A DNA stretch of 64,000 nucleotides from an uncultured Alphaproteobacteria bacterium (lineage in GTDB: Bacteria > Pseudomonadota > Alphaproteobacteria > Rhodobacterales > Rhodobacteraceae): contig CABZEW010000003.1 in assembly GCA_902524845.1 (NCBI GenBank), forward strand, positions 1 to 64,000, in the 5' to 3' direction. The translations under genes were made by a program, and so were the position numbers. The notes beneath the pieces are model-generated. The model did no database searches, had not been told where the DNA came from, and worked only from the letters and a program-made list of their open reading frames with translations. Shown piece after piece: positions 1-64,000 of this stretch; the stretch's first letter is position 1; the number at the start of each line of letters is the position of its first letter.

Positions 1-318
1 AGGATTACAAGAGAAGAACGTGAAGTGGGTGTAATTAAAAATGAAGATTTACCTTGGAAAATGAGAGATCATGCTCTGTTTACCTGCTTCGCTCCATATC
101 AAAACCCAAAATACGCTCTTAGTGTGGTGGTTGAACATGGAGGAAGCGGCTCAAAGGTAGCAGCCCCAATTGCAAGAGATATAATGCTTTTTCAACTTTA
201 TGGAGGTATTCCTCCAATAACAGCTTATCCAGAAAAACAACAATTAGAGGTGCGCAATAGACTTTTAGATATTGCAGAAAAAATAAATCTAGGAACTGAT
301 ATGAAGCCGAACAGTTAA
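1..318 (+). CDS. mrdA: Penicillin-binding protein 2, C-terminal end (partial)
   Basis: This is the last 105 codons of a peptidoglycan D,D-transpeptidase; the 5' end lies outside the window. The frame is open from base 1. It reads RITREERE, then WKMRDHALFTCFAP and VVVEHGGSGSKVAAPIARD, the conserved C-terminal end of the PBP2 transpeptidase domain, where the EHGG...A segment closes the fold. Catalytic Ser and KTG motifs would lie upstream. It stops one base before the rodA ATG, giving the classic mrdA-rodA pair of the elongasome. PBP2 crosslinks the lateral wall in the periplasm with RodA as its glycosyltransferase partner. Confidence 0.92.
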   Translation, partial: RITREEREVGVIKNEDLPWKMRDHALFTCFAPYQNPKYALSVVVEHGGSGSKVAAPIARDIMLFQLYGGIPPITAYPEKQQLEVRNRLLDIAEKINLGTDMKPNS

Positions 319-319
319 G

Positions 320-1432
320 ATGAATCCTTTTATTAAGATACTTTACATTAATTGGCCACTTCAAATTTTAATTTTGGTAACGGCCTTGTTTGGTTTTTTA
401 ATGCTGTATTCTGTAAGTGGTGGAAGTTGGGATCCTTGGACTAAACCTCAGATAAATCGATTTTTCATAAGCTTTCTGTTGATCTTTGTGATGTCAACAA
501 TAAGCATTTCCTTATGGCAGAAAATATCACCATTCAGTTATATCTTAGGTTTAGCATTATTAATTGCTGTCTATTTCTATGGCGACATTGGAATGGGAGC
601 AAAAAGGTGGTTAGATTTAAAAATAATAAAATTACAGCCCTCTGAAGCATTCAAAATATCGATGGTTATGACTCTTGCTTATTATTATCATAAGCTTCCT
701 ATCAATAAGGTATCTCATCCGTTTTATGTTCTGGTCCCTCTTATATTTATTCTGATACCAGCATTTATAGTTTTTCGACAGCCAGATCTTGGCACGGCCT
801 TGGTTATTATTATCATTGGAATTTTCGTTATGTTTATTGCTGGGGTGCATTTCGGGTATTTTTTATTTGGAGGGGCTGGCTTCTTCGCTCTATTATTAAT
901 TTTGTTTCAAAGCCGAAATACAGAATGGCAATTACTTAAAGATTATCATTTCAGGAGAATAGATACCTTTTTGAATCCATCAGCAGATCCCTTGGGATCA
1001 GGTTACCACATAACACAGTCAAAAATTGCGTTAGGTTCAGGAGGTCTTTTTGGGCGAGGTTACATGCAAGGCTCGCAAAGTCAGCTTAACTTTTTACCCG
1101 AGAAACACACCGACTTTATTTTTACTACACTAGCTGAGGAATTTGGGTTTTTTGGAACAATTGGGCTTCTTATCATTTATAGCCTTATAGTAGCTCTATG
1201 TATTTTTTCAGCTCTAGCAACGACAGACAGGTATTCCCGCTTATTGATAACCGGTCTATGCATGACCTTTTTTACCTACTTCTCTATAAATATTGCAATG
1301 GTTATGGGCCTATTACCTATTGTTGGTATACCTTTACCATTAATATCTTACGGGGGATCTTCGATGATTGTAATCATGCTAAGCTTCGGACTAATACAAA
1401 GTGCTCACGTACACAAAAATGATAGGCTTTGA
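320..1432 (+). CDS. rodA: RodA, SEDS-family peptidoglycan glycosyltransferase
   Basis: A 370-residue polytopic membrane protein that polymerises lipid II for rod-shape elongation. The SEDS signature HTDFIFTTLAEEFGFFG lies near residue 262, including the conserved Asp after EKHT. The C-terminal GIPLPLISYGGSSM motif is also present. About ten hydrophobic segments and a normal family length (about 370) support an intact gene. The ATG follows the mrdA stop after one base, so the two genes are translationally coupled. The 3' end overlaps the next gene. Confidence 0.95.
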   Translation: MNPFIKILYINWPLQILILVTALFGFLMLYSVSGGSWDPWTKPQINRFFISFLLIFVMSTISISLWQKISPFSYILGLALLIAVYFYGDIGMGAKRWLDLKIIKLQPSEAFKISMVMTLAYYYHKLPINKVSHPFYVLVPLIFILIPAFIVFRQPDLGTALVIIIIGIFVMFIAGVHFGYFLFGGAGFFALLLILFQSRNTEWQLLKDYHFRRIDTFLNPSADPLGSGYHITQSKIALGSGGLFGRGYMQGSQSQLNFLPEKHTDFIFTTLAEEFGFFGTIGLLIIYSLIVALCIFSALATTDRYSRLLITGLCMTFFTYFSINIAMVMGLLPIVGIPLPLISYGGSSMIVIMLSFGLIQSAHVHKNDRL

Positions 1433-2366
1433 ATTGAATATCTATGTATCAACTGGCCCCAACACATTAGAATACAAGAAAATTCTTGCAAATGAAATCT
1501 ACGATCAATCTTTAGACTGTAAAATTATTGAGGATATATCGAGGAGTGGGGAAGTAAACGCAATAATATACTCCGATGACTCTGAGATATCTGACTTCGC
1601 CCTCTTTCCAGACAGCACCATAATATTCTCTACATTTGCAGGTGTTGAAAAAACACTCTTAAACAAAACAATTACACAATCATTGGTGAGATTAATAGAT
1701 GTTGAAATGACACAATGTATGGCAGAATGGTGTGCTGCTCACGTGTTAAGGTACCATCTTGATCTTGATAGCTATATCAAACCCACAAAAAAAGAGTGGA
1801 AAACTTCTCATAAGGAGAGGTTACTCGCAGATCAAGTTGATATAGGAGTTTTGGGTCTTGGAACCTTGGGATCAGCCACCGCTAGGAAACTTAGAAAACT
1901 TGATTTTAATGTAGCTGGCTGGTCTGCAAACAAGAAAAAAATTAGTGGGGTGAAATCATTAGTTGGGCCAGAAGGTTTGACAAAAATCCTTTCCACCTCA
2001 GACTACCTAATTCTACTATTACCACTCACGGAGCAAACAAAAACTATCATTAACACAGAGACGCTTAAAGTGGTTAAAGATGGAGCAGTATTAATTAACG
2101 CTGGAAGAGGCGGATTGATTGAGGATTGTGATCTTCTAAAAGCACTTGATAGCGGAAAGTTATCCGAGTGTACCTTAGATGTTTTTAACGAGGAACCTTT
2201 ACCACCGGAACATCCCTTTTGGTTTCACGATAAAGTGACTGTCACCCCTCACATTTCAGCACCGACAAGGTTGAAAAGTTCTATTAAATCTATCCTTAAA
2301 AATATTGGCAGGATAAAAAGGGGGTTACAGCCGATTGGTTTAGTAGAAAAAGAGCGGCACTATTAA
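1419..2366 (+). CDS. D-2-hydroxyacid dehydrogenase (glyoxylate/hydroxypyruvate reductase-like)
   Basis: A cytosolic NAD(P)-dependent reductase of the GhrA-type D-isomer dehydrogenase family. It shows the Rossmann motif GVLGLGTLGSA near residue 141, the catalytic Arg in NAGRGGLI, the Glu in DVFNEEPLPPEHPFW and the His in TPHISAPT. I chose the ATG at 1419 (14-nt overlap with rodA); an in-frame GTG at 1401 would add six residues. The substrate could be glyoxylate, hydroxypyruvate or another 2-oxoacid. The stop overlaps the stop of the convergent antiporter gene by four bases, leaving no intergenic terminator. Confidence 0.85.
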   Translation: MIGFELNIYVSTGPNTLEYKKILANEIYDQSLDCKIIEDISRSGEVNAIIYSDDSEISDFALFPDSTIIFSTFAGVEKTLLNKTITQSLVRLIDVEMTQCMAEWCAAHVLRYHLDLDSYIKPTKKEWKTSHKERLLADQVDIGVLGLGTLGSATARKLRKLDFNVAGWSANKKKISGVKSLVGPEGLTKILSTSDYLILLLPLTEQTKTIINTETLKVVKDGAVLINAGRGGLIEDCDLLKALDSGKLSECTLDVFNEEPLPPEHPFWFHDKVTVTPHISAPTRLKSSIKSILKNIGRIKRGLQPIGLVEKERHY

Positions 2367-4057
2367 AATAGAATAATTCCTAAAACAACCAACAAGACAA
2401 TTGCTATGAATAGCACCATAGTACCTGATGTTAAAATTCTTGTCAAAATACCTTCTGGTCCAGAGACCTGATATATTCTGTCCATAAACAAACTCAAAAA
2501 TTTGTTAAAGCCCTTCAATCCTCTTTGTTCAATTAATTCTAGAAATAATAAAAGTTTGCCGACCACAGATGGCATAAGCTTCCGATAGGTCCAATCGAAA
2601 TCTAAGTTTATTGAACGTGTTTCCGATGGCAATTGTTTTAATTTACTTAAAATATAGAAAGCTAAAATAGCAAAGCACAACAATTGTAACTGTGTAAGAA
2701 TATGTTCAAAAGTGTAAGGTTCATATTTCACTTGGAAAGGCATAAGTGCGTACAAATTATTGGGGAAAATACCGATATAAATACAAAGAATTGCTGTTAA
2801 TCCCATCGCTAGTAGCATATGAGCAGGTGCTTCGCTTGGCCTCTTACCTGAGTCATGATGAAAAAAAGTAAAGTAGGGAACCTTTATCCCCGAATGGGAC
2901 AAAACGCCGGCAGATGCAAAAACAAGAATTAACCAAATGATTTGGTAATGCTCTTTTCCTGCTCCACTCATAATAAGAGATTTACTGATAAATCCGGAAA
3001 AAAGAGGGAACGCTGAAATTGATGCCGCTCCAATAAGGCAAAATATTGCTGTCAACGGCATCGTTCTATATATCCCGCCCAACTCCGAAGCTCTAGAAGT
3101 ACCTGTCCTAAATAGAACAGCACCAACACTCATAAAGAGTAGTGCTTTATATAAAATATGTGAGAAGGCATGTGCTGTGGTGCCATTTAATGCTAACTCA
3201 GTTCCAACGCCAACACCAACAACCATAAAACCGAGTTGATTATTTAGGCTGTACGCTAAGACCTTTCTTAAGTCATTCTCGACCTCTGCAAAGAAGATAG
3301 GAAATACGGTCATAGCAGCTCCAATATAAATTAAAAGTTCTGTACCTGGAAATCCTCGAGCTAGCGCATAAACGGCTAGTTTTGTGGTGAAGGCAGAAAG
3401 TATTACAGTACCGGTTATAGTGGCAGAAGGATAACTGTCTTGAAGCCAATTGTGCATAAATGGGAAAGCGCACTTGATGCCAAAAGCAATAAAAATTAAA
3501 ACTGTAGCTAAACTACCTAGCTGCATCTTTACAAAGGATATCGAACCAGTCTCAAAGTAAAATAGCGCAACTCCGAAAAGCAGGATAACCCCTGATAAAA
3601 CTTGAATAATTAAATATCGCATACCGGAATGGTAAGCTCCTTCAGTCTTACGTGCCCAAATAAGAAAAACCGATGATAGAGCAGTAAGTTCCCAATAAAC
3701 AAACAGTGTAATAAGATCGCCTGCGAAAACAGCTCCTATCGCAGCTCCCGCATAAATTAGAGCCACAAAGGGCTGTGTGCTTTCTCGCAGATGAAAGGCA
3801 AATACATTTCCAAGAAAGGCTGCTATGCAAAAAATAATTCCAAATACGGTTGAAAGCTTGTCTACTCTCATAAAATTTAGCTCAAGGTCTAAGAATTGCA
3901 CCTTGAAACCTTGATCCCAGGTCCCATTAAGCAATGCTATAAGCGCTAAAACAGGGACCAAACAAACGAAAGAAGACTTAATTACCCCTTTGGGCAAAAA
4001 GATCGATAGTAGTCCTCCAATTAGAAAGTAAAAGGGAAGAGGAAGTGTTGCTAACAT
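2363..4057 (-). CDS. Mrp-type antiporter, MrpD/NuoL-like subunit (third copy)
   Basis: A 564-residue membrane protein of the proton-pumping oxidoreductase/antiporter family, last gene of the antiporter operon. Core features are a Glu-containing helix (VYWELTALSSVFLIWARK), a Lys-bearing helix (IKCAFPFMHNWLQDSYPSA) and a second channel region (HAFSHILYKALLFM). It is longer than the other two D-type subunits. The C-terminal extension has a linker (QRGLKGFNKFLSLFMDRIY) and a final membrane helix, a pattern seen in alphaproteobacterial operons where several D-like subunits replace MrpA. It starts two bases after the preceding small gene. Confidence 0.88.
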   Translation of the reverse strand: MLATLPLPFYFLIGGLLSIFLPKGVIKSSFVCLVPVLALIALLNGTWDQGFKVQFLDLELNFMRVDKLSTVFGIIFCIAAFLGNVFAFHLRESTQPFVALIYAGAAIGAVFAGDLITLFVYWELTALSSVFLIWARKTEGAYHSGMRYLIIQVLSGVILLFGVALFYFETGSISFVKMQLGSLATVLIFIAFGIKCAFPFMHNWLQDSYPSATITGTVILSAFTTKLAVYALARGFPGTELLIYIGAAMTVFPIFFAEVENDLRKVLAYSLNNQLGFMVVGVGVGTELALNGTTAHAFSHILYKALLFMSVGAVLFRTGTSRASELGGIYRTMPLTAIFCLIGAASISAFPLFSGFISKSLIMSGAGKEHYQIIWLILVFASAGVLSHSGIKVPYFTFFHHDSGKRPSEAPAHMLLAMGLTAILCIYIGIFPNNLYALMPFQVKYEPYTFEHILTQLQLLCFAILAFYILSKLKQLPSETRSINLDFDWTYRKLMPSVVGKLLLFLELIEQRGLKGFNKFLSLFMDRIYQVSGPEGILTRILTSGTMVLFIAIVLLVVLGIILF

Positions 4058-4059
4058 TT

Positions 4060-4350
4060 TTACTTCTCCTTCATACCTGGATAATCTTCGCTATCCACTG
4101 CTTTTTTATCGTAAAAATTTTCTGATCTTCCCAAAAGAGATCTGAGTAATCGTGAACCAAAGATTATAATTGAAAACATTACAAATCCATAAATACTGTA
4201 AAAATTATACACCCGTTCGATTTCAAAATAGACATATCGTTCAACAAAAAAATCGATTGCAAACAAAATGAAGCACAGAATAATAAATGCTATCAGTAAT
4301 GCTCGTAATCGCTTACTTTTCTCAAAGAATAAAAATGGGTTAAATTTCAT
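4060..4350 (-). CDS. Small membrane protein of the antiporter operon
   Basis: A 96-residue protein with two predicted membrane helices (LLIAFIILCFILFAIDFFV and an IYGFVMFSIIIF segment) and a charged tail ending in MKEK. It sits between two MrpD-like genes with gaps of two and nine bases, so it belongs to the operon. I do not recognise a named family. Its constant position beside the D-like subunit suggests an accessory or assembly subunit of the antiporter complex. That role is inferred from context only. Confidence 0.75.
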   Translation of the reverse strand: MKFNPFLFFEKSKRLRALLIAFIILCFILFAIDFFVERYVYFEIERVYNFYSIYGFVMFSIIIFGSRLLRSLLGRSENFYDKKAVDSEDYPGMKEK

Positions 4351-4359
4351 TTTCTTACC

Positions 4360-5823
4360 TCAGCCTACCAAACCAAAATTAACCATAAAATTTCTAATAT
4401 AATCTACGTAAAAAAACAGTAAAAATGAGCTACCCGCTGTTATTGCTGGCGGCAGCCAAATAAAGGCGCTTGGTTCTTTAAAGCTTTTCACTTCTTTTTG
4501 ATCTGCAGGATTAAGATAAAAGCCTTTCGCGACCAATGGTAGAAGATACGCGATGTTCAGGAGCGAGCTTATTAGCAAAACTATAATCACAAATTGTTTA
4601 TCTGCTTCAAGAGATGACATGATTAAAAACCATTTTGCCCAAGATCCACCCATTGGTGGAAGTCCTATTATTGATATAGCACCAACAAGAAAGCTCAAAA
4701 ACGTAATGGGCATAACTCTCCCCAAACCTTGCATATCACTTATATTCGTTTTCTTAGTTGCAACATATATTGAGCCAGCACACATAAAAAGGGTGATTTT
4801 CCCAAAAGCATGAGTGATTATCTGGAGAGCGCCACCCAAAACACCTAGACTATTTGCAAGAGAGAAAGCAAGCACAACGTAGGCCAATTGACTGATAGTG
4901 GAGTAAGCCAGCCGAGCCTTTAAATTATCTTTTGTCATAGCTATCAGAGAAGCGAATAATAGCGAAAAACAAGCTAACCAAGTTAGCCAATCAGTGGCTC
5001 CCGATACTGACAAACTCTCCACTCCAAATATGTAAACACCTACTTTAAGAACTGTAAAAACTCCTGCTTTAACAACAGCAACAGCATGTAACAAAGCGCT
5101 TACAGGTGTGGGCGCGACCATGGCGGCTGGCAACCACTTATGGAAAGGGAATAGGGCCGCCTTCCCTATCCCGAAGGCAAATAAACCAACTAATATTATT
5201 AATTCGAATGGTCCAAAGGAGCCATCTATAATTCCACCTTTTACAAAATCCAACGTGCCAACAGAAAAATAAATCCAAATTATTCCAAGCAACTGTAGAC
5301 CAATTGAAGTTCCCAAAAGTATTGATAAGTAAACCCTTGCTCCCCTCAAAGCTTCAGATGAGCCCTTATGAGACACTAATGGGAAAGTAATAAGAGTAAG
5401 AAGTTCATAAAATAGAAATAAGGTAAAAAGATTTCCAGAAAAGGAGATCCCCATAACACTGGCTATGGAAACCGAGAAAAAGAGAAAGAACCTAGAATGG
5501 TTTTTTTCCTTTGCGCCTCTCATATATCCAATCGCGTAAATATGAGTAAGTATCCAAAGACTAGAGGCTAGTAACGAAAATATTATACCAAGAGGTTCTA
5601 TATGGAATGAAATATCAATCCCCGGCATTATAGTTAAAAACTTATATTGTGTAGCCTGTCCATCAAACCCGAGAAAAATATTTACACTAAAATAAAACGT
5701 TATTAAGGCGCCTAGTAAAGTAACACTATCCCTAACATTTGCGGTTTTATGAAAAATCAAATTTAACCCACCGACTAATACCGGCGTGAAAACGGTTAAA
5801 AATATAAGATACTCTATCGGCAT
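4360..5823 (-). CDS. Mrp-type antiporter, MrpD-like subunit (second copy)
   Basis: A 487-residue NuoM/MrpD-family integral membrane subunit. It contains the Glu helix FLFYELLTLITFPLVSH near residue 140 and KAALFPFHKWLPAAMVAPTPVSALLHA, the highly conserved Lys/His channel segment. The antiporter family places proton-conducting residues in exactly these segments. The gene lies ten bases after the first MrpD-like gene. With 2363-4057 and 5834-7333 it makes three D-like subunits in this operon. One of them probably replaces the N-terminal part of MrpA. Confidence 0.88.
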   Translation of the reverse strand: MPIEYLIFLTVFTPVLVGGLNLIFHKTANVRDSVTLLGALITFYFSVNIFLGFDGQATQYKFLTIMPGIDISFHIEPLGIIFSLLASSLWILTHIYAIGYMRGAKEKNHSRFFLFFSVSIASVMGISFSGNLFTLFLFYELLTLITFPLVSHKGSSEALRGARVYLSILLGTSIGLQLLGIIWIYFSVGTLDFVKGGIIDGSFGPFELIILVGLFAFGIGKAALFPFHKWLPAAMVAPTPVSALLHAVAVVKAGVFTVLKVGVYIFGVESLSVSGATDWLTWLACFSLLFASLIAMTKDNLKARLAYSTISQLAYVVLAFSLANSLGVLGGALQIITHAFGKITLFMCAGSIYVATKKTNISDMQGLGRVMPITFLSFLVGAISIIGLPPMGGSWAKWFLIMSSLEADKQFVIIVLLISSLLNIAYLLPLVAKGFYLNPADQKEVKSFKEPSAFIWLPPAITAGSSFLLFFYVDYIRNFMVNFGLVG

Positions 5824-5833
5824 AAAATCTAAC

Positions 5834-7333
5834 CTACTTAAAAAGAATTTCTGCAGCCATATTGGCTACCTCTACAGTTAAACTAGTATTGATACCAAGA
5901 AATATACAAAAGAAGGATAATATCCATATAGGAGTTAGTGTGAGGACATTTACCTCACTGTAAGATTCTGAACTCTCGGAAAAGTATAGTACTTCGATTA
6001 TTTTCCATATATAAATTACAGCAAAAAGTGACGATACAATAATGAGAACCGCCACTAACCAATAACCGGATCCAAGCGCTGCTTCTAAAAGAAGCCATTT
6101 GCTGATAAAGCCAGCCGTGCCTGGCACGCCAATTAAGCTTAAGCCACCAATTACAAAAGCGGCCGAGGTAAAGGGCATCGATCTTCCTAAACCTTGTAAA
6201 CTGTTTATATATACATTTTTTGTATTAAGCATAAAAGCTCCCAAAGACATAAATAGAGCTGCCTTTGTAAAACCGTGATTAACCATGTGAACCAATGAAG
6301 AGGCTAGACCCTTTTCACTCACTAACGATAATCCAAGTAACATATATCCAATTTGTGCAAGACTAGAATAAGCAAACATTTTTTTTAAATTCTGCTTAAA
6401 AATAGCAATGACTGATGCTGCAATCATTGCGATGATTGCAAGGGGCATTATTAGAAAGAAAAAAAGTTCATTTACAAAACTATCTTCGTAGTTAAATACG
6501 GAAAATACAAACCGGATTAAAACATACAGTGCTACTTTAGTCGCTGTTGCAGCCAAAAAACAAGTGACCACTGTCGGAGCAAAGGTGTAAGCATTAGGCA
6601 ACCATACGTGTAGAGGAACCATAGCGAGTTTAAGACCCATCCCAACGACAATAAAAGCAAATCCAGCTTGAACAGTTCTGCTGTCGCCTAACTCGCTAAC
6701 CCTTTCCGCTATATCCATCATATTTAAGGATCCAGTTGCCATGTATATATATCCAATTCCAATTACAAAAAAAGTGGCGCCGATCGTTCCCATTATTAAA
6801 TAATTAAAGGATGCGGAAAGCGCTCGCCTATCAAGATATGAACCCTGTGCTACTAAAACATAGGTGGATAAACTTGAAATCTCTAAAAAGACAAAAACAT
6901 TAAAAATGTCTGCCGTTGCTACAACGCCTAACAAACCGGTGAGACATAAAAGAAAACACGCGTAGAATAAGGTGTGTTTTTCCTCAGGAATTTCTACGTG
7001 AAGTGAAGAATAAGAGAAGATGAGCACGATAACACTGATTATGGATATCAAGAATAATAATATGGAATTAGCGGCATCTATCCTGTATTCAATTCCGATT
7101 GGTGGTGCCCATCCTCCTAGAGAATAGGTAAGAGTGCTGCCGTCACTAACGGTTTGTATCAATAAAACAGAGATAAACAGACAAGCTAATGCACCTAAAA
7201 AGCTGAGTAGCCAAGACAATGTTTTGTTGTTAAGCACAACCAATATCGGCGCTATCAACATAGGAGTGATCACCTGCAAAATTGGCAAGTGATTAATAAG
7301 ATCAAGTGTACCCTCCTTAATTTCCGATGCCAT
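5834..7333 (-). CDS. mrpD: Mrp-type Na+/H+ antiporter subunit D
   Basis: A 499-residue polytopic subunit of the multisubunit cation/proton antiporter. Diagnostic segments are FVFLEISSLSTYVLVAQG (conserved Glu), LKLAMVPLHVWLPNAYTFAP (conserved Lys and His) and MVNHGFTKAALFM. It is the most canonical of the three D-like subunits and directly follows mrpC, as in standard Mrp operons. Its ATG overlaps the mrpC stop by one base (TAATG), indicating coupling. Confidence 0.9.
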   Translation of the reverse strand: MASEIKEGTLDLINHLPILQVITPMLIAPILVVLNNKTLSWLLSFLGALACLFISVLLIQTVSDGSTLTYSLGGWAPPIGIEYRIDAANSILLFLISIISVIVLIFSYSSLHVEIPEEKHTLFYACFLLCLTGLLGVVATADIFNVFVFLEISSLSTYVLVAQGSYLDRRALSASFNYLIMGTIGATFFVIGIGYIYMATGSLNMMDIAERVSELGDSRTVQAGFAFIVVGMGLKLAMVPLHVWLPNAYTFAPTVVTCFLAATATKVALYVLIRFVFSVFNYEDSFVNELFFFLIMPLAIIAMIAASVIAIFKQNLKKMFAYSSLAQIGYMLLGLSLVSEKGLASSLVHMVNHGFTKAALFMSLGAFMLNTKNVYINSLQGLGRSMPFTSAAFVIGGLSLIGVPGTAGFISKWLLLEAALGSGYWLVAVLIIVSSLFAVIYIWKIIEVLYFSESSESYSEVNVLTLTPIWILSFFCIFLGINTSLTVEVANMAAEILFK

Positions 7334-7758
7334 TAACTCTTGAACTCCAGAACATTCTTTTTGTTATATGTCATTAAATCTTTTTCATCCATTTTTTGAA
7401 TGTCATCTTCCTCCACAGTATCGTACTCTTCCCTAATTTTTATTATCAAAGCTAATCCGAGGGAGGTAGTCGCGATCCCCACAACAATTGCTGTTAGAAT
7501 AAGAACATGTGGGAGAGGGTTTGAGTACGCTACGTCAGAATTACTATATGACTTATCAAGTAAAATCGGAGCGGTGCCACCAGTTATTTTACCTATTGAT
7601 ATGTAAAACATGAAAACTGACGTTTGAAAAATATTTAACCCCACAATTTTCTTAATTAGGTTTCCTCTTGATACGACTATAAAGAGCCCTGAAAGCATAA
7701 GGATAATAAATAGCCAATATGGTAAGTGCCCATATATAAAGTCTAAATTAATATCCAT
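7333..7758 (-). CDS. mrpC: Mrp-type Na+/H+ antiporter subunit C
   Basis: A 141-residue NuoK-like subunit with three membrane helices, including the middle helix with NIFQTSVFMFYISIG and the final DPLPH-like segment, here NPLPHVLILTAIVVGIA. The NPLPHALVLTAIVI-type motif is the family hallmark. A charged cytoplasmic tail follows. It lies three bases after mrpB and couples into mrpD. NuoK-like subunits form part of the ion path in the membrane. Confidence 0.9.
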   Translation of the reverse strand: MDINLDFIYGHLPYWLFIILMLSGLFIVVSRGNLIKKIVGLNIFQTSVFMFYISIGKITGGTAPILLDKSYSNSDVAYSNPLPHVLILTAIVVGIATTSLGLALIIKIREEYDTVEEDDIQKMDEKDLMTYNKKNVLEFKS

Positions 7759-7761
7759 GGC

Positions 7762-8202
7762 TCACCACTCTTTATCGTCGAGACGAGGTGTACGACCAGC
7801 AAAACTATAATAAATAGCAATCATCACAAAGCTGACAGTTATCCCAACACCTAACTCAACCAATATAATACCGTAGTGCTGCCCATGTTTTGGATGTTCA
7901 GGACTTATCGCGTGATAGTTCAAAAACTCAAACCCAAAGATCAAAGAGAAAACCCCTGTTAACGCATAAACTAACACACCTACGGCGGCCGCTTTTTGAG
8001 CAAACCACACTGGCATTACTTTTTGTACATTCTTTAGACCCATGACTATCCCATAAAGGATAAAAGCAGCCGATATAATTACACCCGCTTGGAACCCTCC
8101 CCCCGGAGAGTAATCTCCGTGAAACTGGACATACAGGCCAAATAAAACAATAACGCCTACCATAAATTTTGTAATAACTTTTAAGATCAGATGATGCTTC
8201 AT
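7762..8202 (-). CDS. mrpB: Mrp-type Na+/H+ antiporter subunit B
   Basis: A MnhB-domain subunit with about four membrane helices. The signature is YVQFHGDYSPGGGFQAG, where HG...PGGGFQAG is the family motif; HYGIILVELGVGI follows near the end. I chose the ATG at 8202, four bases after the previous stop and behind AAAGAG. An upstream in-frame ATG at 8238 would overlap the previous gene by 32 nt and add 12 polar residues. At 146 residues the shorter form fits the family. Confidence 0.87.
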   Translation of the reverse strand: MKHHLILKVITKFMVGVIVLFGLYVQFHGDYSPGGGFQAGVIISAAFILYGIVMGLKNVQKVMPVWFAQKAAAVGVLVYALTGVFSLIFGFEFLNYHAISPEHPKHGQHYGIILVELGVGITVSFVMIAIYYSFAGRTPRLDDKEW

Positions 8203-8206
8203 AGTC

Positions 8207-8710
8207 TTACTCTTTATTTTTTCTTCCTTTAAGGCCACTCAGCAATAGGATGACGCCAAGGCCAGCAGTTAGCACAACAACTGTTTCACCAAGCGTATCA
8301 TACCCCCGGTAACTAGCTAATATACCTGTTACTACATTAGGTATTCCCATATCTTTATACGTAATATCAAGATACTTTGATCCAAGGTGAAGTTGAGCCG
8401 GGGAGTCAAAGGCCCCAAAGTTCGGCATATCCAGAGTTCCATAAATAAGCAAAATCCCTACAAGGCAAATAACAACAATTGGTAATATAATTGGTTTCTT
8501 CTTCTCTTTCTGAATTCGCACAGTAAGTGCCATTGTGGAAAGCATCAAAACGGTAGATACTCCAGCCCCAACAGCCGCCTCAGTGAAGGCAACATCGACA
8601 GCATCCATAACCACAAAAAGCATCGCAGACACTAAGCTAAAAGCGCCTGATAACATTATTACCGCAAACAGATGGTTTAACGTTAAAGCCATTATCGCAA
8701 TGGTAACCAA
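8207..8710 (-). CDS. MbhD/MbhE-like antiporter subunit (DUF4040), detached MrpA C-terminal part
   Basis: A 167-residue membrane protein matching the region normally fused to the C-terminus of MrpA. The conserved MbhD-type segment is DAVDVAFTEAAVGAGVSTVL, followed by an MbhE-like end (ASYRGYDTLGETVVVLTAG). In Mrp complexes this part forms helices next to MrpB. Here it is a separate gene immediately upstream of mrpB, so MrpA is split. It is often annotated as a subunit B-related protein. Confidence 0.85.
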   Translation of the reverse strand: MVTIAIMALTLNHLFAVIMLSGAFSLVSAMLFVVMDAVDVAFTEAAVGAGVSTVLMLSTMALTVRIQKEKKKPIILPIVVICLVGILLIYGTLDMPNFGAFDSPAQLHLGSKYLDITYKDMGIPNVVTGILASYRGYDTLGETVVVLTAGLGVILLLSGLKGRKNKE

Positions 8711-8742
8711 AACTACGAAGAAACATATAATAATGAATAACT

Positions 8743-9057
8743 CTATTTTTTTGATCCCTTCTTTTTTTTGTATCCAAGTGTTACAAAGGCTGCATTGGCA
8801 ATGGCATGCGAAGCAGTTGGCGACGAAATAAAAATAAAAATGCCAATAGCTAAAAGTTTAAAAAAAACCCATATAGTTGTCACATGTAACATCATCCCCA
8901 AAATTAAAAACAGTACACCTCCAGTATCACTTATGGATGCACCATGAAGCCTTGACCAAAAATCGGGTAACCGTATTAAGCCTAAGCTTCCAGTCAAAAG
9001 AAGAAAACAGCCTAAGAGGATAAAAACCCAACTAAAGAGCTCTACCAACATACTCAT
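8743..9057 (-). CDS. mrpG: Mrp-type antiporter subunit G
   Basis: A 104-residue subunit with three membrane helices and the MnhG signature SLGLIRLPDFWSRLHGASISDTGG (shortened here to RLPDFWSRLHGASISDTGG). A Lys-rich tail (KKKKGSKK) follows. The start codon shares an A with the mrpF stop (TAATG), so translation is coupled. Small E, F and G subunits assemble with the large subunits in the membrane. Confidence 0.9.
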   Translation of the reverse strand: MSMLVELFSWVFILLGCFLLLTGSLGLIRLPDFWSRLHGASISDTGGVLFLILGMMLHVTTIWVFFKLLAIGIFIFISSPTASHAIANAAFVTLGYKKKKGSKK

Positions 9058-9341
9058 TATGCTTTTTTCCTGCTTAATGCTTTTTTATCGCCAATTTCTT
9101 TATATCTAAAGAATTTGAGTATAGCGATTGTACCAATAAAATTAAGTAGGGCATATAATAAAGCAATATCCAGAAAATCGGGCCTACCAAATAAAAATCC
9201 AACAACGCTTATCATAAGCACAGCTAATGTACCAAATGCGTTTAAAGCAAGAACTCTGTCATATAATGTTGGTCCCAAAAACAACCTTATAAGAACCAAT
9301 ATAAATGAAATCAGAATTGAGATGGTTGCAACGTAAAACAT
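9057..9341 (-). CDS. mrpF: Mrp-type antiporter subunit F
   Basis: A 94-residue protein with three membrane helices. It carries the MnhF motif GPTLYDRVLALNAFG (family form RGP...DRV.A.N) and the DIALLYALLNFIGT segment. It begins three bases after mrpE ends and is coupled to mrpG. Length and motifs are normal. Confidence 0.9.
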   Translation of the reverse strand: MFYVATISILISFILVLIRLFLGPTLYDRVLALNAFGTLAVLMISVVGFLFGRPDFLDIALLYALLNFIGTIAILKFFRYKEIGDKKALSRKKA

Positions 9342-9344
9342 AAC

Positions 9345-9824
9345 TTATTTGCCTTTTCTTTCACAGGCACTCACTCTATTACCCATATCCGCTATTTCGT
9401 CTTCCGTATTATCGGAGAAATCAAGTGAATGTACCAAAAGGCTATTTTTCTCCGTTTCAACAGTTATAGTTCCGGGAGTAAGCGTAATTGAGTTCGCAAA
9501 TATTACCTGCGCTGCATCGCTTTTAGGGGATAACGGTACATTAAACATATTTTGTTTAACCTGTATTTTTTGGCTAAGTATCGTCTTTGTAACTGTGATA
9601 TTGGATTTTAATATTTCCTTAATTAGCCAAAAACTGTATGTCGCGAGTTTGAAGGCGTTCATTTGAAACTTTATAGGTGTTTCATCAACTATCCGCATCC
9701 GTCGAAGTGTGTATAAGACAATTGAAACCGATAAAACGCCAAAAGACAGCAACAGAAAATCAAAGTGCCCAGAAAAGGCAATCCAAATTGAACTATATAA
9801 AATTGCTAACACAAGGATTTTCAT
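9345..9824 (-). CDS. mrpE: Mrp-type antiporter subunit E
   Basis: A 159-residue MnhE-domain protein, the first gene of the ten-gene antiporter operon. Two N-terminal membrane segments are followed by ANSITLTPGTITVETEKN, the conserved MnhE core, and LLVHSLD. The operon promoter must lie in the 87-bp gap to kdsA, which is divergently transcribed. Confidence 0.9.
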   Translation of the reverse strand: MKILVLAILYSSIWIAFSGHFDFLLLSFGVLSVSIVLYTLRRMRIVDETPIKFQMNAFKLATYSFWLIKEILKSNITVTKTILSQKIQVKQNMFNVPLSPKSDAAQVIFANSITLTPGTITVETEKNSLLVHSLDFSDNTEDEIADMGNRVSACERKGK

Positions 9825-9911
9825 AATAATTTCAACCTTTTCAAAAATTCAGAAATGCCGTACATATAAGATTATTAACAGTAAATAAGTAAATTAAAAC
9901 AAGAGATTTAT

Positions 9912-10757
9912 ATGAATAATAACAAGCTCACTCATCATACAATTAAATTGAATGGTTTAGAAATCTCAAATAAACGTCCACTCACACTTATTTCTGGTCC
10001 TTGCCAGCTAGAAAGCCTGGAACATGCTATGATGATCGCTGAAATGCTAATAGAAATCTGCGCACGTAATGATTTTAGTTTTATCTTCAAATCGTCTTTT
10101 GACAAAGCTAACCGCACGTCACATCTATCTAAACGCGGTGTTGGTATTGAGGAAGGTCTTAAAATCTTTCAAAAACTGAAGGAGAACCTAAACATATCTA
10201 TTTTGACCGATGTCCATACACCTGAACAATGCGAGTTGGTGGCAAAAGAAGTGGACATTCTTCAAATACCTGCTTTTTTATGTCGGCAGACGGATTTAAT
10301 CCTTGCAGCTAGTAGAACAAAAAAGATCGTCAACATAAAGAAGGGACAATTTCTATCTCCAACCGAGATGCTACAAGTCTGTGAAAAGTTTACGTCTACA
10401 GGCAACAAAAGTTTAACTCTTTGTGAACGAGGTACTACCTTCGGTTACAATGATTTGGTTTGCGACATGAGATCTTTAGAAATTCTTAAAAAAAGTGGCT
10501 TTCCGACCATTTTAGACATTACGCACTCCATTCAACAACCAGGAGGAAATGGTTCGGAGAGCGGTGGCTCAAGAGAGTTTATTGAAACCCTGGCAAAAGC
10601 GGGAACAGCAATTGGTATTGCTGGGGTATTTATTGAAACACATGAGAGACCCGAATTAGCTCCCTCGGATGGCGCGTCTATGCTGCCTCTCAGCCAACTC
10701 TCGGAGCTTTTGGGTAAAATTAAAGCTATTGATAATGTCGTAAAGTCTTTTGACTAA
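9912..10757 (+). CDS. kdsA: 3-deoxy-8-phosphooctulonate synthase (KDO-8-P synthase)
   Basis: Condenses phosphoenolpyruvate with arabinose-5-phosphate to KDO-8-phosphate, the first committed step toward the lipopolysaccharide inner core. The 281-residue protein shows SGPCQLES near residue 29, IFKSSFDKANR, DVHTPEQ, ERGTTFGYNDLV and DITHSIQQPGG. A Cys follows SGP where metal-independent enzymes such as the E. coli one have Asn, so this is probably the metal-dependent class. It is divergent from the antiporter operon and lies 53 bp upstream of tRNA-Gln. It implies a Gram-negative outer membrane. Confidence 0.94.
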   Translation: MNNNKLTHHTIKLNGLEISNKRPLTLISGPCQLESLEHAMMIAEMLIEICARNDFSFIFKSSFDKANRTSHLSKRGVGIEEGLKIFQKLKENLNISILTDVHTPEQCELVAKEVDILQIPAFLCRQTDLILAASRTKKIVNIKKGQFLSPTEMLQVCEKFTSTGNKSLTLCERGTTFGYNDLVCDMRSLEILKKSGFPTILDITHSIQQPGGNGSESGGSREFIETLAKAGTAIGIAGVFIETHERPELAPSDGASMLPLSQLSELLGKIKAIDNVVKSFD

Positions 10758-10810
10758 GCTTCAATTAATTTTCTTGAATCAAAAGCTCTAAGATATTACA
10801 ACAATAATGT

Positions 10811-10885
10811 TGGGGTGTAGCCAAGCGGTAAGGCAGCGGGTTTTGATCCCGTGTACCGTAGGTTCGAATCCTACCACCCCAGCCA
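10811..10885 (+). tRNA. tRNA-Gln (anticodon TTG), CCA encoded
   Basis: A full cloverleaf can be drawn. The acceptor stem is TGGGGTG/CACCCCA with discriminator G and encoded CCA at 10883-10885. The anticodon stem-loop is GCGGG-TTTTGAT-CCCGT, giving anticodon TTG. The T-arm is GTAGG-TTCGAAT-CCTAC. Its 3' 49 nt (10837-10885) recur in repeats spread over the next 30 kb, so it is probably the integration site of the island. A T-rich stretch follows. Confidence 0.97.
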
Positions 10886-10916
10886 GCTTTTTTCACTTTG
10901 TCTTTTTTTAGTCTAA

Positions 10917-12701
10917 TTAACTCCCTGCTTCCCAACCAGCTTTTATGAGACCTTCAATAAGCGTGTCTGCTAATGCAGAATTTGTAACAAAGATTTTTTT
11001 GTAATCGTCTTTCTGTTTAAGATTAGGTCTGAGGCTTAAATAAAACTTAAGTGCCTTATCAGCATCCTCATCCAAACCCAAATGTCCTAACACGGAAGCT
11101 TTGAAGCCACGATAGTGACCTGCCTTTGGAGAATGCTCAATGCATTCATCTATTAACAAGTTAGCCGAGCTATAGTTACCCAAACCCATATCTGCAAAAA
11201 ATAACCCTAATTTGTACATAATTGCTTGAGAACTTAAAGGATTGAGAGCAATGGCTTTCTCAAAATACTCTTTTGATTCAGCATAACTTCCAGAGTGAAC
11301 CATGCTTTGTCCCATTCGGTTGTAAGCATCAGGTAGGCTTGGGTTAAGTTTTATTGCTCTTTCAGCGTATTGTTTGGCTTGATCAAAAAAACCCGAGTGA
11401 AAATAGTGTTGTGCGATACTCTCCGCTGCAACAGGATCCTTAGGATCTAATTCCGCGGCTTTTTTCCCATTTTCAAGGATTTCCGCAAGAGTTTTTTTTG
11501 GATCCTTAGTTGTAAAAGATAATAGCTCTGACACACATATTTCTGCTAATAAAGAATAAGCAGCTGCCATTGAATTATCGAGCTTTATTGCTTCTTCTAA
11601 ATATCTCCTTGATGTCTCCAGAGCGGTATCTTTATGGTCCGAAGGATTCCTTTTCCCAAAAACATGGGCAGCTTTTAAGTAAAGATCCCATGCATTAAGA
11701 TTATTTGGTCTAGTTTTTTCAACTCTTTCACTCTCATAAATATTGAGCGTGGGAGCAACTTGTGCAGCTATCGCCGCTGAAACTTCATCCTGAACATCAA
11801 ATATATCTTCAACATTTTTGTCCCATTTTTCAGACCAAAGTTGATGATCCTCAGCACAATCAATCAACTGAGCAGTTATTCTGACCTTTTGTCCGCCCTT
11901 CCTGACGCTTCCTTGGACGACGTATCTCACACCAAGCTCATTCCCTACGTCTTTAACATTTATAGACTTATTTTTGTACATAAAGCTGGAATTACTAGAC
12001 GTTACCGGGAAGGTCCGCCAAAGAGATAGATTATTAATTATATCTTCCGTGATTCCATCTACAAAATAATCTTGATCTGGGTCATTACTTTGATTTTGAA
12101 AGGGGAGAACAGCGATAGAAGCTAGCTTCTCGTCCTGATTTTTTTTGCCTTCTTTATCATTTTTCTTTTCACGTTTTTCTAATCCCTCTACTAACACGTC
12201 GTAGGCAAATACTTCTGTTTCCTTAATTTTTTGCTTACCTAAATCTTCAAAGGTCAGATCAACTTTTTGTTGAACAAAGTCATGAATGCTTTTTGACAAA
12301 CAAACACCACCAGCTTGACTAAGCGCTTCCAACCTTGCTGCCACGTTTACACCATCACCATAAAGATTGCTTCCTTCAACGATAACGTCGCCCATATTTA
12401 TTCCCAAACGGAATGTCATTTGGGACGCTTCTTCCACGATCTCATTTCTTTGTTTAATCATTTTCTGAAATTCAGTTGCACATATAACAGCAGAAACAGC
12501 ACTTTGAAATTCAGCTAAAATAGAGTCACCTGCCGTATTAAAAATCCGTCCCCCATGTTCATCAAATAGAGTTTCGAGAATATTTTTACATGATTTGAAA
12601 CTTTTAAGAGTTTGATCTTCATTTCTTTCCATTTTTTTCGAAAATCCAACTACGTCAGTTACGAAGATTACTGCAATTTTTCGGACGACATCATCTTGCA
12701 T
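10917..12701 (-). CDS. Class III adenylate/guanylate cyclase with TolB-like and TPR domains
   Basis: A 594-residue protein. Residues about 8-165 are a class III nucleotide cyclase domain: metal Asp in VTDVVGFS and in NTAGDSILAEF, plus GDGVNVAARLE with the conserved Asn and Arg. A charged linker near 175-190 precedes a TolB-like segment (about 192-310, IAVLPFQNQSNDPDQDYFVDG) and then TPR-type repeats to the end. No signal peptide or membrane helix is evident, so it is probably cytosolic. It probably makes cAMP or cGMP. It is the sole gene of the first cassette, between the tRNA and repeat 1. A paralogue with the same architecture lies at 57893-59656. Confidence 0.88.
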   Translation of the reverse strand: MQDDVVRKIAVIFVTDVVGFSKKMERNEDQTLKSFKSCKNILETLFDEHGGRIFNTAGDSILAEFQSAVSAVICATEFQKMIKQRNEIVEEASQMTFRLGINMGDVIVEGSNLYGDGVNVAARLEALSQAGGVCLSKSIHDFVQQKVDLTFEDLGKQKIKETEVFAYDVLVEGLEKREKKNDKEGKKNQDEKLASIAVLPFQNQSNDPDQDYFVDGITEDIINNLSLWRTFPVTSSNSSFMYKNKSINVKDVGNELGVRYVVQGSVRKGGQKVRITAQLIDCAEDHQLWSEKWDKNVEDIFDVQDEVSAAIAAQVAPTLNIYESERVEKTRPNNLNAWDLYLKAAHVFGKRNPSDHKDTALETSRRYLEEAIKLDNSMAAAYSLLAEICVSELLSFTTKDPKKTLAEILENGKKAAELDPKDPVAAESIAQHYFHSGFFDQAKQYAERAIKLNPSLPDAYNRMGQSMVHSGSYAESKEYFEKAIALNPLSSQAIMYKLGLFFADMGLGNYSSANLLIDECIEHSPKAGHYRGFKASVLGHLGLDEDADKALKFYLSLRPNLKQKDDYKKIFVTNSALADTLIEGLIKAGWEAGS

Positions 12702-12800
12702 TTTTTCCCCTACAGCTACAGCAAAATATTTATTTCCTAAGTACCTTAAATCTACTTAACTTTTCTTATACTCAAAAGTACATATAAAATTCTAAAATTT

Positions 12801-12968
12801 GACAACACTTTTGACAACAGTTTTCGTGATTTTCCTGATAACGCATAAGAAACATGAGAAGGATAAGAACTATTTTAAAGAGTTATGAGAATTCTGATAA
12901 CTCCTGATAACAATATCCACGGGTTTTGATCCCGTGTACCGTAGGTTCGAATCCTACCACCCCAGCCA
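12801..12968 (+). repeat. tRNA-Gln-derived repeat, copy R1
   Basis: A 168-bp copy. Bases 12801-12919 are the conserved non-tRNA block: two direct repeats of TTTTGACAACA at its left edge, then three TGATAAC repeats. Bases 12920-12968 match the 3' 49 nt of tRNA-Gln without a mismatch. The base pairs flanking the anticodon loop extend into the element side (CACGGG-TTTTGAT-CCCGTG). The tRNA 5' half is absent, so this cannot be a functional tRNA. Confidence 0.95.
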
Positions 12969-13027
12969 TGTGTCTCCAAAAATTTATTGGCGCTATCGGC
13001 TCTATTAATCTTGGACAATTGCTTATT

Positions 13028-14320
13028 TCATTTATGGAGTTCCCATGAATTTAGTATACGTGGAACCTTTAAACTTTCTCCAATAAATTTCGAAATTTGC
13101 AACAATTTTTCATCTTCTCCAAAACGACCGACAATCTGAATGGAATAGGGTAAATTGTTTTTATTGATTCCTGTCGGAATAGCAATAACTGGCAGTCCTA
13201 TGTAACTCCAAATAGAATTCATTCTGAAATCTCCAGTTGAGTCAATTCCAAATGGAGCCACATCTGGTGCAACGGGAGCAATCCAAATATCAATTCCCTT
13301 TTTTATCATTAACATTTGGAGAAGCTTTCTATCTTTCCTTGACCTATTAGTTAAAGAAGTGAAGTCTTCAGGAGAAATTTTTTTGCCTGCCTCAATCGTT
13401 TTTCTTACTATAGGTCCATATAATTCTTTATATCTCTGAAACCAGACTGAATGAACTTTATAAAGTTCAGCAAATGTAATTTCGTCAATTTTACGATTAT
13501 AGCTTTCTATATCTCTTACCAACTCCAAATTTTTAATATAAAATTTTTCTTTTAATAGTTGAATGGTATCGAGGAATTGTTTCAAAACGTTTGGTTTAGA
13601 TAAGTTAATGTACGAACCTTCAGGAATACCAATAGAGATATTCTTAATTACCTTAGGCTTTTGAAAACGCCAACCGTCAACTATAAGAGGCAATACTTTT
13701 TCCAACACATCTAAATCACTTGTGCATAAACCAACGTGATCCATTGAATTTGAAAAAAGTAATACGCCATCCCTACTTATACGACCAAAGCTTGGCTTAT
13801 ACCCAACAACACCGCAATATCCTGCTGGCCTGATCACTGAGCCAGAGGTCTGAGTTCCAATAGCAATATCACAAAATCCTGCAGCAACTGATGCTCCTGA
13901 CCCACTAGACGAACCACCAGGAGTATGGAAAAGGTTACGAGGATTTCGAGTTTCACCTGGATCAGATACTGCAAACTCAGCAGTAACGGTCTTCCCCGCA
14001 AATATTGCTCCAGCATTTAATAACTTTGAAACGCAACTAGCTTGGGATCCTTTAAATAATTCAGAAGGTAGTAAAGAACCACATCTCGTTGGATAACCAT
14101 CAACATTAATAATATCTTTCACCCCAAATAATAGGTCTTTTAAAGGAAATTTAATGCTTGCTTTAGATTGGTTTTTGGTCCAATCCTCAAGAATTCGATC
14201 ATTGTCGAATGTACCTTTAACAAAAGACTTTACCCTGCCTTCATATTTATTAATGTGCTCTATTCTTTTTTTCATAACTAGTGGTTGTAATTTTGCACAA
14301 AGACCGAGCGGTTTATTCAA
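13028..14320 (-). CDS. Amidase signature family hydrolase
   Basis: A 430-residue cytosolic amidase. The Ser-cisSer-Lys triad can be placed at Lys68 (FGVKDIINVDG), a Ser in GGSSSGS (residues 135-141) and nucleophile Ser161 in TQTSGSVIRP. These match the amidase-signature family; the substrate cannot be read from sequence. It lies 37 bp upstream of, and codirectional with, a ureohydrolase gene. A regulator, ABC transporter and second ureohydrolase follow on the other strand. A role in degrading an imported amide or guanidino compound is inferred from that context. Met16 is an alternative start. Confidence 0.87.
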   Translation of the reverse strand: MNKPLGLCAKLQPLVMKKRIEHINKYEGRVKSFVKGTFDNDRILEDWTKNQSKASIKFPLKDLLFGVKDIINVDGYPTRCGSLLPSELFKGSQASCVSKLLNAGAIFAGKTVTAEFAVSDPGETRNPRNLFHTPGGSSSGSGASVAAGFCDIAIGTQTSGSVIRPAGYCGVVGYKPSFGRISRDGVLLFSNSMDHVGLCTSDLDVLEKVLPLIVDGWRFQKPKVIKNISIGIPEGSYINLSKPNVLKQFLDTIQLLKEKFYIKNLELVRDIESYNRKIDEITFAELYKVHSVWFQRYKELYGPIVRKTIEAGKKISPEDFTSLTNRSRKDRKLLQMLMIKKGIDIWIAPVAPDVAPFGIDSTGDFRMNSIWSYIGLPVIAIPTGINKNNLPYSIQIVGRFGEDEKLLQISKFIGESLKVPRILNSWELHK

Positions 14321-14357
14321 TCAATTATTAAAGTACGGAACAGGAGGTGCGCTTTGT

Positions 14358-15326
14358 TTACTTACTATCATAGTAACCAGCCCTAACCATAGCACCAATA
14401 AAATTACAAATAAGTCTCTCTGCATGAATCGCTGTGGTATTTCCTTTTTCAAAAGAAGGTGATATTTCCACTAAATCAAACCCTATAACCCTTCCTTTCT
14501 TCACTATTCCATGGACTAATTCCCTTATTTGCAACCAATTTAACCCACCAGGAGTAGGTGCATTAACTGCTGGCATTATTGTTGGATCCATGCCGTCAGC
14601 ATCAACTGTCATGTAAAAATTTACATCATCTGGTATTCTTTCAAGTATTGCTTTTATACCTAAATCGTGAACTTCATACGCACTAATGAGATTAGCTCCA
14701 TATGCATTTGCGTCATCATACTCTTGCTGCCTTCCGCTTCCTACACCCCTCAATCCAATTTGATATATAGAAGAGATTGATTTTAATTCGGAGGCTCTCT
14801 TTATTGGACTAGAATAACCTTCTTTTTCACCATTTACCTCATCTCTCCAATCCATGTGAGCATCTATTTGAATTAGGACGACAGGTTTATCATCAGGTAT
14901 TGCTCTCATTATTGGAATGGGTATCCCATGATCGCCGCCAATACAAATAAGTGTCGCACCCGAGTCAAAAATCTTTTTTGCTACCTTTTCAGCTCTTCTA
15001 TAATGTTCCCTTGGATCCCTAAAATCTGCTGTAACATTTCCGCAATCAACAATTTTAATGTTTTTATTATTTAACAATGGTCCTCCAAGATCCCAATCGA
15101 AATGTTTTAAGGTTCTTGGCTCATCCCAAGCAGCATCTTGAGCATTTTGTCTTAACATATCTGGTGCGATGCTTTGATCGTTAGATAATTCATTAGGATA
15201 ATATGGCAAACCATAAGGGACGCCTAAAATAACTATATCTGCGTCTAAATTATCTAAATCTAAATTTAAAGGAAACCCTAACAAGCCTCTTGAGTTTCCC
15301 TTCGGTAGTTCTGTCAAAGGCAGCAT
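14358..15326 (-). CDS. Ureohydrolase (agmatinase/arginase family), copy 1
   Basis: A 322-residue binuclear manganese hydrolase releasing urea from a guanidino compound. Metal ligands are visible: His133 (GGDHG), Asp155/His157/Asp159 (DAHMDWRD) and Asp242/Asp244 (VDADGMDP). The loop after the last ligands, PTIMPAVNAPTPGG, differs from the usual PxxAPGTGTPxPGG. Substrate preference may therefore not be agmatine. It shares a strand with the amidase and lies divergent from the regulator at 15560. A paralogue is at 19436-20392. Confidence 0.87.
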   Translation of the reverse strand: MLPLTELPKGNSRGLLGFPLNLDLDNLDADIVILGVPYGLPYYPNELSNDQSIAPDMLRQNAQDAAWDEPRTLKHFDWDLGGPLLNNKNIKIVDCGNVTADFRDPREHYRRAEKVAKKIFDSGATLICIGGDHGIPIPIMRAIPDDKPVVLIQIDAHMDWRDEVNGEKEGYSSPIKRASELKSISSIYQIGLRGVGSGRQQEYDDANAYGANLISAYEVHDLGIKAILERIPDDVNFYMTVDADGMDPTIMPAVNAPTPGGLNWLQIRELVHGIVKKGRVIGFDLVEISPSFEKGNTTAIHAERLICNFIGAMVRAGYYDSK

Positions 15327-15559
15327 AATGCTTATTTTCTCACTTTCAATTTTTCAAACCTGCGTTCCTAAATTTTCTTAGTATAATTTAATAGCATACA
15401 AACAGTACTTCGTATTCCAATTACGAGAGTTAATTAATTTTAGCAAAACTTAAATAACTTGACTTAAATTATAATTTATACACTAAATGTTAATTAGTCT
15501 GCTACAATTGTATTTTGTTATTAATTCTGAGGTTTGTGGTCATAGAATAAGGAGGGAAG

Positions 15560-16129
15560 ATGGCTCCAGCAAATAGTATTCAAGTTAAATCACCTAATCA
15601 CCAAGAAAGAAGAGACCCACGGTTAAGAAACGGATCAAAAAGCACGGATTTTCGTTTCAACCCTCTACAAGATAAAAATTTTATAAAAAACAACGAAATT
15701 ATGGCTGGGCTCGCATTAGGAGAACTAGAAATGTGGATTCATAGATTCATCGGAAAGCCAAGCCAGATTGAAGAATTTGAAGATATTGGAACTTGGTGTA
15801 ACAAAAGTAACGCTAGAGTGTATTTTATGAACCTTATTTTTTATAATTATTTTGGCGGCCTAGTAACAACTAAAAGTATAGTGAGTAATCAAGTTATGAT
15901 TACTAGGAAGGCAGCCAGTGATATGGTAGACAGTGCTGTTGAAATAGGAATTGTTGAATATTATTCGGATAAAGAATTCAGAGCAACGGCTAAATATATT
16001 GAATATTACTTAAGCTACACAAGACTGGTAGCAAAGTCATACATTCCCAAATTAACTAAATTATTGACACAATTAAATGCAATAAACAATGTACCTAACG
16101 CAATGGAAACATTCAAAATCAGAGAATAG
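15560..16129 (+). CDS. Putative winged-helix (MarR-like) transcriptional regulator
   Basis: A 189-residue soluble protein. Residues about 90-165 look like a winged helix: TTKSIVSNQVMITRKAASDMVDSAVEIGIVEYY places a recognition helix before a wing. The arrangement resembles the regulator at 28386-28841 (SDFSRPTVNSTIHDALELRYIEE). It has a strong ribosome-binding site (AAGGAGGGAAG) and lies divergent from the ureohydrolase-amidase pair and upstream of the ABC transporter. It probably controls that cassette. Assignment rests on predicted fold and context only. Confidence 0.6.
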   Translation: MAPANSIQVKSPNHQERRDPRLRNGSKSTDFRFNPLQDKNFIKNNEIMAGLALGELEMWIHRFIGKPSQIEEFEDIGTWCNKSNARVYFMNLIFYNYFGGLVTTKSIVSNQVMITRKAASDMVDSAVEIGIVEYYSDKEFRATAKYIEYYLSYTRLVAKSYIPKLTKLLTQLNAINNVPNAMETFKIRE

Positions 16130-16157
16130 TGAGTAACCATATGGTTGTTTACTCACT
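16128..16157 (+). promoter_or_regulatory. Inverted repeat AGTGAGTAA...TTACTCACT
   Basis: Nine-base arms (16128-16136 and 16149-16157) overlap the stop codon of the regulator gene and precede the transporter operon by about 200 bp. No T-run follows, so it is a poor intrinsic terminator. It could be an operator for the adjacent regulator or an mRNA 3' stem. Function is not established. Confidence 0.45.
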
Positions 16158-16351
16158 ATACATGTGAAAAAAAAAACGTTTTATTTCTTTTTTCCAGTGT
16201 TACTTTTAAAGCATGAGCAAAATTTCTAGCTCTTAAAAAGGGGAGTTGTTGCATTGGATGACCTGCGTTTATCTAGAATTTGATATCAGCGGAGCCTCAA
16301 GCAAGAAGATTCGACAAAAAATGAAATTTAACTTTTTAAGGAGATAATTAA

Positions 16352-17197
16352 ATGAATAGTAATAAAGTGTTAGCATTTTTACGATTACTTGTGTCTTTGT
16401 CCATAATTTTCACTGGATCAAGCGTTTTTGCGGAAACTACATTTGAAAAAATCAAACGAACCGGAAAAGTTACGGTTGGAACAGAGGCTGCCTTCCCTCC
16501 ATTCGAATTTGTGGAGGACGGTAAAATAGTTGGTTATGGAAAAGATATACTTGATTATATTGTAGCGGACATGAATGTTGAGTTAAATCAACTAGATCTA
16601 CCTTGGCAAGGAATTCTTCCTGGAGTTCTAGCGGGCAAATTTGACTTTGTTGCTACCAGTGTGAGTATCCGTACTGAAAGAGCAAAAAAATATGCTTTTA
16701 CTGTCCCTATAGCTGAAGGCACTAACTGGGTTATGAAACGTAGTGGTGATGCTTCAATAAACAGCCCAGATGATTTGTCAGGTAAGGTTGTGTGCACTCA
16801 ACTTGCTTCCGGTAGCGAAAAAGCTACTAAAGAATGGGAAGAAGATATGAAATCCAGAGGCTTAAAAGGTTTTAAGGAACTAAAATTATTCACAGCGCAC
16901 CCAGAAGCTACCTTAGCTCTTGCAAATGGAACTTGTGATGCTCAGACTCAAACTGTTCCAAACTTAGCTGTAGTGTCAAAGAAGCAAAAAGGAGTATTCG
17001 AATTAGTAGGTCCAATTACTGACAAAACCTATATGGCTTGGGTTACTAGACCGGAAGATACTGATTTGAGAGATTATATAAGCTCAAAGATACTTGAAAT
17101 GCGTGATAAGGGCCTAATAGATGAAATACAAGACAAATGGTTTGGGTTTAGAATGCCTATTCCGAGCGAAGGTCATCTGCCTGAAGGCGCCCTTTAG
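16352..17197 (+). CDS. Amino-acid-type ABC transporter substrate-binding protein
   Basis: A 281-residue periplasmic protein with an N-terminal signal peptide (hydrophobic FLRLLVSLSIIFTGSSVFA, cleavage after FAE). The SBP family 3 core begins at GKVTVGTEAAFPPFEFVEDG and includes the ligand-binding Arg region SIRTERAK. Family members bind polar amino acids or related cations. It heads an operon with two permeases, an ATPase and a ureohydrolase. That suggests an arginine- or guanidino-like ligand, an inference from gene order. A stem-loop follows the stop. Confidence 0.88.
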   Translation: MNSNKVLAFLRLLVSLSIIFTGSSVFAETTFEKIKRTGKVTVGTEAAFPPFEFVEDGKIVGYGKDILDYIVADMNVELNQLDLPWQGILPGVLAGKFDFVATSVSIRTERAKKYAFTVPIAEGTNWVMKRSGDASINSPDDLSGKVVCTQLASGSEKATKEWEEDMKSRGLKGFKELKLFTAHPEATLALANGTCDAQTQTVPNLAVVSKKQKGVFELVGPITDKTYMAWVTRPEDTDLRDYISSKILEMRDKGLIDEIQDKWFGFRMPIPSEGHLPEGAL

Positions 17198-17208
17198 TTA
17201 CAAAAAGT

Positions 17209-17245
17209 CGTAGGATTGTCTCGACGCCTTACAGGCAATCCTACG
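17209..17245 (+). terminator. Stem-loop between binding protein and permease genes
   Basis: Perfect 10-bp arms CGTAGGATTG (17209-17218) and CAATCCTACG (17236-17245), followed by a short TTT. Such partial terminators or 3' stabilisers after the binding-protein gene commonly raise its expression above that of the permeases. Only the stem is seen directly. Confidence 0.6.
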
Positions 17246-17273
17246 GTTTGATTATCATTGCAACTTTAATAAA

Positions 17274-17936
17274 ATGAAATTTGATATAAGCTATACCTTA
17301 GAAGCTTTCCCCAGGCTTTTAGAGGGTGCATTCATCACATTACAAGTTGCAATTTTAGGCTTTACTTTAAGCGTACTCCTTGCAACAACAATAACTGTCG
17401 CAAGGACCTCTCTTAATTCAAAGATTTTTAATTCTATACTTGCCTTCTATATCAGTTTCATAAGAGGCACACCTATTCTGGTTCAAATTTTTCTTGTGTA
17501 CTATGTTCTCCCAGTTTTTGGTTTAAATCTCGGACCGTTTACAGCAGGTATTGTAGCAATAACTTTAAACAGTGCGGCATTTGTCACAGAAATCTTAAGA
17601 GGTGGATTAGCCTCTGTGCCAGTAGGTCAATTTGAAGCCGCGAAATCACTTGGGATTTCTGGATATGCTTTATGGAGAAAAATAATTCTTCCTCAAACAT
17701 TCATAACCTCAATTCCACCATTAGTGAATGAATTTACTATGGTTCTAAAAGCCACGGCTTTACTTTCTCTAATCACTGTTGTTGAGTTAATGCGCGTTTC
17801 ACAACAAATTTATAGTGCAAATTATCACCCCGTTGAGGTCTTAAGCGGTGCTTTTGTGATTTATTTTTTAATGTGTTTCGTTGTAAGCCGAAGTTCTGTC
17901 TTTTTGGAAAACAGATTTAAAGTGAAAAGAGCTTGA
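17274..17936 (+). CDS. Amino-acid ABC transporter permease, first subunit
   Basis: A 220-residue His/Glu/Gln-type permease with about five membrane helices. The EAA-loop motif is QFEAAKSLGISGYALWRKIILPQ, which docks to the ATPase (core residues EAAKSLGIS...ILPQ). FIRGTPILVQIF is also typical of this family. It lies eight bases before its partner permease at 17944, with which it would form a heterodimer. Confidence 0.9.
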   Translation: MKFDISYTLEAFPRLLEGAFITLQVAILGFTLSVLLATTITVARTSLNSKIFNSILAFYISFIRGTPILVQIFLVYYVLPVFGLNLGPFTAGIVAITLNSAAFVTEILRGGLASVPVGQFEAAKSLGISGYALWRKIILPQTFITSIPPLVNEFTMVLKATALLSLITVVELMRVSQQIYSANYHPVEVLSGAFVIYFLMCFVVSRSSVFLENRFKVKRA

Positions 17937-17943
17937 AAAATTT

Positions 17944-18654
17944 ATGCTAGAGTATCAGATATTTTTTGACTATACACCAATGCTTTTATTAGGCTTCTGG
18001 CTTACTATAAAAATTGTTGTTTGTGCAATTGCATTAGGTATACCCTTGGGCTTGTTTTTGGCTCTTGGAAGAAGATCTAAATTTTTGATTGTTAGTTTTT
18101 TATCAACAAGTTTCATCGAAGTATTTAGAAACACGCCATTTATAATACAAGTCTTTTTATTTTATTATGTCTTGCCTTTTTATGGGCTCAAACTTTCGGC
18201 AGAGTATGTAGGTGTTCTTGCACTAGCCGCTTTTGGAGGCGCATATTTTGCGGAAATTATCCGAGCTGGTATAGATGCAGTACCAAAGGGTCAGCTAGAA
18301 AGCGCCAGAGCTATAGGGATGACTGATTGGCAGGCAATGAGAAACGTAATATTACCACAAACTTTATCAATAGTCATTCCACCTTTAACTAATCAAACCC
18401 TTACCCTGATAAAGGAGTCAGCTATATTATCTACTATCACGGTTCATGAATTAACGATGACTGGTTTAATGGTTCAGGGAGAAACCTTTAGACCATTTGA
18501 AGTGTTTATTATGGTTGCGCTTCTGTATTGGGCTTTGAATGAAACTGTTGCAACGCTAATGAGAAAGTTTGAACAAAGTATCAAAAAGAAAAGAAACCCT
18601 ACTTCTGACAGTAATTCAAGCTCAACGGTAGAAAAAAGTGAAGGTACGAAATGA
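17944..18654 (+). CDS. Amino-acid ABC transporter permease, second subunit
   Basis: A 236-residue permease of the same family, with VFRNTPFIIQVFLFYYVLP and the EAA loop QLESARAIGMTDW. A Ser/Lys-rich cytoplasmic tail (KKKRNPTSDSNSSS) follows the last helix. Its stop overlaps the ATPase start by four bases (ATGA), indicating translational coupling. Confidence 0.9.
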   Translation: MLEYQIFFDYTPMLLLGFWLTIKIVVCAIALGIPLGLFLALGRRSKFLIVSFLSTSFIEVFRNTPFIIQVFLFYYVLPFYGLKLSAEYVGVLALAAFGGAYFAEIIRAGIDAVPKGQLESARAIGMTDWQAMRNVILPQTLSIVIPPLTNQTLTLIKESAILSTITVHELTMTGLMVQGETFRPFEVFIMVALLYWALNETVATLMRKFEQSIKKKRNPTSDSNSSSTVEKSEGTK

Positions 18655-19439
18655 CCTCAAACTTCTTAGAAATTAAAGGGCTACACAAAAGATTTGGTAA
18701 CATTGCTGCTTTAAATAATGTCTCTCTAAATGTATCAAAGGGGGAAGTAATTTTTGTAATTGGGCCAAGCGGCTGCGGGAAAAGCACTCTTTTGCGAGCA
18801 GTTAATTGGCTAACGCCTCCAGATAAAGGTGAAGTATGGCTAGAAGGTGAGCTAGTAGGATCTTCCTCCTCTAAATTGACTATAAAGCAGTCCCAATTAT
18901 TGAATGGTTTCCGTGCTAGAATGGGAATGGTTTTTCAACAATTCAATGTTTGGCCTCATTTAAACGTATTAGAAAATGTGGTAAGAGCTCAATTGGTAGT
19001 AGCTAAAAGAAAGAGAGCTGATGCAGAGTCAACAGCTTTAAAGATTTTAGATCAAGTCGGCTTGCAAAACAAAATAGACGAATGGCCTGATCATCTTTCA
19101 GGGGGTCAAAAGCAAAGATTGGCTATAGCTAGAGCTTTGGCTATGGACCCTACATTAATGCTTCTCGACGAACCAACTTCTGCACTAGATCCTGAACTTA
19201 TAGGTGAGGTTTTGACGGTCTTAAAGCGGCTAGTAAATAACGGGATGACAATGTTAATAGTTACTCATGAATTAGGCTTTGCTTCCGAATTTGGTGATCG
19301 ATTACTATTTATGGATGGTGGTGAAGTAATCGAAGAAGGCCCCCCTAAAAAGATACTTACGATGCCTAAAACGAAGCGATTAAAAATGTTCTTAGAAAAA
19401 CTGGATGTTACTTCATTTAAAAAAGAGGAAAAATTATGA
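18651..19439 (+). CDS. Amino-acid ABC transporter ATP-binding protein
   Basis: A 262-residue ATPase that powers the transporter from the cytoplasmic face. Walker A is GPSGCGKST (residues 38-46), the signature LSGGQKQRLAIARAL, Walker B LMLLDEPTSALDPE and the switch His in IVTHELGF. Length is normal for the polar amino-acid class. It overlaps both the upstream permease and the downstream ureohydrolase by four bases, so all five genes form one coupled operon. Confidence 0.93.
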   Translation: MTSNFLEIKGLHKRFGNIAALNNVSLNVSKGEVIFVIGPSGCGKSTLLRAVNWLTPPDKGEVWLEGELVGSSSSKLTIKQSQLLNGFRARMGMVFQQFNVWPHLNVLENVVRAQLVVAKRKRADAESTALKILDQVGLQNKIDEWPDHLSGGQKQRLAIARALAMDPTLMLLDEPTSALDPELIGEVLTVLKRLVNNGMTMLIVTHELGFASEFGDRLLFMDGGEVIEEGPPKKILTMPKTKRLKMFLEKLDVTSFKKEEKL

Positions 19440-20392
19440 AAGAAAAACTTACAGCACCACCAAAAAAAGAGTTTCAAAGTTTTCACGATTTTCCGATCGT
19501 CACTGATTTAGATAATTTTGAAGCTGACATTGCATTTCTGGGCATACCTTTTGGAGATCCATATTCCATGGGCGAAGCTAGTAATGACCAAAGTACAGCT
19601 CCAACATATATAAGAAAATATTGTGAAAGAGCGTTACGGGGACTTGACAGATATGACTTTGATATCGGAGGGACCCTTTTAAATGGAGAAGATATTAAAG
19701 TTGTTGATTGCGGGGATGTTTTAGGAGAAGCAAAAGATGTGGCAGGAAATCATACTCGTTCTGAAAAGGCTGTGAGAAAAATTTTGTCTGCTGGAGCGCT
19801 GCCTATAATTTTAGGCGGTGATCATGCCATTCCTATTCCAGTTTTCAGGGCTTTGGAGGATCATGGGCCCATAACACTAATACAAGTAGATGCTCATATT
19901 GACTGGAGAGATGTTTTTCATGGTGTGCGCTTCGGTCTATCGAGTGTCATTAGAAGAGCTTCTGAAATGAATCATATTGACGAAATTTTTCAAATTGGTC
20001 TTCGATCGGCTGGTAGCGCTAGACCAGAGGAAACTCAAGCTGCTCTGGATTATGGCGCTAAATTAATTTCAGACATAGAACTTCAAGAGGTTGGAATGAA
20101 AGCTATTTTAGATCGAATTCCAGATGGACAAAATTATTACCTTACTATTGATGCTGATGGCGTTGACCCCACTATTATGCCTGCAGTTGCGGGGCCTGCC
20201 CCTGGGGGAGTAAGTTACTCTCAAATGAGAACGCTCATACAGGGACTGGTAAATAAGGGTAAGGTCTTGGGGATGGATATCGTAGAAATAACTCCAACGA
20301 AGGATATTAACGGGATTACGGCCATCACCGCTGGAAGATTTATATGCAATTTAATTGGTTCTGCTGTTCGAGCCGGTTATTTTAAAAAATAA
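19436..20392 (+). CDS. Ureohydrolase (agmatinase/arginase family), copy 2
   Basis: A 318-residue paralogue of 14358-15326 with the same metal ligands: His130 (GGDHA), Asp152/His154/Asp156 (DAHIDWRD) and Asp239/Asp241 (IDADGVDP). It shares the unusual PTIMPAVAGPAPGG loop. It is translationally coupled to the ABC ATPase, so it probably hydrolyses the imported ligand to urea and an amine. Agmatine, guanidinobutyrate or guanidine derivatives are all possible. Confidence 0.87.
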   Translation: MKEKLTAPPKKEFQSFHDFPIVTDLDNFEADIAFLGIPFGDPYSMGEASNDQSTAPTYIRKYCERALRGLDRYDFDIGGTLLNGEDIKVVDCGDVLGEAKDVAGNHTRSEKAVRKILSAGALPIILGGDHAIPIPVFRALEDHGPITLIQVDAHIDWRDVFHGVRFGLSSVIRRASEMNHIDEIFQIGLRSAGSARPEETQAALDYGAKLISDIELQEVGMKAILDRIPDGQNYYLTIDADGVDPTIMPAVAGPAPGGVSYSQMRTLIQGLVNKGKVLGMDIVEITPTKDINGITAITAGRFICNLIGSAVRAGYFKK

Positions 20393-20444
20393 CCCCCTAA
20401 CAAATTGTTCTTCAATTCTGCCGATCTACGATTAAGGAAATTTA

Positions 20445-21809
20445 ATGAAGCCTGAAAAGCTAGTAATAGAAAAACTTGCAAATGGAATTATTACATTAAG
20501 TGCAATTAGATTTTCTGAAAAGGTTATGAACATTGCTAAAGAATTAATCGTAGATGTTTCAGGAGCTATTTTAGCAGGCTCTAATACAAATTCTATTCGC
20601 TCAATTTTTGAAGTCGCATCAGAAATTTACCCATCAGGAAAATGCAATGTAATTGGTCGAACAAAGTCTTTAAATCCTTCAGGCGCCGCTTTTGTTAATG
20701 GGGCATCTGCTCACTCCCTTGAGTTTGATGATAATTGTTATGCAGGTATCGTGCATGGTTCAGCTGTTGTGTTCCCTGCCGTTTTAGCATTTGCTCAATT
20801 TAGAGCTTTGTCTGGTCTAGATTTATTAAGAAGCTTCATTATAGGTTTAGAGGTAGAATTTGCTGTGGCGAAAGCTTTTTCAAATAGCATCTATGATACG
20901 GGCTGGTGGACGACTTCAGTTCTTGGCTCAATTGGAAGTGCGGCAGGGGTTGCTTCTTTAGCTACTACAAACATCAGAGAAATTGAAAATGCACTTTCAT
21001 TGGCAATTGCCGGTGTAGGTGCAACTCGAGCAGTTCGTGGAACAAGTGCAAAGCATTATTATTGTGGGCGGGCAGCAGAGAGTGGAGTAACCGCAAATTT
21101 ATTGGCAATGAAAGGGCTAACAGGACCCTTAGATGTCTTTGAAGATAAGCAGGGAATAATTTCCATCCTTAATGATAATGCGTTCGAACATTCTTACATA
21201 AGTGATATTGGAAAAGAATTCAGCTTATTAAACCCTGGAGTGGATATAAAAAAATATCCTGTTTGCTATGCAAGCCATGCAGCAGCGGACGCAGTAAAAT
21301 CGATTATAGAGTCGAAAAATATCACCATTGAGAATGTAGATAAAATTATTTGCACAGTGCCTCCGATCATAGCTTCAAATCTTACCTTTAATAAACCAAA
21401 ATCAGTGAAAGAGGCACAATTTAGTTTAGAATTTCCGATTGCCTTGATGATTAAATATGGAGATATAGAATTAAAACATTTAAGTTCTGATTACATTTTG
21501 GATCCAGGTATTAAAAATTTAATGAACAAAGTAACAATGAACGTGGCTAAGCTTCCAAAACGTTTCAACCCATCTAGGAAAATTTGCCCAGAATGGTCAA
21601 TAGTAGAACTTCATACAAAAAATGGTGGGAACCATGAAAAATTTATAGGAGCTCCCTTGGGGTCATCTTTAGATCCACTACCTAGAGATAAGCTTTACAA
21701 AAAGTTCATCTCTTGTGTAAAATTTTCTAATAAAAATTATGAACCCAAATTAATATATGAAAAACTGATTAATATCGAAAAAATAAAGAGTTGCCGAGAA
21801 TTACTTTAA
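20445..21809 (+). CDS. MmgE/PrpD family protein
   Basis: A 454-residue protein of the MmgE/PrpD family, which includes 2-methylcitrate dehydratase, cis-aconitate decarboxylase and iminodisuccinate epimerase. Recognisable segments are GASAHSLEFDDN near residue 86, HGSAVVFPAVLA, and KYPVCYASHAAADAV. No other methylcitrate-cycle gene is nearby, so methylcitrate dehydratase is unlikely. The gene follows the second ureohydrolase by 52 bp with an AAGGAAAT ribosome-binding site. It may process a downstream product of the same pathway. Confidence 0.82.
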   Translation: MKPEKLVIEKLANGIITLSAIRFSEKVMNIAKELIVDVSGAILAGSNTNSIRSIFEVASEIYPSGKCNVIGRTKSLNPSGAAFVNGASAHSLEFDDNCYAGIVHGSAVVFPAVLAFAQFRALSGLDLLRSFIIGLEVEFAVAKAFSNSIYDTGWWTTSVLGSIGSAAGVASLATTNIREIENALSLAIAGVGATRAVRGTSAKHYYCGRAAESGVTANLLAMKGLTGPLDVFEDKQGIISILNDNAFEHSYISDIGKEFSLLNPGVDIKKYPVCYASHAAADAVKSIIESKNITIENVDKIICTVPPIIASNLTFNKPKSVKEAQFSLEFPIALMIKYGDIELKHLSSDYILDPGIKNLMNKVTMNVAKLPKRFNPSRKICPEWSIVELHTKNGGNHEKFIGAPLGSSLDPLPRDKLYKKFISCVKFSNKNYEPKLIYEKLINIEKIKSCRELL

Positions 21810-21868
21810 GAACAAATTTCAACTATAATAAAGCTTATCACCCCGTCCATTTAAAAGTATCAATATAA

Positions 21869-22765
21869 TTATTTCTTGCCTTGCATCTCAGACCAAACAT
21901 AAATAAGAACAGCCATAATCACAGAAGAACCACCTATAAGTGTCCAGAGGGTTGGCACTTCATTTATGAAAAGCCAAACCCAAAAGGGACCCAAGGCAAA
22001 TTCCAAAAGCATAAACAGAGTTAACTCAGCCGCTATTAAATATTTAGAGGCATAGATAAAAAGTGAGTTAGGTATAAATGAAATAATACTTCCCAGAAGT
22101 ATACACTTTAATAAATCAAGCAAGGATATGGCTATATCTTGGCCTAAAAGAGATAAGCAAACTAAGCATATAACCAATCCTGAGATGAAAACACTTGGAA
22201 GCATTTCTACATCTTTATTTTTTCGAAGCAGTATAGCATAGCCAGAAAAACAAAATGCAGTGGTTAGTGCCATTAAGGTGCCATAAAAGGAATTTGAACT
22301 AAGGCCAGACACCATCATCACACTTACGCCAAACCCTGCAATAATCATCGTAACCAAGGTTTGCTTCGAGACCCTTTCATTTAATAAAATTTTAGCTAAA
22401 AAAGCGCTTATAAATGGTATTGAGGCGAGAATGAAAAGTGTGGCAGCAACGGTAGTGCTTGTAATTGCTTGCATAAAACATATTCCAGCTGAAGCTAGAA
22501 GGATTCCAGCTAGAGTTCCTGACCAACCAACTCTCGTTATTTTTCTTAAAGTATTCCTATGGTATCTTAAAAGAAGGATTAATAGGATTGTAAGCGAGAG
22601 TGCAAGTCCTCTGTATAGGGTAATTTGGAGCGGCGCAGCAGTGTCCATCCCTCTGATTATTAAACCCGCAAAGCTTATTATAATAGACCCGAGAACCATA
22701 AGAAGCATGGCATTTATTCGACTACTCATGAAGAGTTTATATTTATTTAAATTGTTATTTGCCAA
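21869..22765 (-). CDS. EamA/DMT-family transporter
   Basis: A 298-residue inner-membrane protein with about ten hydrophobic segments in two EamA repeats (for example GSIIISFAGLIIRGMDTAAP in the first and YAILLRKNKDVEML at the start of the second). Members export amino acids, metabolites or drugs; the substrate is unknown. It is convergent to the PrpD-like gene. A TGTAAAA palindrome lies in its upstream region (22821-22842). Confidence 0.85.
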   Translation of the reverse strand: MANNNLNKYKLFMSSRINAMLLMVLGSIIISFAGLIIRGMDTAAPLQITLYRGLALSLTILLILLLRYHRNTLRKITRVGWSGTLAGILLASAGICFMQAITSTTVAATLFILASIPFISAFLAKILLNERVSKQTLVTMIIAGFGVSVMMVSGLSSNSFYGTLMALTTAFCFSGYAILLRKNKDVEMLPSVFISGLVICLVCLSLLGQDIAISLLDLLKCILLGSIISFIPNSLFIYASKYLIAAELTLFMLLEFALGPFWVWLFINEVPTLWTLIGGSSVIMAVLIYVWSEMQGKK

Positions 22766-22820
22766 TCTTACAGGGTCTTTCCCATGTAAATCTAACCAAT
22801 GATTTTTTACCCATTATGAG

Positions 22821-22842
22821 ATGTAAAACTGATTTTTTACAT
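22821..22842. promoter_or_regulatory. Palindrome ATGTAAAA-N6-TTTTACAT, candidate operator
   Basis: Perfect eight-base arms separated by six bases, 56 bp upstream of the EamA start at 22765. A closely related TGTAAA-N4-TTTACA lies at 28375-28390 before the hydrolase operon of the next cassette. Both cassettes carry a putative winged-helix regulator, so these may be its sites. Binding is inferred. Confidence 0.4.
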
Positions 22843-22896
22843 AGACGCATATACTATGATGAACATATAAAAAATACTCTAAATATTTGACTCAAT

Positions 22897-23160
22897 CTAC
22901 CATTGTTTTTCTGCAGCAACAATCTGCGGTCTTATACTTTCCCGTACAAAAATATATGTTCCGCTAAACGATATCGAAACCATTCCTAGAAACCATAGAA
23001 GATCAGGAACTTCCCCAAAAATGAAATACCCTGCTAACAACGCATATACTAGAAGTACATTCTCTGTTGGGGCATTCGACTGAGGTGATCCAATATTATA
23101 GGCATATACAAGAGAGAAAATGCCAATTGTGCCCGTAAACGCAATAATCAAAAGAGCCAA
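22897..23160 (-). pseudogene. EamA/DMT transporter fragment (C-terminal part only)
   Basis: An 87-codon open frame covering only the last three membrane segments of an EamA half (LLVYALLAGYFIFGEVPD, then GMVSISFSGTYIFV). Similar coding sense continues upstream in frame for a few residues (KFEDFNALLA) before a TAG. The full-length relative would need about 200 more residues. It sits just inside the end of its cassette, about 100 bp before repeat R2, so it was probably truncated at the element end. A tiny functional membrane protein is possible but unlikely. Confidence 0.65.
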
Positions 23161-23267
23161 TAAGGCGTTGAAATCTTCAAATTTTTTCTACTGCTGTTTT
23201 AACTACATTTTAGGTGCAAAATGTCTGCTCAAAGGTGCTCAAGCTGTTTCATTAAGCCTGGTTTTTT

Positions 23268-23434
23268 GACAACAGTTTTGACAACAGTTTTGTGATTTTC
23301 CTGATAACTCATAAGAAGCATTAGAACGATAAGAACTATTTTAAAGGGTTATGAGAAAACTGATAACTCCTGATAACAATATCCACGGGTTTTGATCCCG
23401 TGTACCCTAGGTTCGAATCCTACCACCCCAGCCA
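23268..23434 (+). repeat. tRNA-Gln-derived repeat, copy R2
   Basis: A 167-bp copy. The left block (23268-23385) keeps the doubled TTTTGACAACAG and TGATAAC repeats. The tRNA part 23386-23434 has one mismatch in 49 to the intact gene (ACCCTAG instead of ACCGTAG). The inner block contains the dyad CTCATAA...TTATGAG. It separates the ureohydrolase cassette from the peptide-transporter cassette. Confidence 0.95.
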
Positions 23435-23699
23435 AAGACCCACAAGTTTATCGACTATTATGATCGTCGGTATTGAACCAGGTAGATGCTTGAATATGGA
23501 TGTTTTGGGCTTATAAATAATTCATTAATGCTTTCCATCTCAAAACTCTTCCTATTGTGCATAAAAGTAACCCTACTATAACATTTCCCAAATAGCCAAA
23601 AGGTCGTTAAATATAAAGTTAATGTCAAATGTATTTTATTACCCGTTAAGTGGTCTATGTCTTGTCTAACAAATATTATTTTATCCTAGGTAATAAGTT
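23435..23699. other. Non-coding stretch after R2
   Basis: About 265 bases without a credible gene or recognisable motif, between the end of repeat R2 and a degraded ABC ATPase fragment. It would be the left end of the peptide-transporter cassette. I see no similarity to the bases that follow the other tRNA fragments. Confidence 0.5.
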
Positions 23700-23861
23700 T
23701 TAGTTGCTCCAGTAAATTTGTGACCGATTTCCAACTATAGACTTTCCTGTGCCACTTTCTCCAACCATTCCTAGTATTACTCTTCTTTTTATTCTTCTGT
23801 CCACATCCTGCAATACATAATTTTTTCCAATTTTAGGAAGAAAAAATGCGTTGAGGTTTTA
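23700..23861 (-). pseudogene. Relic of an oligopeptide ABC transporter ATPase (DppD/OppD type)
   Basis: On the minus strand one frame reads LPKIGKNYVLQDVDRR and then LGMVGESGTGKSIVG before a stop at 23700-23702. The second segment is the Walker A region of oligopeptide ATPases (usual form GLVGESGCGKST). Nothing after Walker A remains: no signature motif and no Walker B. It lies directly downstream of the permease genes, where dppD normally sits. The transporter has therefore lost its own ATPase. Confidence 0.75.
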
Positions 23862-23878
23862 TATTCCCTAGGTACGAT

Positions 23879-24778
23879 TCATTCTTTGTATCTTGGGTTA
23901 AATATAGCTCTTAATTGATCTCCCAAGAGGTTGATTGAAGCAACTGTTCCTAAAAGCATAATTCCTGGGAAAAATGTTATCCAGTATGCTCCTGAAAGAA
24001 TGAAATCGAAACCATTGGCGATTAACGATCCGAGAGATGGTTGCGTAATTGGAACACCTACTCCCAGGAAACTTAGAGTAGCCTCAATAGTGATTGAATG
24101 AGCCGTTTGCAAAGTGGCTAGGACTATAAGTGGAGCTATGCTATTAGGTAAAAGATGCCTCGAGATAATACGAATGTTGCTTAGTCCTAAGCTGATTGCG
24201 GCTTCTATATATTCCTTTTTCATTTCAATCATTGCAGAGGCGCGAACAGTTCTGGCGTAGATTGCCCACTGTATGAAGGTCAGCGCTATTATCACCTTAT
24301 CTACGCCCTTCCCTAACAAAGCTAACAAAACGAGTGCAACAAGTATTGCAGGAAATGATAATTGGATATCGACTATTCGCATAAAAAATGAATCTATAGG
24401 GCCTCCAAAATATGCCGAGATCAGTCCTACAAAAAGGCCAATAACTAATGCTATACACGCGCTTGTAATCGCAACAACCAAACTAGTCCGAAGACCAAAA
24501 ATTATTGCACTTAAAACATCTCTTCCAGCACCATCAGTCCCTAGCAGCGCTACGTTACCGCTTAACATTTTTTCTCCAGGAGAAAGTCTAGAATCGAGGA
24601 TGCTAACGCTAGAAAGGTCGTAGGGGTTAGTGGGTGCAATTAATGGAGCAAAAATTGCGCATAGCGCAATAGAAAAAAGAAGGGAAATAGATAATAGAGA
24701 TACCCAGTTTATGTAGCTTGTGAGCTTTAGGTCTGAACCCACCTTTTCAGATAAGAATATCTTAGAAAAATTTATCAC
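23879..24778 (-). CDS. Peptide/nickel-type ABC transporter permease (DppC-like)
   Basis: A 299-residue inner-membrane permease with an N-terminal helix, ALLGTDGAGRDVLSAIIFGLRTSL and the EAA-type loop YIEAAISLGLSNIRI (family form Y..AA...G.S...I). It overlaps the DppB-like gene by four bases. Its ATPase partner survives only as the relic at 23700-23861. Function would need an ATPase from elsewhere. Confidence 0.87.
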   Translation of the reverse strand: MINFSKIFLSEKVGSDLKLTSYINWVSLLSISLLFSIALCAIFAPLIAPTNPYDLSSVSILDSRLSPGEKMLSGNVALLGTDGAGRDVLSAIIFGLRTSLVVAITSACIALVIGLFVGLISAYFGGPIDSFFMRIVDIQLSFPAILVALVLLALLGKGVDKVIIALTFIQWAIYARTVRASAMIEMKKEYIEAAISLGLSNIRIISRHLLPNSIAPLIVLATLQTAHSITIEATLSFLGVGVPITQPSLGSLIANGFDFILSGAYWITFFPGIMLLGTVASINLLGDQLRAIFNPRYKE

Positions 24779-25695
24779 TTTTCTCCGTCCAGACGCACTC
24801 GTGGATCTAGCACAGCGTATAATATATCAACCACTAAATTTAAAATGAGAAAAAGTGTGACTACAAACAAAAGATAGGCAACGACGACTGGGCGATCGAG
24901 ATTTACAATGGAGTCAATTATTAATTTTCCTAGCCCCGGCCATGCAAAAATTGACTCAGTTACAGTTGCAAAAGCTATAAGTGTACCAAACTCTATTGCT
25001 ATTACTGTTATTATCGGTATGAGAATGTTAGGTAGAAGATGTACCCAAACTATTTTTTTAGAAGGTAATCCTCTGGCTTGACAAAATTTAATGAAATCCA
25101 GCCTCATCACTTCTTCAGTTCCAGCTCTCGTCAAACGAATAACTAATGCTATCTTAAAGAGCGCCAGGTTAGTTGCTGGCATAACAATATGCTTTAGACC
25201 ATCTGTAGTGAACATACTGCTCTCAATACCCAAAACATATGTAGTTTCGCCCCGGCCAGATACTGGAAGCCATCCAAGAGATACAGAAAAAACAATGATC
25301 ATCATTAGACCCAACCAAAAGGTCGGAATGGATATGCCGAGAACTGAACTACTCATTATTAATCGCGTAATCCATTTATTTGGGTGGAGTCCAGCATAAA
25401 TCCCCAAAGGCAACCCTATGGCAGTCGCAATGAAAAGTGCTGCTAATGCAAGTTCCAAAGTTGCTGGAAATCGTTCAGCTATAAGAGCCAATGCTGGTCT
25501 TCCAAATATATAAGAATTTCCTAAATCTCCTGATAAGGCTCCCATTAGAAACTTCCAGTACTGAATATGCACAGGTTTATCGAGACCAAAGTCACGCCGT
25601 ACCCTTTCAATCTCATCAGGTAGGCTTTCGGGGTTAACGAGCATATCCACTGGGTCGCCTACAATATGGATCATAAAGAAAACGAGTAGTGACAT
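24775..25695 (-). CDS. Peptide/nickel-type ABC transporter permease (DppB-like), start uncertain
   Basis: A 306-residue permease from the first ATG: GDPVDMLVNPESLPDE, DLGNSYIFGRPAL and the EAA loop FIKFCQARGLPSKKIVWVHLLPN. Homologues begin about 20 residues earlier with a full first helix. Here that sequence is present in frame (VLKRILQSVVVLFVMSLLVF) up to 25752, but no ATG, GTG or TTG lies there. Only ATA, ATT or ATC follow an AGAGGGG ribosome-binding site. Either a rare ATT-type start is used or the start was lost. Confidence 0.8.
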   Translation of the reverse strand: MSLLVFFMIHIVGDPVDMLVNPESLPDEIERVRRDFGLDKPVHIQYWKFLMGALSGDLGNSYIFGRPALALIAERFPATLELALAALFIATAIGLPLGIYAGLHPNKWITRLIMSSSVLGISIPTFWLGLMMIIVFSVSLGWLPVSGRGETTYVLGIESSMFTTDGLKHIVMPATNLALFKIALVIRLTRAGTEEVMRLDFIKFCQARGLPSKKIVWVHLLPNILIPIITVIAIEFGTLIAFATVTESIFAWPGLGKLIIDSIVNLDRPVVVAYLLFVVTLFLILNLVVDILYAVLDPRVRLDGEK

Positions 25696-25767
25696 TACAA
25701 AGAGAACAACAACGCTTTGGAGAATGCGTTTTAAAACAAAGATAAAGATAATTATTCCCCTCTAAAA

Positions 25768-25800
25768 ATTGGGCTCACAGTAGTTTATTGTGAGCCCAAT
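25768..25800 (-). terminator. Intrinsic terminator/attenuator between binding protein and permeases
   Basis: Perfect arms ATTGGGCTCACA (25768-25779) and TGTGAGCCCAAT (25789-25800), followed in the minus-strand direction by TTTTT. It lies just after the binding-protein stop and before the permease genes. It would end most transcripts after the binding protein. Confidence 0.8.
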
Positions 25801-25811
25801 TTCAATTTATT

Positions 25812-27404
25812 TTACTTACGAATATTATGTAGAAAAGTACTGTCCAACGCCCCATTTTCATAGGATATTCCCTCCCTGGCAGCCCAGGTTGCAACCTCAT
25901 GATGAATTGGTATCAAAGCATACTCATTCATCGCAATTTCTGTTGCTTTAATGAAAGCCTTCTCGCCCTCCTCAACATCCATAGATGCTCGGCCGTCTTC
26001 GATCATCTTATCGACATCTGCATTGCTATAGCCATTTCTGTTACCTGGGCCATACCCTCTCTCTTTTTGCTTGGTGTGAATGAATATTCTAAGAGGATGT
26101 GAAGGTTCACCTGACCCGTTTGCATAACCTGACATAGCAGCTGTGAATTCTGGTTTCTTATCAGGTCCTCCTCTCGCAAAGCGCTTAAAAAAAACTGATG
26201 CTGGCATTGTTTCAACACTAGTTTCTATACCAACACTCGACAACATCTGCGCTATAGCCTCTAATATGCGGGTATCGTTCGAGTATCGACCTGCAGGTCC
26301 ATGTACTGTTAATTTAAAACCATCACTATATCCTGCTTCAGCTATCAACTTTTTTGCTAAAGCCATATCGTAGGGATCGGCCGTTAGTTTGGATGAATAA
26401 CCAATATAACCCTTGGGAGAAAACTGACCAGCCGGCGATGATAATCCATCCATAACCCGATCAGAAATCGCCTGTCTATTAATAGCGTGTGAGACGGCTT
26501 TTCGCATTCTAATATCTTTAAATGGAGATTTTATAGGAGTTCCATTTTTATCTGTTACAAAAGGTTTGATTGGATTGTCAGTCATATGAAGTGTCAAATA
26601 TAAGAGGCGATTGGACACTGATTTGAAGACCTCTATGTTTTCTCTCTTTTCAAGAGTTGGAAGATCAGAAGGTGCTACCCTCTCGATAAAATCAACATCA
26701 CCTGATATCAAAGCTGCAGTTCTTGTGGTTCCGTCTTTAATAGGCTTTACAATAATTCGATCCCACTCCATTGGATTTCCCCAATAATTCTCATTACGAG
26801 CGATTTCAATTACGTCTCCAGGCAGCCATTTCGAAAGAGTGAAGGGACCAGTGCCATGTGATGCAACACCTGTGTTAAAGTCCTCAGTAGTGGCTTTTAG
26901 GAATGCCGAGTCAATTATGGAAATTCGTGACATATCATTGGGTGTAAATGGATAAGGTTTCTCAGTTGACACACGAATAGTAAAGTCGTCTACCATTTCA
27001 AACTGTTTACCTTTGGTAAAAGTAGCAAAGCTGGACGGGCTATTGGGTACATTGGCAGCACGTTCCATAGACGCAATTACATCTCCTGCAGTAAACGCTG
27101 CTCCATTATGGAATTTAACATTTTTTCTAAGAGCAAATTCCCAAGTACGATCATCTACTGGTTTCCAGGAAGTAGCGAGGCCTGGGATTAGATTTTGATT
27201 TACGTCTTGCAAAACAAGAGCATTATAAATTTGCGTTGCAAACGAATTATTGATTGTTAAGTTTTGATAATGAGGATCCATAGAAGTCGGTTCTGCCGCG
27301 AGAGCCACCTTTAGGTCATCAGCAACAAGATAGGACGTAGAGCTTACAAGCCATATTAGCACCGCTGTAACGCGTCCCATTGGTTTTAATAATTTTTGTT
27401 TCAT
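25812..27404 (-). CDS. ABC transporter substrate-binding protein, family 5 (peptide/nickel type)
   Basis: A 530-residue periplasmic protein with an N-terminal signal (AVLIWLVSSTSYLVA). It has the SBP_bac_5 features LAAEPTSMDPHYQN, WEFALRKNVKFHNGAAFTAGDV near residue 90 and KLIAEAGYSDGFKL. Ligands of the family include oligopeptides, glutathione and opines. It is followed by a terminator and two permeases, and preceded by an alpha/beta hydrolase in the same direction. Confidence 0.9.
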   Translation of the reverse strand: MKQKLLKPMGRVTAVLIWLVSSTSYLVADDLKVALAAEPTSMDPHYQNLTINNSFATQIYNALVLQDVNQNLIPGLATSWKPVDDRTWEFALRKNVKFHNGAAFTAGDVIASMERAANVPNSPSSFATFTKGKQFEMVDDFTIRVSTEKPYPFTPNDMSRISIIDSAFLKATTEDFNTGVASHGTGPFTLSKWLPGDVIEIARNENYWGNPMEWDRIIVKPIKDGTTRTAALISGDVDFIERVAPSDLPTLEKRENIEVFKSVSNRLLYLTLHMTDNPIKPFVTDKNGTPIKSPFKDIRMRKAVSHAINRQAISDRVMDGLSSPAGQFSPKGYIGYSSKLTADPYDMALAKKLIAEAGYSDGFKLTVHGPAGRYSNDTRILEAIAQMLSSVGIETSVETMPASVFFKRFARGGPDKKPEFTAAMSGYANGSGEPSHPLRIFIHTKQKERGYGPGNRNGYSNADVDKMIEDGRASMDVEEGEKAFIKATEIAMNEYALIPIHHEVATWAAREGISYENGALDSTFLHNIRK

Positions 27405-27444
27405 TTTATTCCTCCCTGAAAATATTTAAATTGTTATTAAGATT

Positions 27445-28275
27445 TCAATTCGAATGTTTGGGTTTCCAAACTTTCTTAGCCAGCCCCACAACCTGTTTTT
27501 GAAAAAGTTCTGGGTACTCGACATAAGATGCGTGACCTGCTTTTGGAAATACAACTTGTTTAGCCTCAGGTAGCGCAGAGACCAACGCTTCGTGCATCTC
27601 CACTGAAATAATTTTATCCTTTCCGCCCGATAAAATAATCACAGGTACTTTAATATTTTTACAAATGTAAGAATTATCAGTTTCCTGACTCATTCTGCCG
27701 CCATCACGAATACCTTCAATTCGTGCACCCTTGGCAACCTCAACCAAATACTCCCTAACATGCTTTGGAGTACCCTCAGGTGTACTTCGCTGAGCTCTTT
27801 CAAGAGCATAAGACATATCAACTTCTCTTCCGGTAAGAGCATCGATTCTGTCGGCATAACGAGACATTAAAGCTCCCCCTTTTGGCCGTCCAAATCCTAA
27901 GTGACAAGAAGATAAAACTAGACCTGCCAGCGAAACATCTTTATCACTAGCTAGGCGCGTTGCAATCAATCCTCCCATTGAATGTCCAATAATAATGATA
28001 TCTTCAACTTCTAGTGAGCTGATAAGAGCCTTTGCTGCATTTGTGTAATCTTCTATGGAGTCTCCAAAAACATCAGATTCGCCAAAGCTAGGCGCATCCC
28101 AAGCTATCAATCGAAATTTTTCCCCTAGAGAATTGAATAATGTAGCCCAACTTTTACTACTTCCATTCATTCCGTGAAAAAGAAGAATAGTTGGACCATC
28201 ACCGGTCTCACGGTAAGCAATTTGCCCTCCATTGTACTCGATGAAATTTAAACGTGGAATAATTGAGTTTAACAT
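27445..28275 (-). CDS. Alpha/beta hydrolase
   Basis: A 276-residue soluble hydrolase. The oxyanion-hole region is LLFHGMNGSSKSW, the nucleophile elbow GHSMGG near residue 98, an Asp in ILSGGKDKIIS and the catalytic His in KAGHASYVEYPE. It heads the peptide-transporter operon, 40 bp upstream of the binding protein. It may hydrolyse the imported compound. The substrate is unknown. Confidence 0.85.
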   Translation of the reverse strand: MLNSIIPRLNFIEYNGGQIAYRETGDGPTILLFHGMNGSSKSWATLFNSLGEKFRLIAWDAPSFGESDVFGDSIEDYTNAAKALISSLEVEDIIIIGHSMGGLIATRLASDKDVSLAGLVLSSCHLGFGRPKGGALMSRYADRIDALTGREVDMSYALERAQRSTPEGTPKHVREYLVEVAKGARIEGIRDGGRMSQETDNSYICKNIKVPVIILSGGKDKIISVEMHEALVSALPEAKQVVFPKAGHASYVEYPELFQKQVVGLAKKVWKPKHSN

Positions 28276-28374
28276 TTTAATCCCAACTCGAGTTGGTATC
28301 TATTATCGATTGTGTTGTTGTAATAAATGAACCCCATCATGTGAGGATAGCACGACTAATTTTCTCAAAAAAAG

Positions 28375-28390
28375 TGTAAACCTTTTTACA
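28375..28390. promoter_or_regulatory. Palindrome TGTAAA-N4-TTTACA, candidate operator
   Basis: Perfect six-base arms, overlapping the stop codon of the regulator gene and lying 100 bp upstream of the hydrolase start. It resembles the palindrome at 22821-22842. It probably belongs to the hydrolase/transporter promoter. Confidence 0.45.
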
Positions 28391-28841
28391 TATTATTAGG
28401 TTGTTTGATCTCAGTTTCTCTCATGAGCATAATTGTCTGAGCTAATCGTAATGAATGAGAGAACTTTGGGTTTTCAATGAGTGCATTACAATAGTTTCTC
28501 CAAGCATCAAGCATAGGTTTAGTAGGTCGATAGTTATTTCGCCGTTTATCAGGTTTACCCTTTACTTCCTCTATATATCGTAGTTCTAGGGCGTCATGAA
28601 TCGTTGAATTTACGGTAGGACGACTAAAGTCTGATACTTTAACTAATTCTGAAATCGTAAAACTGCCATTTGAAAAATATAAGTGCATCATATATCGTCG
28701 TAACTCAAAAGACGTGAATCTTGTGTTGAAGAAACGCCTCACTTGTCCAGGTGCATGTTCACGTCGATAAATATGTCGTGAACTCTCAAAAGATGCTTGA
28801 ATTGAACAGAATTGATCAAATAATAATTCGTGAGTAGACAT
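28386..28841 (-). CDS. Putative winged-helix (MarR-like) transcriptional regulator
   Basis: A 151-residue soluble protein from the ATG at 28841, which follows a good GGAG ribosome-binding site. The ATG at 28877 lies inside a palindrome and is less likely. Residues about 65-115 fit a winged helix: FTISELVKVSDFSRPTVNST is the helix-turn-helix, then ALELRYIEEVKGKPDKRRNNYRPT is helix and wing. It precedes the hydrolase-transporter operon in the same direction and probably regulates it. It resembles the regulator at 15560-16129 in domain placement. Confidence 0.68.
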   Translation of the reverse strand: MSTHELLFDQFCSIQASFESSRHIYRREHAPGQVRRFFNTRFTSFELRRYMMHLYFSNGSFTISELVKVSDFSRPTVNSTIHDALELRYIEEVKGKPDKRRNNYRPTKPMLDAWRNYCNALIENPKFSHSLRLAQTIMLMRETEIKQPNNM

Positions 28842-28854
28842 TTCCTTCTCCAAT

Positions 28855-28879
28855 ATATGTAATAAATTTTTATACATAT
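28855..28879. promoter_or_regulatory. Near-perfect 25-bp palindrome at the regulator start
   Basis: The sequence reads ATATGTAATAAA, T, TTTTATACATAT with few mismatches to perfect symmetry. It lies 14 bp upstream of the preferred regulator start codon. The position fits autoregulation. Binding is inferred. Confidence 0.45.
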
Positions 28880-28989
28880 TCTATCTTATTTGTTTTTTTT
28901 GATCAAGATCTAGGAAGGCGTCACAACAAATGAGCCAATTAAAAGGTGAGGCTAAAAAATTCTTGCAGATTGATATTTTAGAGTTCAGT

Positions 28990-29145
28990 GATAACAGTTT
29001 TTTTGATTTTCCTGATAACGCATAGGGAGCATGAGAAGGATAAGAACTATTTTAAAGGCTTATGAGAAAACTGTTAACTCCTGATAACGATATCCATGGG
29101 TTTTGATCCCGTGTACCGTAGGTTCGAATCCTACCACCCCAGCCA
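28990..29145 (+). repeat. tRNA-Gln-derived repeat, copy R3
   Basis: The left block (from about 28990) has lost the first TTTTGACAACA unit but keeps the GATTTTCCTGATAAC and ATAAGAACTATTTTAAAG segments. The tRNA part 29097-29145 has one mismatch in 49, at its first base. It separates the peptide-transporter cassette from the acyl-CoA ligase. Confidence 0.94.
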
Positions 29146-29158
29146 CAAACCGAATGCG

Positions 29159-30772
29159 CTAGTTTATGACATCCCCATAAGTACCTTTGACATACCTATC
29201 TACTATTTCAAACTTTTGTATTTTACCTGATCCGGTTAAAGGAAACTCTGCAACCTTAACCCAAATAGAAGGCGTTTTTTGGGCGGACATATGATTTCTT
29301 GCATGAGACCTTAGATCCTCCTTTTTCGGTGTGGTCTCTGACGTAAAGAAAGCAGCTATCACTTCACCCCATTTATCGTCTGGTAGTCCAACTACTGCAA
29401 CCTGCATGATATCTGGATGAGTTACTAAAACAGCTTCAATCTCTGCAGGGAAATGATTTTCCCCTCCCCTAATGATCATATCTTTGACCCGTCCAGTTAT
29501 TGTCAGAAAACCATTTTTGTCCATGGTCCCAAGATCACCCGTATGCAACCAGCCTTCATTATCAACCGTCTTTTGAGTAGCTTCAGGATTATCATTGTAA
29601 CAAGACATTATGGCGTAAGAGCGAGCACAAATTTCTCCTACTTCTCCTAAGGCCAAAACTTCATTGGTATCAGTTGATCTTATAGAAACTTCCGTTTTAG
29701 GGAGAGGTTGCCCAGCAGTCTTCGTTATTTGTTCAAGTGTAGCTCCTATGGGATTAAGGCTTATCATTGGACTATGCTCAGTTTGACCAAAAGCAGATAA
29801 CAAATGACACCCAAGGCGTTCTCTCACTCTTGTGACTAATTCGGGTGGAACGGGAGCGCCACCAGTTGAAATCACCTCAAGAGAAGAAGTATCTCTGGGC
29901 TTTAGCTTCAATGACTCAAGAAGATCAAACAACATAGTTGGAACAGCAAAGCATGTTGTTACTTTTTGTTGTTCTATTAGCTTCGCAAAGATATCTGCAT
30001 TGTACTGTTTAATAAGGAGCATTTTACAAGCAGCAGTTAAGCAACCCAAAGTTCCTGTTGCACATCCTGCTGTATGAAATAGTGGCATAAAATTTGACCA
30101 AACAGACTCCTGTGAAATTTGTTTTCTTTCACTATAAATCTTTGCATTATTGACTAAGTTCTTGTGTGTTAATACTGCTCCTTTAGGGAAGCCCGTTGTA
30201 CCACTCGTGTATTGTATTTGAGCGGGATCACTGGGGTATACCTTAGCCCTTGGCTCATTTTCTTTTTTTTTCGAGTATAGTTTATCTCTATCATAAAGGT
30301 CTGTTACTTCTCTTAACAACTTATTACCTTTGATAGCTTCCTTTGCTATCTCATCCATCTTATTGCCACGATATTCCGGTATCAGAAAGAGCCCCACCGC
30401 TCCTGATTGTTCAATCACATAAGACAGTTCTTTTTGTTTAAATGAAGGATTAGCAGTTACAAGAACTAAGCCTGACAACGCACATGCATATTCCATAAAA
30501 ACCCATTGTGGTATATTTGGAGCCCATACCACGACTTTCTCCCCTTTTTGGAACCGACTGGAGAGACTTATAGAGAGTTTTTTAGCTTCTAAAAACAATT
30601 CTTGGTAAGTCCATGATGACAAAGCGTCGCCATTATCATCAATATCAACCATGGCAACATTATCAGGAAAAGCATTAGCAGTTTCCTGAAGAAAATCACC
30701 TATAGTAATGTCTCGTATATCTGCATCATCTTGTGCTGGAAAGTACGAATTCATTAGCTGGACTTCATACAT
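29159..30772 (-). CDS. AMP-dependent acyl-CoA synthetase/ligase
   Basis: A 537-residue ANL-superfamily enzyme activating a carboxylic acid to its CoA thioester through an acyl-adenylate. The P-loop is QYTSGTTGFPKGAVLTHKN, with FGQTEHSP as motif A5, GWLHTGDLG and the hinge RVKDMIIRGGENHFPAEIE; the Lys in GSGKIQKFEI is the adenylation Lys. The chain length of the acid is not predictable. It is the only intact gene between repeats R3 and R4 and ends 14 bp from R3. Confidence 0.9.
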   Translation of the reverse strand: MYEVQLMNSYFPAQDDADIRDITIGDFLQETANAFPDNVAMVDIDDNGDALSSWTYQELFLEAKKLSISLSSRFQKGEKVVVWAPNIPQWVFMEYACALSGLVLVTANPSFKQKELSYVIEQSGAVGLFLIPEYRGNKMDEIAKEAIKGNKLLREVTDLYDRDKLYSKKKENEPRAKVYPSDPAQIQYTSGTTGFPKGAVLTHKNLVNNAKIYSERKQISQESVWSNFMPLFHTAGCATGTLGCLTAACKMLLIKQYNADIFAKLIEQQKVTTCFAVPTMLFDLLESLKLKPRDTSSLEVISTGGAPVPPELVTRVRERLGCHLLSAFGQTEHSPMISLNPIGATLEQITKTAGQPLPKTEVSIRSTDTNEVLALGEVGEICARSYAIMSCYNDNPEATQKTVDNEGWLHTGDLGTMDKNGFLTITGRVKDMIIRGGENHFPAEIEAVLVTHPDIMQVAVVGLPDDKWGEVIAAFFTSETTPKKEDLRSHARNHMSAQKTPSIWVKVAEFPLTGSGKIQKFEIVDRYVKGTYGDVIN

Positions 30773-30811
30773 TTTGACTACTCCATTTTTATTCTAAAAA
30801 TTTAACTTTTT

Positions 30812-30867
30812 GACAACACTTTTGACAACAGTTTTCGTGATTTTCCTAATAACACATAAGAAGCGTT
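30812..30867 (+). repeat. tRNA-Gln-derived repeat, truncated copy R4
   Basis: Only the left 55 nt remain: the doubled TTTTGACAACA, then TTTTCGTGATTTTCCTAATAAC and ACATAAGAAGC. Similarity fades after 30867 and no tRNA fragment follows. It begins 40 bp upstream of the acyl-CoA ligase start. Confidence 0.85.
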
Positions 30868-31042
30868 ATTTGGATGAGTGCTTTTTCTGAGCTAAATTGT
30901 TAAATATTTAAAGCCCTTTGGGTTAACTCTTCACTCAGCATAAAAATAGATTTTAAAAACTTGCTGAAAATATTGTTGAGTATTTAACAGATATGTGAGT
31001 AGGCTATTAAAATTAACATTCACAATTACGGACAAGCAAAAG

Positions 31043-31135
31043 ATGACAGATATTATGCAAGATCAAAATACTTGTTTGAATATGACAAGACGTGAAGTTA
31101 AACCAGAAACTAATAATAATTACATCGAGAGATAA
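31043..31135 (+). CDS. Short upstream ORF (30 codons)
   Basis: ATG at 31043, stop TAA at 31133-31135 abutting the methyltransferase ATG at 31136 in the same frame. The peptide begins MTDIMQDQNTCLNMTRREVK. It may be a leader peptide, the former N-terminus cut off by a stop, or chance. No homology is recognised. The rest of 30868-31042 shows nothing clear. Confidence 0.2.
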   Translation: MTDIMQDQNTCLNMTRREVKPETNNNYIER

Positions 31136-31948
31136 ATGGCTGATTTTAATGATTTTAAGAATTTTGAAAAAGATGGATGGGAGGAACGCGCTTCAACTTA
31201 TGGTAATTGGACGGTCACTAGCGAAATAGTACCAATCGCTGTTGAAGCTCTAAATTTATCCAATGACGATAAAGTTTTAGAATTGGCGTCTGGACCCGGT
31301 TACGGTACTAGTGAAATCTCAAAAAAAACGAAAAACGTTTTGGGGACAGATTTTGCTGAATCTATGGTGCATCAAGCAAAAATCCTTTTTCCCAACTTGA
31401 AATTCGAACAGGCAGACGCAGAAAATCTGAAGTTTGAAGATAACAGCTTTGATAAGGTATTTTGTACTTTTGGAGTTCTTCACTTTGCTCATCCTAATAA
31501 AGCTATTAGTGAAATTCGACGAGTACTTAAAGCTGGAGGAATTTTTGTATTCACTGTTTGGGCTCCTGTGGAAGAGTCTCCTTTTTTTGGAATTCTTTCA
31601 GAAGTGATCAGCCAGCTGGGTAGCTTTGACGTAGGATTACCCGACGGCCCCCCAATAGATGATTTTAGTGACAAAGAAAGGGCATCAGTCAAGCTTTTGG
31701 CACAAGGATTGGATATGATAAATTTTCAAGCTGAAGATAATGTCTTTGATACAGGAGCTTCCCCATCTAAGATGCCGACAGTATATAGAGAAGTTGGAGT
31801 TAGATCGAAGGGCTTATTAGATGCTCAAGATCCAAAGAAGCTTCCTGAGATAGAAGAAGAACTGGTTTCCAGATTTAAAAAATTTGAAGAAAAAGGCACC
31901 GTGAAAATGCCCTTCCCTTATAGAATAGTAACAGCTCGAAAAATTTGA
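31136..31948 (+). CDS. Class I SAM-dependent methyltransferase
   Basis: A 270-residue soluble methyltransferase. Motif I is VLELASGPGYGTSEI near residue 47, the acidic loop FEQADAENLKFEDNSFDKV precedes motif IV, and LHFAHPNKAISEIRRVLKAGG follows. This is the Ubi/menaquinone-methyltransferase-like fold; the acceptor is unknown. Its stop codon TGA lies in the TTTGACA that begins repeat R5, so the gene end and the element end are shared. Confidence 0.85.
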   Translation: MADFNDFKNFEKDGWEERASTYGNWTVTSEIVPIAVEALNLSNDDKVLELASGPGYGTSEISKKTKNVLGTDFAESMVHQAKILFPNLKFEQADAENLKFEDNSFDKVFCTFGVLHFAHPNKAISEIRRVLKAGGIFVFTVWAPVEESPFFGILSEVISQLGSFDVGLPDGPPIDDFSDKERASVKLLAQGLDMINFQAEDNVFDTGASPSKMPTVYREVGVRSKGLLDAQDPKKLPEIEEELVSRFKKFEEKGTVKMPFPYRIVTARKI

Positions 31949-32113
31949 CAATAACTTTGACGAAAGTTTTCATGATTTTCCTGATAACTCATAAGAAGCA
32001 AGAGACGGATCAGATCTAATGTTCAGCGTTATGAGAAACCTGATAGCGCTGACAGCAATATCCACAGGTTTTGATCCCGTCTACCGTAGGTTCGTATCCT
32101 ATTACCCCAGCCA
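31947..32113 (+). repeat. tRNA-Gln-derived repeat, copy R5
   Basis: A 167-bp copy, full length but diverged. The left block keeps TTTTCATGATTTTCCTGATAACTCATAAGAAGC in spirit and GTTATGAGAAACCTGATA. The tRNA part 32065-32113 has five mismatches in 49, several in the T-arm. It ends the methyltransferase cassette. Confidence 0.92.
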
Positions 32114-32187
32114 TTATTCAAATAGGCTTTTCAGTGTATAGTTATCCCTAAAATCCTTTTTGGTTAATAACACAGTATTATCTATAC

Positions 32188-33099
32188 CTATTTCGGCTTT
32201 GCACCTTTAAAAAGATCTGCAAATCCTTCATTGTTTGTGTCGCTATATTTTGGTAATCCGGACTCAGTATCATATTGTGGTAATGTGCTTAACATCATTT
32301 CTTTAAAAGGTTTTGAACCCTGGTAACGAGCTTCATTGACAGAGCCATCAGTATCATAATCCTCTTTGAAACCAAATTCTTTTGCAAGATCAATAGTAAA
32401 TAGAGTTTTACCATTTGCTTGGTTAAGAAAATTATCGTCGGCTTTTTCCATCAATGCCAATACAGCTCGACCGACAAAATTCGGACTTTCACCATCTGGA
32501 AAAGCAGTTATTTCTGTTTGACCTGCACCAGGGTGTATTGTAATTGCCCTTACATTTTGATCCTTTAATTCTGTAGCCATGTCATAGCTCAAACGATCCA
32601 TCGCAGCGTGAGCCACTCCATATCCGACATCGCAAAAATAAATAAAGCCTCCGTAACTGGAAATTTGCAATATTAATCCGTTATTGTTTTGGATCATATT
32701 TGGAACGATTAGTTTGCTCATTACATAGGAGCTCCGAACTCCTACATTCATGTGATCATCATATACCGATATAGGTCTTTCCCAGAATCGCTTTCCAAAG
32801 TGGGGTGTCATCCCTATCAAACCTTGATATGCGCTATTAACCAGTAGGTCTATTTTGGTATTGCCCTCTGTGATTTCTTCAGAAAATTTTATTACTTCGT
32901 TATCATTATTTTGATCCAAGGCAACCGGAACAATTTCACCGTCACATCCCAACTTATCTACTTCCCTTTTCAGATTGTCTAAAGCGCTCTTGTTTCTCGC
33001 AGTTGCAAATACTTTGTACTGTCCCACTGAAGCAAGCACGTGTGCAATCCCTCGACCAAATCCCCGTGATGCTCCCGTTACTATTGCTGTTTTTTTCAT
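32188..33099 (-). CDS. Short-chain dehydrogenase/reductase with atypical active site
   Basis: A 303-residue SDR with TGASRGFGRG for NAD(P) binding at residues 8-17 and ISSYGG containing the catalytic Ser near 147. The catalytic pair is usually YxxxK; here Tyr160 is followed by GVAH, so His164 replaces the Lys. The sequence context (YGVAHAAMDRLSYDMA) resembles DHRS1-like SDRs that have YGVGKAA. Catalysis may be altered or lost. It is followed downstream by repeat R5 and preceded by a small ABM-like gene in the same direction. Confidence 0.85.
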   Translation of the reverse strand: MKKTAIVTGASRGFGRGIAHVLASVGQYKVFATARNKSALDNLKREVDKLGCDGEIVPVALDQNNDNEVIKFSEEITEGNTKIDLLVNSAYQGLIGMTPHFGKRFWERPISVYDDHMNVGVRSSYVMSKLIVPNMIQNNNGLILQISSYGGFIYFCDVGYGVAHAAMDRLSYDMATELKDQNVRAITIHPGAGQTEITAFPDGESPNFVGRAVLALMEKADDNFLNQANGKTLFTIDLAKEFGFKEDYDTDGSVNEARYQGSKPFKEMMLSTLPQYDTESGLPKYSDTNNEGFADLFKGAKPK

Positions 33100-33159
33100 A
33101 TTTTTAACCCCTAAATCGTAATTTTTTCCATGTGTACTTATTATTAATTTTTAAAAACA

Positions 33160-33462
33160 TTATATTACAAATCCCGAAAATGCCTCTGTTCTACTATCAC
33201 TTTCGTACCTTTCAAGCAGATGATCAACACTGTCGAGCCACTCTAAGCCTGTAACTTGGCCGTCTAATAAAGCGTCTAAATTAGGCATTCTAGCAATTTG
33301 CACAAACTCTCCCGTTTCTAGTCGAATAAAAGTATTAAGAAAGTCATAAGCTTTGTTTTTTTTCATACTTTCCTCTAGTCTTTTAAGCTCTTTTACAAAA
33401 TCTTCTTCACAACCTTCCTTAGGTTTGTATTTAATAATAGTCCATACTTCTGTATCCGACAT
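33160..33462 (-). CDS. Small protein, possible antibiotic-biosynthesis-monooxygenase-like fold
   Basis: A 100-residue soluble protein starting MSDTEVWTIIKYKPKEGCEE, a beta strand followed by a helix with FVKELKRLEESMKK. A ferredoxin-like dimeric alpha/beta barrel is plausible but no diagnostic motif is present. It is 60 bp upstream of the SDR and codirectional, so the two probably share a transcript. Its function is unknown. Confidence 0.6.
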   Translation of the reverse strand: MSDTEVWTIIKYKPKEGCEEDFVKELKRLEESMKKNKAYDFLNTFIRLETGEFVQIARMPNLDALLDGQVTGLEWLDSVDHLLERYESDSRTEAFSGFVI

Positions 33463-33621
33463 ATATAAAGATCCTTATGTGTTTTTACTTTTTTAAAAAT
33501 ATTAAACTGTTTTCAACAAATTGAAATACCTCAAACTTTCAAGTTGTATTATCGGAAAAAATAAAACTATTCCTCGTCTCTTAAAGGAAACACTTCGCTT
33601 AACCCAACAAATCCAGCTCTC

Positions 33622-33790
33622 GACAACACTTTTTTACAACAACTTTCGTGATTTTCTTGAAAAAATATAAGAAGTGTGACCATGAAAAGAGCCAATTTAA
33701 AGGGTTGTGAGAATCCATTTGACAGCTGATAACAATATCCATGTTTTTTTATTCGGTATTGTTTAGATACCAAATCTTTTATCTCAGCTA
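33622..33790 (+). repeat. tRNA-Gln-derived repeat, degraded copy R6
   Basis: A 169-bp copy without gaps but strongly mutated. The left block still reads GACAACACTTTTTT, CTTTCGTGATTTTCTTG and GCTGATAACAATATCC. The 49-nt tRNA position (33742-33790) matches the tRNA at 27 sites and ends in TCTCAGCTA where the tRNA has CCCCAGCCA. The length is kept although the sequence has decayed. Confidence 0.8.
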
Positions 33791-33847
33791 TCTATTGCTA
33801 ATATTTGCATTAAAAGGTCAATTTCTTAGGCAAAATAAAATAAAAAG

Positions 33848-34558
33848 TTAATTAGCCATTTTTATAAAAATGTCCCCCATGCCTCCCCTGACCTCTTCAA
33901 GTGGTGTATTATTTCTAAGTGGACAGTAACTTCCAGTGATAACTTCTCTATTTATCTTTTCAATGTCCCTAGGTGTACAGATTTTACTGTCAAAGAGTAT
34001 TCCCACTACAAGCCTTCCATCTATTTCAGTTACACGTTTTTTATTTAGGGAGGTGCCAATACAAAGGGAATCTCTATCAACCTCCTCGGGAAAATCCTGC
34101 TTTTCACACGGGTTTTTGATTGTTAATACCTTAATCAAATCAATCTTTTTATTAAATTTTTTTTCAAATGTCTGTACCTGTACAAATTTCATTACGTCGC
34201 AAGAGCAGGGCCAACAACATCTATAAAGCGAACCACAGATTAATTCGTTACCATCCTGGCCCTTAACAGAAACGAATTCAGGTTCAGAACCAGGCCTTAC
34301 AAGTGAGCCAGAGACGCTACAATACATTTTATTTTTTTCAAAAAACTCCTCTCTGGAATTCGAATTATCTAAAATATATTTAAAAAAAAGAGCACCGCCT
34401 GCGTTTCTGTTTTTGTTTGGAAATATTTTCCCCCAATCTGCTCGTAACTCTTCATAATAACGTGTTAATGTTGAATTATCGGAACGTAGAGAACTCCCTA
34501 AACTTAATGAAGGAATTAACAAACATACCACTAAAAGTGAGGAAATGTATCGAGTCAT
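33848..34558 (-). CDS. Secreted cysteine-rich protein of unknown function
   Basis: A 236-residue protein from ATG 34558, one base after the stop of the preceding gene; an upstream ATG at 34609 would overlap it by 50 nt. Residues 1-22 are a signal peptide (YISSLLVVCLLIPSLSLGS). The mature part has a compact cysteine cluster, GSLYRCCWPCSCDVMKFVQV, plus further Cys residues (CEKQDF, SLCIGTS, SKICTP, GSYCPL), suggesting disulfides or metal binding. I do not recognise the family. It is coupled to the CRTAC1 gene. Confidence 0.7.
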   Translation of the reverse strand: MTRYISSLLVVCLLIPSLSLGSSLRSDNSTLTRYYEELRADWGKIFPNKNRNAGGALFFKYILDNSNSREEFFEKNKMYCSVSGSLVRPGSEPEFVSVKGQDGNELICGSLYRCCWPCSCDVMKFVQVQTFEKKFNKKIDLIKVLTIKNPCEKQDFPEEVDRDSLCIGTSLNKKRVTEIDGRLVVGILFDSKICTPRDIEKINREVITGSYCPLRNNTPLEEVRGGMGDIFIKMAN

Positions 34559-34559
34559 A

Positions 34560-36065
34560 TCAATTTGCTTTACCTTGACTGAAAATATATTGATGGTTGA
34601 GCTTCTCAATTTTGTAGGTTGATTGTTGGCCGTCAGTCCACCTTATCTGAACATGTTGAATTTCTTCATTTTCACGAATTCCAAAATGAGCTACTGGCTC
34701 CATCTGGCATAAATATCCGGAGCCGGCATCTATAGTTTTAGCATGAGTTCTTAAATTTGTCTTAAGCAATACAGTAGCGCCTCTGGCAGGTGCATTAAAA
34801 GTGTTTCTAGGTTCTATCCTTAAATATTGAAAATCATCAATAATATTAGCTGAATAAAGGCTCAATGGTTCAGGGGCACTTTCACCATGAGCGATTAGAA
34901 GCTCCAAAATTCCGTCACCATTTAGATCTGCTACTGCTGCACCGGTACCCAAACCCGTCTTTTCTAAAGCATTTGTCAGTTCCAACTGTTCAAGCTTGTT
35001 GTTATCAAGGATCCTAAACAATTTGTTCGGTTGACCGATATTGTTCAAAAAGATCTCATCAAAACCATCATTATCAAAATCAGCGGATATAACTGTTCTT
35101 ATTTTTGAAGGTTCTCGAAAATTTAAAGGCGCTGTATCTACAAAAGTGTTCTTTTCATGAGTGTATATTCTATGGAACCCATTCCAATTCCCTACAATGA
35201 GGTCTAAGCTGCCGTTATAACTAATATCGGAAAGAGCAGTTCCTCTCCCATTTTGAAGAGTATCATCGATACCATATTCCAAAGCCTTGTCAGTGTATAT
35301 CCCATCCTCATTTGTTAATAAAAAATTTGGACCCCGCTCATTAGCAGCAAAAATATCAATTCTTTCTGAAAGTATTTGACCTGCTACCACAGCTCGGCCA
35401 CCCGTCGTAGAATTTATTCCAAGCGAAGGTGCAATGTCTTGGATAATATCGTTTTTCAGTTCGTAAAATCTTGTTGGGCCCCCATAATTGGAGACATAAA
35501 TACCATAGTTACCGTTTCCACGCCTATCAACGCAAGCCACCGACCTGCCTGCTGTAAGATTTAAGTTTGACTGATTTTTTTTAAGACTAAAAATATCATA
35601 AATAGTTTTGCCTGCGTCTATAAGGCGATCTGAGTATTTTTTCGTTCCGCTGTAAGTGTCAGTATTCAAGAAGTAAATTTCTTCAAATCCGTCCTGGTCT
35701 ACATCACAGGCTACAACTCCAATCGATGATCTTTTTTCATCTGCAAATAGTTCACTAGAATTAATATTTTTGTAGGAACCATTCTTATAGCTCAGGGCAA
35801 GATTTGGATACCGAAATCCTGTAACTATAAATTCCATTATTCCATCATTGTTAAAATCTGTTACAGCCACCCCGTAAGATAACCTCGGAACATTATTTTC
35901 TATTTTTTTTGTTATATTTTGAAAAAATTGCGCATTCACAGCAAGGTTATTTTCTGCTAAGCCTAGATAAAAGGTAAATATGGCTAGAAAAAATTTATAT
36001 CCTTTTAACAAGCTGATGTTTACTTCGATTTTTTTAAGAAGTTTTGTTAGAGCTATATTATTCAT
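34560..36065 (-). CDS. Exported CRTAC1-family protein with FG-GAP repeats and ASPIC/UnbV domain
   Basis: A 501-residue protein with an N-terminal hydrophobic signal (FFLAIFTFYLGLAENNLAV). Repeated FG-GAP/VCBS units contain calcium-type loops: DFNNDGIMEF, DVDQDGFEEI, DFDNDGFDEI and DLNGDGILEL, typical of a beta-propeller. The C-terminal ASPIC/UnbV domain has APARGATVLLKT and VQIRWTDGQQSTY. Proteins of this type are secreted or surface-bound; substrates are unknown. It is the first gene of a two-gene unit between repeats R6 and R7. Confidence 0.85.
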   Translation of the reverse strand: MNNIALTKLLKKIEVNISLLKGYKFFLAIFTFYLGLAENNLAVNAQFFQNITKKIENNVPRLSYGVAVTDFNNDGIMEFIVTGFRYPNLALSYKNGSYKNINSSELFADEKRSSIGVVACDVDQDGFEEIYFLNTDTYSGTKKYSDRLIDAGKTIYDIFSLKKNQSNLNLTAGRSVACVDRRGNGNYGIYVSNYGGPTRFYELKNDIIQDIAPSLGINSTTGGRAVVAGQILSERIDIFAANERGPNFLLTNEDGIYTDKALEYGIDDTLQNGRGTALSDISYNGSLDLIVGNWNGFHRIYTHEKNTFVDTAPLNFREPSKIRTVISADFDNDGFDEIFLNNIGQPNKLFRILDNNKLEQLELTNALEKTGLGTGAAVADLNGDGILELLIAHGESAPEPLSLYSANIIDDFQYLRIEPRNTFNAPARGATVLLKTNLRTHAKTIDAGSGYLCQMEPVAHFGIRENEEIQHVQIRWTDGQQSTYKIEKLNHQYIFSQGKAN

Positions 36066-36160
36066 AAATCATCATGCGCAAAATTTGTAACCTTGTTTCT
36101 ATGTTAGCAGCATCAAATCCGCTAAGTCAGTGACCGTGAAATAGGCCGAAAAGCGAAATT

Positions 36161-36274
36161 GACAACACTTTAATAATTTTCCTGCTAACGCATAAGAAGC
36201 ATAAAAACAATTTTCGAGAGTTATAACAATCCTTTTAACAACATCTATGGGTTCTACCCCTACAAATCTGGCCA
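36161..36274 (+). repeat. tRNA-Gln-derived repeat, shortened copy R7
   Basis: A 114-bp copy with internal deletions. It keeps TTGACAACACTTT, ATTTTCCTGCTAACGCATAAG and GAGAGTTATAAC. The tRNA part is reduced to TATGGGTT...CTGGCCA with about 20 nt missing. It lies upstream of the CRTAC1 gene in the gap 36066-36368, which holds nothing else recognisable. Confidence 0.78.
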
Positions 36275-36368
36275 TCTCCTAAAAGTAAATAACCTCGCTG
36301 TTTTTTATATGATTCAATTTACTAGTGGTATTAGGTGTTTTCGAAGGATACATGAGTTCAAATTTAAA

Positions 36369-37316
36369 TCAATGAAATTGGATTACAAGTCGCCCTCTAA
36401 CTCCACCACTTTCAAATCGCTTATGTGCTGCCGACACTTGAGATGGACTAAATGTATCGGCTAACCTCAATGAAATTTTTTTCGCATTGACAAGCTTTCT
36501 TAAATCATCCAATTTTTCGTACATGCAATCTTGAGTCCTAACCCAAGTTTGGGTGAAATTTATCTCACGTTCACCTGTCCCCTGATAACCTCGTACCGCG
36601 GTAAAGGAGCCCCCGTATTTGACAGCGGGTACTGCTTTTTCATTTAATAAAGCACCGTCTGCTAAGCCATCTACGCCTTCGGGAAACCGCTTCAACAGAT
36701 GCTTTAAAAATTCCTCTCCTCTCGGAAGCAATAGATCAGCACCAAGTGATTTAACTAAATTTTGATCTTTTTCTGACGTGTCTGCAATGACATATAAACC
36801 TAAGGTTTTTGCAATTTGTATCATATAGCCTCCATAGGCTCCTGGAGAGCCAGTAACTGCTAACTTGTCGCCAGGACTTAAATTCAAAAGTTCTAGAGAA
36901 AGCTTCGCCGTTAAGCCATTCATTGGCAACGTACATGCTTCTTCAAAACTAACCCCTTCAGGAATTGGCACCACTGCTCCTGATTTGAGAGCAATTTGCT
37001 CTCGGTATGCCCCATGTTGACCATTTGGTATCACCATAGCCATGACCGCGTCGCCTTCTTTGAGATGGGTTTTGACGTTTTCTCCAATCTCTACTATTTT
37101 CCCAGAAATATCCATTCCTGGAACATACGGAGGATCATAAGGTTTCTGTCTTTCTGCTATACCTCCATTACGAGCTAAAATATCTGTCGGATTTATAGCT
37201 GCGCAAAACACTTGCACTAGTATTTCATCTGCTTCAGCTTTTACCTCAGGCACCTCAATAAGCTCTAGCACTTCAGGTCCACCATGCTTCATTAAACCAA
37301 TTGCACGCATCTGCAC
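36369..37316 (-). CDS. NADP-dependent oxidoreductase (quinone oxidoreductase/MDR type)
   Basis: A 315-residue medium-chain reductase. It has the GroES-like N-terminal domain (AINPTDILARNGG, YVPGMDISGKIVEIGE) and a Rossmann domain with VTGSPGAYGGYMIQIAKTLG near residue 155. The catalytic-zinc Cys/His pattern of alcohol dehydrogenases is missing, so it is the zinc-free quinone-oxidoreductase branch. The substrate is unknown. It is divergent from the DUF924 gene. Confidence 0.87.
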   Translation of the reverse strand: MQMRAIGLMKHGGPEVLELIEVPEVKAEADEILVQVFCAAINPTDILARNGGIAERQKPYDPPYVPGMDISGKIVEIGENVKTHLKEGDAVMAMVIPNGQHGAYREQIALKSGAVVPIPEGVSFEEACTLPMNGLTAKLSLELLNLSPGDKLAVTGSPGAYGGYMIQIAKTLGLYVIADTSEKDQNLVKSLGADLLLPRGEEFLKHLLKRFPEGVDGLADGALLNEKAVPAVKYGGSFTAVRGYQGTGEREINFTQTWVRTQDCMYEKLDDLRKLVNAKKISLRLADTFSPSQVSAAHKRFESGGVRGRLVIQFH

Positions 37317-37378
37317 TCCTTTAATTAGAATAGAAAGTCACTTGATTTATGTTACACTATTTGGAAAAATTTAAAATA

Positions 37379-38128
37379 ATGTCACAAGAAGAACTTACCC
37401 CTGAGCAATTTAGTAGAAAGCCCGCAGTCCTGAAAGCTCTTAATAATCCTCGTTCACCATGTAGTGTTTTGAATTATATGTGTGGCTGCGACATTAATAA
37501 TCTCGAGGATAGAAATAGTCTGTATTACGACGAAACAGTTGAACCTTTATTAGGTATTTGGTTCAGAAGTGGAACTGCTTTGGATAATATCTGTAAACCC
37601 TTTTCATCAGTTGTTCGGGAATTGAAAGCTGATCCACAAACATTAGTGGAAGATGAATGGTTTACCATTGAGGGCCAGGTCGCTAGGGTAATCTTAGCAG
37701 ATCAACTATCACGCTCGTGTTTTCGAGGGACCGCTGAAGCTTTTTCTTTTGACTACATAGGACGTGAGCTCGTTCGAGACCTTGTAAATAAAAAGCAAGT
37801 GGATAAAACTTTAAAATTACCTCCGGCCCTTTTGTATTTACTTCCCTGGGCTTTGGCCCATTCAGAAGAAATTATTGATCTTATTCGTGCTTGCGAAATC
37901 ATTGATATGGCAATCGGTGCTTATCCTAATTTCAATCTATTTGAAGGAAGAAATAAAAAAGCAGTAGATCAACATAGGCAGGTTTTAGAAAAATTTGGGC
38001 GTTACCCACAAAGAAATTTAGAGTTTGGAAGGGCTAATACTCCTGAAGAAGAAATCTGGCTTAATGATAAAGAGAATCTACCAATTTGGGCAGGTGGCAA
38101 TCTTTCTTTTGACCAAAAAATTAAATAA
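37379..38128 (+). CDS. DUF924 family protein
   Basis: A 249-residue protein matching DUF924, a helical TPR-like family of unknown function. Conserved parts are ARVILADQLSRSCFRGTAEAF and the C-terminal FGRYPQRNLEFGRANTPEEE. The family usually has about 180-200 residues; the extra N-terminal 50 residues here are polar. I preferred the ATG at 37379 because an upstream ATG at 37349 leaves only 32 bp for two divergent promoters. Confidence 0.8.
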   Translation: MSQEELTPEQFSRKPAVLKALNNPRSPCSVLNYMCGCDINNLEDRNSLYYDETVEPLLGIWFRSGTALDNICKPFSSVVRELKADPQTLVEDEWFTIEGQVARVILADQLSRSCFRGTAEAFSFDYIGRELVRDLVNKKQVDKTLKLPPALLYLLPWALAHSEEIIDLIRACEIIDMAIGAYPNFNLFEGRNKKAVDQHRQVLEKFGRYPQRNLEFGRANTPEEEIWLNDKENLPIWAGGNLSFDQKIK

Positions 38129-38439
38129 GAAATGCTGTGTTTGAACACTCATTAGTTGCATATCCAAAACTAACAATCGGCATACTTCACTATGTTTCCA
38201 TGCGTTGAGGGAAAGACCAAATTTGTTAACTTATTGCATTATGCGTCTAAGGCTATATTTTGATAACCGATAAATGGTGACTCTTTGTGTAATCAGTGCA
38301 TAAAAGATATGCTACAAGCGATTCCGTAAGAGTTGGCGACCCTACTATGGTAATATAACCAAGAATAGATTGGTTCAAATTTAAGAGTTTGCGCATATAT
38401 CAAATGGGTGTTTAAAATACCTATATTTCAAACTCTCTT
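38129..38439. other. Non-coding stretch before R8
   Basis: About 310 bases without a credible ORF or RNA gene. A TTTTGATAACCGATAA segment near 38260 faintly recalls the TGATAAC units of the repeats but no more of the repeat aligns. It may be decayed cassette DNA. Confidence 0.4.
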
Positions 38440-38586
38440 GACAACAGTTTTCTGATTTTGCTGATTACTTAAAATCATCTAAATATGTGTTTTAAATGGT
38501 TAATGAAAGAACCGATAACTCATGATAAACACATCCGCGGGTTTTGATCCCGTTAAGCTCAGGTTCGAGTCCTATCAGCCCAGCCA
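38440..38586 (+). repeat. tRNA-Gln-derived repeat, copy R8
   Basis: The left block is shortened (38440-38537) but keeps TTGACAACAGTTTT, CTGATTTTGCTGATTA and GATAACTCATGATAA. The tRNA part 38538-38586 has eight mismatches in 49. The anticodon stem-loop region (CGGGTTTTGATCCCGT) is intact, whereas the T-arm changes (TCAGG against CCTAT) no longer pair. It separates the DUF924 cassette from otsBA. Confidence 0.9.
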
Positions 38587-38717
38587 CTTAAAACCGACAT
38601 TTCGATACTTGTTTATAAATAAAAATTATTCATGAAGGTTTACGCTACGTAATATTTGCATGATATCATTTTACTGAATAGCATTTTGTTTCTTTATATT
38701 CCTTTAATTCATCTACT

Positions 38718-39473
38718 TTGAAAGTGCTACGGCAGTTTAAAATAAATTTACTTCAAAAAGAAATTCATCGATTAGCTCTTTTCCTAGACGTTGATGGAAC
38801 TCTATATGAGATCGAGAAAAGTCCTCATTTGGTTAGACCTTGTTTTAAATTACAAAAAAAACTTCATATCATCCGCAATAAACTTGGAGGCGCCCTTGGG
38901 CTTATAAGTGGCAGGACATTAAATGATCTAGATAGAATTTTCGATAATACTCAAATTCCTGTTGCTGGTAATCATGGAGCACAATTGAGAGACGCACTCC
39001 GAAGCAAAGACTATCCAGCCAATGCTAAAAAAATAGAGGAAATTTTCTATAAAATTACAAAATTAATTGGTAGACAAAATAATCTCAAGGTTGAAAATAA
39101 AGGTTCAAATTTAACTGTTCATTTTCGAAATTCTACGATCCACAGAAAAGAATTTAAGAAAACTATAATGAAGCTCGTGAAACATGAACCAGAATTAATT
39201 TTCCTTGAAGGCAAGGAAGTTTTGGAAATTAGACCTCTGCACCATGACAAAGGAACAGCGATTGCGTTTTTCATGAGAACAAAACCTTTTTTAAATCGGA
39301 TACCAGTTTTTATTGGTGATGATGTGAGTGATGAAGATGGCTTTGAAACTATTAACAAACAGGGTGGCTTGTCAGTGCGCGTTGGAAAATATAAAAAAAG
39401 TAAAGCCAATTACTTTTTACCTGACGTTAAATCTGTTCATATAATACTCAACCAGCTTTTGAAGCTAAGGTAA
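38718..39473 (+). CDS. otsB: Trehalose-6-phosphate phosphatase
   Basis: A 251-residue HAD-family enzyme that dephosphorylates trehalose-6-phosphate. HAD motif I is LFLDVDGTLYEI (Asp24 nucleophile, Asp26), GLISGRTLNDL follows, and GDDVSDEDGF is motif IV. The start is TTG at 38718. It lies 13 bp upstream of otsA and its own cassette contains only these two genes. Together they make trehalose, a compatible solute. Confidence 0.92.
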   Translation: MKVLRQFKINLLQKEIHRLALFLDVDGTLYEIEKSPHLVRPCFKLQKKLHIIRNKLGGALGLISGRTLNDLDRIFDNTQIPVAGNHGAQLRDALRSKDYPANAKKIEEIFYKITKLIGRQNNLKVENKGSNLTVHFRNSTIHRKEFKKTIMKLVKHEPELIFLEGKEVLEIRPLHHDKGTAIAFFMRTKPFLNRIPVFIGDDVSDEDGFETINKQGGLSVRVGKYKKSKANYFLPDVKSVHIILNQLLKLR

Positions 39474-39486
39474 AAGTTGGAGAATT

Positions 39487-40887
39487 ATGAGAAAAGTAGT
39501 AGTAATTTCTAACAGAGTTATGCTTCCAACAAAAAAAAAGCCTGAGGCAGCTGGAGGTCTTGCTGTTGCATTACTTGACACTCTTCAGGAAACAAGCGGC
39601 ATATGGTTTGGTTGGAGCGGAGATATAACTTCAAACAAAGATATAAAACCAGTTGTAAAAAAGGATAAAGGAATAACTTTTGCCACAGTTGATCTAGTTA
39701 AAAAAGACTACGAAAACTATTACAACGGGTACTGTAACGAGGTACTTTGGCCTATCTTTCACTATCGTTTAGACTTGGTAAATTACACCAAAATAAAATT
39801 TGAGAGTTATACTAGGGTTAACAATTCTTTTGCCTTAACGATCAAGAGTCTTCTTGGCAATGAAGATTTGATCTGGGTCCACGATTATCATTTTTTATTA
39901 ATCGCAAGAGAGTTACGAAAGCTTAAGTGTACGCATAAAATTGGCTTCTTCTTACATATACCATGGCCATCAAAGGAAATTTTAACTGCATTACCTGATC
40001 ATCGAGAACTGGTTGATGCACTCTTAGACTATGACTTAATAGGCTTTCAAACTAAAAACCATGTACTTACTTTTTTAGATTATATAATCAGTGAGCTTAA
40101 AGGGTCAGTCGAACCTGATGGATCAGTTTTTGCCCTAGGCAAAAAATCTAAGGTAAAGCATTTTCCAATATCTATAGACACAAACAAAATTATAAATATT
40201 GCTGAAGAAACTGATAGCTCTCCTCAAGTAGAAAGATTGGTAAAAAGTATTAAAACAAATAAGCTAATTGTTGGCGTTGACAGACTAGACTATACAAAGG
40301 GACTTGAAAATAGATTTGTGGCATATAATCATCTTCTTACCAATCATAGTGAACACATAAGATCGACAACTTTCCTTCAAGTGGCCCCGACTTCAAGAGG
40401 ATCTGTTTTTCAGTATAAAGAAATAAGAAAAAAACTCGAACTTACTGCTGGGAAGATAAATAGCGCGTATGGAGACTTTGATTGGACACCGATAAGGTAT
40501 CTCAATAAAGGCTATCAACAAAAAACTTTAATGGGATTTTTTAGGCATAGCAGGGTTGGACTTGTAACACCGCTGAGGGATGGAATGAATTTGGTCGCTA
40601 AGGAATACATAGCGTCCCAACGGCAAAGTGATCCCGGAGTACTTATTTTATCCAGATTTGCAGGTGCTGCGGAAGAATTGACTGACGCACTAATTGTAAA
40701 TCCTCATGATCCAGAAGGAGTAGCAGATGCATTGAATCATGCCCTAAAAATGCCAAGAAAGGAACGCATTAGGAGATGGCTTAATGCTGTTGATCAATTA
40801 CATTCTTTTAATATTACCGTTTGGAGGACTCACTACATCGAAGCATTAGAAACAGCAATTACTTCATCGCCCAATAGGCATAAATGA
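39487..40887 (+). CDS. otsA: Alpha,alpha-trehalose-phosphate synthase
   Basis: A 466-residue GT20 glycosyltransferase joining glucose from a nucleotide sugar to glucose-6-phosphate. Recognisable are [12 protein letters not shown] and WFGWSGDI at the N-terminus, [27 protein letters not shown] near residue 157, [13 protein letters not shown] near 260 and [17 protein letters not shown] near 365. The motifs are complete and the length is normal. It ends 33 bp before repeat R9. Confidence 0.94.
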
Positions 40888-40919
40888 ATACACCTCGCTT
40901 CGTTTAAGTTAATGCATTG

Positions 40920-41084
40920 GACAACACATCTGATTACAGTGTTTGTGATTGTCACGATAACTTACAAGAGGCATGAAGAATTAGAAATATTTTAAGAGTT
41001 ATAAGAAATCTAATAACCCCTGATATCAATATCTAAAGGTTTTGATCCCGTGTACCATATATTCGAAACCAAATACCTCAGCGA
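40920..41084 (+). repeat. tRNA-Gln-derived repeat, outermost copy R9
   Basis: A 165-bp full-length but decayed copy. The left block reads GGACAACACATCTGATTACAG, GTGATTGTCACGATAAC and ATATTTTAAGAGTTATAAG. The tRNA part 41036-41084 has eleven mismatches in 49, yet GGTTTTGATCCCGTGTACC is unchanged. No further copy is seen downstream, so it marks the distal edge of the island. Confidence 0.88.
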
Positions 41085-41182
41085 TTTATAAAAAAAAATA
41101 TTAGCCCGATATTTTTTATGAGTAATTGAAATAATACTTTATAGATAGTTTATGTTCGCAGTTTATTCACATAAAAAGGACT

Positions 41183-42034
41183 ATGATGCTTGTTGATGTT
41201 GGTTCGGCGCGCCTTTTTTTTGAAGTCGTAGGAGAAAGCCTCGATACTGCCACTTTAAAAATGGAAAAACGTCCAACATTGATCTTGTTGCATGGTGGGC
41301 CTGGCTATGACCATACAACATTGCGCCCGTATTTCGACCGTTATAGCAATACGCATCAGTTAATCTATTTAGACCATCGAGGTTGTGGGCGCTCGACAGG
41401 TGCGCGAGAAACTTGGCATCTGGATCAATGGGCTGATGACCTTGCCGTATTTTGCAGAACGCTGGGCATTGACTCTCCTAGGGTATTCGGACAGTCTTTT
41501 GGGGGAATGGTAGCAATGCATTTTGCAGCACGTTATCCCGCAAGAATATCTAAACTGATCTTATCCTCGACAGCAGCACAATTTCGTCTGGACGAGACCG
41601 TAAAAATAATGCGCAAACTAGGGGGTGACCGTGCTGCAGACGTATCACATCGGCTCTTTTCAAAACCGTCCCAAGACGCTTATGATACTTACGGTGACGT
41701 ATGCTTGCCACTTTACAGCAACCCAAACGCGCCAGAAGCAGCCAGTTTCCGTGAACGCGCTATCGAGCGTCCAGAAGTCGCCCTTCATTTTTTTTCTGAC
41801 GAAATGGCTAGTATGGATATGCGTGCCGAGATTGCTAATATCACTTGTCCTACGTTAGTGATTGGAGGAACACTGGATCCCGTCACACCAACTGTATGTT
41901 CTGAAGTCATTACTGACTCCATCGGTAAAAATGCTTGCCTCCATATGTTTGAAGGATGTGGACATGGACCGCATCGAGACGATCCAGATGGCGCTGAAAA
42001 AGTTATGCGCCGCTTTCTTGCTACCAAGACCTAA
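41183..42034 (+). CDS. Proline-iminopeptidase-type alpha/beta hydrolase
   Basis: A 283-residue hydrolase of the S33 family. It has LLHGGPGYDH (HGGPG is the S33 oxyanion motif) near residue 35, nucleophile elbow GQSFGGMVAMHF near 113, an Asp in GGTLDPVTP and the catalytic His in EGCGHGPHRDDP. By eye its base composition is clearly more GC-rich than the neighbours, with many GCG/CGC codons, a sign of transfer. It lies just outside repeat R9. Aminopeptidase or esterase/amidase substrates are possible. Confidence 0.85.
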   Translation: MMLVDVGSARLFFEVVGESLDTATLKMEKRPTLILLHGGPGYDHTTLRPYFDRYSNTHQLIYLDHRGCGRSTGARETWHLDQWADDLAVFCRTLGIDSPRVFGQSFGGMVAMHFAARYPARISKLILSSTAAQFRLDETVKIMRKLGGDRAADVSHRLFSKPSQDAYDTYGDVCLPLYSNPNAPEAASFRERAIERPEVALHFFSDEMASMDMRAEIANITCPTLVIGGTLDPVTPTVCSEVITDSIGKNACLHMFEGCGHGPHRDDPDGAEKVMRRFLATKT

Positions 42035-42171
42035 ATACATCCTTTAAGTGCTTATATCAGAACCCTTAAGAAAAACCTGGTTTTACTTATGAATGATTGG
42101 ACCCATAACTTATCAATACTCGGTTGGTGTTGCAAAAATTGTATATCTTTATTTTGATTATTCTATAGATT

Positions 42172-43584
42172 ATGCGAATGCTTAAATTAAAAAACGTTCC
42201 GGAAGAATTACAATCCGCAATAAGTGAAAAGGGATATGATAAATTAACCACAGTCCAAAATTTGGTCCTCGATCCAAGTAATATTGGTAAAGATCTTCTG
42301 GTGAGCTCTCAGACTGGCTCTGGCAAAACACTTGCTTATGGTTTGTCAATATCATGTGATGGGCTTAAAGAAATTATAGATGAGGGTAACAAACTAAAAA
42401 CTCTTATCGTTACTCCTACACGCGAACTGGCTTTACAGGTTTTTAGCGAATTGGTGTGGCTGTTTTCCAAGACTTCTATGTTAATCTCTACAGCGATAGG
42501 TGGAATGGATATAAAAAAGGAGAGAAAGAATATTGTAAAAGGAGTCGATCTTTTAGTAGGGACACCTGGTAGAATAAATGATCACATGCGTAGAAAAACT
42601 TTTGACCTTACCCACCTTAAATCACTCGTACTTGACGAAGCTGATGAAATGCTAGACCTAGGCTTTAAACAAGATTTAGACATTATAGTAAATCAAAGTC
42701 CGAAAGATAAACGGATTCTTATGTTTTCGGCAACGATCCCCAAAAAAATATTGGTATTAGCATCAAAGTATCAAAGAAACGCAGTGAGGGTCGAAGCTAC
42801 AAGTCTAGGCAAAGCCCATACTGATATATCTTATGAAACATACCTGATTAAAAAGTATGATGTCGAGAATGCTATATTTAATTTTCTGCGCTTTCATGAT
42901 GATAAAACGATAATAATTTTTTGTTCTACCAGAAGCTCTGTGACGCATATTTCCTCTCGAATATTAAATAGAGGTTTGTCAGTGGTATCTTTATCTGGAG
43001 CTCTGAATCAATCAGAACGCTTTAAAGCGTTGCAGTCCATCAAGAATGGACGGTGCAAGATATGTGTTGCAACGGACGTAGCAGCAAGAGGAATTGATTT
43101 AGTTAATCTGGATATTGTGATACATGCTGAGCTTCCTCAAAATTCAGAAATTTTAATACACAGAAGTGGAAGAACAGGGAGAGCTGGTAACAAGGGGCGG
43201 AGTATTCTTTTTTGTTCACCCGGCGAGAGGAGAAGGTACGAAAGGTTGATCCATTCTGCCAAAGTAAGGCCAGTTATTAACAAGTTTCTTTCTCAAGAAG
43301 AAATAGAGCGCAAAGATAATGAGAAGATCATTGACTACCTTTCGAAAAGTCAAAAAAAGAATCCTAGCGAATTAAAGTTAGCTAATGAACTATTAACTCA
43401 GTTTTCTTCTGAAGATATTGCTGTAGCACTAATAGAGAATTTTAAAGGAAAGTTACCTCCCATTGAGGAAGTGGAAAGTTTTACTGAAGAAAAAGTTAAC
43501 CTAATGAAAAGTGATCGAAAGAAGAAAAAAAGAGGAGAAAAACGAAACCGTGGCTCCTTCTCAAAAAAAAAGCAGAGATCCTGA
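42172..43584 (+). CDS. DEAD-box RNA helicase
   Basis: A 470-residue ATP-dependent RNA helicase. Motif I is SSQTGSGKT, Ia PTRELA, II DEADEM, III SAT, then TDVAARGID (V) and HRSGRTGRAG (VI). The C-terminus is highly basic (SDRKKKKRGEKRNRGSFSKKK), which usually provides RNA binding. The divergent start around the Q-motif (GYDKLTTVQNLVLD) fits DeaD/RhlE-type members of alphaproteobacteria. Roles in ribosome assembly or cold response are known for the family. Confidence 0.92.
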   Translation: MRMLKLKNVPEELQSAISEKGYDKLTTVQNLVLDPSNIGKDLLVSSQTGSGKTLAYGLSISCDGLKEIIDEGNKLKTLIVTPTRELALQVFSELVWLFSKTSMLISTAIGGMDIKKERKNIVKGVDLLVGTPGRINDHMRRKTFDLTHLKSLVLDEADEMLDLGFKQDLDIIVNQSPKDKRILMFSATIPKKILVLASKYQRNAVRVEATSLGKAHTDISYETYLIKKYDVENAIFNFLRFHDDKTIIIFCSTRSSVTHISSRILNRGLSVVSLSGALNQSERFKALQSIKNGRCKICVATDVAARGIDLVNLDIVIHAELPQNSEILIHRSGRTGRAGNKGRSILFCSPGERRRYERLIHSAKVRPVINKFLSQEEIERKDNEKIIDYLSKSQKKNPSELKLANELLTQFSSEDIAVALIENFKGKLPPIEEVESFTEEKVNLMKSDRKKKKRGEKRNRGSFSKKKQRS

Positions 43585-43730
43585 CGATGCTTCTGCCAAA
43601 TTTTTTGACATTCTGTAATCTTCACAAGATGCACAAAACAATAAAAAAGTGATAAAGGCTTTTAACACACAAAACTATTTTAGATACTCAATGAAATGCG
43701 CCGTGGATTTTACTCATAAAACTCAGAAGT

Positions 43731-44144
43731 TTAACTATACATTTGCGCAACAGCAGAAATAACTCCTCGTCTGTTCAAACTTTGATCGACTGACGAAGGC
43801 TCTAAGATCTTTTGCAAATAATCAACAGCAGTTTGCGGATTACAGTTTCCACACATAAAGACATCAATTGACGCAAAGTTACGTTCTGGCCATGTATGTA
43901 TACTGATATGACTTTCAGATAAAACAGTCACACCACTAACACCCATCCCCTCACCAAAAGGATGAAAATATGAATGTACAATGGAGGCGCCAGCCCTGAG
44001 CGCACTTTCTTCAATAGTCTTTTGAATAAAATCTAGATCGCCCATTCGCTCTACACCCCAAAAGTCAGCCAAAATATGACGTCCCGCAAACTGATCACCT
44101 GTCAAAGAACACATTGAGAAATAATCACTATCGAGATGGTTCAT
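43731..44144 (-). CDS. speD: S-adenosylmethionine decarboxylase proenzyme
   Basis: A 137-residue class 1B proenzyme that self-cleaves to give a pyruvoyl cofactor and makes decarboxylated SAM. The cleavage site is Glu77-Ser78 in LSESHISIHTWPE, with His83 and Cys98 (DVFMCGNC) completing the conserved processing and catalytic residues. It lies one base after speE and supplies its aminopropyl donor. A divergent paralogue is at 45041-45493. Confidence 0.94.
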   Translation of the reverse strand: MNHLDSDYFSMCSLTGDQFAGRHILADFWGVERMGDLDFIQKTIEESALRAGASIVHSYFHPFGEGMGVSGVTVLSESHISIHTWPERNFASIDVFMCGNCNPQTAVDYLQKILEPSSVDQSLNRRGVISAVAQMYS

Positions 44145-44145
44145 A

Positions 44146-45057
44146 TTATGCAGCCTCTTCTTTTTTATTTAATTTAGTATTAATGTCTTCTTCAATCCAT
44201 GGAGGAAGAATAAAAGATGCGCGATGCATTGCGGGACTGTAATGTTTAGTTCTAATGCATGCTTTTTTAAATCGTTGATCTATTTGTTCTAAATTTGGTA
44301 GCGACCAGGCCCTGTTTAGGGCTCCGAAGCCAAAGGTCATATAACCTCCATAATAGGTTGGAACTGCAGCAATATAGCAACTCGCATTCAGTCCCGCATC
44401 TTTTAGACAGCGCAGTGTGGTCCCAACTTCACCAGGTTGAAATTGAGGAACGCCTCCCTGCGTCGAGATCAAAGCATTTTCGTTAAGAATTTTAACAATA
44501 TTTTTATAAAATTCATGGCTGAATAGCTTTTCGCCTGGTCCTATTGGGTCAGTAGAGTCAATGATAACCGCATCAAATTTTAACTCTGTTTCTTGGACAT
44601 ATGCAAAAGCATCACCAACAATTAGCTGTACTCTTGAATCTTTGTAAACTTTACCAGCGTTATTTACACTTGGCATATGCTCTACACAGGCATCAACCAC
44701 ATGCTGATCAATTTCTACCATGACAACTCTTTTTACGCCTTTATGACAGAGAACCTCACGCAAAATCCCGCCATCGCCACCACCAACAATAAGGACATTT
44801 TCTGGGTTTTCATGAGAGAAAAGAGGCACGTGCACCATCATCTCTTGATAAACAAACTCATCACACTCTGTGATCTGAATAATCCCATCAAGGGTCAACA
44901 CGCGACCAAGTGAGTCATTTTCGTAAATTGCAATATCTTGATATTGGCTTTTACCCTCAAATAAAGTTCTACTTATCTCAAACCCCTGAAATGCCTTGCT
45001 GCCCTTAGAAGTGTAAATACTGTGAACATCTTCTATGAAATTAGGCCGCCCGTACAT
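44146..45057 (-). CDS. speE: Spermidine synthase
   Basis: A 303-residue aminopropyltransferase moving the aminopropyl group from decarboxylated SAM to putrescine. It shows LDGIIQITECDEFVYQEMMVH, VGGGDGGILREVL near residue 95, DAFAYVQ and IDSTDPIGPGEKLF near 165, all family motifs. Its start overlaps the end of the upstream speD-like gene by 17 nt, so the three genes are one operon. Confidence 0.94.
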   Translation of the reverse strand: MYGRPNFIEDVHSIYTSKGSKAFQGFEISRTLFEGKSQYQDIAIYENDSLGRVLTLDGIIQITECDEFVYQEMMVHVPLFSHENPENVLIVGGGDGGILREVLCHKGVKRVVMVEIDQHVVDACVEHMPSVNNAGKVYKDSRVQLIVGDAFAYVQETELKFDAVIIDSTDPIGPGEKLFSHEFYKNIVKILNENALISTQGGVPQFQPGEVGTTLRCLKDAGLNASCYIAAVPTYYGGYMTFGFGALNRAWSLPNLEQIDQRFKKACIRTKHYSPAMHRASFILPPWIEEDINTKLNKKEEAA

Positions 45058-45493
45058 CTTGAACCTCCTCAGTAAAATTCCTTACGCCATCTTTATCTTC
45101 CTTATGGAACCCACGGTCCATATTGTGCATATTGGCCTTGGCAGGACTGAAATATTTTTTACAAACCCCAAGAGCCACCTCAACATCGAAAGCTTTACAG
45201 GAGAAAACATCTATATATACCTGTCCTATATTTTCTGCAAAATGAGCAGCAATATTTGAAGTTTCAATCATCTGAAGTAAAGTATAGCCCGCTGCTTCAT
45301 AGGAGTGCGATGCAAAATGCTCAACTATAGGCTCACCATAGGCTATCATATCAATAGCTTCTACAAGCTCTTTACTCCAATTCAGGATGTTTTCTTTATC
45401 AGTCAGTAGCTTTTTAGGACAACCATTAAAGTCTAACACTAAATGCTGACCCCATGGAGCTCGAATCGGCTTAGTTTGATTCTGTGACGTCAT
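45041..45493 (-). CDS. Divergent SpeD paralogue, possible pyruvoyl-dependent amino-acid decarboxylase
   Basis: A 150-residue SpeD-family protein, first gene of the spermidine operon. Aligned to canonical SpeD it keeps the cleavage Ser (Ser79), His84 and Cys99 (IDVFSCK), but the scissile pair is Thr-Ser, not Glu-Ser. HTWPE is replaced by HFAEN, and the His after the Ser is Asn. Self-processing looks possible while the SAM pocket is altered. SpeD homologues have been reported to act as ornithine or arginine decarboxylases, which would feed speE. That activity is inferred here. Confidence 0.8.
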   Translation of the reverse strand: MTSQNQTKPIRAPWGQHLVLDFNGCPKKLLTDKENILNWSKELVEAIDMIAYGEPIVEHFASHSYEAAGYTLLQMIETSNIAAHFAENIGQVYIDVFSCKAFDVEVALGVCKKYFSPAKANMHNMDRGFHKEDKDGVRNFTEEVQDVRAA

Positions 45494-45546
45494 TCTTTTC
45501 TCCTCGTGTTACTGGCTTGACCCAGCATTTTCAAAAGAAAAAGCCT

Positions 45547-45559
45547 GCGTTAAAAACGC
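45547..45559 (-). terminator. Small hairpin plus T-run ahead of the spermidine operon (attenuator candidate)
   Basis: Read on the minus strand: GCGTT-TTT-AACGC followed after four bases by TTTTTCTTTT, ending about 40 nt before the speD-like start codon. It has the layout of a weak intrinsic terminator inside the leader, so it may act as an attenuator. Confidence 0.4.
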
Positions 45560-45770
45560 TAAACGGTAAATGCCAAATCGTTATTATAAACGCGATGGCA
45601 CACAACGTTGATTAATAACGCAAACCTTCTAAAAACCAGGCGGATGGGACTTTATGGTTTCTAGCATGAAACAAAGCCCGTACCGAATTAAAAACATTTA
45701 CGCCGTTGCATAACCATTATCTGAATTTTCAGGGGCTAGAGACACGTGCGCAAGCGCATGTATACAAAAT
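45547..45770 (-). ncRNA. Structured leader RNA of the spermidine operon (candidate)
   Basis: The 411-bp gap upstream of the operon (45494-45904) contains several strong stems. They are ACGTGCGC...GCGCATGT at 45744-45761; GGGACTT...AAAGCCC enclosing GTTTC/GAAAC at 45646-45679; TGCCA...TGGCA with an inner CGTT/AACG at 45571-45600; and the hairpin at 45547-45559. The region is visibly more GC-rich than other gaps. Alphaproteobacteria have a known leader motif upstream of ornithine decarboxylase (speF motif) of similar length. I could not confirm its consensus here. Confidence 0.5.
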
Positions 45771-45904
45771 TTGAAAAAAAAAGAAATAAAAAAATGCTTC
45801 TGATTTTAATTACGGAATAAAACCACAAGCATTGACCCACATTAATATTAGTTCGAGAATATACATAATATAGTTTAAGTAGGAATCAGAAGAGTTCCCT
45901 TGTG

Positions 45905-46657
45905 TTAAAAATACATCAATATAAAACCGACTAAAATTCCACTAACACCAATCAAGAAGGGTCCATCCCATGTATGAGGCGATACAGCCTCAGTAATCAT
46001 TATAATTAAAGGCAACAGGCCAACGGCATAGATAAATTGCCTTTCGGTGAATAAGTCTCCGAACCAGAACAACACTCCTATTGTAGAAAGAAAAACCGTA
46101 AGGCTTCCCTCCAAGGTTCTAAAAAATTGTTTTTTGGTGAAGAGCGCATAGGTTTTGTATCTGAACTTTCCAAATCTAACCCCAATAGGTTCCGCCAATC
46201 CATCTCCAATCATTGCCAAACAAACTACAAGCAATCCAATGTCTGCCCAAAAAATCCCAAAATAGATTTCCACTAAAATAGCCAGTGAAATAACTATTAT
46301 AATGCTCGCAAAAAATTGACTTAATAACCACAGCAATGTGTAGGGCCTATCCTCTGGTCTATCAAAGCTTAAAAAACATCTTTCTAAAAAATCGGAATTT
46401 TTCCTGAAATAAAAAGGTGCCAAAGTCCAGAGGAATCCAAAAGCTCCCAATAAACCCAGAAGTTCACCAGGACGGTAGGGAAAACAACTAGCTAGAAAAA
46501 TTGGAAAAAATAGAAGAAAAAAGTGATGGATTTTTCGAGTGTAATTAACTTTAATTTTATATTTATAGACCCAATTCCCAAGTAGAAAAGCCAAAAACCA
46601 AAAAGAAATAAACTTTACTAACTCTAATATAAGAAATGTCATTTTAAATATCCCCAA
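45905..46657 (-). CDS. Dolichol/phytol-kinase-like integral membrane protein
   Basis: A 250-residue protein with about seven membrane helices. RKIHHFFLLFFP near residue 41 and MIGDGLAEPIGVRFGKFRYKTY near 148 followed by FRTLEGSL match the CTP-dependent polyprenol kinase family (dolichol kinase, phytol kinase, diacylglycerol kinase of yeast). It probably phosphorylates a polyprenol or similar lipid alcohol. An alternative start is Met6. It is just downstream of an EamA gene. Confidence 0.72.
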   Translation of the reverse strand: MGIFKMTFLILELVKFISFWFLAFLLGNWVYKYKIKVNYTRKIHHFFLLFFPIFLASCFPYRPGELLGLLGAFGFLWTLAPFYFRKNSDFLERCFLSFDRPEDRPYTLLWLLSQFFASIIIVISLAILVEIYFGIFWADIGLLVVCLAMIGDGLAEPIGVRFGKFRYKTYALFTKKQFFRTLEGSLTVFLSTIGVLFWFGDLFTERQFIYAVGLLPLIIMITEAVSPHTWDGPFLIGVSGILVGFILMYF

Positions 46658-46664
46658 TCACATT

Positions 46665-47540
46665 TTAACTTTTTCTTGAAATCAGAATCCCCCCAAAAAC
46701 AATTAGGCTGCCACCAGCAACAGTTGCAAGTGTTAAGGGGTCTTTGAAAAATATGATCCCCACTAATGATGCAAAGAAAAGATGAAAATATGAAAATGGT
46801 TGCAAGACGCTTGCTTCTGCATGCCGATAGGCGTTAGTGAGCAAAAAGTGTCCTACCAGGCTAAACACACATAATAAAACTAGGAAATATATATCGGAGG
46901 TTTGTATAGGTTTGTAGAATAGTGGACTAGGAATTGTAATTGCGATCGCCGATACTAAAGATACCCAGAAAAAACTGGTTTCGGTATTGTCTGTAGAGGC
47001 AACCTTGCGCGTAAGAACGGCATAAATCGCAAAGGTAACCGCAGAAATCAAAGGTAGGACAGATACTAAAGAGAATTTAAGGTTTATCGGATTAATAATA
47101 ATGATTACGCCGAGAAACCCTACTCCTACTGCAACTAACTTTATTCTTGTAACTTCTTCTTTCAAAAATACACCTGATAGGAGCACGGTAAGAAGAGGAA
47201 AAACAGCCATTAATGCGTGGGTAACTATCAATCCGACTTGAGTATATGAGTAGATGGCCATTAATAAAGATGAAATGAATAAAAGACCTCTAGAGATTTG
47301 AGCGACTGGTTGCTTTGTCTTGAGAATCGACGCTAAAACCCCCTGCCCTCTAAAACTGACTAAAATAACAAAACTTCCAATTATCCAAAAACGAAACATA
47401 TTTATATTTAGAACATCATAAAGTTCGGCCATATAACGCGACATACCGTCCATCAGTGAAAGAAAGAAGGTTGCAATAATGAGAGTTATTATTCCTCTTT
47501 TTGATGAATTATTCATAGACAGCTTGCGGAAAGAAACCAC
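46665..47540 (-). CDS. EamA/DMT-family transporter
   Basis: A 291-residue membrane protein with ten hydrophobic segments and two EamA repeats (LMDGMSRYMAELYDVLNINM in the first; AIYAVLTRKVAST opens the second; VGIIFFKDPLTLATVAGGSL near the end). The substrate is unknown. It precedes the polyprenol-kinase-like gene by seven bases, so they are probably cotranscribed. Confidence 0.86.
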   Translation of the reverse strand: MVSFRKLSMNNSSKRGIITLIIATFFLSLMDGMSRYMAELYDVLNINMFRFWIIGSFVILVSFRGQGVLASILKTKQPVAQISRGLLFISSLLMAIYSYTQVGLIVTHALMAVFPLLTVLLSGVFLKEEVTRIKLVAVGVGFLGVIIIINPINLKFSLVSVLPLISAVTFAIYAVLTRKVASTDNTETSFFWVSLVSAIAITIPSPLFYKPIQTSDIYFLVLLCVFSLVGHFLLTNAYRHAEASVLQPFSYFHLFFASLVGIIFFKDPLTLATVAGGSLIVFGGILISRKS

Positions 47541-47585
47541 TCCAATAAATGGACTATTTTTTAAGATTTGGCAATATGTTAAAAA

Positions 47586-47876
47586 TTAATAACCTTCAAC
47601 CAAAAGGATATACCCTTTTGAGTTCAGTTTACGAATATCTATTATTTCTGCGTATTCTTTAGAGTGATAAAACTCTTTTGCTTTTTCCAGGCTGTCGAAT
47701 TCAACCACAACATCGCGATTCCCCTGTGGCGTCCCTTCAGCAACATATTGGGTAGAACCTCTTACTAAATACCTACCCCCGAACTTTTTAATAATGGTTT
47801 CTGTTTCAGAAGCGTATTTTTTATATTTTTCAGGATTTTTGATCGTTATCTGTCCAATAATATATCCTTTTTTCAT
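47586..47876 (-). CDS. DUF1330 family protein
   Basis: A 96-residue soluble protein with a ferredoxin-like dimeric alpha/beta fold: KKGYIIGQITIKNPEKYKKYA, GGRYLVRGS near residue 32 and VVVEFDSLEKAKEFYHSKEY. These are family hallmarks; the biochemical role is unknown. I chose the ATG at 47876; a longer form from 47933 adds 19 basic residues absent in homologues and would overlap the next gene. Confidence 0.82.
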   Translation of the reverse strand: MKKGYIIGQITIKNPEKYKKYASETETIIKKFGGRYLVRGSTQYVAEGTPQGNRDVVVEFDSLEKAKEFYHSKEYAEIIDIRKLNSKGYILLVEGY

Positions 47877-47913
47877 AATTTTTTTTCCAGTATGCTCTAT
47901 TTTAAACTGACTT

Positions 47914-48324
47914 TTATCTAGGCTGAGTCTCAAATGTTTGCTCTGTTTCGATCAACTCCACAAAATCTAAACAAGATCTTTTCCATGCCTGCCGCTTTGG
48001 ATGTAGACTCCTTTTTTGTAGGATTGTCCCGACCCTTAGTCCAAAAAAACCAGGATTTTCATCTGCCGGTCGTGCATAGATCCTGGTTCCACAGCTACCA
48101 CAAAATGCTAACTCACGTTTCGCTCCGCTATCGGCCGTTTTAATATAAAAGCTTAATTTTCCCTTGGTTAGCTTAAAGCTATTGTTAACAGCACCGACGA
48201 CATAGCCAAATGCTGTACCTGAATTTATCTGACAATCTGTGCAATGGCAGATCGTTGACGTAGTGGGATCAATATCAGCTTTAAACTCAATTTGTCCGCA
48301 CAGACATTTCCCGTCTATATTCAT
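47914..48324 (-). CDS. GFA-domain (glutathione-dependent formaldehyde-activating-like) zinc protein
   Basis: A 136-residue protein from the ATG at 48324 (MNIDGKCLCGQIEF). Zinc-binding motifs CLCG, CHCTDC and CGSCG appear in the family order. GFA/CENP-V proteins bind glutathione or DNA; most members have no proven activity. The longer frame to 48441 adds a hydrophobic N-terminus that is probably not translated. Confidence 0.85.
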   Translation of the reverse strand: MNIDGKCLCGQIEFKADIDPTTSTICHCTDCQINSGTAFGYVVGAVNNSFKLTKGKLSFYIKTADSGAKRELAFCGSCGTRIYARPADENPGFFGLRVGTILQKRSLHPKRQAWKRSCLDFVELIETEQTFETQPR

Positions 48325-48439
48325 TTTTTTTCTCAATTTATTTTTACACTTTATAGAGTATGGAGCCTTAAAGCATTTGAGTGCAACCAATTTTAAAAAT
48401 AATCCTAGTAAGATCATGGAATTTATATAGAAACAACTC

Positions 48440-49351
48440 ATGCTTAATTTTAATCGCCGCTATTTGGGAGTTCTTGTAGCTCTAATAACAGTTTCTATCT
48501 GGGCTGTATTTATAGTTGCTACAAGATTTTCTGTGAGTACCAATTTCACAGTCGAGGAGGTTTTATTTCTACGACTGGTGCCGAGCACCTTAATTATGGC
48601 ACCTTTTATGATCAAATATGATTTGATCCCCAGAGGGCTATCTTGGTTTAAGGCTGGAATGCTTATGATTGGAGCCAGTGCTATTTTTCCCTATATTGTA
48701 TCAAGTGGACTATACTTTGCGCCAGCATCCGATGGCGGGGTTCTTGCTCCTGGCATGCTACCCTTTTGGACCGCGCTAGCAGCGTTTTTAATATTAGGAG
48801 AAAAATTAGAAAAGGTGCGGCGCACTGGATTACTTATTATATTGATTGGTGCACTTATGGTTGGTTTATGGCAAATTATATTTAACTCTGATGAAGGGGT
48901 GTGGAGAGGTCATATTCTTTTTTTAATTGGTTCAGGATTGTTTGCTATATATTCAGTTATCTTTCGTCAAAGTGGACTTTCCCCGCTTCATGGTCTTTTA
49001 ATAGGTTTATTTTGGGGCACTTTATTCATCACTCCAATTCTACTCCTAACAGGAAGGGTTAACTTCAGCGATGTATCTGTTTTCGATATAGGGATTACCA
49101 TATTTATTCAAAGTTTTATAATTGGTATTTTAGCCACTATTCTTTTCAACTATGGCGTTCGTCTTATAGGGGCATCAGAAATGGGTGCCTTTGGCGCACT
49201 TACACCAATACTTGCCATGATAGGAGGAATATTGTTTTTAAATGAGGCCGTACCAGTAATTAAGATGGCCGGCATTTTTTTGGTGGCCATTGGTGTATTC
49301 TTAGCTTCCGGAATAATAAACCAGAAAAGCTATCAAAACCAAAACTCATAA
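48440..49351 (+). CDS. EamA/DMT-family transporter
   Basis: A 303-residue membrane protein with ten segments: VSIWAVFIVATRFSVSTNFT in the first repeat, LFAIYSVIFRQSGL in the second and MGAFGALTPILAMIGGILFL near the end. It belongs to the drug/metabolite transporter superfamily and is the third complete copy in the window, with no obvious substrate clue. It is divergent from the GFA gene. Confidence 0.86.
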   Translation: MLNFNRRYLGVLVALITVSIWAVFIVATRFSVSTNFTVEEVLFLRLVPSTLIMAPFMIKYDLIPRGLSWFKAGMLMIGASAIFPYIVSSGLYFAPASDGGVLAPGMLPFWTALAAFLILGEKLEKVRRTGLLIILIGALMVGLWQIIFNSDEGVWRGHILFLIGSGLFAIYSVIFRQSGLSPLHGLLIGLFWGTLFITPILLLTGRVNFSDVSVFDIGITIFIQSFIIGILATILFNYGVRLIGASEMGAFGALTPILAMIGGILFLNEAVPVIKMAGIFLVAIGVFLASGIINQKSYQNQNS

Positions 49352-49442
49352 TGAAGAGAGGGTTTATAAGCAATATCAGATAAACTAATTTGACTGACTA
49401 AATTTTAAAACTAATCTTATGTAATCAAACTAGGATCAAACT

Positions 49443-50978
49443 TTGGAAACAATATTGTTATGGATGGCAGCTGCTCTTTTTGCGGGCTATCTATGTAGGT
49501 TGATATTTATACCTACTATCGTGGGATTTATTGCATCGGGCTACTTATTCTCACTTTATGACGGAAGTGGGAAATCATTATTAGAAATACCATCCGAAAT
49601 TGGCGTGGAGCTTCTCTTGTTTTCTATAGGGTTAAAAATAAAGCCCTCAGCATTACTTAATCTATCTCTTTTCTTTGTATTCTTGATGCACTCTTCAGCC
49701 GTTTTTTTCATATTTCTTTTACTTGTTAATCTTGACGTGAGCCTTGAGATAAAAGTGCTCATCTGTTTAGCTTTTACCTTCTCCAGTACAATCATCGCTT
49801 CAAAGACTCTCGAAAATCGAAATGAATTAACTACTTTTCATGGGAGGCTCGCGATATCTATTTTAATCTTTCAAGATATCTTAGCTCTTATAGTCCTCTT
49901 ACTTACAAATGACACATCTTGGACACCTTCAACTCTTTACCTTCTTGCATTACCGTTGTTAATTCCAATATTAAAAATACTATTAGAGAAATTTAACCCC
50001 ACTGAAGAATTGGAATTGATTGCTACAATTTTACTGGCTTTGTTATTGGGTTCTGCTCTCTTTAAATATGCTGGCCTATCAGGAGAAATAGGGGCCCTCA
50101 CTCTAGGTATGTTAATGGCAAACTACAAATCCGCAAAACAGCTGGGAGAAAGAATATGGACAATAAGAGAAATCTTATTAGTGGCTTTTTTCTTTTCACT
50201 AGGAATGAGCTTAGATCTGAATTTGCAAATTATTTACAGTGCAATTTTAATGACGAGCTTAATTTTCATAAAATCGATTGTTTTATTTGGTCTACTCTTA
50301 GTGTTCAAGCTTAGAGCATACACTGCTTTCCTAATAGTCATTTCGTTAGCAACCTATTCAGAGTTCTCATTGATACTAATATCATCTTGGGAAGAAAATG
50401 GACTATTGAACTCAGAAACATTCTCCATTTTAACTTGCACTATTTGCTTAAGCTTTGCATTAGGTGCTATTTTAAATAATTTAGTACATGAACTTTTTGT
50501 AGTACTTGAAAAGTATTTGGTCAGCTTTGAAAGACGTCAGCACCACCCAGACGAGCAACCTCATACATGCGGTGGGGCTGATGTCATGGTTTTGGGTATG
50601 GGGAGAGTAGGTAGTGCGATTTTTGATAATTTATCCGTTAATAATATAAAAGTAGTTGGTTTTGATGCTGATACCAATATCGTTAAGGAACAACTTAAAT
50701 TCGGGAAAAGGGTGACGTTTGCTGATGCAGAAGACCCAGGATTTTGGTCAAAGCTACGATTTGGAAAATTAAAAGCCATTATTTTAGCTCTCCCAGAATT
50801 CCACGCTCAAAATTGGTCCACCCAACAAGCGAGACGCTACGGTTTCAAAGGAAAAATAATTGTACCCACGCGGTCCCAAGGAAATCCCGAAACGCTTCGA
50901 CTTTCAGGAGCTGATGAAATATATGATGCTTATCAAGCAACTGGTATCGGCGTTACTGAAATTTTTCTTAAGGACTAA
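49443..50978 (+). CDS. Kef-type cation/proton antiporter (CPA2) with TrkA-N domain
   Basis: A 511-residue protein. Residues 1 to about 360 form the CPA2 membrane domain (FSIGLKIKPS, FSSTIIASKTLENRNE, ISILIFQDILALIVLL, YAGLSGEIGALTLGML). Residues about 378-500 form a Rossmann TrkA-N domain (VLGMGRVGSAIFDNL, VVGFDADTNIVKEQL, TFADAEDP). This architecture suits potassium efflux gated by nucleotide or redox state. Start codon is TTG at 49443. It is monocistronic. Confidence 0.9.
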   Translation: METILLWMAAALFAGYLCRLIFIPTIVGFIASGYLFSLYDGSGKSLLEIPSEIGVELLLFSIGLKIKPSALLNLSLFFVFLMHSSAVFFIFLLLVNLDVSLEIKVLICLAFTFSSTIIASKTLENRNELTTFHGRLAISILIFQDILALIVLLLTNDTSWTPSTLYLLALPLLIPILKILLEKFNPTEELELIATILLALLLGSALFKYAGLSGEIGALTLGMLMANYKSAKQLGERIWTIREILLVAFFFSLGMSLDLNLQIIYSAILMTSLIFIKSIVLFGLLLVFKLRAYTAFLIVISLATYSEFSLILISSWEENGLLNSETFSILTCTICLSFALGAILNNLVHELFVVLEKYLVSFERRQHHPDEQPHTCGGADVMVLGMGRVGSAIFDNLSVNNIKVVGFDADTNIVKEQLKFGKRVTFADAEDPGFWSKLRFGKLKAIILALPEFHAQNWSTQQARRYGFKGKIIVPTRSQGNPETLRLSGADEIYDAYQATGIGVTEIFLKD

Positions 50979-51041
50979 ACTAGTTTTAGGCATTACCATA
51001 AAAGCTAAGCAATAATTAATTTAAATGAAATAGGTAAATTT

Positions 51042-52031
51042 ATGCGGAAAAAGTTATTAACGATATTTGGAGCAAGCGGTTTGGTTGGGTCAAGCATTTT
51101 AAGAGAGGCACTAGAAAGAGGCTATGATGTAAATGGCACACTCAGAAATGTCGAGAACCAAGAGAGGATTGCGAGATTAAAAAACCTTCCCTCTGGCAAG
51201 AATACCAATTTTTTTCCGGCTAATATGAGCGATATCTCCTCATTAGATAACCCTCTCAAAAATGCTGATGCAGCTTTTATCTGTTGCCTTATACCAACAT
51301 ATAAAGGCTTTGATGGAACCCCCGCTAAGGAGCTTAATGACGAAAGAGGGTATAATGAGATCATCAAGCCCACAGTAGATGGCTGCCTGAATATTCTTAA
51401 GACGGCAAAAACAAATAGCGTTCGGAATATTATAATTTGTTCCTCTACTTCTAGTACGAACCCTAGTCCTCCAGTTTTAATAAAAAATGAGCTGGATCAT
51501 TGGTCTGATGAACAAGAGCAATGCAAGTCGAAAAAGTATACATCGGCTGCTAAGACATATATGGAAAAAGCTGCATTTAAGTTTTGTGCTGAAAACAACT
51601 TACGCCTCACTGTTTTTCTACCAACTGGTTTGTATGGCCCAGCGATATTACCAGAGCATTTACAGCATAATCCATTTTTATGGATAAAAAGCGTTCTTCA
51701 AGGGGGAGCTCCAAGACATCAAAAGGTACCAAATGACTCAGCTTCATTAATACACCTCCAAGACTTAGCAAAACTCTTTTTAGCAGCATATGAAAGCCCT
51801 TCAGCTTCTGGTCGATACTTTGGAGTTTTGAAGAGTTTCCATTGGAGTGATATATATATCGAGTGTCAGAAGTTAATACCAGAAATGCAAATGCCTGAAC
51901 CTAATTCAGAAGAGCAAGTGACACCAACCCAATTTGATTTTAGACGAAGGGATAGTCTCGGGGTTAAGATTAGAGACTTTCCAACAATAATGCGTGAAAC
52001 AGTCGATTGGATAAGAAGCAAACCGTTTTGA
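51042..52031 (+). CDS. NAD(P)-dependent epimerase/dihydroflavonol-reductase-like protein
   Basis: A 329-residue extended SDR. IFGASGLVGSSIL is the nucleotide-binding motif; ICSSTSSTNPSPP gives the Ser region and KTYMEKAAFKF contains a YxxxK (Tyr-Met-Glu-Lys). The overall layout resembles dihydroflavonol reductase or cinnamoyl-CoA reductase-like proteins. The substrate is unknown. It converges on the LivM-like gene with a 16-bp gap. Confidence 0.83.
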   Translation: MRKKLLTIFGASGLVGSSILREALERGYDVNGTLRNVENQERIARLKNLPSGKNTNFFPANMSDISSLDNPLKNADAAFICCLIPTYKGFDGTPAKELNDERGYNEIIKPTVDGCLNILKTAKTNSVRNIIICSSTSSTNPSPPVLIKNELDHWSDEQEQCKSKKYTSAAKTYMEKAAFKFCAENNLRLTVFLPTGLYGPAILPEHLQHNPFLWIKSVLQGGAPRHQKVPNDSASLIHLQDLAKLFLAAYESPSASGRYFGVLKSFHWSDIYIECQKLIPEMQMPEPNSEEQVTPTQFDFRRRDSLGVKIRDFPTIMRETVDWIRSKPF

Positions 52032-52047
52032 AAAGAACCCAGACGGT

Positions 52048-53241
52048 CTATACTGACTTTTCTTTTATTTTATTTATATTGGCTACAAGAACGTAAATGC
52101 CTAGAGCTGCTAACGAAATAGCTGCGAACCAACTGAACGGATTTGAAGTAGAAAATAAAATCCAAAGAAATACAAAATCTTTTTTTTCTGGGTGATGCAA
52201 AATAGTATTCAAACATTCAATAAGCCAAGCGGCTGAAAAAATCGTAATGAGGGCAGTTACTATCGTTTTTAGATAATGGTAAAGCACTCCCCGCTTGCTT
52301 TTAGATGTGATGAAATCACTTTGATCAATGAAAAAACCAGTCAATCCCTTGGGAAAATAAAGTACGAAAATCATTAGAATTATTCCTTGATATAACGACC
52401 AGATTTCTGTGCTATTGCTTAACACGATGCTAGATAATGAAAAAATAGTAGCGCCTATAATTGGCCCTAAAAAGTATCCAGTACCCCCAATAAAGGTTGC
52501 AGATAGAATGTTAAAAGACTCACGGAGACTGAATACTTCAGGGGAAACTAGTTCAAAGTTGATTACAAACAAAGTTCCAGCAATTCCTGCTATAAATCCT
52601 GAAAAACAGAAAGAGAGATACCTAACCATATAGATCGAGTAACCAATATATTCTGTCCTGGAGGGGTTTTCTCTAACGGCATTACACATTTTGCCAAGCG
52701 GGCTTTGTAGAAAATAATAAGAAACATATAGTGATATGAATAACCACGTCATCACAATGAGGCATACTGATTTTTTGCTATTATAGTCGAACCTAAAAAA
52801 ATCTGTATTGAGAGTCCTATCTACTGTCATACCTCCTAAAACACTTGGGAATGATATACTGAAAGAATTGACAAGCTCTAGTATAGCTAACGTCAACATT
52901 GCGAAAATCATACCAGCTCGTTGTACGGAAAAATACCCAATTATGCTTGCCAAGATTAAACCTGCAAACCCACCTAATAGGGGTAAAATTGGTAAAGGCA
53001 TATATAAATCACCTTTGTTAATCTGCAACAAAATCATCCCAGAAAAATAACTTCCCGCTCCCATAAAGATTGAATGCCCTAAATTCAATAGTCCCGTCTG
53101 CCCAAGAAGCTGGTTAAAACTTATTGCAAAAATGATCGTTATGCCAACTTGGCTTAAAAGCATCAAATGCCCATCTCTGGAAACCAACATTGGCATCGAG
53201 ACTATAAACAAAAAAATCAACCCCCACATAATTATGTGCAA
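52048..53241 (-). CDS. Branched-chain amino-acid-type ABC permease (LivM-like), orphan
   Basis: A 397-residue permease with about ten helices. LivM signatures are GLLNLGHSIFMGAGSYFSG and the EAA-like NPSRTEYIGYSIYMVRYLSF, plus FIGGTGYFLGPIIGA. LivM normally works with LivH, two ATPases and LivK; none of these lie in the window. A C-terminal extension of about 90 residues has two more hydrophobic stretches. It is 34 bp downstream of an aminotransferase gene, possibly the same transcript. Confidence 0.83.
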   Translation of the reverse strand: MHIIMWGLIFLFIVSMPMLVSRDGHLMLLSQVGITIIFAISFNQLLGQTGLLNLGHSIFMGAGSYFSGMILLQINKGDLYMPLPILPLLGGFAGLILASIIGYFSVQRAGMIFAMLTLAILELVNSFSISFPSVLGGMTVDRTLNTDFFRFDYNSKKSVCLIVMTWLFISLYVSYYFLQSPLGKMCNAVRENPSRTEYIGYSIYMVRYLSFCFSGFIAGIAGTLFVINFELVSPEVFSLRESFNILSATFIGGTGYFLGPIIGATIFSLSSIVLSNSTEIWSLYQGIILMIFVLYFPKGLTGFFIDQSDFITSKSKRGVLYHYLKTIVTALITIFSAAWLIECLNTILHHPEKKDFVFLWILFSTSNPFSWFAAISLAALGIYVLVANINKIKEKSV

Positions 53242-53275
53242 GGGTTTTTTGTGAGAGATGATCGAAAAAATACTA

Positions 53276-54514
53276 CTAAAACTCTAGAGATATTTTCTTC
53301 ATGGCGTATTCTACGGCATCGAGTGTCATATCCACATCTTCGGCGGTATGGGCCAGAGACAGAAACATATTGTGCCAAGGATGAAAATAAATTCCCTTAC
53401 TTAATAGATATTGCACAAATTTTGACCCTTTCGAAAAACCTTTGTCATCTTCGAACAATATCAAAGGCATCTGCGGAGGACCTGATTGAAATATCTCAAC
53501 TCCGAAATTGTTAGCTATTTGGTGTATGCCGTTCCTAAGATTATTACCCAAGTAATAAATATGAGCTACCACATCTATTTCTTCGATTATTGACAAAGTC
53601 TTCAGGCTAGCGGCCATCGAAGTTGCGTTGCACCAGAAAGAACCAGTTACATAAATTTCACTTGCAGCTTGTTTTAATTTATCAACGCCCACGACTGCAG
53701 ATAAAGGGTATCCATTTCCAATTGCTTTTGAAAAAGCGGTTAGATCTGGCTTGACTCCATAATCAACCCAACTCCCTCTTTTGTTTAGCCTAAAACCCGC
53801 TCTAACATCATCTAGAATAAGAACTGCATTTTTCTTATCACAAATCTCTCGCGCTTTTTCTAAGAAAGTCTTTTTTGGCAATTCTTGATCTCTACGAACA
53901 TCGTGGCGGAATGCAGTCAAGATTATTCCCGCTAGATCAACACCCGCCTTCTTTTCAGCAACTTCAAGGCTAGCACTATCGTTATATTCAAAGAAAATTA
54001 GGTTTGAAGTATCCTCTTCCACTACGCCTGTTGCTACGGGAGTACACCATGGTGCCGACCCGTGATAAGACCCTTTTGCTACCAATATCTTCTTTTTACC
54101 CGTGGCCGCCCTCGATATGGTTAGACACGTGGTCGTGGCATCGGTACCATTTTTGGCAAATAGAGCCCAATCGGCACTATCGACCAGCATTGTTATTTTT
54201 TCCGCTAGATCCACTACTAATGCCGACGGACCATTACCTAAGTCTAATTTTTCACGTTGCTCATTAACGGCGTGATCGACATCCGCATTTTTATAGCCAA
54301 GTATATTGGGTCCATAGCCACACATAAAGTCAATGTAACAGTTCCCATCTAAATCCCAAATTCTTGAGCCCTTTGCTTTCGAAAAAAATTGAGGATAACC
54401 ATAGGGAAGCTTTTTTACATGCATATGACCCCACATACCACCTGGAATAAAAGCCTCTGCCTTTTTTCTAAGCAAAAGATCATTCTTTAATTTAGTATCG
54501 TGCTGCTTGTTCAA
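53276..54514 (-). CDS. Class III PLP-dependent aminotransferase (glutamate-1-semialdehyde aminomutase-like)
   Basis: A 412-residue fold-type I enzyme. GSRIWDLDGNCYIDFMCGYG near residue 50, the cofactor region NGTDATTTCLTISRA, LILDDVRAGFR with the conserved Asp, and the Schiff-base Lys in AFSKAIGNGYPLSA near residue 260. Arg after the Asp-Val (usual DEV) differs from canonical members. It may act on an amino-acid or semialdehyde substrate. It is unlikely to be the housekeeping haem enzyme because of its divergence and neighbours. Confidence 0.85.
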   Translation of the reverse strand: MNKQHDTKLKNDLLLRKKAEAFIPGGMWGHMHVKKLPYGYPQFFSKAKGSRIWDLDGNCYIDFMCGYGPNILGYKNADVDHAVNEQREKLDLGNGPSALVVDLAEKITMLVDSADWALFAKNGTDATTTCLTISRAATGKKKILVAKGSYHGSAPWCTPVATGVVEEDTSNLIFFEYNDSASLEVAEKKAGVDLAGIILTAFRHDVRRDQELPKKTFLEKAREICDKKNAVLILDDVRAGFRLNKRGSWVDYGVKPDLTAFSKAIGNGYPLSAVVGVDKLKQAASEIYVTGSFWCNATSMAASLKTLSIIEEIDVVAHIYYLGNNLRNGIHQIANNFGVEIFQSGPPQMPLILFEDDKGFSKGSKFVQYLLSKGIYFHPWHNMFLSLAHTAEDVDMTLDAVEYAMKKISLEF

Positions 54515-54593
54515 TTAGGTACCTTTTCATATAAAACTTTAAAATAATCTAAAAATAAGTTTAATAAAAGAAATCTGTCTTTGGAAGGCACTA

Positions 54594-56201
54594 ATGACAA
54601 AAAATAACTTTATGAACTTAAAAAAAAATATTGAAATTCATTTTGATGGTCGGGAACTTTTATGTTTTGGAAATAGACCAAATGACTTCCTTGAAATTTT
54701 TAAAAAAGTAGTAAAAAAGCACCCAACTAGAATAGCTCTTTGTTTTAAGAAAAAAATTATTACCTACAAACAACTTGATGAGTTGTCCGAAAACTTTGCT
54801 GGAGGATTATTGGAATCTGGGCTGAAAGAGAAAAATATTCTTGTTATCAATATTGTAAATAGCATTGAATTTGTAGTGGCGCTTTTTGCTTCATTCAAAA
54901 TTGGTCTTATCGCAATGCCAGTCGGTCATAGACACAAAAAAGAAGAGCTCATTTCCCTTTATGATGATGCAGTGGTTCACGCAGTTATATTTGATAAAGA
55001 AACAGAAAAACAACAACCCTCTAGCAATAATAAAAGTCCGATACTATTTATTAGTACGTTTGATAAAACAAACATTAATTGTCTGAAATTTAATGAATTA
55101 CTTCGACGAGGGAGTAAGCAAAAAATTGTTTTAAAAAACATTCATGAGGAAGAGCCGGCGATACTACTTTACACGTCTGGCACGACTGGTCGTCCCAAGG
55201 GAGCTGTGCTTACCCATCTCGGACTCGTTCATTCTTTTCTTCATTTTCAAATGGAGCTGAAACTTCAAGATGGTGAATGCACTATTCTTGCCGTGCCTGC
55301 AAGTCACGTTACCGGACTAGTAGCTCAAATCCTGACTTTAATTGGATGCGCAGGGAAAATTGTCATAATGGAGCATTTTGAAGTACAAGAGTTTGTAATA
55401 CTTGCAAAAAAGCATAGATTAACATACGCGATACTTGTTCCAGCCATGTACGCATTACTGCTCCATCGTAATGCATTAACTGCTACAGATTTAAAATCAT
55501 GGAGAGTTGGTGCGTTTGGCGGAGCTCCCATGCCAGATGCCGTCAGAAAGGAATTAGCTTCCAAGCTACCGTTACTGAGTCTGAATAATGCTTACGGTGC
55601 AACTGAAACTACTTCCCCTACTACAATAATTCCTATTGATTGCAATGACCCGGGTGATAGTGTTGGTTTTGTTGTACCGTGCGGTAAAATTAAGATTGTG
55701 GACGAAAATAAGCATGAGGTAAAACAGGGTGAGGCTGGCGAGCTTTGGATTAAAGGTCCGATGGTCGTGCCAGGATATTGGAAAAACGAACAGGCAAGTG
55801 AAAGCTCTTTTGAGAGTGGATATTGGAAGTCAGGTGATATCGCTAGTAAAGATGAAAATGGCTTTATACGTATTCATGACCGGAAAAAAGACATGATAAA
55901 TCGGGGAGGCTATAAAATTTTTAGTGCCGAAATAGAAAACCTAATGATGTTAATGGACGAAGTCCAAGAGGCCGCTTTGGTTCCATATCCTTGCCCCATT
56001 CTAGGTGAAAGATCACACGCTTTTATTTTTTCTTCGTCAAATGCAATTGACCCCAATAAAATCCGACGCGAGTTATTGGGAAAAGTTGCTGATTATAAGG
56101 TTCCAGACAAAATTACGATTACCCATTTACCTCTCCCACGGAATGTGAATGGTAAAATAACTAAGGCTCCCTTGAGGGATGTTGCGCAAAAATCAATCTA
56201 A
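54594..56201 (+). CDS. AMP-dependent acyl-CoA synthetase/ligase
   Basis: A 535-residue ANL enzyme forming an acyl-adenylate and then an acyl-CoA. The P-loop is LLYTSGTTGRPKGAVLTHLG, with NAYGATETTSPT, GYWKSGDIASKDENG and hinge DRKKDMINRGGYKIFSAEIE; the C-terminal catalytic Lys is in NVNGKITKAPLRD. The acid specificity is unknown. It is divergent from the aminotransferase. It differs clearly from the ligase at 29159. Confidence 0.9.
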   Translation: MTKNNFMNLKKNIEIHFDGRELLCFGNRPNDFLEIFKKVVKKHPTRIALCFKKKIITYKQLDELSENFAGGLLESGLKEKNILVINIVNSIEFVVALFASFKIGLIAMPVGHRHKKEELISLYDDAVVHAVIFDKETEKQQPSSNNKSPILFISTFDKTNINCLKFNELLRRGSKQKIVLKNIHEEEPAILLYTSGTTGRPKGAVLTHLGLVHSFLHFQMELKLQDGECTILAVPASHVTGLVAQILTLIGCAGKIVIMEHFEVQEFVILAKKHRLTYAILVPAMYALLLHRNALTATDLKSWRVGAFGGAPMPDAVRKELASKLPLLSLNNAYGATETTSPTTIIPIDCNDPGDSVGFVVPCGKIKIVDENKHEVKQGEAGELWIKGPMVVPGYWKNEQASESSFESGYWKSGDIASKDENGFIRIHDRKKDMINRGGYKIFSAEIENLMMLMDEVQEAALVPYPCPILGERSHAFIFSSSNAIDPNKIRRELLGKVADYKVPDKITITHLPLPRNVNGKITKAPLRDVAQKSI

Positions 56202-56298
56202 TATTCACATATTTATCTTTAAAGATTTTAGCACTTTAGATTATGTTTTGATTTGCAAACTTTGATAAGAGCTTACTTAAATCAAAAAAGGATATATT

Positions 56299-56544
56299 TT
56301 GAACGATAATTACGAGAATTTATTTTATAACATAAAAGAACCTATCGTCTGTGAAACGTGTTTCAAAGAATACGAAACTATACAGAACCCCGATATAGCT
56401 CTTCGAGACTATGTAAGAGTCGATGTCGGGTTTACTCAGATTGGTATTCAAATATGGTGTCAACGTCATAACAGAAATGTTTGTCACATTGATTTTGAGG
56501 GTAACAGACCTGCAGCTGACTTCAGAAGCATGGAAAAGAAATAA
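56299..56544 (+). CDS. Small protein with a CxxC pair
   Basis: An 81-residue protein starting at TTG 56299 with AAGGA eight bases upstream. CETCFKEY near residue 19 and the pair WCQRHNRNVCHID near 53 could bind zinc. It is two bases upstream of the next small CxxC gene. No family is recognised. Confidence 0.55.
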   Translation: MNDNYENLFYNIKEPIVCETCFKEYETIQNPDIALRDYVRVDVGFTQIGIQIWCQRHNRNVCHIDFEGNRPAADFRSMEKK

Positions 56545-56546
56545 AA

Positions 56547-56813
56547 ATGCAGAAGTTTTTTTATAACCTACCGAAAGCAAAGTGTGACTTTTGCAAGGCA
56601 ACAGAAAACCCGCATCCTGATTATGATGAAACTATTCCAATAACTAGGATAAATATTGGGAAAAAAAGAAAATTAAACCTTTGTATAAATTGTTTTTTTA
56701 TGCATAAAGAATTTTGTGAGAAAAAAGAGCAACCCTTTGTTCCCTACCTATCAAAGCTGAATAACTTGTCTCTTATTTTAGATAAAGCTAGCAAGAAAAA
56801 TTCTAATACCTAG
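56547..56813 (+). CDS. Small zinc-ribbon-like protein
   Basis: An 88-residue protein with KCDFCKA near residue 13 and LCINCFFMHKEFC near residue 46, two CxxC-type pairs that fit a zinc ribbon. It is basic in its middle part. It sits between another small CxxC protein and an FAD protein, 11 bp from the latter, so the three may share a transcript. Function is unknown. Confidence 0.55.
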   Translation: MQKFFYNLPKAKCDFCKATENPHPDYDETIPITRINIGKKRKLNLCINCFFMHKEFCEKKEQPFVPYLSKLNNLSLILDKASKKNSNT

Positions 56814-56824
56814 TTGATACATAT

Positions 56825-57772
56825 ATGAAAAAGAAAAAGATTGTAATAATTGGTGCAGGCGTCTCGGGATTATTATGTGGCAAAAGATTAACCGAGGCTG
56901 GCTATTCTGTTCTTTTAATTGATAAGGGGAGAAATGTAGGTGGAAGGCTTAGTACAAGAAGAACTGATGGTGCCATATTCCATCATGGAGCAAGTTCTTT
57001 ACCTGACTTTTACAAACATAAAGATTTGCCAAAATTTGGACTCGGAATGCTTAAAAGAGCTGAAAATGAGAAAATTATTCAGCGCAAAGGGGATTTATTT
57101 GAACCTGTAAGTTCCGTTTCGGACCTCGTAAGTTTTTTCGCTTCAGGTTTGAAAATACAGGAAGGATGCGAGGCTACACACTTAAATTTACAAAGTAGGA
57201 CAATCGATGTGAGTTTAAGGAATAATAATCATAAGGAAATACCATATGATTTTTTAATCGTCTCAATCCCACCAAATCAAGCCAAATCTCTAATTAATAA
57301 CCAAATCAATAGATTTGAAAATTACCTTAGTGAAGTCGAAATGAGGAGCTCTGCTACCGCTCTTTTTTCCTTTGATCTAAACCCTGCACACATTAAAGAG
57401 ACCTTTTTCTCAAACGAGAGAGTTCAGATTCAAGTAGAAAACAACAGATTCAAATGCGAACAAAAACTTCTTTGTTTGACTGTTCATACCAAAGAACCTT
57501 TTGCTAGAGAAGTGGTAAATAATGATAAGCGTAAAATTAGAGAGATCTTATTTGGAGAACTTTCAAGTATCTTTCCAGTCTTGCTACCAAAACCAACTTA
57601 TGAGGCTGGACATCGGTGGCTCTATGGGTTTACCGAGCGACCTTTAGGGCAGCCCTATCTGTTTTATAAAAAACAAAATGTTGGTTTTTGTGGAGACTGG
57701 TGTTTAGGTGGTACAATCTTAAATGCAGTCTCAAGCGGAGTCAGGTTGGCTGAACAAATTTTAAAAGAATAA
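56825..57772 (+). CDS. FAD/NAD(P)-binding amine-oxidase-like (renalase-type) protein
   Basis: A 315-residue flavoprotein. The dinucleotide-binding motif is IIGAGVSGLLCGKRLTEAG at residues 7-25, followed by VLLIDKGRNVGGRLSTRR and, at the C-terminus, VGFCGDWCLGGTILNAVSSG, the flavin-contacting segment. The pattern suits the renalase/MAO-like family of NAD(P)-binding oxidases. The substrate is unknown. Confidence 0.85.
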   Translation: MKKKKIVIIGAGVSGLLCGKRLTEAGYSVLLIDKGRNVGGRLSTRRTDGAIFHHGASSLPDFYKHKDLPKFGLGMLKRAENEKIIQRKGDLFEPVSSVSDLVSFFASGLKIQEGCEATHLNLQSRTIDVSLRNNNHKEIPYDFLIVSIPPNQAKSLINNQINRFENYLSEVEMRSSATALFSFDLNPAHIKETFFSNERVQIQVENNRFKCEQKLLCLTVHTKEPFAREVVNNDKRKIREILFGELSSIFPVLLPKPTYEAGHRWLYGFTERPLGQPYLFYKKQNVGFCGDWCLGGTILNAVSSGVRLAEQILKE

Positions 57773-57892
57773 AATCTAGCGTTTATTTAAATAGAGAGTA
57801 AGCAACAATCGGTAATAAAGGATGCACCTTGTGAAGGCTTAAAAAGGAATAAAATAATTGAAAAACTCTTGGCCAACTACGTATTAAGAGGT

Positions 57893-59656
57893 CTAAAAAA
57901 GACCATTAGCAAATTCTATTAGAGCTTCTTTTGCGCTGTCATTATTTAGTCGAAACGCCTCAACTTCGTTTTTCCAGTCCTTATCTTTAAACTCTTTTTT
58001 ACCAGTTTTAAACCATTCTTCTTCTTCAAAATTATGTTCCTCATCACTACACAGCTTAGCGGTTACTAGCCATGACTTAGGATCTAAGTCTTCTAATTTT
58101 TCTACTAATTCCAGACAATTATCTTTATTTCTTGCCAAATATTCCCCAAATAAGACTGGCGAGGTCCTCGAATCCGAATTTGTTCTTCCTTGCGCTATTG
58201 GATCTGTTTCCAAAGCTAATTTCAAGGCATCTAACCCCTGATCAATTTTCCCTAATCGTAAAGAAACCTCCCCATAGACTGATAATACGCGGGGATCATT
58301 GGGAACCATTTTATATGCTTTGGAGGCATGTCTTTCTGCAACTCTAAAATTTCTTTGACCAAAATTAACTTCCGCCATCAACCTATGAACTTCAAAATCG
58401 TTATCATTAAGTTCGTGGGCCTTCTTAAGACATCCCTCAGCTTCCCCCCATATTTTTGCCATATCGCCCTCAATAAATCCCCTACTCATACCTTGGCCAA
58501 TAGCACAAGCTTTCCAGGCGTATGCTTGGCCATTGGTCTCGTCAGCTCTAATCGCATCATCAAAAGTAGTAAGTGCGTTAAGCAATGCATCTTTCTGTAT
58601 TTTGTGATGTAAGACCTTGCCCTTCAAAAGTAACTCATAGGACGACAAGTTTTCTGTAGGCTTTCTTTGGGCTCTTTCTAGACTCGACAATTCAATCTCT
58701 CCTAATAGTTTTGTCGATATTTGTCTAACAATTTCATCTTGAACATCGAAAATGTCCTCTATAATTTTATCAAACTTTTGACTCCAAATTTGATTGTCAT
58801 CTTTTGCGTCAGACAACTCAACAGATATCCTCACCCTTTTACCCGAGGAACGGATACTGCCAACGACCACATAATCAACTCCAAATTTTTCACAAAACTG
58901 TTTTAAATCCATGTCGTTTTCTCTAAAATCGAAACAAGATTGCCTTGAGACTAGTTCCAATTCTCTTATCATTGAAAACTCTGTGATGAGATCCTCTACA
59001 ATCCCGTCTACAAGATAGCCACTGTCTTCGTCGTTGTTAGCATTCGAGAAAGGAATAACCGCTAACTTTGGCTTGTAGCTTTTCTCTATCTCTTTTTTCG
59101 CATAGCTTTTACCATCAGTTTTCTCTACTTTACTGCCAGTTGGAGAGATGCCGTATGTTTGATAACTATCCGAAATATTTTTTAGCGCTTTGGTTCCTGC
59201 ATCTTCAACTGAGAACTCTATCTTATTTCCGACCTGATCCTTTACTGTAGAGGAAATTAGTATCTGTCCGGGCGTACATGCGGCTTCCAAACGCGCAGCA
59301 ATATTAACACCACTACCATAAATATTATCTTTTTCAACGATCACATCATCCATGTGCACTCCCACCCTCCATGTCATGGTTGAGTTTTCGTCGGTTACTT
59401 TATTTCTTTCATCAATAGCTTTTTGAAAATTTATTGCAGCATTCACACATGATACGGGGCTTGCAAATTCGGCTATTACGGAGTCTCCAGCAGTATAGAA
59501 TATTTTTCCGCCAAATTCTTCGATATAGGGATCTATTATAGACCGACAAGCTTTTAAATTATCTAATGTTTTCTCTTCATCTTTTTCCATTAGGCTGCTG
59601 AAGCCAACACAATCGGTTGCCAATATAGATGTTAGCCTTCTATTTACACTAGCCAT
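57893..59656 (-). CDS. Class III adenylate/guanylate cyclase with TolB-like and TPR domains
   Basis: A 587-residue paralogue of 10917-12701 with the same order: cyclase domain (ILATDCVGFSSLMEKDEE, YTAGDSVIAEFASPV, GSGVNIAARLEAA), a TolB-like segment (LAVIPFSNANNDEDSGYLVDG near residue 200) and a TPR-rich C-terminus (FRVAERHASKAYKMVPNDPRVL). The metal Asp residues and Asn/Arg pair are present. A GAGGGA ribosome-binding site precedes the ATG. It lies outside the island, so it may be the resident copy. Confidence 0.88.
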   Translation of the reverse strand: MASVNRRLTSILATDCVGFSSLMEKDEEKTLDNLKACRSIIDPYIEEFGGKIFYTAGDSVIAEFASPVSCVNAAINFQKAIDERNKVTDENSTMTWRVGVHMDDVIVEKDNIYGSGVNIAARLEAACTPGQILISSTVKDQVGNKIEFSVEDAGTKALKNISDSYQTYGISPTGSKVEKTDGKSYAKKEIEKSYKPKLAVIPFSNANNDEDSGYLVDGIVEDLITEFSMIRELELVSRQSCFDFRENDMDLKQFCEKFGVDYVVVGSIRSSGKRVRISVELSDAKDDNQIWSQKFDKIIEDIFDVQDEIVRQISTKLLGEIELSSLERAQRKPTENLSSYELLLKGKVLHHKIQKDALLNALTTFDDAIRADETNGQAYAWKACAIGQGMSRGFIEGDMAKIWGEAEGCLKKAHELNDNDFEVHRLMAEVNFGQRNFRVAERHASKAYKMVPNDPRVLSVYGEVSLRLGKIDQGLDALKLALETDPIAQGRTNSDSRTSPVLFGEYLARNKDNCLELVEKLEDLDPKSWLVTAKLCSDEEHNFEEEEWFKTGKKEFKDKDWKNEVEAFRLNNDSAKEALIEFANGLF

Positions 59657-59797
59657 TTCAATCCCTCTTTCATTTAACTTTGAACATGTAAAAAAACGAT
59701 AGCGGCAATTTTCATTCTATTATAGAAATATTATGGATTACAGCGCTATCCCATTTGTTAGATAGTATTATTTTTCAACTAATCTTCAATTAATATT

Positions 59798-60217
59798 TTA
59801 CCTTTTAAAGAATATCTTTCTGTAGTCAGGTGTTGATAATAAGTGAGATAGAATAGCTGCTACTAAAAAGAACCCTAAAACAGCATACTCACGATATTCA
59901 GTTATTCCCTGTTGATAATAAATTAAAGGCCCTGAGCCTACTAAGAACTTTAAATATAAATCCAGGAATTGAACCGGATATAACTTTTGAGTGCCAAATA
60001 GAAAATGTCGCACAGCTAGATAAGCAAAGGTTAAGAAAACACTCGCACGAACTAGCTGATATCGATGAAGCGGTATGTCCTCTAGCGATTGAGCAAATCG
60101 AAAAGGAAAGTAAAAAGTGTAGCCAAAGAGTGCCATCACTCCAGCAAACAATGCCCAAGCTCCTAGGACAAAAATCATTATTTGCGCCACTATTCTCAGT
60201 TGCTTCCCTCGCTCCAT
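59798..60217 (-). CDS. Small integral membrane protein of unknown function
   Basis: A 139-residue protein with about four membrane helices (IMIFVLGAWALFAGVMALFG; VFLTFAYLAVRHFLFG; FLVGSGPLIYYQQG; YAVLGFFLVAAILSHLL). The ATG at 60217 has a purine-rich region upstream. Charged loops and helix lengths look like a real protein. An overlapping ORF at 59898-60224 in another frame is low-complexity and probably not coding. No family is recognised. Confidence 0.68.
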   Translation of the reverse strand: MERGKQLRIVAQIMIFVLGAWALFAGVMALFGYTFYFPFRFAQSLEDIPLHRYQLVRASVFLTFAYLAVRHFLFGTQKLYPVQFLDLYLKFLVGSGPLIYYQQGITEYREYAVLGFFLVAAILSHLLSTPDYRKIFFKR

Positions 60218-60443
60218 CGCACACTATTAAGAGAACAAGAACGTCAAACTAGTAAAACAATACAAGTCTATTCTAGGCAATTGGTCGTATTTTCATAGTT
60301 TTTTTTACAATTAGTAGCAGGAGTATTTTTGCCTTGTCTTCACCAGCAGATGGAATAAAGTTTTTGAATATTTCATCGTTCAGCCTCATCATACAAGATC
60401 TAGGTTAAGGCCCTCATATTTCATAAAACTTGGTAATTTTGCT
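60218..60443. other. Intergenic region without recognised features
   Basis: About 226 bases, AT-rich, with no convincing ORF, tRNA or repeat. It must contain the promoter of the membrane-protein gene at 59798-60217. I see nothing else in it. Confidence 0.4.
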
Positions 60444-60785
60444 CTAATTTCTTACAACTGAAGCACCTTCAAATTTTATATCAGTCGCAACGGCCTCTTT
60501 TTCGTAGGTGAATGCGAAGACACCAGAGACTTTATTTTCCTTAAAAACAAAACTATTTCTTAGGTCTCCTAGTAGCTTTTCTGAGTCCTCTTCAAACTTC
60601 TTTAACGCTTTCGCCTCTTCAAATTTTACATGAATATTTAAATCACCATCTTTACTAATCAGTATGTTCAGTCCGAGAAAATCATATTCCGCTATTTTGC
60701 CACCCAAAGATTCTGAGCAAAATCCAGCTGCTACTTTTGCTTCACTAACGCCGGGAAACTTGAACTGATAGATCACTGCAAACAC
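60444..60785 (-). CDS. Small protein coupled to a GAF-domain protein
   Basis: A 113-residue soluble protein starting with GTG directly after the stop of the GAF gene (TAG|GTG). The start FAVIYQFKFPGVSEAKVAAGF resembles a dimeric alpha/beta barrel (DUF-type) fold. No catalytic motif is visible. Coupling suggests a shared role with the GAF protein. Confidence 0.65.
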   Translation of the reverse strand: MFAVIYQFKFPGVSEAKVAAGFCSESLGGKIAEYDFLGLNILISKDGDLNIHVKFEEAKALKKFEEDSEKLLGDLRNSFVFKENKVSGVFAFTYEKEAVATDIKFEGASVVRN

Positions 60786-61613
60786 CTAAATATCTCCCAA
60801 CTCAGAGAGCATATTATCGAGATCGGATTGAGCTTTGTCCCTAGAAATCGATATTCTCTTAAATATTCCCTGGTCAAGATCTAATTCACTTTGGAAGCCC
60901 CTTGCTTTCTTCGTCATCACTCCATATTCGTCCAATAGTTCATATTTCATCAAAATCTGTTTTGCTGTTTGGTCTATCGGTCTACCTTCGATTACTGTCA
61001 AAAAATTAATTGTGTCTTTAATGGTCATATCCGGATTATGCTTAACCACTACCTTGAGCATGTCAATTGCCCGAGATGCTGTAACTACTCTTTGATCCCC
61101 TTGTGTTTCAAGTTGATGCGCCAGTCTTGCTGCAAGCTTTTGAATAAGCGTGATTTGATTTTCATTAAGCTTAGAACCTAGCTCTGTGTCGACTACGCAA
61201 AGTGTTCCCAAAATTAAACCTCCTTGCGTAACTAACGGGAAACCCCCATAAAATTTTACAAATGGGTCACCAGTAACAACGGGATGATTTTTGAATCTCT
61301 CGTCTTCACTGCAATCCTCTACAATTATCGGGTCAGTACTGTTTAGAGCAAATTGACAAAATGTCCTTTCTCTTGGAGCGCTGTCAGGACGATCTTTTGA
61401 TAAACCAACATTACACAACATATACTGCCTTTCTTCATCTATAAGGCCAGTATAGCTCACCGGCATATTTGATATTTCTTTTGCCAGTTCTGTGTAGATC
61501 AAAAAAAGCTCTTCGTTGGCAACATCCATTACGCCAGTCTTACGAACGGCCTCAAGTCTTCGTATTTCGTTACTCGGAATTGGAGCAGGTGAAAAGTCAT
61601 TATAATCTTGCAA
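60786..61613 (-). CDS. GAF-domain protein
   Basis: A 275-residue protein. Residues about 20-170 are a GAF domain: RLEAVRKTGVMD, RERTFCQFALN near residue 83, EDCSEDERFKNHPVVTGDP and GFPLVTQGGLILGTLCVVD. A helical C-terminal part (residues 175-275) contains no histidine kinase, cyclase or output motif. The Cys of the TFCQ segment is a common heme or bilin contact position. The start is TTG at 61613 behind GGGAGAA. The ligand is unknown. Confidence 0.82.
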   Translation of the reverse strand: MQDYNDFSPAPIPSNEIRRLEAVRKTGVMDVANEELFLIYTELAKEISNMPVSYTGLIDEERQYMLCNVGLSKDRPDSAPRERTFCQFALNSTDPIIVEDCSEDERFKNHPVVTGDPFVKFYGGFPLVTQGGLILGTLCVVDTELGSKLNENQITLIQKLAARLAHQLETQGDQRVVTASRAIDMLKVVVKHNPDMTIKDTINFLTVIEGRPIDQTAKQILMKYELLDEYGVMTKKARGFQSELDLDQGIFKRISISRDKAQSDLDNMLSELGDI

Positions 61614-61720
61614 AACAGTATTCTCCCTAAAAGTTTCCTTTATAAACTTTTCTTTCCTTATGACATTATCGTTATTGGCAAGTTTTTCAACTTTTTCATT
61701 GAATTTTATTATCGGATAAA

Positions 61721-62467
61721 TTATCCAACGCGACGAAAAATATATGGCATGTAGTAGGGTACTCTTTCCTTGTACTCTGAAAATCTTTTGCCGTAAATTT
61801 TCTGAAACCTTCTTTCTTTAAACATAGGACCGAAATAGCAATAAAGACTGTAGGAAAATGCAACAATAAATAAATCCAAACTCATCTCCGGACTTGTCCA
61901 AAGTACCAGACTGAAGGATAGATAAATGGGTTGCCTTATTATCGAAAAGAGACCGCGATGTGGCATATCAGGAAAAACGGGTTGTTTCCCCTGATATAGA
62001 GATGTCCATCCTAAAGACCCGGTTTGCACTTTATATCCTGCTTGTATCGATGATATAGACAATAATGCCCAACTTAGTAAGTTAAGCATTACCATAAAGA
62101 CGTTTGCCGGTGTTTCAATTTGCCAGATAAAAACTCCAGAAAAATTCCACAGAGAAAATAACAGTATAAGTTGTATAGAGGCAATTGTAGCGTAAACTGT
62201 TGTTCTAAGAGTTTTCGCATACTTTTTAGGCGCAAAGATCTCTAATACCTTCAAACCGCGTTCAGATAAGAGAAATGAGTGCCCTGCAGGAAACTGAATT
62301 AATAATATAAAATTAATTGCCACTGCACTGAAGCCTTCAAAGGCCCCTACTGAAAATTGAAAGCCTGTCAAAATGGTAAAAAACATTATGGCACCAGCTA
62401 TCAGAAAGATACCGTGGCACAGTAAACCATAAAATATTGCCAACCACTTGTATCTTAATGACATCAT
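61721..62467 (-). CDS. Membrane-bound methyltransferase-like protein (NnrU/MddA/ICMT type)
   Basis: A 248-residue protein with about six membrane helices. The C-terminal part RGLFSIIRQPIYLSFSLVLW and YCYFGPMFKERRFQKIYGKR matches isoprenylcysteine methyltransferase-like proteins. The Arg-Gln-Pro-Ile-Tyr and Glu-Arg segments bind SAM. The layout (QFPAGHSFLLSERG near residue 60) recalls methanethiol S-methyltransferase MddA. The acceptor could be methanethiol or another thiol. Confidence 0.68.
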   Translation of the reverse strand: MMSLRYKWLAIFYGLLCHGIFLIAGAIMFFTILTGFQFSVGAFEGFSAVAINFILLIQFPAGHSFLLSERGLKVLEIFAPKKYAKTLRTTVYATIASIQLILLFSLWNFSGVFIWQIETPANVFMVMLNLLSWALLSISSIQAGYKVQTGSLGWTSLYQGKQPVFPDMPHRGLFSIIRQPIYLSFSLVLWTSPEMSLDLFIVAFSYSLYCYFGPMFKERRFQKIYGKRFSEYKERVPYYMPYIFRRVG

Positions 62468-62503
62468 TTATGATAAATAGTGCATCGCAAAGAAATGGAA
62501 ATA

Positions 62504-64000
62504 CTAAAACTCAAATTCTTTTTGTAAACTTGTACGTTTTTTTCTGGACCTGAGATAGTCATTTTCAGCAGTTTTTCTGCTGCCTATCTTCTTCCAAATG
62601 GCTTGAGCTTGAGATCTTGCCGTTTTCAAGTTCTTGAGTTCATAGATTCTTGTTGACGCGCTTACCCGGGATAGTTTCTCATCCACTATAGGTATATAAT
62701 AATTCCCTAATAATTCTGGTGTTTTCCAAGGTTTATGAATGTTTGCTGCTGGTAGATGTCTCAACTCTGGGACCCATTTTTTGATAAATTTTCCCTGTTT
62801 ATCATGTTCCAATCCTTGCTTGATTGGGTTGTAAATCCTAATTGTATTAATTCCAGTAGTACCGGACTGCATCTGAACTTGGGAATAATGAATTCCGGGT
62901 TCGTAGTCTGAGAACAGCTTTGCTAAATGAAGAGATGTTAGTCTCCAATCTATCCATAAATTGTAACTAGCAAAACTAACAAGCATTGCGCGCATACGGA
63001 AGTTAATCCATCCGGTTGTTATCAATGATCGCATACACGCGTCAATAAAAGGAAACCCTGTTTTGCCGCGTTTCCATCTTTCAAAATTCTCAGAGTAAGA
63101 AGTTTCTCTTTCTAATTTATCATAAATAGGATGAATGTTTTTCCACTCTATACTTCGCAAATCTTCTAGTTTTTGAATAAAGTGACAATGCCACCGAAGC
63201 CTTTTCAAAAAGGAATTGTAAGAAGCTTGCCAGGTTTTTTTTGTATATTCAGATAGGTCTTTATTTTTTTTTGCTCGTTCTTGTGTTCTTTGGAAAATTG
63301 TCCGAATAGAAATAGTTCCAAAAGCAATATGTGTAGACATTCTAGAACAAGAATATTCAGATAGCTGAGGTCCAGACATCTCTCTTTGATAGTTTTCACC
63401 ACGTTGATTTAAAAAACTTTCCAAAACAGTATTTGGCTTGCTATTACCAAAGTTTGTGTTTGGTTTAAGACCATCAAACTCCAGTTGTAAGTCTTGAAAA
63501 GATGGAAGTTCATCGGACTCTTCAGATACACAATAAATTTTTTTCGGCACTTCGCGTATTTTTTTTTGCATATATTTATGCCAAAGGGAGGCCCATCCAT
63601 CGCGGGATTTTAAATTCTTTACAACACCATTTTGTTGATATTCTATCCAATCTAGAGAATTTTTTGCAGTCCACCTTCGGATATCCTCATCACGATTTTT
63701 TGCAAAATTGTTCCATGTTTCGTAGTGAGAGTAAATTGCGTCGAAGTTGTGTCTTTCTTGCAAGGCATTCAAAACAGCTAACGCCTCTCCTACTTTTACT
63801 ACTAGTTTAGAGCCTCTGCATCTAAACATTTTATCAAGTTGGCTAAGATATTGTTGGAGATAGAGAAAGTGCCTGTAAGAAACGTCAGGTTGGCTCCATA
63901 AGTCTGGTTCAAGTATGTATAGAGGTAGAACTTTGCCCTTTGCTGAAGCGTCTGATAGAGGCTCGTGATCGAGCATCCTCAGATCTCTTTTAAACCACAC
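62504..64000 (-). CDS. Cryptochrome/DNA photolyase family protein (partial, N-terminus outside window)
   Basis: A 498-residue photolyase-type flavoprotein; the frame is open at the window edge, which falls at [15 protein letters not shown], the second or third residue position of the family. The FAD-binding domain has [15 protein letters not shown] near residue 290, [15 protein letters not shown] and the C-terminal [20 protein letters not shown]. These are photolyase motifs. The repaired lesion, or a signalling role, cannot be decided. A Lys/Arg-rich tail follows. Confidence 0.87.

Follow-up and report, generated by a model that had tools for sequence, protein, structure and literature searches.

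A predicted pyruvoyl-dependent ornithine decarboxylase of the SpeD family at the head of an alphaproteobacterial spermidine operon

The window analysed here, a stretch of 64,000 nucleotides from an uncultured alphaproteobacterium (contig CABZEW010000003.1, positions 1 to 64,000), contains a three-gene spermidine operon. Its first gene, named speDC here, is very probably a duplicated and repurposed speD whose product, judging from its sequence, would act as a pyruvoyl-dependent ornithine decarboxylase supplying putrescine to the spermidine synthase SpeE. A first-pass annotation of this DNA had suggested that a SpeD copy has turned into a pyruvoyl-dependent decarboxylase making the diamine for SpeE. 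This suggestion is supported by the residue signature, the phylogeny, the operon, a gene fusion in a sister lineage and the fact that neither SpeA nor SpeC was detected. Ornithine and arginine had both been named as substrates; the same evidence narrows the choice to ornithine, and arginine keeps a lower probability owing to four ureohydrolases. The gene is a further example of an enzyme type described in 2023 and not a new kind of enzyme. The operon comprises the following features:

45041 to 45493, minus strand: speDC, proenzyme of the SpeD family and predicted L-ornithine decarboxylase of the pyruvoyl-dependent type (signature Gln74, Thr78, Phe85, Tyr93; domain profiles, alignment, tree)
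45257 to 45262, minus strand: predicted self-cleavage site Thr78-Ser79 (codons 78-79 counted from the ATG at 45493; aligned to T. maritima Ser63)
44146 to 45057, minus strand: speE, spermidine synthase, above the TIGR00417 and NF002010 cut-offs, with a GAGGAGG Shine-Dalgarno-like site inside speDC
43731 to 44144, minus strand: speD, canonical AdoMet decarboxylase with the motifs SESH...HTWPE (TIGR03330, 120 bits, cut-off 75.65)

The genes are arranged in the order speDC-speE-speD. speDC and speE overlap by 17 nt, and a single nucleotide lies between speE and speD. It had been stated that the SpeD paralogue heads the operon and that a canonical SpeD is encoded in the same operon; both statements are correct, the latter protein passing the TIGR03330 cut-off. 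Scans for promoters and terminators gave no more than in shuffled sequence. The nearest orthologues of speDC (81% identical) are found in Alphaproteobacteria bacterium MED-G56 (Rhodobacteraceae) and in the single-cell genome AG-426-E23; in these two genomes and in UBA981 the speDC-speE-speD operon is kept. Judging from these orthologues, the DNA most likely stems from a marine alphaproteobacterium related to Rhodobacteraceae. We consider speDC to be rare in the family, since a search of 292 genomes sampled from the order gave, outside the window's own genome, weak matches only (24 genomes, 24-34% identity). The weak matches that were inspected carry canonical SpeD motifs.

The open reading frame of speDC is intact and codes for a class 1b SpeD homologue of 150 amino acids. 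Residues 17-128 match the Pfam family AdoMet_dc with 75.9 bits (cut-off 25); for the NCBIfam AdoMetDC equivalog TIGR03330 the protein stays below the cut-off (44 versus 75.65 bits). In the alignment Ser79, His84 and Cys99 correspond to the catalytic residues Ser63, His68 and Cys83 of the T. maritima AdoMetDC, which have roles in self-processing and catalysis (PMC10407285). These three residues, already listed as kept in the first-pass annotation, are unchanged in all 60 aligned relatives. Compared with 24 canonical SpeDs, the glutamate at position -1 is replaced by Thr78, the histidine at position +1 by Asn80, and Ala-Glu-Asn stands in place of Trp-Pro-Glu. The glutamate before the serine and the proline are kept in all 24 canonical proteins, whereas speDC has Thr78 and, in the proline column, Glu87. 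The annotation was thus right about the threonine and the missing WPE motif. The asparagine to which it had also drawn attention is present but is not peculiar to this copy, being common to 21 of the 37 family members in the alignment.

Because a search of the PDB with the single protein sequence yielded no match and a profile of 60 sequences matched the T. maritima AdoMetDC weakly, fold comparison was used. The AlphaFold model of the protein (pLDDT 86.6) could be superimposed on the T. maritima AdoMetDC with a Z score of 17.1 and an rmsd of 1.8 over 115 residues. The matches of the fold comparison included the structures 5tvm and 5tvf, which relate to trypanosome prozymes. In trypanosomes inactive AdoMetDC paralogues serve as prozymes, and by analogy speDC could code for a catalytically dead partner subunit regulating the canonical SpeD. 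Degraded SpeDC domains known from Lentisphaerota fusions would also fit such a role (PMC10407285). However, speDC is under purifying selection. Its dN/dS is approximately 0.09-0.10 relative to the two nearest orthologues (AG-426-E23 and MED-G56), which rules out a pseudogene; speE and speD, computed against AG-426-E23, are in a similar range. A dN/dS of about 0.1 together with the invariant Ser79, His84 and Cys99 (60 of 60 relatives) indicates that the catalytic site is maintained, and a dead partner subunit is therefore highly improbable.

SpeD homologues which became pyruvoyl-dependent L-ornithine decarboxylases, termed SpeDC, have been described (Li et al. 2023, PMC10407285; PMC9992855), so that the reports of such homologues mentioned in the annotation can be traced to a published class. 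SpeDC proteins are recognised by Gln, Thr, Phe and Tyr at four diagnostic positions of their central part (PMC10407285). The window protein has all four in that order, i.e. Gln74, Thr78, Phe85 and Tyr93, the columns being assigned from residue identity and order. All four residues are present in 33 of the 37 family members and three of them in the other four members; none is found in the 24 canonical SpeDs. As the threonine is one of the four diagnostic residues, the Thr-Ser cleavage site is a feature of the SpeDC class.

In the phylogenetic tree the SpeDC side is split from every canonical SpeD with support of 100/99, and the window protein is situated on the SpeDC side. There its group includes, besides many homologues from phages, one from the Spirochaetota, in a tree that contains no biochemically tested SpeDC by name; membership of the class was judged from the published residues, the published gene contexts and two borderline phage proteins, phiN3 and HTVC115P. 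Among the relatives two of these contexts were recovered, namely a position before nspC in Thiomargarita and a position between speD and speE in Leptospira. The finer branching is uncertain because so few alignment columns are available.

Both borderline proteins branch close to the base of the SpeDC side. phiN3 SpeD contains three of the four residues (Gln, Phe and Tyr) with Asp instead of Thr at position -1; HTVC115P has the Thr-Ser site and lacks Gln, Phe and Tyr. phiN3 SpeD is reported to be a true AdoMetDC, which restored spermidine in E. coli without speD, and a Sinorhizobium phage AdoMetDC has been placed inside the ornithine decarboxylase clade (PMC9992855). With phiN3 adjoining the SpeDC clade in our tree, it could be argued that speDC is a second, divergent AdoMet decarboxylase boosting the supply of decarboxylated AdoMet. 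We regard this as very unlikely. The operon already contains a canonical speD, the window protein scores below the AdoMetDC cut-off, and it lacks the glutamate and the proline that are invariant in the canonical SpeDs. Moreover, when separate SpeDC genes were introduced into a speD deletion strain, none gave spermidine back (PMC10407285).

For an ornithine decarboxylase of the SpeDC type the following pathway can be proposed. The proenzyme would fold as a class 1b AdoMetDC and would cleave itself between Thr78 and Ser79, by which Ser79 would be converted into the pyruvoyl group. This group, together with His84 and Cys99, would decarboxylate L-ornithine, the probable substrate, to putrescine. 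The product of the canonical speD would provide decarboxylated AdoMet as aminopropyl donor, and the speE product would join putrescine and the aminopropyl group to yield spermidine. By this route three adjacent genes could lead from ornithine and AdoMet to spermidine without a PLP-dependent decarboxylase.

The annotation had asked whether PLP-type SpeA and SpeC are lacking from the genome. In the source draft genome (1.95 Mb, 74.4% complete) neither was found; the sole PLP decarboxylase of the alanine racemase fold is LysA, and no OKR_DC_1 protein was detected. As the assembly is incomplete, a PLP enzyme could be missing from it; SpeA and SpeC were, however, not found in the related genomes MED-G56 and AG-426-E23 either, where LysA is again the one enzyme of this fold and a search for OKR_DC_1 came up empty. 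Likewise, two genomes of a sister lineage (apparently 75% and 69% complete) which bear the gene fusion described below yielded no PLP-dependent decarboxylase for ornithine or arginine.

These gene inventories also bear on the question whether the protein could be a pyruvoyl-dependent arginine decarboxylase (SpeDA). In that case a ureohydrolase of the genome would convert agmatine to putrescine or aminopropylagmatine to spermidine; aminopropylagmatine is also made by most spermidine synthases (PMC11107197). The arginine route is chemically possible since the genome contains four ureohydrolase-family genes, one of which (L004) exceeds the agmatinase cut-off (187 versus 174 bits) and has a counterpart in MED-G56 (L187). 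No agmatine deiminase was found in the genome. In addition, the HTVC201P protein, an arginine decarboxylase, has been placed inside the SpeDC clade (PMC10407285). On the other hand, the HTVC-type homologue HTVC115P is without Gln, Phe and Tyr, whereas the window protein has all four diagnostic residues. None of the four ureohydrolase genes is part of the operon. Two of them, both below the agmatinase cut-off, are located elsewhere in the window:

14358 to 15326, minus strand: ureohydrolase below the agmatinase cut-off
19436 to 20392, plus strand: ureohydrolase below the agmatinase cut-off

They flank an amino-acid ABC transporter, which suggests a role in catabolism. The region from 13028 to 20392, which also encodes an amidase, looks like a locus by which a guanidino compound is taken up and degraded. 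Neither a ureohydrolase nor an agmatine deiminase was matched in the two fusion-bearing genomes, which is suggestive of ornithine as substrate. The lack of a route from agmatine to putrescine has served as a guide for choosing SpeDC candidates and is not a property of the enzyme; in M. petrolearia SpeDC and SpeB occur together (PMC10407285). Overall, an arginine decarboxylase appears unlikely.

The fusion genes mentioned above are single open reading frames in two alphaproteobacterial MAGs of the sister lineage:

L051, 4965 to 6227: SpeDC-SpeE in a single open reading frame
L052, 4989 to 6221: SpeDC-SpeE in a single open reading frame

Both fusions are in frame and show the SpeDC signature in the SpeD-family domain, and next to the fusion each locus has a free-standing speD as well as another speE. 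The two fusion proteins are just 72% identical and come from two MAGs, ruling out an assembly artefact. They are also not of the known Pelagibacter type, in which a SpeD domain is joined to an aminopropyltransferase, as the SpeD domain of such fusions is canonical: those from two genomes of another family of the class have the motif AESH...HTFPE, and the published aminopropyltransferase fusions carry AdoMetDC (PMC11107197, PMC12803844). No report of a SpeDC-SpeE fusion was found in the searchable literature, outside which most papers in subscription journals lie. From the overlapping genes and the fusion we tentatively propose that the pyruvoyl-dependent ornithine decarboxylase and SpeE form one physical unit, an arrangement that we consider possible, though somewhat short of probable. 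In the window the unit would arise from co-translated overlapping genes; in the sister lineage a bifunctional SpeDC-SpeE would lead from ornithine via putrescine to spermidine, and after self-cleavage the segment with the pyruvoyl group would be carried by its SpeE portion.

The SpeDC proteins of Anaerolinea thermophila, Ca. Atribacteria and Ca. Sumerlaeota (SpeD2) share with the window protein the four diagnostic residues and the catalytic Ser, His and Cys, and they likewise represent a second speD beside speD and speE where SpeA and SpeC were not found (PMC10407285). They differ in gene order, as speDC of the window comes first and overlaps speE. No alphaproteobacterial SpeDC is listed in the abstract or the tables of that study, and the words Alphaproteobacteria and Rhodobacter were not found in its text. 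In the SpeD-SpeDC fusions of Desulfotignum phosphitoxidans and Ca. Omnitrophica (PMC10407285) a SpeDC domain is also joined to a partner of the spermidine pathway; in contrast, the genes of the window are separate, and the fusion partner in the sister lineage is SpeE and not SpeD. The AdoMetDC-aminopropyltransferase fusions of Ca. Pelagibacter (PMC11107197) resemble L051 and L052 in having an N-terminal SpeD-family domain on an aminopropyltransferase, but in fusions of this type from the two genomes of another family this domain is canonical, whereas in L051 and L052 it bears the signature of SpeDC. The SpeDA of the pelagiphage HTVC201P type (PMC9992855) belongs to the same broad clade, and its relative HTVC115P also has a Thr-Ser site but, as noted, not the remaining signature.

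Alphaproteobacteria, with a probably marine group related to Rhodobacteraceae, join the bacteria which appear to have swapped a PLP-dependent ornithine decarboxylase for a small enzyme with a self-made pyruvoyl group. The database name S-adenosylmethionine decarboxylase would mislabel such genes, and with the SpeDC-SpeE fusion a spermidine pathway of two fused steps becomes open to experiment.

Several other members of the SpeD family were encountered. A gene on a Leptospira interrogans replicon (L231, 991-1857), situated between speD and speE and named S-adenosylmethionine decarboxylase in its annotation, codes for a long N-terminal extension followed by the SpeDC signature. SpeDC-like genes are also present in Chlamydiae MAGs (L057-L061), and no decarboxylase of the alanine racemase fold was found in the three genomes searched. 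A homologue beside speE in the Microcystis phage MaAM05 was rejected as a SpeDC because it lacks the signature. In a gammaproteobacterial MAG (L158, 826-1878) two SpeD-family domains are arranged in tandem, the second with KGFH in place of ESH, like degraded fused copies. On viral contigs, 534 stretches encode SpeDC relatives (group L067-L144), several of them with an adjacent canonical speD (for example L082, L111 and L118).
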